Shown: positions 1 to 37,449 of the stretch, in pieces
Layout of the letters: each line of letters starts with the position of its first letter
Position numbering within the stretch: position 1 is the first letter of the stretch
Virus record (IMG/VR): IMGVR_UViG_3300050821_019997
Coordinates: 1-37,449 of that record
Source of the DNA: a virus
Direction: 5' to 3' (one strand)
Length of the DNA stretch: 37,449 bases
Program-made: the position numbers and the translations under genes
The notes under the pieces: model-generated
Seen by the model: the letters and a program-made list of their open reading frames with translations, nothing else
The model's database searches: none
Told to the model about the DNA's origin: nothing

Positions 1-52
1 GCATTTTGGTGCCTTTGGTGGGATGAGGCTCCTTAACCTTCTTTTCTTCCAT
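1..52 (-). CDS. Terminase small subunit, N-terminal fragment (left copy)
   Basis: This is the first 17 codons of the small terminase gene (start codon at 52, reading leftwards off the end). It duplicates 37353-37404; on the circular genome the two are one gene. A GGAAG ribosome-binding site lies 8 nt upstream of the start. It should not be counted as a separate gene. Confidence 0.9.
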   Translation of the reverse strand, partial: MEEKKVKEPHPTKGTKM

Positions 53-97
53 GATACTGCTTCCTATATTCTGTGCACCTACAATAGCCTAGGTTGC
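1..97. repeat. Left copy of 97-bp terminal direct repeat
   Basis: Bases 1-97 are identical to 37353-37449. The small-terminase gene reads through the right copy and its start codon lies inside the repeat. The simplest reading is a circular molecule written out with an assembly overlap (unit 37,352 bp), which fits a headful-packaging, circularly permuted phage. A true short terminal repeat cannot be excluded from sequence alone. Confidence 0.97.
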
Positions 98-100
98 ACA
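72..100. promoter_or_regulatory. Inverted repeat between divergent terminase and early operons
   Basis: Arms 72-81 and 90-100 are complementary (TGTGCACCTA against TAGGTTGCACA, one bulged base) with an 8-nt centre. The element sits between the small-terminase start (-) and promoter P1 (+). It could be an operator for the terminase promoter or an mRNA leader hairpin. A weak minus-strand promoter (TTTACT, 18 nt, TATTGT) overlaps it. Confidence 0.45.
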
Positions 101-122
101 GCCAAGTAAATATTCTTTACAA

Positions 123-156
123 ATGTGTTGACATCAATACATTTACGGGTTATACT
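123..156 (+). promoter_or_regulatory. Early promoter P1 with operator over the -35 box
   Basis: TTGACA (128-133), 17-nt spacer, TATACT (151-156): a near-consensus sigma70 promoter firing towards the operon that starts at 188. A near-perfect palindrome, ATGTGTTGA-CA-TCAATACAT (123-142), covers the -35 box. The same palindrome, in perfect form, lies at 6616-6635, and its left 12 bases recur at promoter P3 (33522-33533, - strand). Each of these operons encodes a ribbon-helix-helix protein, so repression by one of them is likely. Confidence 0.85.
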
Positions 157-187
157 GGTTTCATAATAAACAAAAGAGGAATACATC

Positions 188-307
188 ATGTTGAGTTTCA
201 CGGTAAGACTAATGTGTTGGATAGTATTTGGGGTTTTTTTGGGCGCATATTTGCCCGCGCATTTTGCGATCATGACCTATGTCATTTGTGGGTTTATCAG
301 TCATTAA
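188..307 (+). CDS. 39-aa hydrophobic membrane peptide
   Basis: First gene after P1. ATG at 188 is preceded by AGAGGA at 7-nt spacing, better than any alternative here. The peptide (starts MLSFTVRLMCW) is almost wholly hydrophobic: one long or two short membrane segments with loops containing PAH and a C-terminal GFISH. I do not recognise the family. Small early membrane peptides in phages are often superinfection-exclusion, antiholin or host-membrane effectors, but nothing here decides between these. It overlaps in another frame an upstream extension of the next gene; the extension would start inside the promoter and is not credible. Confidence 0.6.
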   Translation: MLSFTVRLMCWIVFGVFLGAYLPAHFAIMTYVICGFISH

Positions 308-318
308 GAAGTAGGGGT

Positions 319-597
319 ATGAAAAGATATTTGTGTTTTTCTTTCGATACGTATTATCCGGCTGGTGGGTTTAATGATTTTAAATATGCCTTTGATACCG
401 TAGAAGAAGCGGACGAATGGCTAATGCAAAACAGTAGCGCATGTTTTGATGGGGAATGTGGAGTCGCACATTACATAGACAGTACAAATCCTAATATCAT
501 TGCAAAACAGATATGCTTTGATTGCGAAGCAGATTCAATGGATAAAGATATAGTTGAAGAAAATGTACCAGTAAAAAGAGATTGGTACGATAGGTAA
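319..597 (+). CDS. Small early protein of unknown function (92 aa)
   Basis: Start chosen at ATG 319 (MKRYLCFSFD), after the stop of the 39-aa peptide; the frame is open further upstream but runs through P1. The acidic, Cys-containing protein has a central helix-like stretch TVEEADEWLMQN resembling the A..WL helix seen in the YDT-type small proteins of this phage (613-933, 32441-32960), so it may be a distant member. No catalytic motif, signal peptide or membrane segment is visible. Second gene of the P1 operon, 15 nt before the next start. Confidence 0.7.
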   Translation: MKRYLCFSFDTYYPAGGFNDFKYAFDTVEEADEWLMQNSSACFDGECGVAHYIDSTNPNIIAKQICFDCEADSMDKDIVEENVPVKRDWYDR

Positions 598-612
598 CTA
601 GTGGAGAGACAA

Positions 613-933
613 ATGAAACACAACTATGATATAGAAAAAGATGAATGTATCGCGGAACTTTTTACCCATGACTTTGAGGGAAATGAAGTATATCGTGCTC
701 GACTTATGTTACATGTAATCGATAAAGATGCTTTTGTGGCTTACATTGCAGAAAATTATTTAGGAGAATCCTGTACTAAATATACTAGCGATATTCCTCC
801 GCATGATGCCTTTGAATGGCTGTTTAAAAACAAACAATATGATGCTTGCGCCGATCTATTACCTGCCTTCCTTAACATTATCGCAAGTGGTGGTACAAAG
901 AGGAAAACAGAGGATAAACATGAAAATCATTAG
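613..933 (+). CDS. YDT-type small phage protein (106 aa)
   Basis: ATG 613 has GGAGAG 4-6 nt upstream (an in-frame GTG at 601 lacks one). The protein opens MKHNYDIEKDECIAEL, continues with a YRARL segment and a YLGE strand, and has IPPHDAFEWLF near residue 68 followed by a C...LP.F tail. This layout (short N-terminal YD[TI]E turn, aromatic strand, then [DS]AF[NE]WL helix and a final FP/LP motif) matches 32441-32710 and 32733-32960 on the other side of the genome. Such proteins are frequent in phages and plasmids, with no known activity. Its end overlaps the next gene by 14 nt. Confidence 0.75.
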   Translation: MKHNYDIEKDECIAELFTHDFEGNEVYRARLMLHVIDKDAFVAYIAENYLGESCTKYTSDIPPHDAFEWLFKNKQYDACADLLPAFLNIIASGGTKRKTEDKHENH

Positions 934-1138
934 TCAAACCCTTCATAGAGTCTTAGGTGGCGCTGTCGGAGATACCGTATGGTGCACCAATATTCGTCCT
1001 GAGCAACTGGACTTAAGTGGCATACCTGAAGAAGAACGTCATGCTTATCTGTATCAGTTGTTCTATCCCTGCTTTCTACAAGTGGAATTGCCCGCTGGCT
1101 TACCAGACAGTTCGATTGTATTTCCTGAACCCTCATAA
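920..1138 (+). CDS. Small unknown protein (72 aa)
   Basis: ATG 920 is preceded by AGAGGA 5 nt upstream and overlaps the end of the preceding gene by 14 nt, suggesting translational coupling. The protein (MKIISQTLHRVLGGAVGD..., ending PEPS) is mildly acidic and Pro-rich at the C terminus, with no recognised motif. The frame is open further upstream (to 803), but that part is antisense-free overlap with the previous gene and has no ribosome-binding site. Confidence 0.65.
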   Translation: MKIISQTLHRVLGGAVGDTVWCTNIRPEQLDLSGIPEEERHAYLYQLFYPCFLQVELPAGLPDSSIVFPEPS

Positions 1139-1140
1139 AC

Positions 1141-1171
1141 TGTATATCATTTGCACTAACTTTGATATACA
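1141..1171. promoter_or_regulatory. Inverted repeat in intergenic gap
   Basis: TGTATATCA (1141-1149) and TGATATACA (1163-1171) form a perfect 9-bp inverted repeat around a 13-nt centre, filling most of the 64-nt gap between two early genes. It has no T tract, so an operator or mRNA-stability hairpin is more likely than a terminator. Confidence 0.4.
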
Positions 1172-1202
1172 ATAGCCATACACTTTAACACAAGGATGAA
1201 TC

Positions 1203-1586
1203 ATGAACGATCGAGAACGAAGAGAATTTCACGAGCAGTTGAGTAAGCTTATCGATCATCCTTCGGGTGGTACGTATTGTGTTAACGCAGCGTATTTCCC
1301 CAAAGAAGATAAGGGTAATTTTATGTATTCCCTATTGCGATCCGATATTGTATTAGATGAATGTTCAGATGCTCCCGATCATCAACAACAAGCGTATGCC
1401 GTTTTGAAAGCATTGGCATTTACAGCCACCTCTTGTTTGGTGAATTTTATTGAGTTATCCGAATCTTTAGGCACATTCGAAGCCCATATCGACCAAATCA
1501 AAGATGAAGAATCGATACTATATAGCATTATGGCTAGGGCTATTGAGAAGTCCGTAGAATTGAAAGAGAAGAAACCGGTTAATTAA
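1203..1586 (+). CDS. Early protein, member of a three-copy phage family (127 aa)
   Basis: AAGGA 6 nt before ATG 1203. Helical, acidic, no membrane segment. It shares a plan with the next gene (1596-1940) and with 29560-29949: an N-terminal helix with D..I/L, a strand around residues 27-45 with YxL..S, a middle helix containing A..C.V.., and a C-terminal block ESILYSIMARAI (here residues 104-115). The same block reads ESVLYRIVHGAI and GSLLYGIMMSAL in the other two. The family is unknown to me; three diverged copies in one small genome suggest a phage-host interaction role. Confidence 0.75.
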   Translation: MNDRERREFHEQLSKLIDHPSGGTYCVNAAYFPKEDKGNFMYSLLRSDIVLDECSDAPDHQQQAYAVLKALAFTATSCLVNFIELSESLGTFEAHIDQIKDEESILYSIMARAIEKSVELKEKKPVN

Positions 1587-1595
1587 GGAAAAACC

Positions 1596-1940
1596 ATGAC
1601 CAACAAGGACGTTTTACACGAAGCCATCGATCATCTCTATGAGCAAAAACACCCAAAGGCCACAACCTTTGATGTGATTTACCATGAAGGCTTTATGTAC
1701 CACCTCAGTGCTACCAGTACCCATGACTTAAGCCTAGAAGGTAAGCTCGTGGCCTATATGAACTCCTGTGCTTCCCACCTTGAGGAAGTCATTACCTTTG
1801 TAGAAGGATTCAGTGGTATTTTAATGACGGAATCGGATTTAACCGACAAAGAATCTGTTCTGTACCGCATTGTCCATGGGGCAATCCTACTGGCAAGAGA
1901 ACCGCAGCTGAGTATTCCCGATGATGCGGCCATGAACTAG
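1596..1940 (+). CDS. Early protein, second copy of the ESxLYxI family (114 aa)
   Basis: Nine nt after the previous gene, with AAGGA 6 nt before ATG 1596. Predicted all-helical with a short strand region (GFMYHLSATSTHD, about residues 31-43), then CASHLEEVITFVEGF and the hallmark ESVLYRIVHGAIL around residue 88. Clearly related in layout to 1203-1586 and 29560-29949 although identity is low. Function unknown. Confidence 0.75.
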   Translation: MTNKDVLHEAIDHLYEQKHPKATTFDVIYHEGFMYHLSATSTHDLSLEGKLVAYMNSCASHLEEVITFVEGFSGILMTESDLTDKESVLYRIVHGAILLAREPQLSIPDDAAMN

Positions 1941-1954
1941 CAGGAGCTATTAAC

Positions 1955-2131
1955 ATGAAAAAGCCACCCAAAGAGTCCTTATGCATTCGCATCAGTCCTG
2001 TTCTGAAGGCTGCCTTGAAAGAGGCTGCGTTAAAGGAGAACCGATCGGTCAGTAACATGGTCGAAGTGCTCATCATCGACTACTATGCCGTGCAAAGTTT
2101 AGATATCCCCGAAAAGGATAGGCAGAACTAA
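1955..2131 (+). CDS. Ribbon-helix-helix DNA-binding protein (58 aa)
   Basis: ATG 1955 with GGAG 9 nt upstream. The 58-residue product has the Arc/CopG/MetJ fold pattern: a short beta strand ESLCIRISP (residues 7-15), helix 1 VLKAALKEAALKE, the N/RSVSNMV turn (30-35) and helix 2 VEVLIIDYY. Dimers of this fold insert the paired strands into the DNA major groove. It is the last gene of the P1 operon and a candidate autoregulator binding the palindrome over P1. One of three RHH proteins here (also 6673-6831 and 33280-33465). Confidence 0.85.
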   Translation: MKKPPKESLCIRISPVLKAALKEAALKENRSVSNMVEVLIIDYYAVQSLDIPEKDRQN

Positions 2132-2134
2132 GGC

Positions 2135-2611
2135 CTACTCACTCACCCCAAAACGCCGAATCCTCTGTATTCTCGGTTGGTCCCCATGGCTCAACCGTTC
2201 AAATTCGGCTTCTGCCCCCATCAGATCCAAGGCATCTTGCCCTTCTTGGACCCTATCCTCGGGTAGGACATAGTGGCGTCTAAGGGTCGAATGCATGTAC
2301 TTATCCCCGGCATGCAAGGGAACGTCATAAAAGGGGTCTGTAGGCCCGTTTACGAGGTTTAAGGGATGGGTATCGTGGTTACCATGACTATGGTGTCTTC
2401 GATGGCCTCTAGGGCTTTCTTGGTGGTTTACGATGACGATGTTAATGGGTGGGGCTTCTGCATGAGGTTCCCCATGGAGAACCACCCCATGTGCAGCCGG
2501 CGGGTCGTCCCTATCATGCTCATTGTCTCGGTTTCGCCCAAAGCAGCTGGCACAACCAGCGGTAATGAAGCGTCCGATACGGATGAGTAACGCCAATATG
2601 AGTTCCCACAT
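2135..2611 (-). CDS. Membrane-anchored His/Pro-rich protein (158 aa)
   Basis: ATG at 2611 with AGAGG 8 nt upstream. Residues 1-22 form one hydrophobic segment (MWELILALLIRIGRFITAG) followed by a CASC motif, so the protein is a signal-anchor or, less likely, a lipoprotein. The rest is soluble and low in complexity: a DNEHDRDDPP stretch, a His-rich GHRRHHSHGNHDTH run near residue 72, then a mixed C-terminal part. It converges on the RHH gene with 3 nt between stops. Not a recognised spanin or holin. His-rich segments may bind metal. Coding status is supported by the start region rather than by homology. Confidence 0.55.
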   Translation of the reverse strand: MWELILALLIRIGRFITAGCASCFGRNRDNEHDRDDPPAAHGVVLHGEPHAEAPPINIVIVNHQESPRGHRRHHSHGNHDTHPLNLVNGPTDPFYDVPLHAGDKYMHSTLRRHYVLPEDRVQEGQDALDLMGAEAEFERLSHGDQPRIQRIRRFGVSE

Positions 2612-2664
2612 GATGCACGCCTCTTGAAGATGCCCCGTCTTTAGCGTAGCACAAAAAGGGACAG

Positions 2665-2728
2665 TGGAAAGGGAAGGATTTGAACCTTCGAAGGCAGAGC
2701 CAACAGATGACCACTTGGGTACCTTTCC
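2665..2728 (-). pseudogene. tRNA-Tyr remnant lacking the anticodon arm
   Basis: Read on the minus strand (2728 to 2665) the 64 nt have a perfect 7-bp acceptor stem (GGAAAGG/CCTTTCC), a canonical T arm (GAAGG-TTCAAAT-CCTTC), discriminator A, a class-II variable arm (GGC-TCT-GCC) and the start of a Tyr-type D arm (TACCCAAGTGGTCA). The sequence jumps from the D loop straight to ATCTG, the 3' side of a tRNA-Tyr anticodon stem. About 17-18 nt (rest of D arm, 5' anticodon stem, anticodon) are missing, and CCA is not encoded (CTG instead). It cannot decode. It lies at the 3' end of the structured RNA region. Confidence 0.75.
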
Positions 2729-2745
2729 GTTGAAAGGCCAATATG

Positions 2746-3264
2746 CCAGCCGTTTAAGACGGCTGGATACCGGGATTCTGTAGTGAAGCGGAGAGCTTGC
2801 ACACTACATCAACGATTTCATCAATATTTGCGCGAGATACCCCGACCTTTAGGTCGGAGAGGGATAGCGCCTCTTTCTCACTTCTCCTATGATTAAGGCT
2901 ATCGTTAAAACCGTGTTGGTTTTTGTTTTAGGTCCAAACAACCCCAGCCTATTACAGCGCTTAATAACGCGCTTATCGCTAAGCGCGTTAAATACTCCTA
3001 TTGCTAGGGTGGTGCGTATCGGTTACGTCGGAGTCATAACCCAATCCGTCTTCCTCTCGACGAGATAAACCGCCTTTGCGCATGGGGTTGTCTGTTTCCT
3101 TCCACACAGAAACATCTGCTTCCCCACGATAGTGCTTAGGACTGAGGCGGCATCCTAAGGTATCTGTATGCGGTCTATCGTTTACGAACAACTCACTCTC
3201 CTGTCCGTCGTCTGGTCAACCTGAGCTTTTACAAGCTCCGCCTTTTAAGACGGGGTGATTGACC
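2746..3264 (-). ncRNA. Candidate large structured RNA (about 520 nt)
   Basis: No convincing gene fills 2729-3280. The minus strand holds many perfect stems. Stem 3259-3264/3214-3219 closes two hairpins, one capped by a GTAA tetraloop (3223-3238). Stem 3180-3175/3132-3127 encloses 3159-3153/3141-3135. Stem 3126-3122/3087-3083 encloses 3114-3109/3098-3093. A 10-bp stem (2989-2980/2975-2966) has a GCGA tetraloop. Others are 2857-2852/2847-2842, 2807-2802/2785-2780 and 2766-2759/2753-2746. It lies directly after SSB and ends beside the tRNA-Tyr remnant. The size, GNRA loops and tRNA neighbour recall GOLLD/ROOL-type phage RNAs, but I cannot show homology. A 67-aa frame (2988-3191, TTG start with AGGAG upstream) overlaps it and may be fortuitous. 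Confidence 0.55.
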
Positions 3265-3280
3265 GTAGCATAGAGGCTTC

Positions 3281-3709
3281 CTAGAAGGGAATTTCCTCGT
3301 CGCTGAAGGGTTCAATATGGACTAAGGGCATCGGCTTACCTTCAGAGTATTGGGTGCCTTGGGACTGCTGTTCTTTTAGGCTTTCCACATTGGCGACAAT
3401 GACTTCGGTGGTATATACCTCAACCTCATCTTTATTTTTGTATTTACGGGTTTGGAGTCGGCCTTGTACCATGATGCAGTCATCTTTTCGTAGTTGTGCA
3501 TCACGTATATAGTCGGCCATACGACCAAAGGCAGAGATTTTATGGTATTGGTTGATTTCCTTGGGTTGTCCGGTTGTCTTGTCTTTAATTTCATCTTTGG
3601 TGATGAGCATGAAGCTAGCAACGGAGCTACCTGAATCACCGAAGGATCGGATGGTAGGATCGGAAAAGAGATGTCCGACCAGTAATACTTTATTTACGCC
3701 TTTAAACAT
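3281..3709 (-). CDS. ssb: Single-stranded DNA-binding protein
   Basis: 142 aa. N-terminal OB fold beginning MFKGVNKVLLVGHLFSDP, a standard SSB opening (N-K-V-L-L-V-G-x-L), with KISAFGRMADY and VQGRLQTRKYK in the usual places. The C terminus is SDEEIPF, the acidic tip through which bacterial SSBs recruit host replication and repair proteins. It coats ssDNA during phage replication and recombination and probably works with the ERF annealing protein (6992-7579). Third gene of the operon from the promoter at 4828-4856, following the two RNase H-like genes. Confidence 0.95.
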   Translation of the reverse strand: MFKGVNKVLLVGHLFSDPTIRSFGDSGSSVASFMLITKDEIKDKTTGQPKEINQYHKISAFGRMADYIRDAQLRKDDCIMVQGRLQTRKYKNKDEVEVYTTEVIVANVESLKEQQSQGTQYSEGKPMPLVHIEPFSDEEIPF

Positions 3710-3712
3710 TAT

Positions 3713-4195
3713 TTACTCCAAGCTCGTTGTGACATAAGGGATGATTTTCCGTTTTTGTTTCAGTTCATTTAGTGTATTTATGGCCATATCTTTTACTTCA
3801 TCTTGCTTTGGGTATTTGGACGTAGTTATTTCCAGGCGCCATTTAATCAGATGGCCATTCATGAGGTTGACCAAATCTTGCCAGAGATCCATATTCTTCA
3901 CTGGCTTCCTTTCTTTGGTATACCAACCCTGTCTTCTCCATGAGTCCAGCCAAACCGTACCGCCTTTATATAAATATTCAGAATCGGTAATAATGACCAC
4001 CGTAGAGCATGGCTTAACACGTCTCATCCCAGCAATCGCTGCACATAATACCATGCGATTCTCAGTCGTTTCCCACTCAAATCCAGTCAAACAGCTCTTA
4101 TCATGACCATTATGTAAAATCATAGCCCATGCGCCCATACCAAAGTTTCCCTGACACAGACCAGAAAGATATAATGCAAAGGGTTTATCGGACAT
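3713..4195 (-). CDS. RNase HI-fold protein, catalytically degenerate (160 aa)
   Basis: The sequence can be laid along bacterial RNase HI from start to end: YLSGLCQGN (for FTDGSCLGN), TTENRMVLCAAI (for TTNNRMELMAAI), ITDSEYLYKG, then WRRQGWYTKERKPVKNMDLW, and a D-containing last helix. Of the four catalytic carboxylates, the first Asp is Ser11 and the Glu is Val49, whereas Asp71 and Asp136 remain. The His loop GHAGHPENE is replaced by TSKYPKQDE. It is therefore probably not an active two-metal nuclease. It overlaps the preceding gene, a second degenerate RNase H, by 11 bp. Binding of RNA:DNA hybrids or a structural role is a reasonable guess. Confidence 0.85.
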   Translation of the reverse strand: MSDKPFALYLSGLCQGNFGMGAWAMILHNGHDKSCLTGFEWETTENRMVLCAAIAGMRRVKPCSTVVIITDSEYLYKGGTVWLDSWRRQGWYTKERKPVKNMDLWQDLVNLMNGHLIKWRLEITTSKYPKQDEVKDMAINTLNELKQKRKIIPYVTTSLE

Positions 4196-4745
4196 AAAAC
4201 GCTTCTTTAACGAGCCGCTTCACCTTTCTTACATGTTGTCGATGGGAGGGGGTCGGCATCGCACAGGTAACTTCATGTAGACTCATAAGGGATTCTAATA
4301 TAAGCCACAAATCTTTATTCGCGGTATATCCGCGTGCGTTTATGGTACCATGCTCGCTTTTGGTGCATCCATTAAGGACGTAATCAGATGAGGTAATCAG
4401 ATGAACAATAGATTTGCTCTTGAGCGCCTTGAAGCCTTCAATGGCTGCCTGCAAGTACATGCGATTAAAAGTAGCATCAGAAGATATGCCCGATAACTGC
4501 TTCTTCTTGTCCCCACACACCAGCACAACACTCCAAGCAGAAACCGTTTTTTTATCAGAAGCATCAATGTACATGAATACCGGAGAACCATATGTTTTAG
4601 ACTTGGTTATCGGTTTGAATTCTACCTTAGATGTATTGGGTGCTATGGGATTCAATCTTGCTCGTGTGAATCTTTCTAAACATCGTTGCACAGGACTAAT
4701 AGGATGAGGATAGCTGATTTCTTCTTTTGATGGATATTGACGCAT
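4185..4745 (-). CDS. RNase H-like protein, second degenerate copy (186 aa)
   Basis: About 54 N-terminal residues of unknown nature precede an RNase H-like domain: MYIDASDKKTVSAWSVVLV (first Asp kept, D61), FNRMYLQAAIEGFKAL (catalytic Glu replaced by Tyr97), LITSSDYVLNG (second Asp replaced by Ser119), RGYTANKDLW, and a basic last helix with no Asp. Three of four metal ligands are gone. First gene after the promoter at 4828-4856. Together with its neighbour (3713-4195) it forms an unusual pair in which different catalytic residues survive. Function unproven; cooperation with SSB in replication is suggested by the operon only. Confidence 0.75.
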   Translation of the reverse strand: MRQYPSKEEISYPHPISPVQRCLERFTRARLNPIAPNTSKVEFKPITKSKTYGSPVFMYIDASDKKTVSAWSVVLVCGDKKKQLSGISSDATFNRMYLQAAIEGFKALKSKSIVHLITSSDYVLNGCTKSEHGTINARGYTANKDLWLILESLMSLHEVTCAMPTPSHRQHVRKVKRLVKEAFYVR

Positions 4746-4827
4746 GGGACGATCCTCTTATGATTCTTATCCCTAACAAACCATCCTTTTCTTGGGATTC
4801 TGTAATCATCCTAAATACAGTGGTCTT

Positions 4828-4856
4828 ACTATATCGCAGTGCATCACAACTGTCAA
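4828..4856 (-). promoter_or_regulatory. Sigma70 promoter for the RNase H-like/SSB operon
   Basis: On the minus strand TTGACA (4856-4851), a 17-nt spacer and TATAGT (4833-4828) form a near-consensus promoter about 83 nt upstream of the start codon at 4745. It lacks the palindrome found at P1 and P2, so this operon is probably not under the same repressor. Confidence 0.85.
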
Positions 4857-5410
4857 CTTTGGGAATATCCGCTGTCTCTCTTTCATCCTGGATGTCTTCA
4901 GATAATGTCCGCTTTCAGCGGTCCTTTAAGTCTGCTTCGCAGCAGAATGGGTGACACACAACGTCAACACATATCCCCTGTGTCGCTTCGCCCAAGAAAG
5001 CGCTCGCTCTAACCGTCGCCAAGACGCTCCGGTTTCCTTCATCCGTGCCACGCTCAATTTAAGGCGCTGCGCTTGAGGGGACCTCAAAGAAAGTGTTTTC
5101 ATTCTCGTTTGTAGTATCTTTTGTATCACATAGTTCTTTTCGCATCGGAAAAAGTATAGGGTTTATATCTTGTTGTTCGCCAAAGCTCTCAACAAGAGAT
5201 GCGGTCTTACTAAGTGATTTTAAGTTCTTTCTCGACGAGACTCGAAAGAACAGAGAATAGGGTAGCATTTTTTTCATGTTAATTGCAAATGACTAACATA
5301 GAAACCCTTATCCTACCGTTGACCTATCACCAATCACCTTGAGTGACAGATGTGACAATGCCTAGGTGAGAAACCTATAAAACCGATGAAACTTATGGGA
5401 AGAAGAAAAG
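4857..5410. other. Gene-poor, self-complementary stretch
   Basis: I see no firmly supported gene. Two overlapping minus-strand frames are possible: 72 aa at 5059-5277 (MKKMLPYSLFFRVSS..., no ribosome-binding site) and a basic 58 aa at 4926-5102 (contains MKETGASWRRLERALSWAKR). The stretch has strong hairpins: 4931-4946 (6 bp, GCGA tetraloop on the minus strand), 4909-4921 and 5224-5251 (8 bp). About 5315-5365 carries repeated ATCACC/TGTGAC half-sites. A GC-rich part (4925-5085) next to an AT-rich part suggests mosaic origin. A second structured RNA is possible. Confidence 0.4.
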
Positions 5411-5442
5411 TACCCTTGAGTTCGTGTTACCGCTCAAGGGTA
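5411..5442 (-). terminator. Rho-independent terminator after tRNA-Glu
   Basis: A 10-bp perfect stem (5442-5433 with 5420-5411) around a 12-nt loop is followed on the minus strand by CTTTTCTTCTT. It lies 24 nt past the 3' end of tRNA-Glu and would end that transcript before 4857-5410. Confidence 0.75.
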
Positions 5443-5466
5443 AAAACAGATGGGTATAGTCGATAG

Positions 5467-5542
5467 TGGTGTCCCCAAGGAGATTCGAACTCCTGTTACA
5501 GCCTTGAAAAGGCAGGGTCCTGGACCTCTAGACGATGGGGAC
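5467..5542 (-). tRNA. tRNA-Glu (anticodon TTC), CCA encoded
   Basis: 76 nt reading from 5542 to 5467. 7-bp acceptor stem GTCCCCA/TGGGGAC, D arm with GTCTAGAGGTCCAGGAC, anticodon loop TTTTCAA giving anticodon TTC, T arm AGGAG-TTCGAAT-CTCCT, discriminator A and encoded CCA. The only flaw is a T-T mismatch in the anticodon stem (second pair). It has its own promoter (5646-5674) and terminator (5411-5442), so it is made as a separate transcript, presumably to supplement the host Glu tRNA. Confidence 0.95.
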
Positions 5543-5550
5543 AGGGACCC

Positions 5551-5603
5551 CGGAGAGAGGAAAGGAATGGAGTATGCAACTGACCACGTGCAACCTCTCT
5601 CCG
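5551..5603 (-). ncRNA. Long hairpin leader just 5' of tRNA-Glu, tRNA-like in part
   Basis: A perfect 10-bp stem (CGGAGAGAGG at 5603-5594 on the minus strand with CCTCTCTCCG at 5560-5551) encloses a 33-nt loop containing TGCACGTGGTCAGTTGCA, which resembles a tRNA D arm (GTGGTCA is shared with the tRNA-Tyr remnant). No anticodon or T arm can be drawn. It lies 8 nt from the tRNA-Glu 5' end within the same transcript. It may be a processing signal or the relic of a second tRNA. Confidence 0.5.
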
Positions 5604-5645
5604 AGTAAAACGCTGAAGATGCATTCGTTCATCGTTTGTAGCCAT

Positions 5646-5674
5646 AGCATAGAACATCAACCTATGGATATCAA
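5646..5674 (-). promoter_or_regulatory. Promoter for the tRNA-Glu transcript
   Basis: Minus strand TTGATA (5674-5669), 17-nt spacer, TATGCT (5651-5646). It is the best-matching promoter upstream of the leader hairpin and tRNA-Glu and points towards them. Confidence 0.6.
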
Positions 5675-5727
5675 TATGTTTTCATCTACGCTATCATAAC
5701 CCCATCACACCATGGATAAGGTTCTAT

Positions 5728-5973
5728 ATGAGCCATACACTGCTCAAAACCAAACGATGCTCTAGCTGCCTAGGCCGAGGACACTTCGATGGCATCGGGA
5801 TGATGGGTACCCGTAAATGTATTCCCTGTAATGGTGTGGGTCATGTTGCAGTGAATACCGATGTGATAGAAGAAGTAGCGCAAAAGCCTTCTAAAAAGAC
5901 TCAGAACAAACGAAAGACGATTGAGGCTGATAAGCACTTGGATAAAGATATCGATCAACCTGAGGCAGTTTAG
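5728..5973 (+). CDS. DnaJ-type zinc-finger small protein (81 aa)
   Basis: The N-terminal half holds two CxxCxGxG motifs, CSSCLGRG (residues 11-18) and CIPCNGVG (30-37), which together make one zinc site of the kind found in the DnaJ cysteine-rich domain. The C-terminal half is a basic then acidic, Lys-rich tail (QKPSKKTQNKRKT). There is no J domain, so it is not a co-chaperone. Isolated fingers of this type are common in phage replication regions and probably mediate protein or nucleic-acid contacts. The start at 5728 has only a weak ribosome-binding site. Confidence 0.75.
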   Translation: MSHTLLKTKRCSSCLGRGHFDGIGMMGTRKCIPCNGVGHVAVNTDVIEEVAQKPSKKTQNKRKTIEADKHLDKDIDQPEAV

Positions 5974-6005
5974 GAAGGTTAAATCGGATTAGGGCAGGGA
6001 GGCCT

Positions 6006-6368
6006 ATGAAGTACGAAGAGTCACGACACCAAACCGTCTTTGTTCGCTGGTTTAAAGGCTACTTCCCTCAATACCAATACCTCATCATGAGTCTACCCAA
6101 TGGCCAGAACGTGGGACCCCGTATCGGTCAACGCCTCAAAGACATGGGTCAACTCAAAGGCGCACCCGACTTATTCTTGGCCATCCCTAGAAATGGTTTC
6201 CATGGCCTCTTCATTGAAATGAAAGCCAGTAAAGGACGCGCTACCCCCGAGCAAAAACAAGTCCATGCCCACCTCAAAGAACAAGGCTATGCTGTCCATA
6301 TCTGCTACAGCGATGATGAAGCCGTTGCTGTCACTTCAGAGTACCTACTGGTGGCACCTAAACCTTAG
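6006..6368 (+). CDS. VRR-NUC domain nuclease (120 aa)
   Basis: GGGAGG precedes ATG 6006. The whole protein is a stand-alone VRR-NUC (PD-(D/E)xK) domain: an N-terminal helix with ESRHQTVFVRWF, GQLKGAPDLFLA (metal-binding Asp of the PD motif, about residue 56), GLFIEMKAS (the ExK pair, about 69-71), then TPEQKQVHAHLKEQGY and a final ...DDEAV. Phage VRR-NUC proteins of this size cut DNA, often at flaps or junctions, and usually lie in replication/recombination modules. Its stop overlaps the convergent gene 6358-6546 by 11 bp. Confidence 0.92.
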   Translation: MKYEESRHQTVFVRWFKGYFPQYQYLIMSLPNGQNVGPRIGQRLKDMGQLKGAPDLFLAIPRNGFHGLFIEMKASKGRATPEQKQVHAHLKEQGYAVHICYSDDEAVAVTSEYLLVAPKP

Positions 6369-6546
6369 GCAGCTCACCTTTTTCGATGTCCGCCAGAATG
6401 GCTTCTGCATCCTCGCCTGTCTCTACCTTGACCGCTGTCTCCACCACTTCCTCAATGGCTTCTTGGGCCACCTTATGACCGCCTAAATACACCTGACACG
6501 CCGCGATAATCAAAATACCCACCGCCAATATCCCTACATTGAACAT
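6358..6546 (-). CDS. Small membrane-anchored protein (62 aa)
   Basis: Start chosen at 6546 (MFNVGILAVGILII) because AGGGGAA lies 7 nt upstream; an in-frame start 15 codons earlier lacks one. Residues 3-21 are a membrane segment that ends in IIAACQ, which could be a lipobox. The remainder is an acidic amphipathic helix (VAQEAIEEVVETAVKVETG, then EDAEAILADIEKGE). Proteins with this TM plus ...ETG tail recur in phages without known function. It is a lone minus-strand gene between two plus-strand genes; a role in lysis or membrane sensing is possible. Confidence 0.65.
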   Translation of the reverse strand: MFNVGILAVGILIIAACQVYLGGHKVAQEAIEEVVETAVKVETGEDAEAILADIEKGELPKV

Positions 6547-6615
6547 GCTTATTCCCCTGATGCTAAGTAGCCTATTCCTAGCATACGTCATTTAGATCAT
6601 TTTTAAACGGGTTAT

Positions 6616-6649
6616 ATGTATTGACATCAATACATTAAAGGCATAGAAT
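6616..6649 (+). promoter_or_regulatory. Promoter P2 with perfect palindromic operator
   Basis: TTGACA (6621-6626), 17-nt spacer, TAGAAT (6644-6649), pointing to the RHH gene at 6673. The -35 box is embedded in a perfect palindrome ATGTATTGA-CA-TCAATACAT (6616-6635). The 16-base run TTGACATCAATACATT is identical to that at P1 (128-143). A common repressor for P1 and P2 is the natural reading. Confidence 0.88.
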
Positions 6650-6672
6650 GATGACTAGTTAAGGAGGTAAAC

Positions 6673-6831
6673 ATGTTGAAAGAAGGAAGACCGCGCCGGC
6701 ATACGGCCAAGCTAATGATGTATCTACCCAAAGAACTGAAAGATGCCTTTAGGGCTAAGGTGCATGCGCAAGACAAGAACATGAGTGTGGTATTTCGTCA
6801 ACTGATTGAGAACTATGTCAAGGAACGTTAG
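6673..6831 (+). CDS. Ribbon-helix-helix regulator behind P2 (52 aa)
   Basis: A strong AAGGAGG lies upstream of ATG 6673. The product begins with a basic arm (MLKEGRPRRHT), followed by an RHH strand AKLMMYLP (12-19), helix 1 KELKDAFRAKVHAQDK, the N-M-S-V-V turn and helix 2 VFRQLIENYVKER. It directly follows the promoter bearing the perfect operator, which makes it the best candidate for the repressor of both P1 and P2. Its stop overlaps the next gene's GTG start by one base. Confidence 0.85.
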   Translation: MLKEGRPRRHTAKLMMYLPKELKDAFRAKVHAQDKNMSVVFRQLIENYVKER

Positions 6832-6992
6832 TGAGTTTATTAGGAAGGAATGATTTGTTGCGGGCGGTTAAAAGGATGAACCGGCGACAATACTATCAGC
6901 ATTGGTGCGGGCACCTATCGGAGTTATCGGTTTCTGTTTTGGTGTTATTGATATTAATAGTTCTGCTGTTGTTTTTATTGGGAGTGGATTAA
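6831..6992 (+). CDS. Small single-TM membrane protein (53 aa)
   Basis: The frame runs from GTG 6831 (TAGTG overlap with the RHH stop) to TAA 6990-6992, which overlaps the ERF start (TAATG). Two one-base junctions suggest translational coupling. ATG 6876 and TTG 6855 (after AGGAAGGA) are alternative starts. The N-terminal half is basic (RNDLLRAVKRMNRRQYYQ), the C-terminal half a continuous hydrophobic segment (VLVLLILIVLLLFLLGV). It is probably an inner-membrane protein with the basic part in the cytoplasm. Function unknown. Confidence 0.6.
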   Translation: MSLLGRNDLLRAVKRMNRRQYYQHWCGHLSELSVSVLVLLILIVLLLFLLGVD

Positions 6993-7579
6993 TGAATAAA
7001 TCTGAAACGATTGGTAAATTAACCTCTGCCTTAATTAAGGCTAAGAAAGAATTTCCAACGTTAATAAAGTCTGATTCGATCGAATTTGCGGGCAAGCCCA
7101 TCAAGTATATCGACCTATTTGACACGATCCAAGTGACACAAAATATTTTGGGTGCACACGGTTTGTGTGTGTATCAGCCGAGTATCCCCGATGAAGGACA
7201 TGTCTTGGTAGAAACATTATTGGTTCATGAATCTGGCGAGTGGATTAGCAGCCAGACTAAAATGCCTTTAGATAAAGGCGCCAGGAATGCAGCCCAGCAC
7301 TATGGCGGTATGCTGACATATGCTCGTCGTTATGGGTATATGGGCATGCTATGCTTGGCAGCGTTGGATGATACAGATGGGCACCATCAAAATACTTTGG
7401 ACTTAAATCTGATTAAAAATATCATCACCAAACAGACCTCATTAGACGAGTTGCGCGGCGTGATGAACGCACTTAAAGAAACCTATCCGTCTCTAAAGAT
7501 GGAAGTGGTCGAACTGTGCAAAGAACGTGCTGGTACTTTAAAACCGAACGTTCCCGAACTTGAAGACGCAAACCATTGA
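6992..7579 (+). CDS. erf: ERF-family single-strand annealing recombinase (195 aa)
   Basis: Start at ATG 6992 (MNKSETIGKLTSAL) with GGAG 7-8 nt upstream; the longer frame begins within the preceding gene. The ERF core is clear: SALIKAKKEFP, then GLCVYQPSI..., TLLVHESGEWI, MPLDKGARNAAQHYGGMLTYARRYG and LAALDDTDG around residues 115-130. ERF proteins form rings on ssDNA and anneal complementary strands, promoting circularisation or concatemer formation of linear phage DNA (P22 Erf is the model). The C-terminal about 60 residues are variable, as usual. Partners here are SSB and the VRR-NUC nuclease. Confidence 0.93.
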   Translation: MNKSETIGKLTSALIKAKKEFPTLIKSDSIEFAGKPIKYIDLFDTIQVTQNILGAHGLCVYQPSIPDEGHVLVETLLVHESGEWISSQTKMPLDKGARNAAQHYGGMLTYARRYGYMGMLCLAALDDTDGHHQNTLDLNLIKNIITKQTSLDELRGVMNALKETYPSLKMEVVELCKERAGTLKPNVPELEDANH

Positions 7580-7612
7580 GATCGTTGATTTTTAATATAA
7601 GCGGAGAGCAAT

Positions 7613-7810
7613 ATGAGTGACGAGAATAAAATATTTACCGATAAGATGATCCTAAGGTGTCTGGTTCCCTTGGCCATCGCCATCGTTTTTAACATTTATT
7701 GTGGTATCAAGACTTCAGAGCGCATCACGAAAATCTATGAGTTACAACGTGAAGTCTCATTGCATATCTTAGATCGCGTTGAAACATTGGAAAAAGGATG
7801 CCAAAAATGA
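7613..7810 (+). CDS. One-TM small membrane protein (65 aa)
   Basis: GGAGAG before ATG 7613. A charged N terminus (SDENKIFTDK), a membrane segment CLVPLAIAIVFNIYCGI (about 16-32) and a C-terminal amphipathic helix with coiled-coil character (ERITKIYELQREVSLHILDRVETLEK). Its stop overlaps the next gene's start by 4 nt (ATGA), tying it to the double-glycine peptide. It could be an immunity or accessory protein for that peptide, or a spanin/holin-like lysis protein. Unrecognised family. Confidence 0.7.
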   Translation: MSDENKIFTDKMILRCLVPLAIAIVFNIYCGIKTSERITKIYELQREVSLHILDRVETLEKGCQK

Positions 7811-7995
7811 AAGTTATTACCCAAGCAGAACAGGAACAAGTGATAGGCGGTATCGTACCAGCGTTGGTGGCCGTTGCAACCGTTGTTGGTCCACGCATAT
7901 GCGAAGCCATTGCTTTATATGGTGCCTACCAAACCTATAATATTGTCGTACACAATAATGTGCCTACTTTTGATGATTACGTGATGAAAAAATGA
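7807..7995 (+). CDS. Double-glycine-leader (bacteriocin-like) peptide (62 aa)
   Basis: Start chosen at ATG 7807: it overlaps the previous stop (ATGA), and AAGGA sits 8 nt upstream. The first 15 residues, MKVITQAEQEQVIGG, fit the spacing of the leader consensus LSxxELxxIxGG, with GG at 14-15. The predicted mature part (47 aa) is a hydrophobic, Ala/Val/Gly-rich segment (IVPALVAVATVVGPRICEAIALYGAY) and a polar tail ending DDYVMKK. Class II bacteriocins and microcins look like this and are exported and cleaved by C39-peptidase ABC transporters, none of which is encoded here. Alternatively it is a small holin. Leader resemblance is by eye only. Confidence 0.65.
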   Translation: MKVITQAEQEQVIGGIVPALVAVATVVGPRICEAIALYGAYQTYNIVVHNNVPTFDDYVMKK

Positions 7996-8038
7996 ACGAT
8001 GCTAAAGGATTAAAAGCATCAGCGCATTGAGGAGAAAT

Positions 8039-8062
8039 AGATGCCACCGTCTAATGGCATCT
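8039..8062. terminator. Hairpin between convergent operons (bidirectional terminator)
   Basis: An 8-bp perfect stem AGATGCCA/TGGCATCT with an 8-nt loop lies between the last early plus-strand gene and the last late minus-strand gene. The minus strand continues ATTTCTCC and the plus strand ATTATCTGATTTCTC, both only moderately T-rich. A smaller 6-bp hairpin at 7998-8020 precedes it. Confidence 0.6.
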
Positions 8063-8078
8063 ATTATCTGATTTCTCA

Positions 8079-9695
8079 TTAGCTTACCGCAATATCCGTC
8101 TGACTATTGTTCATCACCATATACGTAATGCGGAACAAAGTCGGTGTTAGATTGGTGGTGGCCGTAATGCCGACAGTGTTATTGCTCACACTCGAGGCTA
8201 CCGTCAAACTACCTGAGGTAACATAAGTGGCATTCGCCCCATCCGTGGCTTGTCCTGCATAAGTTGGTCCAGGCGATTGGAACACCGTATAGAAGCACTC
8301 TCCCGATACCGATTGGTAATCCGTCCCGTCCGTACATTCCACGACATAGACAATCTTACCCGCACCAAAGGTATTATCCGCCAAGCTTAGTGTTACTAAC
8401 GTGGCATAACTGCCCGAGGTAAGGCCTGTGATGATGCTGCCGACTGTCCCTCGATGAATCAGCACTTGATTGGCGGTGCCACTTGCAGTGCCTCCTGCAG
8501 CAGCTTGCAGGTACATTTTTCCTAAGGTGCCTACGCCGGTACCTACGCCTGTGCCAACGATAATATCACCACCAGCTTGGTCAGTACCACCACCCCCACC
8601 CCCTCGAACGGTAACAAGGCCTGGAGAGCCATTGGTCGCATAACCCGATTCAACTTGTACTGCACCACCATTACCTGCAGCAGAAAAGCATGCGCCCCCA
8701 AATACAGCCGCTGCGCCGCCATTCCCTGATGTTCCGCCAGCATAACCGCCAATCAGTTGCGTATAGCCGCCATTGCCAGTACCACCTGAATCACCACCCC
8801 AGAACAGCGCAAAGCCACCATCACCTGAGCCCGCAGCAGTACCGGCTTTAACCTCAACCGTACCACCACCGCCATTGCCACCCGCCGAACCACAGTTCAT
8901 GGAAAAATTACCGCTATTCCCCGACGTGGAATTTCCGGTCGTGATGGAGATGGTCCCACTGTCACCCGAAGACGAGCCAAGGGCTTCGCCTGTCGCGATG
9001 ACGATTTGACCCCCATTACCCGATGTGCTGCCACCAGTGCCCGTGGTAAGTGATAATTGGCCTCCGGTACCATTCGTATCACTGGTCTGTCCAGAGCTGA
9101 TCGCAACCGGCGCACCAATACTCGAACTCACCGATGCAACATTTAAGGTGAGACCGGCACTTGTGCCTGTCAGCGTTGTACCTTGTGTGCCATCAAAGGC
9201 TGCGCCAGAGGTGACATCGCCGACCCTGGTAATCGTGCCCGTTCCAGCCACACTCTGAAAGGAAGGTAAGGCACCAGCGCCATTGCTCGTTAATACCTGC
9301 CCACTTGAGCCTAGAGCGGCAACAGACTGTATTGCACTGGTGGTCGAAACCCCACCGCACAAGACAGAATAAGCGACGTGACTGGCATCTCCGGTTCCTC
9401 CGTTTGGAACGGATAACGGTAAACTCGGTAATGCGCCACTGGCCGAAATCAAACTGACATTGCCATTTTCTACCTGAACTTGAAACCATGCAGCACCAGG
9501 ACTACCTGAATCTAAATTGGTGCCATAAACCAGGGCCATGTCACTGTTAGAAAAAGTGGTCCCACTTCTCGCGGCGGAATTCAAATAACCGGTGGTCGTA
9601 ATGGCTGAGTTGTCGTCATTGGTATAAATATAGATGACGCGGGGATTTACCCCGCTCAAGCCGACGACGTCGGTATCGATGGTCAAAATTGGCAT
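8079..9695 (-). CDS. Modular tail-fibre/adhesin protein (538 aa)
   Basis: Three parts. (1) Residues 1-85: the MPILTIDTD...GYLN...DMALVYGTN head domain shared with three neighbouring genes. (2) About 93-190: a linker with GGTG, VLCGG, SGQVLTSNGAGALPSF and VGDVTSG motifs, shared with 9724-11175 and 12004-13086. (3) A shaft of about 11 Gly-rich repeats of 15-18 residues, each a short hydrophobic strand plus a GxxxSGNGG turn, as in a beta-helix or polyglycine fibre. The C-terminal about 120 residues (VECTDGTDYQSVSGE... ending DIAVS) form a tip domain common to the three long fibres. A receptor-binding role is inferred. Last gene of the late operon. Confidence 0.85.
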   Translation of the reverse strand: MPILTIDTDVVGLSGVNPRVIYIYTNDDNSAITTTGYLNSAARSGTTFSNSDMALVYGTNLDSGSPGAAWFQVQVENGNVSLISASGALPSLPLSVPNGGTGDASHVAYSVLCGGVSTTSAIQSVAALGSSGQVLTSNGAGALPSFQSVAGTGTITRVGDVTSGAAFDGTQGTTLTGTSAGLTLNVASVSSSIGAPVAISSGQTSDTNGTGGQLSLTTGTGGSTSGNGGQIVIATGEALGSSSGDSGTISITTGNSTSGNSGNFSMNCGSAGGNGGGGTVEVKAGTAAGSGDGGFALFWGGDSGGTGNGGYTQLIGGYAGGTSGNGGAAAVFGGACFSAAGNGGAVQVESGYATNGSPGLVTVRGGGGGGTDQAGGDIIVGTGVGTGVGTLGKMYLQAAAGGTASGTANQVLIHRGTVGSIITGLTSGSYATLVTLSLADNTFGAGKIVYVVECTDGTDYQSVSGECFYTVFQSPGPTYAGQATDGANATYVTSGSLTVASSVSNNTVGITATTNLTPTLFRITYMVMNNSQTDIAVS

Positions 9696-9723
9696 GCTCG
9701 TCCCTCGGAAAAATCTATCCTGT

Positions 9724-11175
9724 TTATGCGACCGTTAATGCGGTTTGCCCATGACTGAAAATGGAAAACGTGGTCTTAAACACAGTGGGCGTCGCAATAC
9801 TCGTCGTAGCCGTTAAGGTGATCGTATTGTTAGTGCGCCCCGAAGCAACTGTTAAGGTAGTGCCACCGCTGCCAATAAAGGTATTCGTCCCATCGGCTGT
9901 GGTACCAGTGAAACTGGAAGAAAGCTCCATCAAAGCAAAGGCAAATTGACCGGAATACATTTGATAGTTCGTACCATCGGTACACTCAACCGTATAAAAG
10001 ACTGTGCCACCGGCTGTCGTGCCATTCGCCAACGTAAAAGTAGCCAGGGTAGACGCTGAACCCGAGGTCATACCGGTTACGCTGCCGTTAATCACCAAAC
10101 GATTGACGAGCGAATGAGGAGAAGTTCCACTGGCCACGTTGGTCGCATCGCCTTTAATGATGATTTGACCGGGTGCACCAGTCCCAGTTCCTGCGCCACC
10201 CCAGAGGTTCAACGCAGCCCCGGCTTGGTTGGTACCTGTCGATGCGCCCGCTTCTAAGAACACGACACCACCGACACCGGCACTGCTGTTCCCTGCTTGC
10301 ATGGACAGTTCGCCACCGACGCCAGACGTCGCACTCCCCGCAAGTAAGGTAATTTGACCACCATTACCGGATGAGCTTCCGCCGTCACCCGCAAAGATAT
10401 CAATGGCACCCCCAGCACCGACTGCAGCTGGCGTACCACCTTGAATCAGCAGAAGCCCAGCCGCGGTGCCCCCTACTTGCAGGGTCAGGCCTGCGTCCGT
10501 AGAAGTCAGGGTCGTACCCGCTGTCCCATCAAAGGCGGGGCCTGATGTCACATCGCCTACTGTGGTGATGGTTCCTGAGCCACCGGCTTGGAAGGTCGGT
10601 AGAGCGCCAGCACCATTACTGGTGAGTACGAAGCCACTGGTGCCAACGCCGGCGATGGGTTGGACTGGGCCTGTCGAAGTCGTGCCACCGCATAGGACCG
10701 CATAAGGCGTGAGGCTGGTCGCGCCTGTGCCGCCATCCGCTATATCAATTGTCGACCCATGCCAGGTGCCTGTAGCAATCGTGCCTAGGGTCGTGAGGGA
10801 GGTTTGTCCGACATAGGCAGCAGAAATGTCGATCACCGGATTAGCACCACCCGTACTGGTGATACGGTTCGCGGTCCCAGAAACTGAATCGACGGTCCCA
10901 CTGCCGGTAATGGGCGCCAAGCTGTAGGTATAGGGTTGCGCATCGCCCGTGATTTCCACTTGGTACCAATTCGCACCCGGGCCTGAGTTCACCACGTCGG
11001 TACCATAGACTAGCGCTAAATCTTGATTGGAAAAGGTATTGCCTTGAGAAACAGCTTTATTCAAATAGCCAGCCGTGGTAATAGCAGCATTGTCATCGGA
11101 GGTTTCGATATAAATAATTTTTGGGTTTACACCGACCAAGCCAGGAGAGTCCGTTGTGATGTTTAAAATTGGCAT
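9724..11175 (-). CDS. Modular tail-fibre/adhesin protein, paralogue (483 aa)
   Basis: Same plan as the 8079-9695 product: head domain (MPILNITTDSPGLVGVNPK, about 1-95), an extra GTVDSVSGTANRI segment, the shared GGTGATS...LTSNGAGALPTF...VGDVTSG linker, a shorter Gly-rich shaft of about 6 repeats, and the VECTDGTNYQMYSGQ... tip ending TALTVA. Shaft length is the main difference, so repeat number appears to have changed by duplication or loss. Encoded 28 nt upstream of its paralogue in the same operon. Confidence 0.85.
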   Translation of the reverse strand: MPILNITTDSPGLVGVNPKIIYIETSDDNAAITTAGYLNKAVSQGNTFSNQDLALVYGTDVVNSGPGANWYQVEITGDAQPYTYSLAPITGSGTVDSVSGTANRITSTGGANPVIDISAAYVGQTSLTTLGTIATGTWHGSTIDIADGGTGATSLTPYAVLCGGTTSTGPVQPIAGVGTSGFVLTSNGAGALPTFQAGGSGTITTVGDVTSGPAFDGTAGTTLTSTDAGLTLQVGGTAAGLLLIQGGTPAAVGAGGAIDIFAGDGGSSSGNGGQITLLAGSATSGVGGELSMQAGNSSAGVGGVVFLEAGASTGTNQAGAALNLWGGAGTGTGAPGQIIIKGDATNVASGTSPHSLVNRLVINGSVTGMTSGSASTLATFTLANGTTAGGTVFYTVECTDGTNYQMYSGQFAFALMELSSSFTGTTADGTNTFIGSGGTTLTVASGRTNNTITLTATTSIATPTVFKTTFSIFSHGQTALTVA

Positions 11176-11208
11176 AATAATGTCCTTATATAATCGGCGT
11201 AAACGCGG

Positions 11209-11487
11209 TTAATAGTCACTGATTTCGGCCAAACCATATTGGTAGGGTTGCGAATTCCCGGTGACGGTCACTTGAAAGAAGTTTGAGCCTGCGCCCCCAT
11301 TCACCACATTGGTGCCATAGACCAGCGCCATATCGGTGTTGCTGACACTAAACCCTTGGGCCACGACTTTGTTTAAATAGCCGGTGGAGTTGATGGTGGC
11401 CAAATCATCATTGGTGGTGATGTAGATAATCCTAGGATTTACACCAACTTGCCCAATGGATTCTGCGTCAATATTTAAAATAGCCAT
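11209..11487 (-). CDS. Stand-alone fibre head-domain protein (92 aa)
   Basis: Starts MAILNIDAESIGQVGVNPR and contains GYLNKVVAQGFSVSN and DMALVYGTNVVN, matching the first about 90 residues of both long fibres, then stops (EISDY) with no shaft or tip. A complete gene with its own start. Either a trimming product of fibre duplication or a free head/adaptor domain that mixes with the long fibres. Confidence 0.8.
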   Translation of the reverse strand: MAILNIDAESIGQVGVNPRIIYITTNDDLATINSTGYLNKVVAQGFSVSNTDMALVYGTNVVNGGAGSNFFQVTVTGNSQPYQYGLAEISDY

Positions 11488-11513
11488 AATACATTCCTTT
11501 GCCTATGTAACCG

Positions 11514-11804
11514 TTAACTGTAACTACTAATGACCACTAAACTATAATTCATGTTATCCGGTTCACCAGTTACTTCCACTTTGAAGAATTTAACGAACAG
11601 CCCATTATCATTTCCAGATACAATCGCTACGTCCATATCGGAAATACTAAAGGTACCTGTGGCGACCAAGCCATTCAAATAGCCGGTGGCCGTGACTTCC
11701 GCAACCGTATCGGTCGTGTAAATATTCACAATTTTTGGGGTTGCTGGTATGCCAAATAGCGGCGGTGTGCCAGGGAATTGTGTCTTGAATCCTAAAATTG
11801 GCAT
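11514..11804 (-). CDS. Stand-alone fibre head-domain protein, diverged copy (96 aa)
   Basis: Start at 11804 (MPILGFKTQFPG), two bases past the previous stop and with GGGG upstream. It carries the same landmarks as the other heads in order: PKIVNIYTTD, EVTATGYLN, FSISDMDVAIVSGN, then FFKVEVTGE and a final VVISSY. The most diverged of the four copies. Probably an accessory adsorption protein; no shaft or tip. Confidence 0.75.
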   Translation of the reverse strand: MPILGFKTQFPGTPPLFGIPATPKIVNIYTTDTVAEVTATGYLNGLVATGTFSISDMDVAIVSGNDNGLFVKFFKVEVTGEPDNMNYSLVVISSYS

Positions 11805-11805
11805 A

Positions 11806-11991
11806 TTATCGGCCCCTACCTGCGCCACGGCGCATCGGTTTATTCATTTTGGGCGCTTTTTTCTTACCCTTGGCTTTGTCTTTCACGCTTAAGGCAATGG
11901 CAATCGCCTGCTTGTATGGCTTCCCCGCCGCTTCTTCTGCCCGAACATTCTTGCCGATTGAGGCTTTGGAGCCTGACTTATCCAATGGCAT
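11806..11991 (-). CDS. Small basic phage protein, DUF6496-like (61 aa)
   Basis: MPLDKSGSKASIGKNVRAEE followed by GKPYKQAIAIALS (about 25-37) and a strongly basic Lys/Arg tail ending RRGAGRGR. The GKPxKQAxAIAL block is a common signature of small phage proteins usually encoded among virion genes. Start at ATG 11991 with GGGAG upstream. It sits inside the fibre array, separating head-only copies from the next fibre. Possibly a minor DNA- or head-associated protein; no proven role. Confidence 0.75.
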   Translation of the reverse strand: MPLDKSGSKASIGKNVRAEEAAGKPYKQAIAIALSVKDKAKGKKKAPKMNKPMRRGAGRGR

Positions 11992-12003
11992 CACACTACT
12001 CCC

Positions 12004-13086
12004 TTACACCGTAATATCGGCATGACTGTTGTTAAAAATAGTAAATGTACACATAAAACTTGTTGGCGTTAAACTGGTAACCGGTGTAATCCCAACCGTA
12101 TTGCCGGAGAAACTGGGTGTCACCGTCAATGTTCCAGAACTAACAGCCGACGAGTTCGTTAGACTGACTACCTGTGATGTATAAGTAGGGCCAGCAGTGG
12201 CTACAATGGAATAAGATAATTGCCCTGAATACACCTGATAATTCGTACCATCCGTACATTCCATAACAAAGTATAAAAATCCGCCGCCCCAGTGGTTACC
12301 CGTCGTCGCTGCCACATCGATGGTCGCTAGACCTGTAAAGACGGTACTCGTTAAGGAGCGCACGCCATTCACATAGACGCGATTCACCGTCGTCTGTGTG
12401 CTCGTACCGCTCGATAAACCATAGGTCGCGGATTGGATATTGACGAAGCCCGCGCCACCGGTCCCGGTACCTGGCGCATTCACAATGGAGACGAAACCTG
12501 CTGCGACGTTGGTCCCGGTACCCGTTGTGCCACTGCTACCGATGATGATGTTGCCGGCAGACCCAGAAGCAGACCCGCCCGGAATCAAAATCGCTTCGCC
12601 CCCGGTACCTGAAGTGCTGGCATAGCCACCGGCAATCTCAATAATCCCACCACCGAGAGTGCCTTGGCCGCCCGTAATAAAGACCGCGCCACCAGTGCCA
12701 CTACCAAAGGTCGAGGTTCCTGCCGTTAAGCTGGCATTGGCGCCATTACCACCAGAATTGCTGGCGGTGGTGAGCGTTAATCCAGCCGTTGTGCTGGTTA
12801 AGGTAGTACCGGCTGTGCCATTAAAGGCCACGCTGCCAGAGGTCACGTCACCGACGGTCGTAATGCCAGAGCCACCAGAGGCCGGTTGGAACGTGGGTAG
12901 TGCACCGGCGCCATTACTGGTCAGGACTTGACCGCTGGTACCAACGCCGGCGATAGACTGAACATTTCCCGTGGAGGTGGTACCACCGCATAAAACTGCA
13001 TAAGCCGTTAGACTGCTGTCACCTGTACCACCATTTGCCACACTGATGGGGAAATTGGTATCAATCAGATTTCCATGTCCAGACAT
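12004..13086 (-). CDS. Modular tail-fibre protein with a different N terminus (360 aa)
   Basis: Start at 13086 (MSGHGNLIDTNFP) after GAGGGAAATA. It lacks the MPIL head domain and begins with a 14-residue N terminus leading directly into the shared linker (ISVANGGTGDSSL, VLCGG, SGQVLTSNGAGALPTF, VGDVTSG). A Gly-rich shaft of about 8 repeats follows, then the same tip (MECTDGTNYQVYSGQ ... ending ADITV). It shows that linker, shaft and tip travel together while the N-terminal attachment part is exchanged. Confidence 0.85.
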   Translation of the reverse strand: MSGHGNLIDTNFPISVANGGTGDSSLTAYAVLCGGTTSTGNVQSIAGVGTSGQVLTSNGAGALPTFQPASGGSGITTVGDVTSGSVAFNGTAGTTLTSTTAGLTLTTASNSGGNGANASLTAGTSTFGSGTGGAVFITGGQGTLGGGIIEIAGGYASTSGTGGEAILIPGGSASGSAGNIIIGSSGTTGTGTNVAAGFVSIVNAPGTGTGGAGFVNIQSATYGLSSGTSTQTTVNRVYVNGVRSLTSTVFTGLATIDVAATTGNHWGGGFLYFVMECTDGTNYQVYSGQLSYSIVATAGPTYTSQVVSLTNSSAVSSGTLTVTPSFSGNTVGITPVTSLTPTSFMCTFTIFNNSHADITV

Positions 13087-13140
13087 TATTTCCCTCAAAA
13101 ACTGGGGGAAGCGTTCTTGCGAAGGCTTCCCGAATTAATC

Positions 13141-13743
13141 TTAAGTCCAAGCCAAGTCTTGTGTCACACCGGCAACCGCGACGAAGGTTGTATTCGCAAC
13201 GGTACAAACAAAAGTCACGCCATCGGTTGGATCGCCCGATGTCCATGTGCCTGCTGAAGAACACGCTGTGCTACCCACATACGCGGTTTGAGATGTGTTC
13301 AATTGTGCTATCCAACCCCCAGTGTTTCCGGCAACACCAATGATGCGAAAAGTGGCGCCTTGGGCTGCGGTTGCAGGGAACGTATAAGTGACTTGCGCAC
13401 TGGCAGTACCGGTATTGATGTACTGGGTGTTGGCCGCCATGGTAACGGAGGTACCGGTTTCGTTAACCGTTGCCAAGCCGCCTGCTGCGGAGGTGTTGGT
13501 GATGGTAATCGAACCAGAGGCGTTACCAATGCTGATACCTGTGCCTGCGGTTAAGGTTGCAGCGGAAGGATCGGCGCCGGTAAAACCAATCAACAATTGG
13601 CCATCGGTTAATACTTTCGTCGCAAATGGTGATGAGCCTTGTGCAACTAAGATACCGTGGGTTGTGGGATTGGAGACACCAGATCCGCCTAACGTTGCAG
13701 ATACGGGAAAGGGTAGATTGAGTAAGTTATTCACGCCAGCCAT
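13141..13743 (-). CDS. Fibre protein with linker and alternative tip (200 aa)
   Basis: Opens MAGVNNLLNLPFPVSATLGG, a fibre-type ATLGGSGVSNPTTHGILVAQG segment, then LTAGTGISIGNASGSITITN. The C-terminal about 100 residues (VTMAANTQYINTG..., GGWIAQLNTSQTAYVG, FVCTVANTTFVAVAG) are a tip module seen in many phage and bacterial fibre proteins. A related module forms most of the next protein (13775-14206). Thus two tip types coexist in this array. Confidence 0.8.
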   Translation of the reverse strand: MAGVNNLLNLPFPVSATLGGSGVSNPTTHGILVAQGSSPFATKVLTDGQLLIGFTGADPSAATLTAGTGISIGNASGSITITNTSAAGGLATVNETGTSVTMAANTQYINTGTASAQVTYTFPATAAQGATFRIIGVAGNTGGWIAQLNTSQTAYVGSTACSSAGTWTSGDPTDGVTFVCTVANTTFVAVAGVTQDLAWT

Positions 13744-13774
13744 AATAAATTTCCTTATTTAATAAACGTCGTTC

Positions 13775-14206
13775 CTAAGACAGTGCAAAATCTCCGGTGA
13801 CACCACTCAAGACCATGAGTTGTGTCGTCGTACAGACCAATAATCGCACCACATCGCCAATTTGACTGCTCGTGATTGAACCCGCCACACTGGTGATTGC
13901 ATTGCCAACACGAATTTGTTGACCTGAAGCACATTGTATAATAAAGCTTCCTGAGCCAAACATCGCTATTTCAAATGTTTCGCCCAAGGCAATATCCGTC
14001 GGCAAATCTAAGACCACGGCGCCCATGGAATTCACCACATAACCATTATTTGCCGTCATCGTAATATTGCTGTCGATGATGTTCCAAGTCGTCGAACTAA
14101 ACGCCGGGAAAGTGAATCGTGCGTTGACGCCGCCGGCAAGACCAACAATAATGCTGCCTTCTTCTGCTACCCCGGCATTCGCGAATTGGCTAAACTCAAT
14201 GGTCAT
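13775..14206 (-). CDS. Tip-type fibre accessory protein (143 aa)
   Basis: After a short N terminus (MTIEFSQFANAGVAEEG) the protein is a beta-rich domain with WNIIDSNITMTANNGYVVNS, LDLPTDIALGETFEI, FIIQCASGQQIRVGN and VRLLVCTTTQLMVLSG. This order matches the tip module of 13141-13743. It may be a separate tip or a chaperone-like partner. No catalytic motif. Confidence 0.75.
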   Translation of the reverse strand: MTIEFSQFANAGVAEEGSIIVGLAGGVNARFTFPAFSSTTWNIIDSNITMTANNGYVVNSMGAVVLDLPTDIALGETFEIAMFGSGSFIIQCASGQQIRVGNAITSVAGSITSSQIGDVVRLLVCTTTQLMVLSGVTGDFALS

Positions 14207-14209
14207 TGC

Positions 14210-14596
14210 TTACCCTTGGAAGATACCCGTCAATGAATAGAGAGATACGGTGACATTCACATCCGATGCCGCTGTGAAAAAGTGAATCACATCACCTGCT
14301 TTTACATATTTCCCATTGGGATTTTGTTCCGATGTCGTTGCTGCGAACGTATCACCTGCTGGTACGGCAGCAGTTTGGTTCAATGCGACAAAAACATCTT
14401 CTGCCGCAGTGTATTTAAATATCGCGATAAATTTGGGCACACCAGCAGTAGGCTCTACTACGGAAGAAGAACCAGGAACCGTCACCGTGGTATCGGTATT
14501 GGCTGCTAAGGTTGCGCTGAGAATGGTGTCGCAAAATGGCAATCCGAAGCCATCAATGCCAAACACGTATTTGTTGATATTATATTGGGTCGACAT
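14210..14596 (-). CDS. Beta-rich virion accessory protein (128 aa)
   Basis: Start at 14596 (MSTQYNINKYVFG) with AAGGAG 8 nt upstream; an upstream in-frame extension has no such site. The sequence alternates short strands and turns (TVTVPGSSS, KFIAIFKYTAAEDVFVAL, GDVIHFFTAASDVNVTVSL), typical of small phage decoration or fibre proteins. Between the large tail protein and the fibre array, so adsorption apparatus is most likely. Family not recognised. Confidence 0.65.
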   Translation of the reverse strand: MSTQYNINKYVFGIDGFGLPFCDTILSATLAANTDTTVTVPGSSSVVEPTAGVPKFIAIFKYTAAEDVFVALNQTAAVPAGDTFAATTSEQNPNGKYVKAGDVIHFFTAASDVNVTVSLYSLTGIFQG

Positions 14597-14607
14597 GTTA
14601 CTGCTCC

Positions 14608-16812
14608 TTAAACAATGCCCAGACGACAATCACAGACATAATGATACTCTATATAGGATTGACCTACACTGCCCGTCGTTTGATTTTGACTAACCACTTG
14701 CGGCGTCGCAACGACGTAGGTTGCGCGATCGTAACTGGTACCCACATTCGTCCAGCTGGCGATGACCACATCACTGGTGAATGGACCAACATTGTTGTAA
14801 TTTACGGTAAAGTAAATTTTTCCAGCATCGCCACTGTGCGGTGAATAAAATGTAATCGTCGGGGTGTTGATGCGTTTGCTTTGTTGGTACGACAATTGAA
14901 ATGGCGCAATGCCACCCAAGCAAATATACTGCGCACCACTAAAGTATTGTGAAATAAATTGATCGGCCACCAGTGCATTTGCTAAGGTAATCGCCCCAGG
15001 TAACGTCTGTGTTTCATAACTCTTTTCATAAAAGCGTTGGCAATCGCGCAATACTTCTGTCGGGGTTTTGGGCGCGGGAATCGTCGCAATATCCCCAGGC
15101 ACCAAAGAAATAGACGTAAAAATTAGGGTATCGGGCGTGGTGGTCGTCAAAGGCACTGTGCCCACGACAATCGCGAAATAGGTCGCGGTGGCCACGCCAT
15201 TGGTATTATCCTGCCAACCATTGAAGGAATAATCCGCTTCCACATCATTCAAAGACCAAATGGCATCCCCTAAACCAGAGCGTTGTACTTGTGTCCAGGT
15301 GCCCTGCATGCTGGTTGGAAAACCGGTGGCATCTAAGCCCGTCACCAACGACGTATTGCTGGCATAAACGATGGAGGCATCATTGGTATACCATAGGGTG
15401 ATTTTGCCACCCAGGCCTGCCACACTGGAACTCCGGCCGGCGATATTGACCGATACGCGTCCATTCAGGATGTTTCTTGCCGTGGCTTGGTCTAGATATT
15501 GAACCAGCGCCATTTGGGTATTGGCATTACATAAGGCCGTAAAACCCCCGTTGGCTGCACGACTGACGGCGATGCCGCTGGTGGCGCTTTGATACACAAT
15601 CGTTTGGTCCCAGGCATAATAGGAGGTATTCGCGCCAAGCGCTTGGGCGGCAATCGAATATCCATTAATTTGCCCAGGATTATAGGCAAAATCCCAACCA
15701 ATCAAGTAACTCTGGATGGGTTTGTATTCGAGTTCAGGCTTATAGTAATGAAAAAGATTATCGATTTGTCGATTCACCGGGGTTTGTTGAAACTCCACAA
15801 TCGCTAAGTTATCGACACCCACCGGCGCTTCGGCTTGTAAGAAGCATACCTGAATACTGCTCAATACGGTTGGCAATGCGGTACGATAGTTCAGATAAAT
15901 ATTGATGTCCACATACCCTGTATCGCCGGTATCGGTATTGTTACTGGGCTCGAGCAACACACATTCGGAAAATTCTGCAGGAATACCCTGATTGTTAGAC
16001 ACATTTAACAGGGTTTGCGGTGTACCCGTCGAAGGCACATACTGAATGGTGACACTATTGGCGCCATTGACCGTGCTCAAAATCAAGATATTGGTTAAGA
16101 CCCAGGGAAAATCATTACCGCTTTCTGGACACCAAATGCCGGGATTGCCGGGCAATCGTTGTCGCAAATAAAGCTGGCTTAAATTGTTACCGGGTGTAAT
16201 GGACAGCGAATAAGGTGGGTTGGTGGGGTAATTGGCTGAGCCGGCAATGGCCGTTCGTGTCACGGTGATGGTGCCTGCACCAGTGTAGGAATAGACCAAG
16301 TCCCAATCCGGGGCAATCGTCAAGGCCACATCACTGCCGGTGCCCGTATAAGAAACCAATAAATCATTATTGGCATCAAATAAAACATCGACGAATTGAG
16401 GATTGCTGAGTAAATTCTCAATGGTATTGGTTTCAATGCCCAAAGGATTGGTTTCTTCGGTGATGTTCGGCCATGCTTCACGGGTAAACTGATTGACCCC
16501 TAAAGAATTGGTGACTTCAATATAATACAGTTGCAGGTTGCCAAATTCATCGTAGGGGTAGTAGTACAAAGCACAGTTATTTCCGCTGGAATCGACAATG
16601 GTTCCGGTGGCGCTTAATTGAATGGGGTTAGGCAGGGCGGTATAGGTATAAGCAGGTGGTGAGCCGGTAAGTTGATATACGGCTTTGGGGGTGGTGCGTG
16701 AATCATCTTCATAGAATCGGATGTAGCCACCGGCTAAAGGTGCACCTGTATCGCGGTCGACCAAGTAAGGATTTAAATCAATGCTCGTAAAAAACCCAGG
16801 ATTAAGTGACAT
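14608..16812 (-). CDS. Large tail protein, putative tailspike/receptor-binding (734 aa)
   Basis: The N-terminal about 110 residues (IDLNPYLVDRDTGAPLAGG, IRFYEDDSRTTPK, YYYPYDEFGN, FTREAWPN) are of the kind that attach phage tail proteins to the tail, with a turn-rich 'what's new in this parameter' layout. The middle (about 130-590) contains beta-sandwich-like stretches resembling carbohydrate-binding domains. The C terminus has the recurrent CQRFYEKSYE motif (about 608-617) followed by KRINTPTITFYSP, common in phage tail-tip proteins. No depolymerase residues are evident. Its stop is 11 nt before the start of the next fibre-cluster gene. Confidence 0.75.
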   Translation of the reverse strand: MSLNPGFFTSIDLNPYLVDRDTGAPLAGGYIRFYEDDSRTTPKAVYQLTGSPPAYTYTALPNPIQLSATGTIVDSSGNNCALYYYPYDEFGNLQLYYIEVTNSLGVNQFTREAWPNITEETNPLGIETNTIENLLSNPQFVDVLFDANNDLLVSYTGTGSDVALTIAPDWDLVYSYTGAGTITVTRTAIAGSANYPTNPPYSLSITPGNNLSQLYLRQRLPGNPGIWCPESGNDFPWVLTNILILSTVNGANSVTIQYVPSTGTPQTLLNVSNNQGIPAEFSECVLLEPSNNTDTGDTGYVDINIYLNYRTALPTVLSSIQVCFLQAEAPVGVDNLAIVEFQQTPVNRQIDNLFHYYKPELEYKPIQSYLIGWDFAYNPGQINGYSIAAQALGANTSYYAWDQTIVYQSATSGIAVSRAANGGFTALCNANTQMALVQYLDQATARNILNGRVSVNIAGRSSSVAGLGGKITLWYTNDASIVYASNTSLVTGLDATGFPTSMQGTWTQVQRSGLGDAIWSLNDVEADYSFNGWQDNTNGVATATYFAIVVGTVPLTTTTPDTLIFTSISLVPGDIATIPAPKTPTEVLRDCQRFYEKSYETQTLPGAITLANALVADQFISQYFSGAQYICLGGIAPFQLSYQQSKRINTPTITFYSPHSGDAGKIYFTVNYNNVGPFTSDVVIASWTNVGTSYDRATYVVATPQVVSQNQTTGSVGQSYIEYHYVCDCRLGIV

Positions 16813-18045
16813 TTATTTTTCTCCACCCAACAATCTTGATAATAATTCACGAGCTCCGAATGCTCCCGCACCTGCACCCAATGCATAAGGTACTTTTTCT
16901 TTTGCTTTACCTAGAAACTGATTCAACGATAATTCTGGAAATTCTTTTCCAGCTGTTTGTCTGAAAGCATAATTAGATTCTGAATTGGCGATGTCACGGA
17001 TAAATTTTTCAGGAGATATTTCTCCCGCCTTGTATTTTTTAATCCCAACAGATGATTTTTTATAAGGCACCATTTCTGTCAGATATTTTTCTTGCGCTTT
17101 TACATAATCTTTTTGAAGTTCTGGCGATATTTTCTTCAGATTCGTATGCACATAATCCTGTAGTTTTTCACCGGCATATTTGACTTCTTTGAGGAACCGT
17201 TCTTTTTTCGGATCGGGATTCACAGTCAGAGATTTTTCCAACTTTCTGGCCACAGAGCTCAATTCACTTTTTGCCTTATGTGCGCCTTCGACCGTGGGAT
17301 TCTTCTTAAAATCTAACAAAGTAGGCGAGGATTTTTCTGCTTTGGTGGGTACATAACGGCCAATAGATTCTTCTAGTTTATTGTATCGTAAATCTGGCAC
17401 GGCTGTCTTACCAATTTTATGTTCATGTTTGGCCGCGGTTTTGAAAATATCACCATACAATTCATTGAATGATTTCTTCAGGGAACTTTCTTTGTTCAGA
17501 ATCTTACTGGCCAAAGCTTTATCGGTAGCACCTGCTAAAGGCGCGCCTAGTCCACCTAATGCAGCACTAAGACCTCTACCGCCTGGCATATACTCACCGG
17601 CTGCGTAACCGCCTGCAGCACCTTGTAGGGCTTCTTGCAATAAGCCTAATTTTCCTGCGGCTTTAGGGATTTTTCCTGCCACTTTACCGGCGACCCCTAA
17701 AGGCGCCAATACTTCACCGGCCAATTGTCCACCTGAGCGCGCCAATGGTTCATAGCCTGGCTGCAGATATTGACTTAAATCTATTTGACCAATATGTGGG
17801 GTATTCAAACCTAAGGCATGGGGCACATTAAAAATAGACGCCAGGGCACCTTGCGCCCCTTCTGCAGCACCGGCGAGTGCAGGCGCAATATATTTTTGTC
17901 CAATACCTAACTCTTGTGATTGAGGTTTGGTTTTTTGAATCGCTTCGGCCATTTGTTGGTCTTTATTTTGTTTAAAGGGCTCGTACCGATCTAAAATATC
18001 TGCTTCTTCATAAGGTTCGTATTGGTCTAATATGTCCTTAGCCAT
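16813..18045 (-). CDS. Internal virion/DNA-ejection protein (410 aa)
   Basis: Start at 18045 (MAKDILDQYEPYEEADILDRYEP region) one base after the previous stop, with GGTGGGG upstream. The N terminus carries a duplicated DILDxYEP motif seen in phage internal virion proteins. About residues 50-170 are Gly/Ala-rich and hydrophobic (ALAGAAEGAQGALASIF, GGYAAGEYMPGGRGL), suited to insertion into host membranes; the C-terminal half is helical and Lys-rich, ending in another hydrophobic GAGAGAFGARELL segment. By position and composition it corresponds to one of the P22 ejection proteins (gp7/gp20/gp16); which one cannot be decided. Confidence 0.75.
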   Translation of the reverse strand: MAKDILDQYEPYEEADILDRYEPFKQNKDQQMAEAIQKTKPQSQELGIGQKYIAPALAGAAEGAQGALASIFNVPHALGLNTPHIGQIDLSQYLQPGYEPLARSGGQLAGEVLAPLGVAGKVAGKIPKAAGKLGLLQEALQGAAGGYAAGEYMPGGRGLSAALGGLGAPLAGATDKALASKILNKESSLKKSFNELYGDIFKTAAKHEHKIGKTAVPDLRYNKLEESIGRYVPTKAEKSSPTLLDFKKNPTVEGAHKAKSELSSVARKLEKSLTVNPDPKKERFLKEVKYAGEKLQDYVHTNLKKISPELQKDYVKAQEKYLTEMVPYKKSSVGIKKYKAGEISPEKFIRDIANSESNYAFRQTAGKEFPELSLNQFLGKAKEKVPYALGAGAGAFGARELLSRLLGGEK

Positions 18046-18046
18046 A

Positions 18047-19006
18047 TTATTCCCCACCTTGATATTTTTTGAGCTTTTCAATGACTTCTTCTTCACTGAT
18101 GCCACGACGCTTGGCCGATGCCTTTACTTGACTCATGGTCACGCCTAAGGATTTAGCGGCCTGAGACAATTCTTTATTGGGTAGCTTGATCGGATGCCCT
18201 GCAGCAATAAATTCATTTTCGGCTTCTGTGGCTTCATCGAGCTTTTCCGAATAAAGTTCATTGACGCGTTCTTGCAATTCTTTAGGTAAGTTATTGATTT
18301 GTAGATTCCCAAGCTCAGGCCAACCCTGCATGATGGCTTCTTTTTGATGTTCAATCGCTGTTTGGGTGGGGCTCGTGATGCCTTGTGCGGCCAATTGAGA
18401 AATGGCCATTTCGGGCAATAATTTATAGGCCAATGCGGCTTGGACTAATTGCTCACCGGCTTGCTCATCGCCACTTTGTTTGTATAAATTGCGGGCTTCA
18501 CGTAGCGCTAAGTTAGAACCTTCCCCGATGAACGGCATTTTGATGGGCTCATAAAGTTCACGCAACACATTGGCGCGTCCCATTTGTTGAATTTGACTTT
18601 GGGTTGCGCCGGTTGGCATGGAACGTATGGCACCTTCCGAAACTACTGGGGCATTGGCATTTGCGCCCCCTTGACCTGAAGGACCGCCGAAATTAAATTC
18701 GAAGGCACCGGTATCTGAGTTGAAGGAAGCGGAAATACCTTGTTTTCCAGCGAATTCGTTTTGGAGTGCTTGATCGATATCGGCTGCATAATTAGGATAC
18801 ATTTTCTTAGCTTGCTCTGCCGACTGAATCAACTTAGCATAATGACCCATATCAGGCATTTGCAATTGCCGCAACTTTTCCTGATTCAATTGCTGTTCTT
18901 GGCCGCGTAACTGACTACCTTGGTACCGATTGACCAGATTGCCGAGCTCTTTAAAGGCACTCTCTTGCAGAGGGGCTTGTAAGAAGTTAACAAAGGGCGC
19001 TGCCAT
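18047..19006 (-). CDS. Internal virion protein, helical (319 aa)
   Basis: Start at 19006 (MAAPFVNFLQAPL) with AGGAA upstream. Mostly alpha-helical and Gln-rich (YQGSQLRGQEQQLNQEK), a Gly/Ala-rich flexible part near residue 105 (GGPSGQGGANANAP), and a C-terminal helix-turn SQVKASAKRRGISEEEVIEKLKK. Lies between two putative ejection proteins, with a one-base gap to the next. Likely an ejectosome component by context; no motif proves it. Confidence 0.65.
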   Translation of the reverse strand: MAAPFVNFLQAPLQESAFKELGNLVNRYQGSQLRGQEQQLNQEKLRQLQMPDMGHYAKLIQSAEQAKKMYPNYAADIDQALQNEFAGKQGISASFNSDTGAFEFNFGGPSGQGGANANAPVVSEGAIRSMPTGATQSQIQQMGRANVLRELYEPIKMPFIGEGSNLALREARNLYKQSGDEQAGEQLVQAALAYKLLPEMAISQLAAQGITSPTQTAIEHQKEAIMQGWPELGNLQINNLPKELQERVNELYSEKLDEATEAENEFIAAGHPIKLPNKELSQAAKSLGVTMSQVKASAKRRGISEEEVIEKLKKYQGGE

Positions 19007-19017
19007 ATATATTCCTA

Positions 19018-19626
19018 TCAATAACCCAACAATTTAGAACCAAGTGAAGCACCACCACCGGCAGGACTACCCAATATATCGGCACCACCACCTAAAAGCG
19101 CGCTAATTAACTGCTGCAGTTGGTTGTTCTTATTCGCTTGTCCTTGATACGCCAAGGTCCCTTGTGACGCCAAATTATTGGTTTCCAAATTGGCCAGGTT
19201 TTGTGTCGCGCCATAGCCTCGGTTGCCATAGGCTTGTAGGCCTTGTGCGCCTTCGCCTTGAATCCCGCGGATGTTTTGGATGTATTGTTGCATGTCGTTA
19301 CCGAGGAGGCTTTGGATTAAGGCGGCGCGATCGGCCTGGTCCGCGGGTGTACCCAAAAAGCCCCCAGACGCGGCTGCACCTTCAGCGGCGCGCATCATCT
19401 GTTGGGACTGCAAATCGTAGCCTTTAGAGGGCTTATAGCCTTCTAGAATACGGTTGTAGTAATCCATGGGATTGTGGGTGAGTTCTTGATAATAGTTGGG
19501 CAATCCTTGTTCGGCTTGTTGGCCTTGTTGGATATAGGGATTGTAGGCTTGTTGCGCCACCTGAGGAATTTGATTGAAATACGGTTGCGCTTTTTCTGCA
19601 GGGTTCGTTCCAAACCAAGACATCAT
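19018..19626 (-). CDS. Internal virion protein, Gln/Tyr-rich (202 aa)
   Basis: Two ATGs in tandem at 19626; MSWFGTNPAEKAQPYFNQIP follows. Rich in Gln, Tyr and Gly (AYNPYIQQGQQAEQGLPNYY; FLGTPADQADRAALIQSLLG) with a hydrophobic Gly-rich C terminus (LLGGGADILGSPAGGG). Such composition is usual for small ejection or tail-interior proteins encoded after gp10-type genes in P22-like phages. Assignment is by context. Confidence 0.65.
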   Translation of the reverse strand: MMSWFGTNPAEKAQPYFNQIPQVAQQAYNPYIQQGQQAEQGLPNYYQELTHNPMDYYNRILEGYKPSKGYDLQSQQMMRAAEGAAASGGFLGTPADQADRAALIQSLLGNDMQQYIQNIRGIQGEGAQGLQAYGNRGYGATQNLANLETNNLASQGTLAYQGQANKNNQLQQLISALLGGGADILGSPAGGGASLGSKLLGY

Positions 19627-19638
19627 ATCTATACTTCC

Positions 19639-19902
19639 CTATACCGGTATCGCAACACTCGTGATGGCTTCTAGGCCAGTCGAACTGAGTGAAGCTTGTC
19701 CTGTTTTCACCACCAACTTATTGGTGTCTGTATTATACCAAATTGTACCCAGTGGCATCGAGGGGGCCAGCGCCTGAATCGTCGCATAAGCCACATTCGG
19801 TACCGTCCATCCTCGGTCACTTAAGCCATTAATCAGGGTAATATTTAAGAGCTTTTGATACAACTCCTGATTGGGCGAGACGACATAGCCAGGGATTTCC
19901 AT
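19639..19902 (-). CDS. Small structural protein after gp10 (87 aa)
   Basis: Start at 19902 overlaps the gp10-like stop (TGATG). MEIPGYVVSPNQELYQKLLN, a helical first half, then SMPLGTIWYNTDTNKLVVKTG, a strand-turn motif frequent in phage tail proteins. In P22 the tail needle gene follows gp10 but is much longer and coiled-coil, so this is not obviously gp26. Unknown minor tail protein. Confidence 0.7.
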   Translation of the reverse strand: MEIPGYVVSPNQELYQKLLNITLINGLSDRGWTVPNVAYATIQALAPSMPLGTIWYNTDTNKLVVKTGQASLSSTGLEAITSVAIPV

Positions 19903-21560
19903 CAATAAATCTCCATAATGCCATTATTGACCACAAATCGGCTGGTGCCTAAAAAACGGAACTTCAAAATCAAATCATTCGCCGCGCCCATCTTTTCCCA
20001 GGTAATAATATTTTGACCCCATCCCTGCGGATGCAATGGCCGTGAGACCCAATTCCCATAGCTAATCCCACCATTATAGGACAAACTCAAATCCACGCGC
20101 GGCTGATATTTGGGCGGTGCGGCAACGTTATAATAGCCGGTGGGCGTAACCATCCCCGAACCTTCCGCGACCATGAGATTCACGCCATCTTCATCGATGA
20201 TGTTATCCAGGTTGCCTTCCGTGACAATGTAATCGATGGTGTCATAATCCAGGCCCACTAGGTTGGGGTCGGTTCCTTGCTCCATCGTAATCACCAAGGA
20301 ATTGGCAATAAACCGACGACTATCCTCGGTACGGATACTCTTGCAAATACGCACCCGAGGAATCTCATGATTCAATTCTTCATCATAATCCGCGTCACCG
20401 GGTTCGGATAAATTGTTATCATAGGTCGTGAACTGCGTACTGAACTGATACAAACAGGCATCATTTAACGAGGTAAAATACTGCACATCATTGAAATAAA
20501 TCACCTTCGTAGCCGGATGGTAGTTCAATTGATAATCGGTCAAGTCAAAAAACTTTTTGGTCGTAAAATCATAGGTCAAGGTTAAATTGTCGACTTCATT
20601 ATAAAAAGTGATTTGGTAGAAATTGTGACCATCTTGCCGGAAAAAGAAAGCCGTGGACTGAGCCGGATACTTCAAACGCTCCAAGGCATAATCAATCCCA
20701 TCGGTGGAAATCGGTTGGGCGCCTTGCCCACTGTAGACCATAATCACCGGGGAGTTGTTTTCATTCACCCCTAACCAGGCAATGTATTGGTCACTCGAGG
20801 CAATCGTAGAAATGCTCAAACAGCCATAGTCGATGTTGACTTGAGGAATACGCGTATAGGCCTGAGGTACGCCACTGGCCCCCACATTGACCTGCTGGAC
20901 CCAAATCTCACACACCGTGGTGCCCATGGCCAGGACGTTGTTACCTTGGCCCGGGATGCGCTGAATCGCGACCGAATAGTCTGGTTTGGTTTGAATCGCC
21001 ATGGTGGAATTGTAGTGGATGGTCGTACCTGTTCCGCCGCCATAGGCATACCAAGCCCCTGCGGCACTCGTGGTCATGGTGCCGAACAGAAAGAAGCCGT
21101 TATGAAAGCAGACATAGGTGGGAATGAACACCGGGCTACCACCATCCGTGGTCAGGCTGCTAATCGCAAAGACATTGGTCTGGTAGTTATAGATATAGGC
21201 ATTGAGGCCATCGACGATGCAGATTTGACTGGCCAGATTTTCATCGATGTAGACATCCCCTGTCGTGGTGGCCAGGTTACCGATTTGATAGGCATCTAGG
21301 TTAGGGTCAATCCGATAGACCACATTACTGACCACGGCGATGGCAAAGTCTCCGCGTACAGAGCGGTAAATGCCACGAGAAACGCCTTTAGGGCTGAGCT
21401 CCAGGATTTTCTTATAACCTGCCGTATTCACGAGCCACTCATCGGTCAGATAAAGGTTATAGGTACGCTCCGCCGATATCTTGGGATAGCGTCCAAAGGT
21501 CGAGCTGCCGCAGATATTGACTGGCACTTGGCGAGAATTTGGCGTATGTCGTATCGGCAT
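19902..21560 (-). CDS. P22 gp10-like tail hub / DNA stabilisation protein (552 aa)
   Basis: MPIRHTPNSRQVPVNICGSS followed by FGRYPKISAERTYNLYLTDEW, GYKKILEL, GIYRSVRGDFAIAVV and VYRIDPN, the opening pattern of the P22 gp10 family: a seven-bladed beta-propeller-like protein that forms the tail hub below the gp4 ring and keeps DNA in the head. Length is somewhat above the about 470 aa of P22 gp10. It lies directly after the gp4-like gene, as in P22. Confidence rests on order and N-terminal pattern. Confidence 0.82.
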   Translation of the reverse strand: MPIRHTPNSRQVPVNICGSSTFGRYPKISAERTYNLYLTDEWLVNTAGYKKILELSPKGVSRGIYRSVRGDFAIAVVSNVVYRIDPNLDAYQIGNLATTTGDVYIDENLASQICIVDGLNAYIYNYQTNVFAISSLTTDGGSPVFIPTYVCFHNGFFLFGTMTTSAAGAWYAYGGGTGTTIHYNSTMAIQTKPDYSVAIQRIPGQGNNVLAMGTTVCEIWVQQVNVGASGVPQAYTRIPQVNIDYGCLSISTIASSDQYIAWLGVNENNSPVIMVYSGQGAQPISTDGIDYALERLKYPAQSTAFFFRQDGHNFYQITFYNEVDNLTLTYDFTTKKFFDLTDYQLNYHPATKVIYFNDVQYFTSLNDACLYQFSTQFTTYDNNLSEPGDADYDEELNHEIPRVRICKSIRTEDSRRFIANSLVITMEQGTDPNLVGLDYDTIDYIVTEGNLDNIIDEDGVNLMVAEGSGMVTPTGYYNVAAPPKYQPRVDLSLSYNGGISYGNWVSRPLHPQGWGQNIITWEKMGAANDLILKFRFLGTSRFVVNNGIMEIY

Positions 21561-21572
21561 CTGATGTCTATC

Positions 21573-22283
21573 CTAAGTTGTCCAACCGCGCCCCAAATTA
21601 GCTGTGGCATAGTTCAGTGTATGGGACTTGCCCAAGGTGCTGACATGTTGGGCATGGAGGTCCATTGGTCCAACGCGTTTGCTGATCATCAATTCATACT
21701 TGAGCAGTTCTTCTTTGGCCCCCGGTGGCATGTCATAGTTGAAGTTCAGACATAGTTTTTTGCACAAGGCATACTTCAGATAAGAAATATAGAACTGGTC
21801 GTAGGTCAGGGTTAAGTCTTGGTTCAGTGCCACTTCCGTGAGCCCAAATTGGCCCCACAGCTGCATGGGGAAGGCTTCTTGGGGTAGGAAGTAGAGATAG
21901 ATGCTGCCACCCCCTAAAGAGCGTTCAAAGTGCCAGTTAAAGGGCAAGGATTGAACGGTATTGGCTCGGGCATTCCCGAAATAGGCAATCCGTCCATTTT
22001 TTCTCATGGAATATCGGACGGTGTTGTTGCTGATGAAAAAGACGAGGGTTTCGATTTCAATCAGATTGGGAATGAAATACGCTTCTTGGCCAATGACGGC
22101 ATTGAAGTTGTATTGGGTAAAGTAGGGCACCATGCCTTTATCGGCATATTTGTCGGTTAAGACTTCATTGGTCAGTTGCAAACCATCATTGATTTGGCTA
22201 CCTGAGACGATTTGGAAATCACGCGATACGATACCGCTGATGTAATAGGCATTAGTTATCAAATTAGTCACTGTATATGCCAT
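21573..22283 (-). CDS. P22 gp4-like tail accessory factor (236 aa)
   Basis: Start at ATG 22283 (MAYTVTNLITNAYYISGIVS), with a helical N-terminal domain (QINDGLQLTNEVLTDKYAD) and a long beta/helical body, as in P22 gp4, the first protein added to the portal after packaging. There is no good ribosome-binding site before this start, only the end of the endonuclease gene. A second copy of the start (MAYTV) with a good site survives at 22895, upstream of the endonuclease. The gene thus seems to have been re-started after an insertion. Confidence 0.82.
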   Translation of the reverse strand: MAYTVTNLITNAYYISGIVSRDFQIVSGSQINDGLQLTNEVLTDKYADKGMVPYFTQYNFNAVIGQEAYFIPNLIEIETLVFFISNNTVRYSMRKNGRIAYFGNARANTVQSLPFNWHFERSLGGGSIYLYFLPQEAFPMQLWGQFGLTEVALNQDLTLTYDQFYISYLKYALCKKLCLNFNYDMPPGAKEELLKYELMISKRVGPMDLHAQHVSTLGKSHTLNYATANLGRGWTT

Positions 22284-22287
22284 GATT

Positions 22288-22809
22288 CTAAACACTCTCT
22301 TTCAAATAATCTATTAATTTCGAAAGGATTTTCACATCATCCCCTACCAATCCTAGCGCAGAATTGCATCTTAAGCATAGCCATCCTCTAAACGATCCGG
22401 TTTTATGGCAGTGATCGTAACAAATCTTAACATCGGATTTCTCGCAGATCTCACATTGGTCAGGTCGTTTTCTTCCTGCTAAAACATTCTGCACAGTCTT
22501 CATTCTTTCAGAATATCTTTTTTGGCGGACTCTTTGTTTTTCCTTTCTTTCCTCTCTGTTATGAGCTCGGTATCTAGCTTCCTGAGATTTAACCTTTTCA
22601 GGGTTCTCTGCTCTAACCTTTCTTTTGTATGCTGCCAAATGTTCTCTATTTCTTTGTTGCCATTTTTTGACATCATCAACCTTGCATTCAACACATCCAG
22701 CCGAAGAAACCCATCTTTCACAAACATGACCCCGTATGCATGGTTTACCTGTAAAATATCGCATAAGTCCGTTTTTAGCAGCATCATCTGCACTTATTAT
22801 CTGTTTCAT
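22288..22809 (-). CDS. Endonuclease VII-family His-Me finger nuclease (173 aa), probable free-standing homing endonuclease
   Basis: N-terminal zinc site (C24, C30, C39, C42 in KPCIRGHVC...GCVEC), a long basic coiled helix (about 46-110), then the endonuclease VII core: CEIC (119-122), YDHCHKTG (131-138, catalytic D-H), RGWLCLRCNSALG (141-153) and a last helix ILSKLIDYL. Such proteins in phages are often mobile endonucleases. Base composition is richer in A/T than the flanking tail genes, and the upstream spacer (22810-22859) is very AT-rich. It separates the gp4-like gene from its original start (22860-22895), so it is an insertion. Confidence 0.88.
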   Translation of the reverse strand: MKQIISADDAAKNGLMRYFTGKPCIRGHVCERWVSSAGCVECKVDDVKKWQQRNREHLAAYKRKVRAENPEKVKSQEARYRAHNREERKEKQRVRQKRYSERMKTVQNVLAGRKRPDQCEICEKSDVKICYDHCHKTGSFRGWLCLRCNSALGLVGDDVKILSKLIDYLKESV

Positions 22810-22859
22810 AATTACTCTAAGATTATTATCAAGGGGTAATTATATAACATAAGATAATT

Positions 22860-22895
22860 CTACTGTGTAGTATGCTTAAAAACGGTATAGGCCAT
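22860..22895 (-). pseudogene. Displaced original start of the gp4-like gene
   Basis: On the minus strand GAGGGAATCATGGCCTATACCG encodes MAYTV and then runs out of frame to a TAG after 11 codons (MAYTVFKHTTQ). The present gp4-like gene begins AATCATGGCATATACAGT, also MAYTV. The upstream copy has the proper ribosome-binding site (GAGGGA), the downstream copy none. This is what an endonuclease insertion just after codon 5 would leave behind. Confidence 0.7.
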
Positions 22896-22990
22896 GATTC
22901 CCTCGGCTGTTTGTCCTTAAATTCAGTGCCCGTCTTTCCGGGCTGTCCGCGCAGGCCAGGACGTTTTAAGCCCTGCGAGCGCCTGTTCAC

Positions 22991-23785
22991 TTATAAGGCA
23001 TCTGCGTATCCGCTGACATCGATGGCAATCGCCGCCGAGCCGTTGGATACCAAGTATTTCATTTGAGCAGCGCTGTCTAATGGGCAACGAACGGTGACAG
23101 TCGATACGGTGCTGGCTGGTGCCCAAGTAAAGGCTTGACCGGCAGAGGAGCTGGACAAAGCGGCTTTAAAGGCAGCAGTACGTGTACCGCCCGCATCGGC
23201 CGTTAGAATGGCTTTGAGGATGACTTCGACTGCGCCAGCAGGTACAGAAGCTGTGGTGGTGACCGCAGCAAAAGTTGTGGAAGCACCCGCTGTGATGTTG
23301 GTCGCAATGGCAGCAGCATAGTACATGTCGCGTGTTAATCCATCGCCGCATTGTGTGAAGTCCAGGATATTGGCAGAGCCGTCTGTCAGGATATAACCGA
23401 TACGACGGTACATATCAAAACCTGAAGGCAATGTAGGTGCTGCGTTAGCGGCTAGAGAGAGCAAGCCACCGGCAACGTAGACACCGATGAATCCTGAAGG
23501 ATTGTTGGGGTCAACTGCAGTTGGGTCGGATTTAGTGGACGCACCGACGGCATAGACGGCATAGAAGGTGTTCGCCACTAAAGCGCCACTGTCGAGACCG
23601 TTTAGGCCATTGACGGCGGCATTGATGGTAACGGCTTGGTTGATGACGATATCGTTGGTGTTGGTCATATCGCGTGCTTGACCAGCTGCTACGGTCATGG
23701 TGGTTGCAGAAGCGTAAGCCAGTTGAAGACCGTTTAGATAGAGATTTCCAAGATTTACCATTGGAATTGTAGGTGTTATAGCCAT
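22991..23785 (-). CDS. Structural (head decoration/fibre-like) protein (264 aa)
   Basis: ATG 23785 after AAGAGGAAA. N-terminal NLGNLYLNGLQLAYASATT, then MTVAAGQARDMTNTNDIVI, a strand-turn motif found in phage head-fibre and decoration proteins; a Gly/Ala-rich middle and a C-terminal beta domain with FAAVTTTASVPAGAVEV and DVSGYADAL. Located between coat and gp4 genes, flanked on both sides by endonuclease genes. Likely displayed on the virion surface; exact role unknown. Confidence 0.7.
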   Translation of the reverse strand: MAITPTIPMVNLGNLYLNGLQLAYASATTMTVAAGQARDMTNTNDIVINQAVTINAAVNGLNGLDSGALVANTFYAVYAVGASTKSDPTAVDPNNPSGFIGVYVAGGLLSLAANAAPTLPSGFDMYRRIGYILTDGSANILDFTQCGDGLTRDMYYAAAIATNITAGASTTFAAVTTTASVPAGAVEVILKAILTADAGGTRTAAFKAALSSSSAGQAFTWAPASTVSTVTVRCPLDSAAQMKYLVSNGSAAIAIDVSGYADAL

Positions 23786-23826
23786 TTATGTTTCCTCTTT
23801 AAGTTCGTTGTTGACAGAAATTTGGC

Positions 23827-24555
23827 TCAAATTTGGTCACCATTTTTCTGCAATTCATTTTCCCATTCTCGACGATGATGTTCATTGTGGTGTTTACGAC
23901 AGAGCCAGCGTACATCCAGAGGCTTCGTGTAATCGTCGTGGTGCGCGTCCACTTTTTCCTCAGAACATACCTCGCATGGTTTGCGAACCAGCAATCCGCA
24001 TTTGATAGCCTTAAAGGTAAGCATGCGAACATTCTTTTTAAGTCTGAAGACTGGATCAAACTTACAACGCTCATTAGTTCTTTTCCTATCTTCGAGAATG
24101 CAATCAAAATCTTTGCGTCTTTCTGCGTAACGTTTGCGCTCCATATAATTGGCGCATTCGTAGCAATAACCATCATCAGGATTTTCTTTAACCTTTTCGC
24201 AACGGCAGCATGTAAGTTTTCTACCGGAGCCATAAGGCTTAAGACCTGATTCTTCCCGGGCTTTTTTACGCTCGAGAGAATGGATTTCGATTTTGCATTT
24301 GGAACAATATCCGCTATTCCTATTGGCATCATCTTTCTGTTGGCCACATTTACTGCACAAAGGGCTTCTGCCGGAACCATAAGCGGCACGCGGTTTCGCG
24401 CCTGCTGCCAATCGTTTCTCGAGTCTTTTTTGTTTCCTGTACTCAGAGAGACAAGAACCGCACATTGATTCGATTGCATAAGCCCCTTCTTTCAGTGCAC
24501 CACACTTTTTACAGTGCGGATCTTTCGTCGGTTTATTCACTCTTCGCATATTCAT
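23827..24555 (-). CDS. HNH endonuclease with three zinc ribbons (242 aa)
   Basis: Three CxxC pairs of ribbons in a row (CKKCG...CGSC near 15-35; CSKCG...CSKC near 67-87; CCRC...CYEC near 116-134), then the HNH domain at the C terminus: CEVC (about 195), DAHHDDY (about 204-210), and CRKHHNEHH (about 220). The DAHHDDYxKPLDVRWLC version is frequent in free-standing phage endonucleases. Repeated PYGSGR/AYGSGR spacers separate the ribbons, so the array arose by internal duplication. It sits between coat and the next structural gene, an insertion position. Confidence 0.88.
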   Translation of the reverse strand: MNMRRVNKPTKDPHCKKCGALKEGAYAIESMCGSCLSEYRKQKRLEKRLAAGAKPRAAYGSGRSPLCSKCGQQKDDANRNSGYCSKCKIEIHSLERKKAREESGLKPYGSGRKLTCCRCEKVKENPDDGYCYECANYMERKRYAERRKDFDCILEDRKRTNERCKFDPVFRLKKNVRMLTFKAIKCGLLVRKPCEVCSEEKVDAHHDDYTKPLDVRWLCRKHHNEHHRREWENELQKNGDQI

Positions 24556-24600
24556 CCCTAATCTAAAAGTACTATTGTACCTTTATTAAGGGGTGTTATA

Positions 24601-25860
24601 CTAGAGAGGGAAAATTAAGCTCATCGTATATTCCGGTACCGCTACAGAGCCCCATATACAGTCATGAATCATTCCTCTGGTGTTTTGACCAAACAAACTA
24701 CCATAGTACTGTCTATAGCTCACACCGGTATCAGGATCCACACTGCTTGCTGTAGGGTATGGCACTTCTTCTGGCAGACGTGGCATTGCCAAGAACAATG
24801 GGTCGCCTGCAGTAATCATCCCTGCGCGATGTGATGGCAGAACAGAACATTGCATACCCGCAACAATTGGGTAGCTCAAGTTCTGCGCATTCGTCGCATT
24901 GGCTTGTAGGGGTGGGTAAATCGCTACAGTCACATCGGAGCTACCATTGCTGGACGCATCCGCGGTTGCGCGGAATTGAACAGGCACGGCAGAAGGTTGA
25001 TGACCCACGAAGGTGAGGTAACGCAAGTTAGGCTGACCGGATACACCATCATTGAACTGGAACTTGTCGTATTGCTTAATCATGTTCGCATCAACACCTG
25101 GTGAGCCAGAAATGCTGAAGGTAATCGCAATCACGGCACCTGAAGAATCCAGTGTGGTGCTGATAACGGTTAAGGTTAAGGCTTCTTGACCGGCTGTCCC
25201 TGCAATGTGAACGGGTAGTAAGTTGGACATGTACCATTCGCAACGAGAGAACTCGCCCAATTCCCATGACATCGCAATCTCATCGTTTCGTTTCAACGCG
25301 AATTGGTTCAAACCTGAATTCACGATGGCAGGAATCGCGGTATCTTGTAAGTAGCCCTTCGCCATTCCTTTAGCAGAACCGTAGTTACGGAACATTGCCA
25401 AAGCAGACGCCAATTGCGCATAGCTGTTAATCGGTGTGACGCCATCGCCATAGAAACGATATGGTGCGGTCACGCAGTTGGTGGCCACGTTCGCTTCAAT
25501 GTTCGCACTGATTTCCTCTGCGGCACTCCTACCAAAACGCTTCATATAATCTTCAACGTTGAAAATGAATTGTTGTGCGGTGAACGCATAAGAGGTGGAG
25601 ATTTGTTGGCTCACAACCAAAGGCTGAACACGTTGGTCCGCGGGTTGGAAGGTCGCAACCAAGCTGTCGGTGGTCGTAAACCGTGGTGGCAAGTCAAACG
25701 TAACGGTGTCACCTAAGTTTGCGGTCAACTTTTCGAAGTCTTTGAACTTCGTGTTCGCTGTGCTGATAAAGCAGTTTAAGTTTTGTAGGTAGGCCAAACC
25801 GGACATTTGATATGTTTGTACGGTTTGAAGAATATTGCTAGGTACTGTCATAGTGCTCAC
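24601..25860 (-). CDS. Major capsid protein, P22 coat-like (419 aa)
   Basis: Directly after scaffold. Length (P22 coat is 430 aa) and layout fit a P22-type HK97-fold coat with an inserted domain: N-arm (TYQMSGLAYLQNLNCF), VTFDLPPRFTTTDSL, long helix MKRFGRSAAEEISANIEANVA, the inserted beta domain around 215-325 (VISTTLDSSGAVIAITFSISG ... VAIYPPL), and a C-terminal ASSVDPDTGVSYRQYYG segment. It assembles into the icosahedral shell on the scaffold. An HNH gene follows it, separated by 45 nt. Confidence 0.88.
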   Translation of the reverse strand: MSTMTVPSNILQTVQTYQMSGLAYLQNLNCFISTANTKFKDFEKLTANLGDTVTFDLPPRFTTTDSLVATFQPADQRVQPLVVSQQISTSYAFTAQQFIFNVEDYMKRFGRSAAEEISANIEANVATNCVTAPYRFYGDGVTPINSYAQLASALAMFRNYGSAKGMAKGYLQDTAIPAIVNSGLNQFALKRNDEIAMSWELGEFSRCEWYMSNLLPVHIAGTAGQEALTLTVISTTLDSSGAVIAITFSISGSPGVDANMIKQYDKFQFNDGVSGQPNLRYLTFVGHQPSAVPVQFRATADASSNGSSDVTVAIYPPLQANATNAQNLSYPIVAGMQCSVLPSHRAGMITAGDPLFLAMPRLPEEVPYPTASSVDPDTGVSYRQYYGSLFGQNTRGMIHDCIWGSVAVPEYTMSLIFPL

Positions 25861-25909
25861 TATCCTTCATTAATAAAGAATGTGAGGAGAGACAGGTTCG
25901 AAAAAGGGC

Positions 25910-26638
25910 CTAGCCTTTCAGCCAGGGCGCCTTCTTAAAATCCTTTAAGCTCATTTCGCCGCTGTCTATCCCCGCTGCTGCGGAAGATTTCATGCGAGAT
26001 AATGGGGCTTGGGTTGCAGTACCTTGTGCTAATGCCTGACGATTCTGCGCAATCGAAGACCCCAAACTCTTTAAGGCTTTCTGCGCTTCTTCAGGATTCT
26101 TGTCGGCCAGATAGTCAATCGACGCTAACTTCATCGGATTCTTGGCCAACTCATACATAATGTCAGCGGTATTGTCCAACTGACTGGCCAGGAATACGAT
26201 TTTGGGAAAGGAAGCGGCATTGAACTCACCCATCACCGCATCAAAGTCCTGATAAGCATCCTTACCGGAACCCATTTTTTGGTGATAGGTCTTCGCGACT
26301 TCTTCTATCGCGATTCGATGCTGCTCTTCTTGTTGCTTGCTTTCGGCTTCACGGCGTTCATTCATGATTTGCTCATAAATGTCGCGCTTAATTTGGTCTA
26401 CACTCACGCCAGGCATACCGCCCATACCGGATGTATTTTGACCAGCGGCTTGAGGTTGCAACTCGGCTTGTCGATGCATTTGTTCCTCCGCCATTTGTTG
26501 ACGGGCTTTCTCCATCGCTTTCGCCTTTTCCCTTGCTACGATTTGATTCACACGGCTGACCGGAATTAACTTCTCCTCTACAGGAGCCGCCAATTCATCT
26601 GCCACACCTTCTACGACGCCATTGTCTTCACGTTCCAT
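25910..26638 (-). CDS. Scaffolding protein (242 aa)
   Basis: Highly charged, helical and Gln-rich: LIPVSRVNQIVAREKAKAME near residue 23, a Met/Gln/Gly-rich flexible middle, RDIYEQIMNERREAESKQQEE, then a C-terminal basic helix-turn-helix-like end (SLKDFKKAPWLKG), as in P22 gp8 where the C-terminal hook binds coat. Sits between the small 72-aa gene (upstream) and coat, the canonical place. AGAAGGAAG precedes ATG 26638. Confidence 0.82.
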   Translation of the reverse strand: MEREDNGVVEGVADELAAPVEEKLIPVSRVNQIVAREKAKAMEKARQQMAEEQMHRQAELQPQAAGQNTSGMGGMPGVSVDQIKRDIYEQIMNERREAESKQQEEQHRIAIEEVAKTYHQKMGSGKDAYQDFDAVMGEFNAASFPKIVFLASQLDNTADIMYELAKNPMKLASIDYLADKNPEEAQKALKSLGSSIAQNRQALAQGTATQAPLSRMKSSAAAGIDSGEMSLKDFKKAPWLKG

Positions 26639-26809
26639 CTTCCTTCTCCATCGGCATCAACCGACATCATCCTTGTTAGCGCTCAAGTAGCGTGCTTGCA
26701 TAACCGGGCAAGCCCCGTGAATCCTCGTTTTTGCGCGAGTCGCATTAAATTAACTTACTTAAGTATGCATCGAGCGTCAAACCCGATGCAACATCCCACA
26801 GCAGTTGTC
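26639..26809 (-). promoter_or_regulatory. Gap before scaffold/coat genes: weak promoter and hairpin
   Basis: No gene seen in these 171 nt. On the minus strand TTGACG (26780-26775), 17 nt, TAAGTT (26757-26752) is a possible promoter that would give scaffold and coat their own transcript, as high coat demand would suggest. Downstream, a 6-bp hairpin at 26694-26713 lies in the leader. Moderate evidence only. Confidence 0.35.
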
Positions 26810-27028
26810 TTACTTACAGTCTTTCTTATGCTTACCTAACTTCTTATTAGCCTTAGCATCGATTTTCTCTAAGGTAGACTTAGAGATTTTGCCTTTGTTG
26901 TATTGGGCGGACGCCCGAGACTTTGCTGCACGCGCATGGACCTTATCTTCGACGGGGTAAGCGCGTTCGCCAGGTAGGGCGAAGTCTTTCTTGGGTATGG
27001 CCTTACGGGCTTTGGTGGTGAGCTTCAT
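26810..27028 (-). CDS. Small basic virion-region protein (72 aa)
   Basis: MKLTTKARKAIPKKDFALPG, then ERAYPVEDKVHARAAKSRAS, and a Lys-rich C terminus (KISKSTLEKIDAKANKKLG). The KxFALPGxRxYPxxDxxHAR motif is a well-spread signature in phage capsid-region genes of unknown function (DUF6582-like). Lies 10 nt after portal. Confidence 0.78.
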   Translation of the reverse strand: MKLTTKARKAIPKKDFALPGERAYPVEDKVHARAAKSRASAQYNKGKISKSTLEKIDAKANKKLGKHKKDCK

Positions 27029-27038
27029 TACACAATCC

Positions 27039-29159
27039 TTATGTTGCTTTTAGGGTTCCCAGGGCATCATGGAAGGCTTCCCGGGCATCCTCTTCTTCCT
27101 GTTTCATGATAGCGACCTGATTCCGTTCACGTTCGAGCTGAATTTGGCTCATGATTTTCAGGAATGCCATGTTGTTCTTCTGTTTCTCCAAGGCCAACTT
27201 CGCAATCTGTTGCTGATTATCGGCCTCGAGTTGCTGACGCTTGAGCTCAAGTTCCGCCTGTTTGCCTTGCGCACGCATCTGAATATCCATTTGCGCCAAC
27301 TCAATGGCGGGATTTCCTTGCTGCGCCGCGGCCTGTTGGGCGGCTTGCTGACGTTGGATTTGCTCGTTCATAAACTCTAAAGCAGCCGCTTTCATCTGGT
27401 CAACACCACGGATATCCAGGTTATCGATGATGGTCTCTAACCCCTTCGTATTGATGAACTCAGCAAAGACGGGGGAGGCTTGCATCATGCGGGTAATCTG
27501 TTCGAGGGCGACTTGCTTCTGAACGGCCGCGTTAGGACCGGCTTCGACGCGAATCTCTAGGTCATTGGGCTCATAGCCCTTCAACAGAATATCTTCTCCT
27601 TTCGGCACCGTATCACTGTTAATGACTTTATAGGCGCGTCGTCCGTCTTTTCCGCGCGTAGGAATGCTTCTGGGCGTCACGTAATACTTGGGAATCAAAT
27701 CGACAATGATTTGCGCAATGCGATTAATGCCGTTGATGTAACCCACCAAATAAGGCAATGCCGCGGCATTCGATTGCAACGCCCCTTGCTGTATCGCTAC
27801 GCCAGAGATTTGATGACCGTTGATACCCAAGATGCCATCATAGCTACCCAAAATGGTCTGAGTAACGCGGTCGGAGCCTAGAAAGGTCTGTTCGATAATC
27901 GGGGGGGTGGGGGTACGTTGGACCTCTCTAGGCGGTGCCAACGGATGCTCAGGGTTATCCTTATAGAAGGCGTTGTAGACCAAGACGTTGGCTTGTTGCA
28001 CGTCGGTATAGGCGTCTTGGTAATCTTCAGGGATGGCTTCGGCCGAGACAATGAACTTATGTTGGACCATGTTCTCAATGTCGGCCGCCAAGCTTTGGCC
28101 CGAGAAGTTCTTGAGCTGTTGAATGCCTTTGGCATGGTAGACATAGGGTCGTGTCATCTGCTGGGAAGGGGAATCGGTGCTCTTACGTAGGACGACCGAG
28201 TTACCATCGATGAAGACCAAGGGCAGCATCTTAAAGTTAGTCACCGTATGCTCGAGGATTTTCTCCCCACACAAGCGATACCGCTCGATATGCTCGACGG
28301 TGGTCCAACGTTCATTCACGATGATAGGGGCTTGCTCTAGGACGCCAGTGCCCTCCCAGAGCTCCATGAAGCGCACATAATCATCTTTAATCATGACATG
28401 GCCATTAGAGAGCTTGCAGACCTTAATGCGTTTCTTTTTCTTTTCATAGAAGTCGGCGACCAACACAATGTCCTGGTCTTGGTTCTGATAGGCCCAATTG
28501 AATTGGTCTAAGCCAGCCGCCAAGCCACTGCGGTGGAACTTCATCTCTTTGGTCAGCTCTTTACCAAACTCTTCTTCGAATTCTTCTTTGGTTTTGGGCA
28601 CCAACTGAAAGCAATAGGCGCCATCGCCTTTATGACTTTCGCGCGACATGGGGTCAAAGCCCGTCAAGGTAGGGTCGAATACCCGCTCTACATGAATACG
28701 CTGCTCAAAGGAAAACTCATGAATGTAATCGGTGTAGACCTCTACGACAGAAAACCCACCGGCCAAAAGGTCCGAATAGATTTTGTACTCAAGATTGTCG
28801 TTGTCGCCATCGAAGAAGATTTCCCGCAAGTGGTCTTCAATGACTTCCATGGTCTTCAGGAATTGGGGGGTAAGCTTATCGATGGGCACACCATCGGCAG
28901 CCCGCACGTTAATGGAGGGCTCTTGCTTGGCAAACTCGCCGCGAAGTCGACTGACCAAGGCCTCTAGTATGTTGAACTCTAAGGCTGGCTTCTGAAGGAC
29001 CGCTAGCTTGTCAATTTCATCCGTGGATAAGGTTGTATTGAAAACAAAGTTAACGAACTCATTGTACCGCTTGATATTGTCAGTAAAGTAGTTATATGAC
29101 TCACGAATTTTATCTTTGATATCGTCCAATCGGTCTTGGTTTTTCTTTGCTATCCGCAT
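27039..29159 (-). CDS. Portal protein, P22-type (706 aa)
   Basis: Start set at 29159 (MRIAKKNQDRLDDIKDK) after AAGGAG; an earlier in-frame codon has no support. Length is close to P22 portal (725 aa). Landmarks: ESYNYFTDNIKRYNEFVNF, PALEFNILEALVSRLRGE, a central DNVALPLVFIDGNSV-like wing region, LGSYDGILGINGHQISG, and a C-terminal Gln-rich coiled barrel (EQIQRQQAAQQAAAQQG to KQEEEDAREAFHD). It forms the dodecameric DNA entry vertex and docks the terminase and gp4. The long helical barrel is a P22-type trait. Confidence 0.9.
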   Translation of the reverse strand: MRIAKKNQDRLDDIKDKIRESYNYFTDNIKRYNEFVNFVFNTTLSTDEIDKLAVLQKPALEFNILEALVSRLRGEFAKQEPSINVRAADGVPIDKLTPQFLKTMEVIEDHLREIFFDGDNDNLEYKIYSDLLAGGFSVVEVYTDYIHEFSFEQRIHVERVFDPTLTGFDPMSRESHKGDGAYCFQLVPKTKEEFEEEFGKELTKEMKFHRSGLAAGLDQFNWAYQNQDQDIVLVADFYEKKKKRIKVCKLSNGHVMIKDDYVRFMELWEGTGVLEQAPIIVNERWTTVEHIERYRLCGEKILEHTVTNFKMLPLVFIDGNSVVLRKSTDSPSQQMTRPYVYHAKGIQQLKNFSGQSLAADIENMVQHKFIVSAEAIPEDYQDAYTDVQQANVLVYNAFYKDNPEHPLAPPREVQRTPTPPIIEQTFLGSDRVTQTILGSYDGILGINGHQISGVAIQQGALQSNAAALPYLVGYINGINRIAQIIVDLIPKYYVTPRSIPTRGKDGRRAYKVINSDTVPKGEDILLKGYEPNDLEIRVEAGPNAAVQKQVALEQITRMMQASPVFAEFINTKGLETIIDNLDIRGVDQMKAAALEFMNEQIQRQQAAQQAAAQQGNPAIELAQMDIQMRAQGKQAELELKRQQLEADNQQQIAKLALEKQKNNMAFLKIMSQIQLERERNQVAIMKQEEEDAREAFHDALGTLKAT

Positions 29160-29240
29160 GGGGACACTCCTTGTCAAGCATCCCACAAGTTTAACTGAAC
29201 TCAGTCGTCTTTCAAAGGAATATAGGATAAGGGATTTATT

Positions 29241-29567
29241 TTAATCATCGAGCAACGCCTGCAACGAAGTTGACCTATCAGAGCCATCTGAATAGGATTG
29301 CGCAAACATCTTTGCTGCTTGTTTAGATATTCGGGTTGATGTAGAGAATCTCCATCCTTCTTTATCATTGGGATCGAAATATTCAATGACAAGTTCATAT
29401 CGGTATTTTTCAATCGATTCTTTAGGGGCGAGTTCATCAGCGATATAGCATTTCAATACTAAATGGTGCGTACATACCACTTCTTTCTTTATGGGCATTT
29501 GATAAGGTGGATTATGTTCCGCATCTTTACCTACTATGAGCAAAGGAATAGCAAATGATTCAGTCAT
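29241..29567 (-). CDS. Small protein, VVEYFD/VIEYFD paralogue (108 aa)
   Basis: Start at 29567 (MTESFAIPLLIVGKDAE) with AGGAGAA 4-5 nt upstream, overlapping the preceding gene by 8 nt. Contains YIADELAPKESIEKYRYELV, IEYFDPNDKEGWRFSTSTR, SKQAAKMFAQSY and a final ALLDD, almost motif for motif like 30800-31051. An N-terminal extension of about 30 residues is the main difference. Last gene of the small-gene cluster before portal. Function unknown. Confidence 0.75.
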   Translation of the reverse strand: MTESFAIPLLIVGKDAEHNPPYQMPIKKEVVCTHHLVLKCYIADELAPKESIEKYRYELVIEYFDPNDKEGWRFSTSTRISKQAAKMFAQSYSDGSDRSTSLQALLDD

Positions 29568-29949
29568 TAAATTCTCCTGCATCTGGGTAAATAAGGTCCA
29601 GTGAGAATTCTGGAAGCCATTTACGGTTTTGATCTAATTGTTGCAACGCAGACATCATTATGCCGTATAATAAACTGCCCTCTTTAATGCCCTCTTCCAC
29701 AGTAAATTTGCCCAGACCTTTTCTTTCCATATACTTTAAACAGTTGACGATGTGAGCCACTACACAATCACACATGGCTTTCGACACATTATGGTCACGA
29801 ACATCATACTTATCATCAATGCTTATAGATGAAAGATAATAAATATATTCAGTAGAAATAAGAGCTGAAACTGGTATAGATTCAGTATCTGAACTATCAA
29901 TAATTTCATCTAAACATTTATGTAATTCTTGTCGTTCCTTAAGTTCCAT
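29560..29949 (-). CDS. Third copy of the ESxLYxI family (129 aa)
   Basis: Helical; ends ...LYPDAGEFND. The block KEGSLLYGIMMSALQQL (about 90-106) matches ESILYSIMARAIEKS in 1203-1586 and ESVLYRIVHGAILLA in 1596-1940. The preceding CVVAHIVNCLKYME corresponds to the middle helix in those copies. On the opposite strand and in a different operon from its relatives, so the family was duplicated between modules. No known function. Confidence 0.7.
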   Translation of the reverse strand: MELKERQELHKCLDEIIDSSDTESIPVSALISTEYIYYLSSISIDDKYDVRDHNVSKAMCDCVVAHIVNCLKYMERKGLGKFTVEEGIKEGSLLYGIMMSALQQLDQNRKWLPEFSLDLIYPDAGEFND

Positions 29950-29989
29950 GTAAAGTCCTTATTTATTTAACTAACGAAATATATTATAC

Positions 29990-30745
29990 CTAGCTTAAAC
30001 ATCCAAGTTCAGATTCTGTTTTCTTTTCAGGCCATTGTAATATTCCGTAGAGCACTAATTGCTCGATAAACCCTCTTTGTATGTAGAAAAATTCATCCAT
30101 TATCTTTTTAATATGGTCATCATAAAAATCCTCTTCGAGATCGTCAGTTACCATGTCAACAAAATAGAAAAACGCATCATTTAGGTTAATGCGTTTAAAG
30201 TCGTCTGAAGGAGTCTGTTTATCCTGATCGTCAATGGGAGGAAAATAATGTGTTCTAATGAAGAATAGATCCTGATTCGCCTCATCTTTGATGTAATGAA
30301 GTGACTTCTTTACGATATAAGATATACTTTTATCTTCAAAAATTTTCTTGCATAGCATTCTTGAGTCAATCGCTCTTTCTTGCCAATATAAGTATTCGTT
30401 ATGGTATTCAATCATTTGCTTTCCTTTAAATATCGTTTGCTTGAATGTCGGGTAAAATTTTTTTTGATCATCTTTTAGATTTTTAGATTCCACAAGGCAT
30501 CTTGAATAGGCTACCACAACTACATAACTATGCGGCACAAAATTTGGATCTAACGAAGGGCTGCTTTCAGAGCGATAATATCCTTTATTCATTAAAAGAG
30601 TCTCATTGTCTTTTACATAGGTGTTGAACCAATATTCAAAATCTTCAGCATCTTTTTCTGTTACTAATGAATGATATAGATTTTTGCAATGAAACTTTAA
30701 CCTATCTAATTTAATGTTTTCCATTATCATCACATATATTTCCAT
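29990..30745 (-). CDS. Unknown AT-rich helical protein (251 aa)
   Basis: Largest gene of the small-gene cluster; no recognised domain. Strongly charged and aromatic, alpha-helical by composition (CKNLYHSLVTEKDAEDFEYW, FKGKQMIEYHNEYLYWQERA, KKSLHYIKDEANQDLFF, DMVTDDLEEDFYDDHIKKI). Markedly AT-rich relative to the structural genes, suggesting separate origin. No membrane segment. The start is uncertain (ATG 30745, 30730 or 30724; none has a good ribosome-binding site). Confidence 0.65.
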   Translation of the reverse strand: MEIYVMIMENIKLDRLKFHCKNLYHSLVTEKDAEDFEYWFNTYVKDNETLLMNKGYYRSESSPSLDPNFVPHSYVVVVAYSRCLVESKNLKDDQKKFYPTFKQTIFKGKQMIEYHNEYLYWQERAIDSRMLCKKIFEDKSISYIVKKSLHYIKDEANQDLFFIRTHYFPPIDDQDKQTPSDDFKRINLNDAFFYFVDMVTDDLEEDFYDDHIKKIMDEFFYIQRGFIEQLVLYGILQWPEKKTESELGCLS

Positions 30746-30799
30746 TAACTAATTGTTTCATTTCAGTATTTCTATCTTGCAGGTTCGATAAAAATTTTA

Positions 30800-31051
30800 T
30801 CAGTCGTCGAGCAATACCTCTAACAAAATTGAATTTTCAGAATCAACTAAATAAGATTGAACAAACACCTTTGCTGACTTTCTAAATGTTCTGCATGATG
30901 TAGAAAAACTCCACGATTCTTTATAATTCTGATCGAAATATTCGACGACAAGAGCATACGTTCCAATCGGTAATTTAGGACTAAGTTCATTAGCAATATA
31001 AAGTTTAATAACTGAATTGTTCATACATGCCGCGTCTGTTAATTCAATCAT
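30800..31051 (-). CDS. Small protein, paralogue of 29241-29567 (83 aa)
   Basis: YIANELSPKLPIGTYALVVE, then YFDQNYKESWSFSTSCRTFR, KSAKVFVQSY and LLEVLLDD align along their whole length with the 29241-29567 product. Three bases after the preceding stop. The duplication is separated by two other genes. Function unknown. Confidence 0.78.
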   Translation of the reverse strand: MIELTDAACMNNSVIKLYIANELSPKLPIGTYALVVEYFDQNYKESWSFSTSCRTFRKSAKVFVQSYLVDSENSILLEVLLDD

Positions 31052-31054
31052 TTG

Positions 31055-31381
31055 CTATCCTTTCAATATCTTCTGTTTACAGATTGGACAAACTTCTTTG
31101 GTCTTTTTCTTTCTCGGCAATTTGAATCCATACATTTCCAGCCATGCTTTTGCTGCTTGCTTTGAGGTAGGATCGATTTTGGTTATCTTTCTATAACCTG
31201 TCTCAATACCCTCTTCAGAAACACTCACGATGATCCTTTCAGAGTAGACAAAGAAGTAATGCTCACCCGGCATTCTGGCTAACAGTATGCCGTCATCATG
31301 TGCAATCTTCTCGGCTTTCTCAGTATCATAGGTGATCCCATCGATGGTCTCTACATAGCCTTCTTTTTCAGATGTATTCAT
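31055..31381 (-). CDS. YDT-type protein with C-terminal CPIC motif (108 aa)
   Basis: VETIDGITYDTEKAEKIAHD (residues 10-29) is a textbook form of the YDTExA opening; a GEHYFFVYSERII strand follows, then KIDPTSKQAAKAWLEMYG and a basic KKKTKEVCPICKQKILKG tail with one CxxC pair. Start overlaps the preceding stop by 4 nt (ATGA). The SKQAAK helix is also found in the 29241 protein, hinting at a common C-terminal module. No known activity. Confidence 0.78.
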   Translation of the reverse strand: MNTSEKEGYVETIDGITYDTEKAEKIAHDDGILLARMPGEHYFFVYSERIIVSVSEEGIETGYRKITKIDPTSKQAAKAWLEMYGFKLPRKKKTKEVCPICKQKILKG

Positions 31382-31911
31382 TTATTTAGGTCCCCTTCAA
31401 TGTATTGAATAAATGCAGCACCAATATGCTCTCTATCTTCATTGGGTAGTTCAACTGGTGTAATCAAAAATACACCCTCTTTAAAATCTTCAAAGTAAAA
31501 GAAATGAGTATTATCATGTCTGCGGTATAAAGTGAGTGTTTTATGGTTCGATCCCAACATGAGCTGCCTTATGTTGATATTTCGGCCTTCGCTTATATAT
31601 GCTCTACATTCATAAAGCTCCTTGCATCCACAGGTTGTACCATGACACGGCTCATAAGGCGGCCATCCTTTAATGAATTTCAAATGGGCCTCTAGCTTAC
31701 CAATAGGCTCAATGTACTCGAGCCCATCCTTATCGATGGCATGCATAAAGTTTATGGCCTTACTTTCATAAAGTGTCCGAGTTAAATATAGGTTCACTTT
31801 AACCCAATGTTTATCCTTGAAAGGTGAGAACTTCAAGACATAACAAGGTACTTTACCACTCCACGACGCATCATCGGTGTCATAAGTAATACCCTCTATC
31901 GTTTGTTTCAT
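31378..31911 (-). CDS. YDT-type small phage protein (177 aa)
   Basis: Start at 31911 (MKQTIEGITYDTDDASWSG), AAGGA 9 nt upstream; the earlier in-frame start lies in the previous gene. N-terminal YDT turn, then beta strands (VPCYVLKFSPFKDKHWVKV, LYLTRTLYESKAI), a Cys-rich middle (CHGTTCGCKELYEC, about 86-99) that may bind metal, and a second YDT-like sheet (LMLGSNHKTLTLYRRHDNTH). Longer than its relatives, possibly two repeats of the domain. Unknown role. Confidence 0.72.
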   Translation of the reverse strand: MKQTIEGITYDTDDASWSGKVPCYVLKFSPFKDKHWVKVNLYLTRTLYESKAINFMHAIDKDGLEYIEPIGKLEAHLKFIKGWPPYEPCHGTTCGCKELYECRAYISEGRNINIRQLMLGSNHKTLTLYRRHDNTHFFYFEDFKEGVFLITPVELPNEDREHIGAAFIQYIEGDLNK

Positions 31912-31916
31912 AGCCG

Positions 31917-32447
31917 CTATTCCTTCAGAAGATGAGTGTTCAGGCATTCCGGCATATAGGTTTCACGTTCATCCATGACCTGAGTCAATTGGCTATATAG
32001 CTTAGATTCACCTTGACGCTTCAACCAAGCAATAGCCGTCTTCAAACAGAGATGAGAAGATTCTTCAGAGGCATTACTTTTGATGATGTAAGTATCTTCC
32101 TGGATGTTGAAATAAAGTGTCTCGGTTTTTCCAACGAAGATTTCAGGATTCGACTCTTTTATAAACTGCTTTATACGTTCACTTTGATAAGACATCACAT
32201 CGTCTTCTGAAAAACAGAACTCTGGGAAGAAATATCGACAGACAGCATATCGACCTTTCTTTAACAAGAATTCATACATTTCTTTTTTGGTGTATTCCTT
32301 TACTTTTCCTAATTCATCCTCAACCAACTCATTTCGAATGAAATAATCACCATATATAGTCATATACCAGACTTCATAATCATCGAAATTTAATACGATG
32401 CAATATTCATGGCCACTTAACAACCACCATTCTTTATTGTTCACCAA
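31917..32447 (-). CDS. Two-repeat YDT-like protein (176 aa)
   Basis: First repeat about 12-85: CIVLNFDDYEVWYMTIYGDY, FI, ...YEFLLKKGRYAVCRYFFPEF, matching GDYFI...DAFNWL...EREFP in 32441-32710. Second repeat about 105-160: KTETLYFNIQEDTYIIKS then LKTAIAWLKRQGE. The start is a TTG (32447) or GTG (32444) with AAGGAG upstream, overlapping the previous gene by 7 nt. Function unknown. Confidence 0.7.
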   Translation of the reverse strand: MVNNKEWWLLSGHEYCIVLNFDDYEVWYMTIYGDYFIRNELVEDELGKVKEYTKKEMYEFLLKKGRYAVCRYFFPEFCFSEDDVMSYQSERIKQFIKESNPEIFVGKTETLYFNIQEDTYIIKSNASEESSHLCLKTAIAWLKRQGESKLYSQLTQVMDERETYMPECLNTHLLKE

Positions 32448-32710
32448 TTAGACTCCTTTCCTAGATTATAAATATGCGGAAACTCGCGTTCGCAAGCCTC
32501 CTCTTCGCAGTGTTCCTGAAGCCAGTTAAAGGCATCGTCACGACGAAGCAGGTCGATCTTCTGCAAGTTAAGCTTCTTAAACTGTGTATGGATAAAGTAA
32601 TCACCCCAAGCCGTACGAAACAATCGCTCCGTAATGTTCATCTTGTCTAAAATGAATAAGCAGCGCGACTCATCGGTATCGTAGAACTTCCCGTTCTTTA
32701 AGTATTTCAT
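32441..32710 (-). CDS. YDT-type small phage protein (89 aa)
   Basis: MKYLKNGKFYDTDESRCLFI, a strand with RLFRTAWGDYFIHTQF, LRRDDAFNWLQEH (about 56-68) and EREFPHIY near the end. A compact, typical member of the group that also includes 613-933, 31055-31381, 31378-31911, 31917-32447 and 32733-32960. No catalytic residues visible. Confidence 0.78.
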   Translation of the reverse strand: MKYLKNGKFYDTDESRCLFILDKMNITERLFRTAWGDYFIHTQFKKLNLQKIDLLRRDDAFNWLQEHCEEEACEREFPHIYNLGKESNW

Positions 32711-32732
32711 GGTAATTCCCTATTCCATCTCA

Positions 32733-32960
32733 TCAAAGCAAATATAACTCAGGAAACTCTATGCGACAGATATCATCATCATAACCCCGTTGAAGCCAGT
32801 TAAAGGCAGAAATCCTGTCTATAGGCTCGAATGATTCCTTGTATTCGTCATACAAATAATATTGATCTTTGGGCGTCTTATAAAGCGAACTATATTCCAT
32901 CTCTCTAATGCGATGGTCACGCTCGGTATCGTATAACACGCCATTAACGATTTGCTTCAT
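32733..32960 (-). CDS. YDT-type small phage protein (75 aa)
   Basis: MKQIVNGVLYDTERDHRIRE, YKTPKDQYYLYDEYKESFEP, ISAFNWLQRGYDDDICRIEF, PELYLL: the shortest and clearest form of the family. Start overlaps the preceding stop by 4 nt (ATGA). Paired with the adjacent 32441-32710, from which it differs chiefly by a shorter middle. Confidence 0.78.
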   Translation of the reverse strand: MKQIVNGVLYDTERDHRIREMEYSSLYKTPKDQYYLYDEYKESFEPIDRISAFNWLQRGYDDDICRIEFPELYLL

Positions 32961-33127
32961 ACAGGTTCTACAATCTCTTTCAGCTTATTTAGATAATACA
33001 CTAACTGCTCTTCATGGAACCGAATCTGGTCTTCCAAATAGGTCATTTGGCATTGTAAAAACATCTGTTTGATATCACATGCCATGACATAACGTTCATC
33101 GATTTTGATATCGGTTAACTCAGTCAT
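32957..33127 (-). CDS. Small coiled-coil protein (56 aa)
   Basis: ATG 33127 with AGGGAGAA upstream; ends by ATGA overlap with the next gene. MTELTDIKIDERYVMACDIK, then a long helix QMFLQCQMTYLEDQIRFHEE, QLVYYLNKLKEIVEPV with heptad-like hydrophobics. Likely an oligomerising adaptor; unknown. Confidence 0.6.
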   Translation of the reverse strand: MTELTDIKIDERYVMACDIKQMFLQCQMTYLEDQIRFHEEQLVYYLNKLKEIVEPV

Positions 33128-33128
33128 A

Positions 33129-33290
33129 TTATTCTCCCTGTTCTTTCTGATTACTCATCCACAACCAATCATGGTCATCATCGGCTGTTTCTAAGGCGCG
33201 CGCTAAGGCTAACTTGGCTTTGCCTTTGTAGTATTCAGGATCGTAGAACTCAGGCATTTCACTGGGTTCACGTGGCTCTCTATAACTCAT
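33129..33290 (-). CDS. Small unknown protein (53 aa)
   Basis: Start at 33290 (MSYREPREPSEMPEF), GGAG 7 nt upstream, overlapping the RHH gene's end by 11 nt. A Pro/Glu-rich first part and a helix YKGKAKLALARALETADDDH, ending WLWMSNQKEQGE. Unrecognised; probably co-translated with the RHH regulator. Confidence 0.6.
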   Translation of the reverse strand: MSYREPREPSEMPEFYDPEYYKGKAKLALARALETADDDHDWLWMSNQKEQGE

Positions 33291-33465
33291 TGCATACTCC
33301 ACTTTGTTGTTTATACTCTTTCGCATCGATATGACCTAAGATGATGGCCAAGAAGTACCGAGACATCACGACGCTTTCACTTTCTGCAAAGTCCATAACG
33401 CGATCCTTCTCATCAGGTGTCAGCGTGATAATCAAACGCTCACTCTTCTTTTGACCTTTGGCCAT
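33280..33465 (-). CDS. Ribbon-helix-helix regulator behind P3 (61 aa)
   Basis: MAKGQKKSERLIITLTPDEK has the RHH strand SERLIITLTP (8-17), helix 1 DEKDRVMDFAESESV, the M-S-R turn and helix 2 YFLAIILGHIDAKEY. First gene after promoter P3, which carries two CATGTACAC repeats 20 bp apart, suitable for dimers side by side. Autoregulation of the 29-33 kb operon is likely. Confidence 0.82.
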   Translation of the reverse strand: MAKGQKKSERLIITLTPDEKDRVMDFAESESVVMSRYFLAIILGHIDAKEYKQQSGVCNEL

Positions 33466-33498
33466 TCCCTATCGTCCTATTGCTCACTTGATGAAGAC

Positions 33499-33541
33499 AG
33501 TATACCAAACATGTACACGTATGTCAACACATGTACACATG
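33499..33541 (-). promoter_or_regulatory. Promoter P3 with tandem CATGTACAC operator
   Basis: Minus strand TTGACA (33527-33522), 17-nt spacer, TATACT (33504-33499). Plus-strand repeats CATGTACAC at 33510-33518 and 33530-33538 are exactly 20 bp apart, and CATGT-AC-ACATG (33530-33541) is palindromic. The minus-strand 12-mer ATGTGTTGACAT (33533-33522) is identical to P1 (123-134). The promoter drives the RHH gene and the small-gene cluster. Confidence 0.88.
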
Positions 33542-33586
33542 AACTGTACGATAGTTTCGTATGGTTGAATCGTAGGACTGGGGAAA

Positions 33587-34315
33587 TTAAGGTTCCCAGT
33601 CCATTTCTGCGCGACGTGGCAATATTTTTCCAGACGGCTTAATACCCAATGGATTTTCCGTATACCCCTCAAACCATGGACCATCAGAAGGTAGGGACAG
33701 TCGAATAAAGGTACGATTGGCATCTTCTTTCATAGGGATGGACTCATGCACAGCTAAGCCGCTCATCCAAATAAGATGATTGGGTTGAATGGTGTAGGCA
33801 AAACTTTGCTGACACTGGTCGCGTAGATGTTCACAGCTCCCATCGCCGTTTGGCTTTCCGAAAAAATGCTGCTGGTACACTTTGCATCCAGAGACAGATG
33901 AGGCAGTCAGGAATCCACCCCCTTTCTCAAATCCATGAACGCCTCCGCCCCATGAACCAGCACACTCTTTATAAATGCCATCGACATGCAATCCAGGCCG
34001 TCGATGAACAGTGCCAGCTTTAACGAATTTTTCATCAATAGTTAAGTAACAGACTTCCCCATATGTGGCTTTTATATGACATTTTTTAAGGGAAAGCATA
34101 AACAGCTTTTTTAATAATGGTCGCCATTCTTGCAGGAAGTCGGGGATTGAATCTGTATCGCCTAGAATGAGGGGCAACATCATGATTCTTAAGTTTGAAA
34201 ACTTAGGAAATTCGCAAGGTCCCAAATGTATTATATGGCTTTGAAAATTTGAAGCAGGCAGATCGTGTCGCAGATACTTTTTATAATCTTCCTGGTATTT
34301 ACCATAATCTTGCAT
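33587..34315 (-). CDS. 2-oxoglutarate/Fe(II) oxygenase-like protein (242 aa)
   Basis: The double-stranded beta-helix metal triad is visible: H110 and D112 in GLHVDGIY, and H190 in GLAVHESIPM, followed by NRTFIRLSLPS with an Arg placed to bind 2-oxoglutarate (R201 or R205). Spacing fits the 2OG-Fe(II) dioxygenase family (HxD...H...R). Phage members hydroxylate nucleic acid bases, proteins or small molecules; the substrate here is unknown. Last gene of the packaging operon, 15 nt past terminase; ATG 34315 is spaced 6 nt from AGGAG (34318 is an alternative). Confidence 0.72.
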   Translation of the reverse strand: MQDYGKYQEDYKKYLRHDLPASNFQSHIIHLGPCEFPKFSNLRIMMLPLILGDTDSIPDFLQEWRPLLKKLFMLSLKKCHIKATYGEVCYLTIDEKFVKAGTVHRRPGLHVDGIYKECAGSWGGGVHGFEKGGGFLTASSVSGCKVYQQHFFGKPNGDGSCEHLRDQCQQSFAYTIQPNHLIWMSGLAVHESIPMKEDANRTFIRLSLPSDGPWFEGYTENPLGIKPSGKILPRRAEMDWEP

Positions 34316-34330
34316 CATTTACTCCTTTGG

Positions 34331-35854
34331 TTAAGATTTGTTATGGGCCCGATTAATCGCCTGCATCTTATTGCGGAAGTTATTGGCCATGAATTTCACA
34401 ACCTTCTTCGGCGAATCCGAGTGAGGGATATAAACCGATTTATCAATCAATGCAATACGTATGGCATCACTCAGCGTGTCAGCTAAATCATCATGACGAT
34501 GACTTTCGTTGGCGGTAATGGCCATCATGTGTTTGATACAGTGTTCCACGTGGAACATGCCTTGGGTAAAGGAAATCAGTTTAGAGGCGATGTAGTGTTG
34601 CATCTCTAAGAAGCGATCGGTCTTACTGCCTGAGGCCCTGGTGCGTTGGACTTCGCGGATTTGCAGGCCACGGGTTTCTTTTAGCACACTGACCAAGGTC
34701 ACGCCTGTACTTTTCTTTTCAATGGCTGCAAACTGAGGAGGGACCTTATAACGCATGCAATCAGAATGGAAGCTCAGGAAGGCGTCTTTAAGGTCCTTAG
34801 GCTCGATACGCAATTCTAAGGCATCTATCCAGTGCAACGCTAAAGTAACACCGTCATCGAGCAAATAGACGCCCCAGAAGCTGAATGCAGTGGCATCATT
34901 CCAAGACTTATCGGTTTCGGCCGTATCGGCGGTGATAAAGGTACATAAGATGTCCGGATCTTCCCACAGGATAGGGAAGTTATCGCGTTGAAACAGTGCA
35001 CCACCGGCGGGTATGGGGTTCTGTTGGAATTGGCTGGCGAAGACGTAAGGACTTTTTTCTTTCTTGATGTGCAATATCTCTTTGGTATGCACATCCGGAT
35101 ACAAGGCATTATCAGCACCATCCAGGGCTGGCAAAATCAGGGTTTCGAATTGCCGTTCATCTTGACCGCTCATGAAGTAAGCCGGAAGGTCAGCTTCATG
35201 CAGTCTTTGTGCAATACAGATGATGGGCACATTAGGCGCACGAGGACGTTGGGCGATGGTTTCACGGTAGTTGCGTAGCACAGCTTCACGAATGGAATCA
35301 CTATGCACTTCGTCTGGCTTGATGGGGTCATCTAGAATCAAAGCACCACTAAAGCGGTCTAATCCGGGTAAGCCGGCATCTTGTCCGGTAATGGCACCTG
35401 AAGAACCAAAGGCCTTGATGGTGCCGCCTGCTTCGGTTTGGAAGAAGTCTTTGGCCCGACTGTCTTGGCGAATGCGCACACCAAACAGGTCCTTATAGGC
35501 GCTGGTCTCGACAATGCGCTTGATGAAGGCCGTATGCTTAGAGGCAAGCTCATGGCCATAAGCGATGTACAGATATTGGGAATCGGGATATTGGCTGAGT
35601 GTCCAAGCGACCCACATAGACAGCAGCGTCGACTTTCCGTAACCCGGTGGTACGTTAATGACGAGGCTGGTGGTTTCCAGGCGTGCACAGCGGGTTAAGG
35701 CACGGCTGATGCTGATGAAATGGGATTCACGGCCTGGTGGTGCAGAGACAATAAATGGCCGATTGGTGACCAAGGGAAAGAAGGTGCCACAGAACAGGCT
35801 AAAAGAGCCCCAGAGCTCCGCGCGCATCTCATACCGATCAATGACACGTTTCAT
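34331..35854 (-). CDS. terL: Terminase large subunit (507 aa)
   Basis: Start at 35854 (MKRVIDRYEMRAELW), ATGA overlap with the sigma-like gene. Walker A VPPGYGKS (68-75), Walker B ALILDDP (171-177), coupling region IICIAQRLHEADLP, and a C-terminal RNase H-type nuclease with TFITADTAETDK (metal Asp), AAIEKKSTG and HRHDDLADTLSDAI (last Asp). It pumps and cuts DNA at the portal. The PPGYGKS version is typical of P22-like and related headful packagers. Confidence 0.94.
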   Translation of the reverse strand: MKRVIDRYEMRAELWGSFSLFCGTFFPLVTNRPFIVSAPPGRESHFISISRALTRCARLETTSLVINVPPGYGKSTLLSMWVAWTLSQYPDSQYLYIAYGHELASKHTAFIKRIVETSAYKDLFGVRIRQDSRAKDFFQTEAGGTIKAFGSSGAITGQDAGLPGLDRFSGALILDDPIKPDEVHSDSIREAVLRNYRETIAQRPRAPNVPIICIAQRLHEADLPAYFMSGQDERQFETLILPALDGADNALYPDVHTKEILHIKKEKSPYVFASQFQQNPIPAGGALFQRDNFPILWEDPDILCTFITADTAETDKSWNDATAFSFWGVYLLDDGVTLALHWIDALELRIEPKDLKDAFLSFHSDCMRYKVPPQFAAIEKKSTGVTLVSVLKETRGLQIREVQRTRASGSKTDRFLEMQHYIASKLISFTQGMFHVEHCIKHMMAITANESHRHDDLADTLSDAIRIALIDKSVYIPHSDSPKKVVKFMANNFRNKMQAINRAHNKS

Positions 35855-36159
35855 GCGTGATAAGCCTTTAGCAACGCCTTCCAGCCTTTTGCTTCCTGTT
35901 TCAATTGGCGTAGGGCATTGAGCTGAAGGATGCGAATACATTCCCGAGAAACGCCTAATTCAACGGCAATCTCCTGAAGCATCCAAGGTGGATCAAAGCA
36001 CAGCAACCCCAAGCGGCGATAAAGGATTTGTGCTTCCCGCGGCGGAATGCTTTGTTCAATCATCTTCACCAAGATGTCATGGCATGTAGGCTTTAAGGCC
36101 ATCAGGCGCAAGTCTCTCCAGGTAATGTAGGCAATCTCATGGGGAATCGGATTATTCAT
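35851..36159 (-). CDS. Sigma70 region-4-like protein (102 aa)
   Basis: Start at the third of three clustered ATGs (36159, MNNPIPHEIAYITW), six nt after AGAGG, overlapping the preceding gene by 8 nt. Residues 38-90 read SIPPREAQILYRRLGLLC...LQEIAVELGVSRECIRILQLNALRQLK, the pattern of sigma factor region 4.2 (Ixx..REAxIL..R.GL ... L.EIA..LGVSRE.IR....ALR.L). There is no region 2, so it cannot act as a full sigma. It may bind the -35 element or sit on RNA polymerase as a late-gene co-activator, or be an HTH that helps terminase find pac. Confidence 0.75.
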   Translation of the reverse strand: MNNPIPHEIAYITWRDLRLMALKPTCHDILVKMIEQSIPPREAQILYRRLGLLCFDPPWMLQEIAVELGVSRECIRILQLNALRQLKQEAKGWKALLKAYHA

Positions 36160-36454
36160 CATCATCCTCTTCTGGCGCACACTTATTGGCTTCTAAGGCA
36201 GCACGTTTCAGGCGTCGGCGCCAATTACCAATCGTATCCTCTTTGACATCGATGCTCAGTTTCTCGGCCACCTGTTTCAGGGTCAAAGGAGAATCCCGCA
36301 CCAGCAAGCGTTCTTCCTCAGTCAGGGCATTAAACTTATTGTTATGGCACCCGTATTGCTTCTTAGGTCGTATGGGTTTTTCTTCAACGGCAGGCAGGGC
36401 AAACATACCATAGAGTAAGTGTTTGGGGTCCTTGATGCTTAATCTCTTCTTCAT
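36152..36454 (-). CDS. HTH-containing small protein (100 aa)
   Basis: Basic N terminus, then LTEEERLLVRDSPLTLKQVA, EKLSIDVKEDTIGNWRRRLK (about 44-83): helix-turn-helix with a recognition helix ending NWRRRLKRA, and an acidic EEDDDE tail. HTH domains of this kind occur in small terminases and phage regulators. By position between TerS and TerL it may assist packaging-site recognition. Confidence 0.7.
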   Translation of the reverse strand: MKKRLSIKDPKHLLYGMFALPAVEEKPIRPKKQYGCHNNKFNALTEEERLLVRDSPLTLKQVAEKLSIDVKEDTIGNWRRRLKRAALEANKCAPEEDDDE

Positions 36455-36469
36455 CCTTGAAGACTCTCC

Positions 36470-36811
36470 TTAATGGCAGGTTTTTCTCATCTCATCCGAT
36501 TTATCATGTAAAAAATGTACCAGATTGGTCACGCTTTCTAGGGCGATGTCGGCGGACAGGTCGAAGGCATCACCATACTCCGGTTGTGTATTGGCCAATC
36601 CTTCTACCAAGCCGGAAATCAATAATCCTGCGGCCAATAGCTGAGTCTCTTTGGCATCTAAAGGCTTTTCTGTCTGCAAATGAACCAAGACTCGAGATTC
36701 ACCTGTCCTGTTTTGCTGGACATCCACCGAATGTTCCAACGATAACTCCGCTTCAATGGGCATCGCCTCTTCAATGCGTTGGACGGTAGGATCGTCCCTA
36801 TCATCCCGCAT
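36470..36811 (-). CDS. Unknown packaging-operon protein (113 aa)
   Basis: TGATG overlap with the small-terminase stop. Acidic N-terminal part (RDDRDDPTVQRIEEAMPIEA), a strand ESRVLVHLQTE, then a hydrophobic helix AKETQLLAAGLLISGLVEGL and DLSADIALESVTNLVHFLHD. No recognised domain. Conserved context (between the terminase subunits) is the only clue. Confidence 0.65.
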   Translation of the reverse strand: MRDDRDDPTVQRIEEAMPIEAELSLEHSVDVQQNRTGESRVLVHLQTEKPLDAKETQLLAAGLLISGLVEGLANTQPEYGDAFDLSADIALESVTNLVHFLHDKSDEMRKTCH

Positions 36812-37404
36812 CAGTATTCCTTCCTATGCTTGGCCAATAACGCATCTATCTGGTCACGTAAATCCAATAACGTATCCTCTTTGGCCGCTTCATCTACCCG
36901 TCCACCGTCCCCGAAAATTTTAGGACACAAACGTGCGGCTACCCATTGACGCGCCTTAATACGCTCTCGACTCCGCTGAATATGCTCACCATTCACCCTA
37001 GGACCATACTCACCTTCCACGTAATCATTTGCACTGTCATCTGCGATATCTATCGTCTGTTCAATTAAGATATGCGACTGAAGCTGTTTGGCTAAAAGGT
37101 AATTCTTAAGAAAAATTGGGTTCCGATGCATCCACGCAAATACCGTAACACTCGAAGGAATACCCTTATCTTTATATTTCGCACAAATATCATCCAAAGA
37201 TAAACCATGTGTCGCTACCAATAAACACACTAAGTTACCTAACTCTTCTGTATAGGTATCTGGACGTCCCAGGATGCTGACTACCTCTGAATTGAACTCG
37301 GCCATCTCTTTTTTCATTTCTTGGACGGCCGGTTTATCTAAATGAATGCGTGGCATTTTGGTGCCTTTGGTGGGATGAGGCTCCTTAACCTTCTTTTCTT
37401 CCAT
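36811..37404 (-). CDS. terS: Terminase small subunit (197 aa)
   Basis: Start at 37404 with GGAAG upstream (inside the terminal repeat). N-terminal basic arm, HTH-type domain with LVATHGLSLDDICAKYKDKG, IPSSVTVFAWMHRNPIFLKN (about 62-102), then helix LAKQLQSHILIEQTIDIADD and the family's typical HIQRSRERIKARQWVAARLC, PKIFGD tail (140-165). Matches the small terminases of Sf6/P22-like headful phages. Recognises pac and feeds DNA to TerL. On the circular genome it crosses the window join. Confidence 0.85.
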   Translation of the reverse strand: MEEKKVKEPHPTKGTKMPRIHLDKPAVQEMKKEMAEFNSEVVSILGRPDTYTEELGNLVCLLVATHGLSLDDICAKYKDKGIPSSVTVFAWMHRNPIFLKNYLLAKQLQSHILIEQTIDIADDSANDYVEGEYGPRVNGEHIQRSRERIKARQWVAARLCPKIFGDGGRVDEAAKEDTLLDLRDQIDALLAKHRKEY

Positions 37405-37449
37405 GATACTGCTTCCTATATTCTGTGCACCTACAATAGCCTAGGTTGC
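37353..37449. repeat. Right copy of 97-bp terminal direct repeat
   Basis: Identical to 1-97; contains the first 17 codons of the small terminase gene and its leader. Marks closure of a 37,352-bp circle. Confidence 0.97.

Follow-up and report, generated by a model that had tools for sequence, protein, structure and literature searches.

The window analyzed here, i.e. the whole 37,449-nt stretch of viral DNA, very likely contains a HEARO/IscB element that has no ORF. Our interpretation as a whole, which is favored on balance and with some reserve, is that this is a 441-bp non-autonomous IscB (HEARO/ISC) phage element that would work in trans. The RNA family is already known, and this is an ORF-less, phage-borne member of it. 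HEARO was described bioinformatically by Weinberg et al., and the name omega-RNA comes from Altae-Tran et al. (PMC9755519 cites both). It is the omega-RNA of IscB, an RNA-guided nuclease that is thought to be the ancestor of Cas9 (PMC9755519, PMC9640706), and an omega-RNA structure with OgeuIscB is available (PMC9640706).

Identity and fold of the RNA

A covariance-model search matched minus strand positions 3263-3048 (216 nt) to HEARO, Rfam RF02033, over the full model (1-211 of 211), scoring 94.2 bits (cut-off 83). The original prediction had proposed an RNA of possibly new class in this region, naming HEARO only among the models to be checked; the RNA is, however, of a known type, the guide scaffold of IscB nucleases, and no new class is involved. 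In the Rfam scan that had been proposed, HEARO was the sole family to exceed its cut-off inside the stretch, with no match there to GOLLD, ROOL or introns.

That a structured RNA is encoded on the minus strand of 2746-3264, as predicted, is supported both by folding and by covariation. In the proposed comparison with shuffled controls, the 519-nt minus strand folds at -186.7 kcal/mol, versus -149.9 +/- 6.3 kcal/mol for 100 dinucleotide shuffles, none of which equaled it (z -5.8). The signal is strand-specific, since 3048-3263 has a z of -3.05 on the minus strand (0 of 200 shuffles equal or better) versus -0.21 on the plus strand (79 of 200); the adjoining 3047-2823, i.e. leader, spacer, and right end, gives a z of -3.76 by itself. 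The minimum-energy fold of the single window sequence largely reproduces the Rfam HEARO consensus helices, to which the predicted stems, including a three-way arrangement at 3264-3214 with a GTAA loop at 3229-3232 and nested stems at 3180-3083, also broadly correspond. The window RNA accommodates 66 consensus pairs, 59 of them standard and 7 non-standard.

In an alignment of seven sequences (the window, Psychromonas, Photobacterium, two Pseudoalteromonas, Shewanella, and one viral contig), 27 pairs have changed on both sides, versus 13.3 +/- 2.6 in shuffles, and the covariation score is 0.323, versus 0.155 when shuffled and 0.05-0.11 with the pairing partners displaced by 1-3 columns. With 20 sequences the score is 0.335 versus 0.149 shuffled. 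The HEARO consensus helices are maintained by compensatory change in relatives, including the marine gammaproteobacterial ones. A 67-aa frame at 2988-3191 had been named as the feature against which the RNA should be judged. The frame exists in the window and Psychromonas is open at the equivalent place; it is broken in most near relatives (Photobacterium, both Pseudoalteromonas, and one viral relative), either by stop codons or by indels that shift the frame, and a conserved gene at this position was rejected.

Anatomy of the element

As judged from its sequence features (Table 1), the unit is a 441-bp mobile element rather than the RNA alone. It is taken to span 3263 to 2823, because a profile of right ends, which drew on 16 other elements and not on the window, places the end at 2873-2818 on the minus strand (nhmmer, E 1.4e-12), closing in GATGA; this is the only significant place in the window, the next best having an E of 1.7. 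The predicted single RNA of ~520 nt is accordingly shorter than proposed: 3263-3048 is RNA, 3047-2823 (~225 nt) makes up the element's body plus its right end, and 2822-2746 (~75 nt) is phage DNA flanking it.

Table 1. Features of the ORF-less element and its surroundings, in window coordinates
Feature	Position	Strand	Basis
HEARO RNA, the IscB omega-RNA scaffold and also the left end of the element	3048-3263	-	RF02033 94.2 bits, fold, covariation
Presumed 16-nt guide, AAGCCTCTATGCTACG, directly 5' of the scaffold	3264-3279	-	Analogy with OgeuIscB (PMC9640706)
Leader of the lost iscB with ribosome-binding site, AGGAGTATTTAACG	2986-3016	-	80.6% identity to Shewanella L054
GC-rich inverted repeat, AACGCGCTTAGCGATAAGCGCGTT, at the expected iscB start codon; T-run absent behind it	2965-2990	-	Sequence, self-match, fold
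Right end with imperfect hairpin, CTCCGACCTAAAGGTCGGGG	2823-2873	-	nhmmer, profile of 16 other right ends
GATGA, presumed TAM/target-site sequence beside the right end	2818-2822	-	Same motif in 16 other elements
SSB gene, C-terminus DEEIPF, upstream of the element	3281-3709	-	Pfam SSB E 2.4e-22; phrog_44 E 2.5e-30
Predicted uninterrupted target site of the window element, CTATGCTACG joined to GATGAAATCG (left and right halves)			

ATGA, mostly as GATGA, stands behind the right ends of all 16 other elements in the profile, and DtIsrB, a relative, uses NTGA as its target-adjacent motif, or TAM (PMC9581776). IscB elements on Shewanella, Pseudoalteromonas, and Cupriavidus plasmids have the order RNA, iscB, right-end hairpin, ATGA. 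In the window, ATGA is likewise present behind the right end, with no evident gene after it.

At the other end, the SSB gene ends at 3281 and the element follows, so the nucleotides lying between gene and scaffold are the presumed guide. In OgeuIscB the guide is ~16-17 nt long and lies 5' of the scaffold (PMC9640706), and both position and length fit a role of the window segment in directing IscB to DNA, which is presumed by this analogy. The guide has no further match in the window, even when three mismatches are allowed.

Loss of the nuclease gene

The 31 nt assigned as leader, lying between the RNA and the right end, match sequence just before the start of iscB in Shewanella L054; after this leader the start codon and gene are gone, with non-coding DNA in their place. 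Besides the leader and right end, no convincing protein or DNA match to an IscB remnant was found inside the element. The IscB domain (PF14239) is absent from the 37.4-kb record, which may be a fragment, so that iscB or tnpA could be located beyond its ends; the same search matched no control genome, yet finds IscB in 20 other viral records. A tblastn search of the record with four IscB proteins gave nothing. The Y1 transposase TnpA (PF01797) is also absent from the 37.4-kb record, again possibly a fragment, as it is from many IscB elements (PMC9755519). The window element, with intact RNA and both ends but with the nuclease gene lost, is non-autonomous and, because its own nuclease gene is lost, could act only with a nuclease from another element.

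Comparison with known systems

With the HEARO RF02033/IscB omega-RNAs the window RNA shares the full-length match, the helices, the 5' position of the guide, and an ATGA beyond the other end; it differs in that no IscB ORF lies behind it and in that it is phage-borne. In an RNA tree it groups with the IscB elements of Shewanella aestuarii pPN3F2_1, Pseudoalteromonas translucida pMEGA, and a Photobacterium MAG, i.e. it sits among IscB-bearing relatives (clade support 0.94). The window element has a right end similar to those of the marine gammaproteobacterial IscB elements, as well as the iscB leader of Shewanella, but these elements encode an IscB of ~410-460 aa, whereas the window element is only ~440 bp in total and ORF-less.

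HEARO/IscB systems are known from viral or prophage contigs (PMC9755519), HEARO appears in the annotation of Silviavirus phages (PMC13346280), and HEARO RNAs in Limnospira have been set aside as mobility remnants (PMC8400943). No papers on ORF-less or guide-only omega-RNA elements in phages were found in a literature search that did not cover the original HEARO and OMEGA papers. Both of the latter reportedly mention RNAs distant from any ORF.

Other ORF-less elements

A HEARO pattern search of IMG/VR gave 56 stretches, and of 50 records searched 30 have HEARO over the cut-off and 20 have IscB; as these counts derive from exact-pattern retrieval, they are not frequencies. Six viral records (G080, G087, G005, G076, G059, and G068) resemble the window in having the RNA, no ORF, the right end, and ATGA, all within ~340-405 nt, and in that no IscB was detected within their 30-40 kb. 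By contrast with these likenesses, their RNAs fall in other groups than that of the window: those of G076, G080, G087, and G005 form one group (support 0.79). ORF-less RNAs thus occur in separate groups of the tree, and therefore, as judged from sequence, iscB has probably been lost more than once. The five top-scoring RNAs of the viral set (135-157 bits) all come from records without IscB; RNA scores, which may depend on the make-up of the Rfam seed, are given little weight here.

In G005 (L042) a terminator-like hairpin with T-run (GCGGGGTCGAAAGACCCCATTTTTT, ~1760-1785) occupies the place of iscB, as if the guide RNA were its own transcription unit; the window lacks such a feature. The 140,449-base IMG/VR record G077 has three HEARO RNAs (at 64521, 84932, and 104754) and one IscB, and is a candidate for one IscB serving other guide RNAs in trans inside one genome.

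Among 296 bacterial genomes from the order around Psychromonas, IscB adjoins most of the HEARO RNAs for which this can be judged. One of these genomes (G248) has two diverged RNA copies without adjoining IscB beside one complete copy; one of the two IscB-less copies has a weak right-end match (E 0.001).

Insertion-site preference

In 20 of 33 HEARO elements (a set including the window, at 3264-3279, and L111, L112, L042, L125, and L129), one of the Shine-Dalgarno cores GGAG, AGGA or GAGG occurs at a distance of 18 to 2 nt ahead of the RNA, versus 1-6 of 32-33 at other distances. In G080, G087, G005, G059, and G068, a phage frame begins at the ATGA behind the right end. The guides of sister phages coincide with the region where ribosomes bind ahead of a phage gene; the insertion sites themselves vary between phages. 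The Shine-Dalgarno core before the RNA and the frame start at ATGA behind the right end together suggest that HEARO/IscB elements tend to insert between the Shine-Dalgarno sequence and the ATGA start codon of a gene. Placed in this way, an element would have a ribosome-binding site as its guide and a start codon as its TAM.

An uninterrupted site for the window element was sought in several ways. The exact pattern of guide plus NATGA has no occurrence in IMG/VR. Joined flanks, searched for the window and three sister elements (G080, G087, and most of G005), had no match in phage records in the case of the window, and no DNA resembling the window stretch was found in those records. The 20-nt palindrome of the element revealed no other copies of it, and the SSB protein no direct relatives in IMG/VR. 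Terminase relatives (35 loci) give no usable empty site, because their SSBs are at most 36% identical and none of the 33 records searched has HEARO. For G080 an approximate empty site is provided by the phage record MW202867.1, where a gene related to the downstream one has its Shine-Dalgarno sequence immediately ahead of the ATGA, with no HEARO intervening.

Possible function and alternative interpretations

The chances that the window element can still work in trans appear to us evenly balanced. In the route envisaged, the omega-RNA would be transcribed by read-through out of the SSB gene; this is assumed because no convincing promoter was found near the RNA (three promoter-like sites in 2600-4300, versus 3.0 expected in shuffles). 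This RNA could then be bound in trans by a related IscB that the host, a plasmid or a co-infecting phage supplies, and the complex may cut genomes with an uninterrupted site, i.e. the guide sequence followed by GATGA. Repair from an element-bearing genome would copy the element in, amounting to homing or retention in trans, as extrapolated from known IscB and TnpB. For the element to move to new ATGA sites, a Y1 transposase would have to be supplied in trans.

A less likely reading, but one to be taken seriously, is that the element is a dead relic, from which iscB was deleted and which is neither moved nor used any more, decay being yet to come. Of iscB only the leader remains, a second copy of the element was not found, and its RNA scores 94 bits versus 97-157 bits in other ORF-less phage RNAs with both ends, all of which would fit such a relic. 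Against this, the element has an intact RNA, guide position and TAM as well as its two ends, and at least six further phages have elements of the same ORF-less kind (with four of the RNAs falling into a single group), a recurrence that would be odd for independent corpses. The recurrence in phages may also be read as a sign of domestication, the RNA no longer being a self-serving element but directing the IscB of a host against rival phages in which the site is uninterrupted, or regulating neighboring genes. Although the fixed location behind an essential-type gene (SSB) and the ribosome-binding guides of the sister phages would suit this proposal, it is very unlikely, in that a domesticated RNA would not need the two transposon ends and the TAM that are retained, insertion sites differ between phages, and the guide lacks a second target in this genome.

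The large ornate RNA of GOLLD or ROOL type that was originally suggested, i.e. a new RNA related to one of these, can be practically discounted. Like the window RNA, GOLLD and ROOL are structured RNAs near phage genes and tRNAs (PMC12286853), and the size, the many stems, and the tRNA relic nearby had pointed to them; the window RNA is, however, much smaller and matches neither model (a search at E up to 10 brought up neither of them), HEARO lacks order when its protein is absent, and what remains of the stretch belongs to a HEARO element, as its body and right end. The relic, which had been noted as a neighbor, is indeed present at 2665-2728 (-), with 29.1 bits versus a cut-off of 29 and no call by ARAGORN, but its proximity is probably a coincidence: the relic is not part of the element, and in the stretches checked around six sister elements ARAGORN calls no tRNA.

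Returning to the interpretation of a non-autonomous element acting in trans, if it is correct the nuclease has been dropped more than once, in phages, implying that omega-RNAs can be stand-alone units in trans. A broader proposal is put forward tentatively and is, at present, doubtful: that phages carry a distinct class of nuclease-free, guide-only omega-RNAs, borrowing IscB in trans from hosts or competing elements, either to home into phage genomes that have the uninterrupted site or to destroy them, with the window as one independent instance. The ORF-less elements form a small, testable set of loci bearing on what omega-RNA elements do for their carriers. Cas9, together with its guide RNAs, likely descends from IscB and the RNA that guides it.

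Other features of the window

The tRNA-like relic is shortened in its middle, from the D to the anticodon arm, and is probably an internally deleted tRNA. From its 5' end it is perhaps a tRNA-Ser. Between 8079 and 18105 there are several long frames (538, 483, 364, 734, and 430 aa) without a PHROGs match; for three of these a Pfam scan likewise gave no match. Next to SSB stand two different, adjacent RNase H genes, at 3713-4195 (-) and 4185-4745 (-); the pair may possibly have arisen by a tandem duplication that has since diverged.
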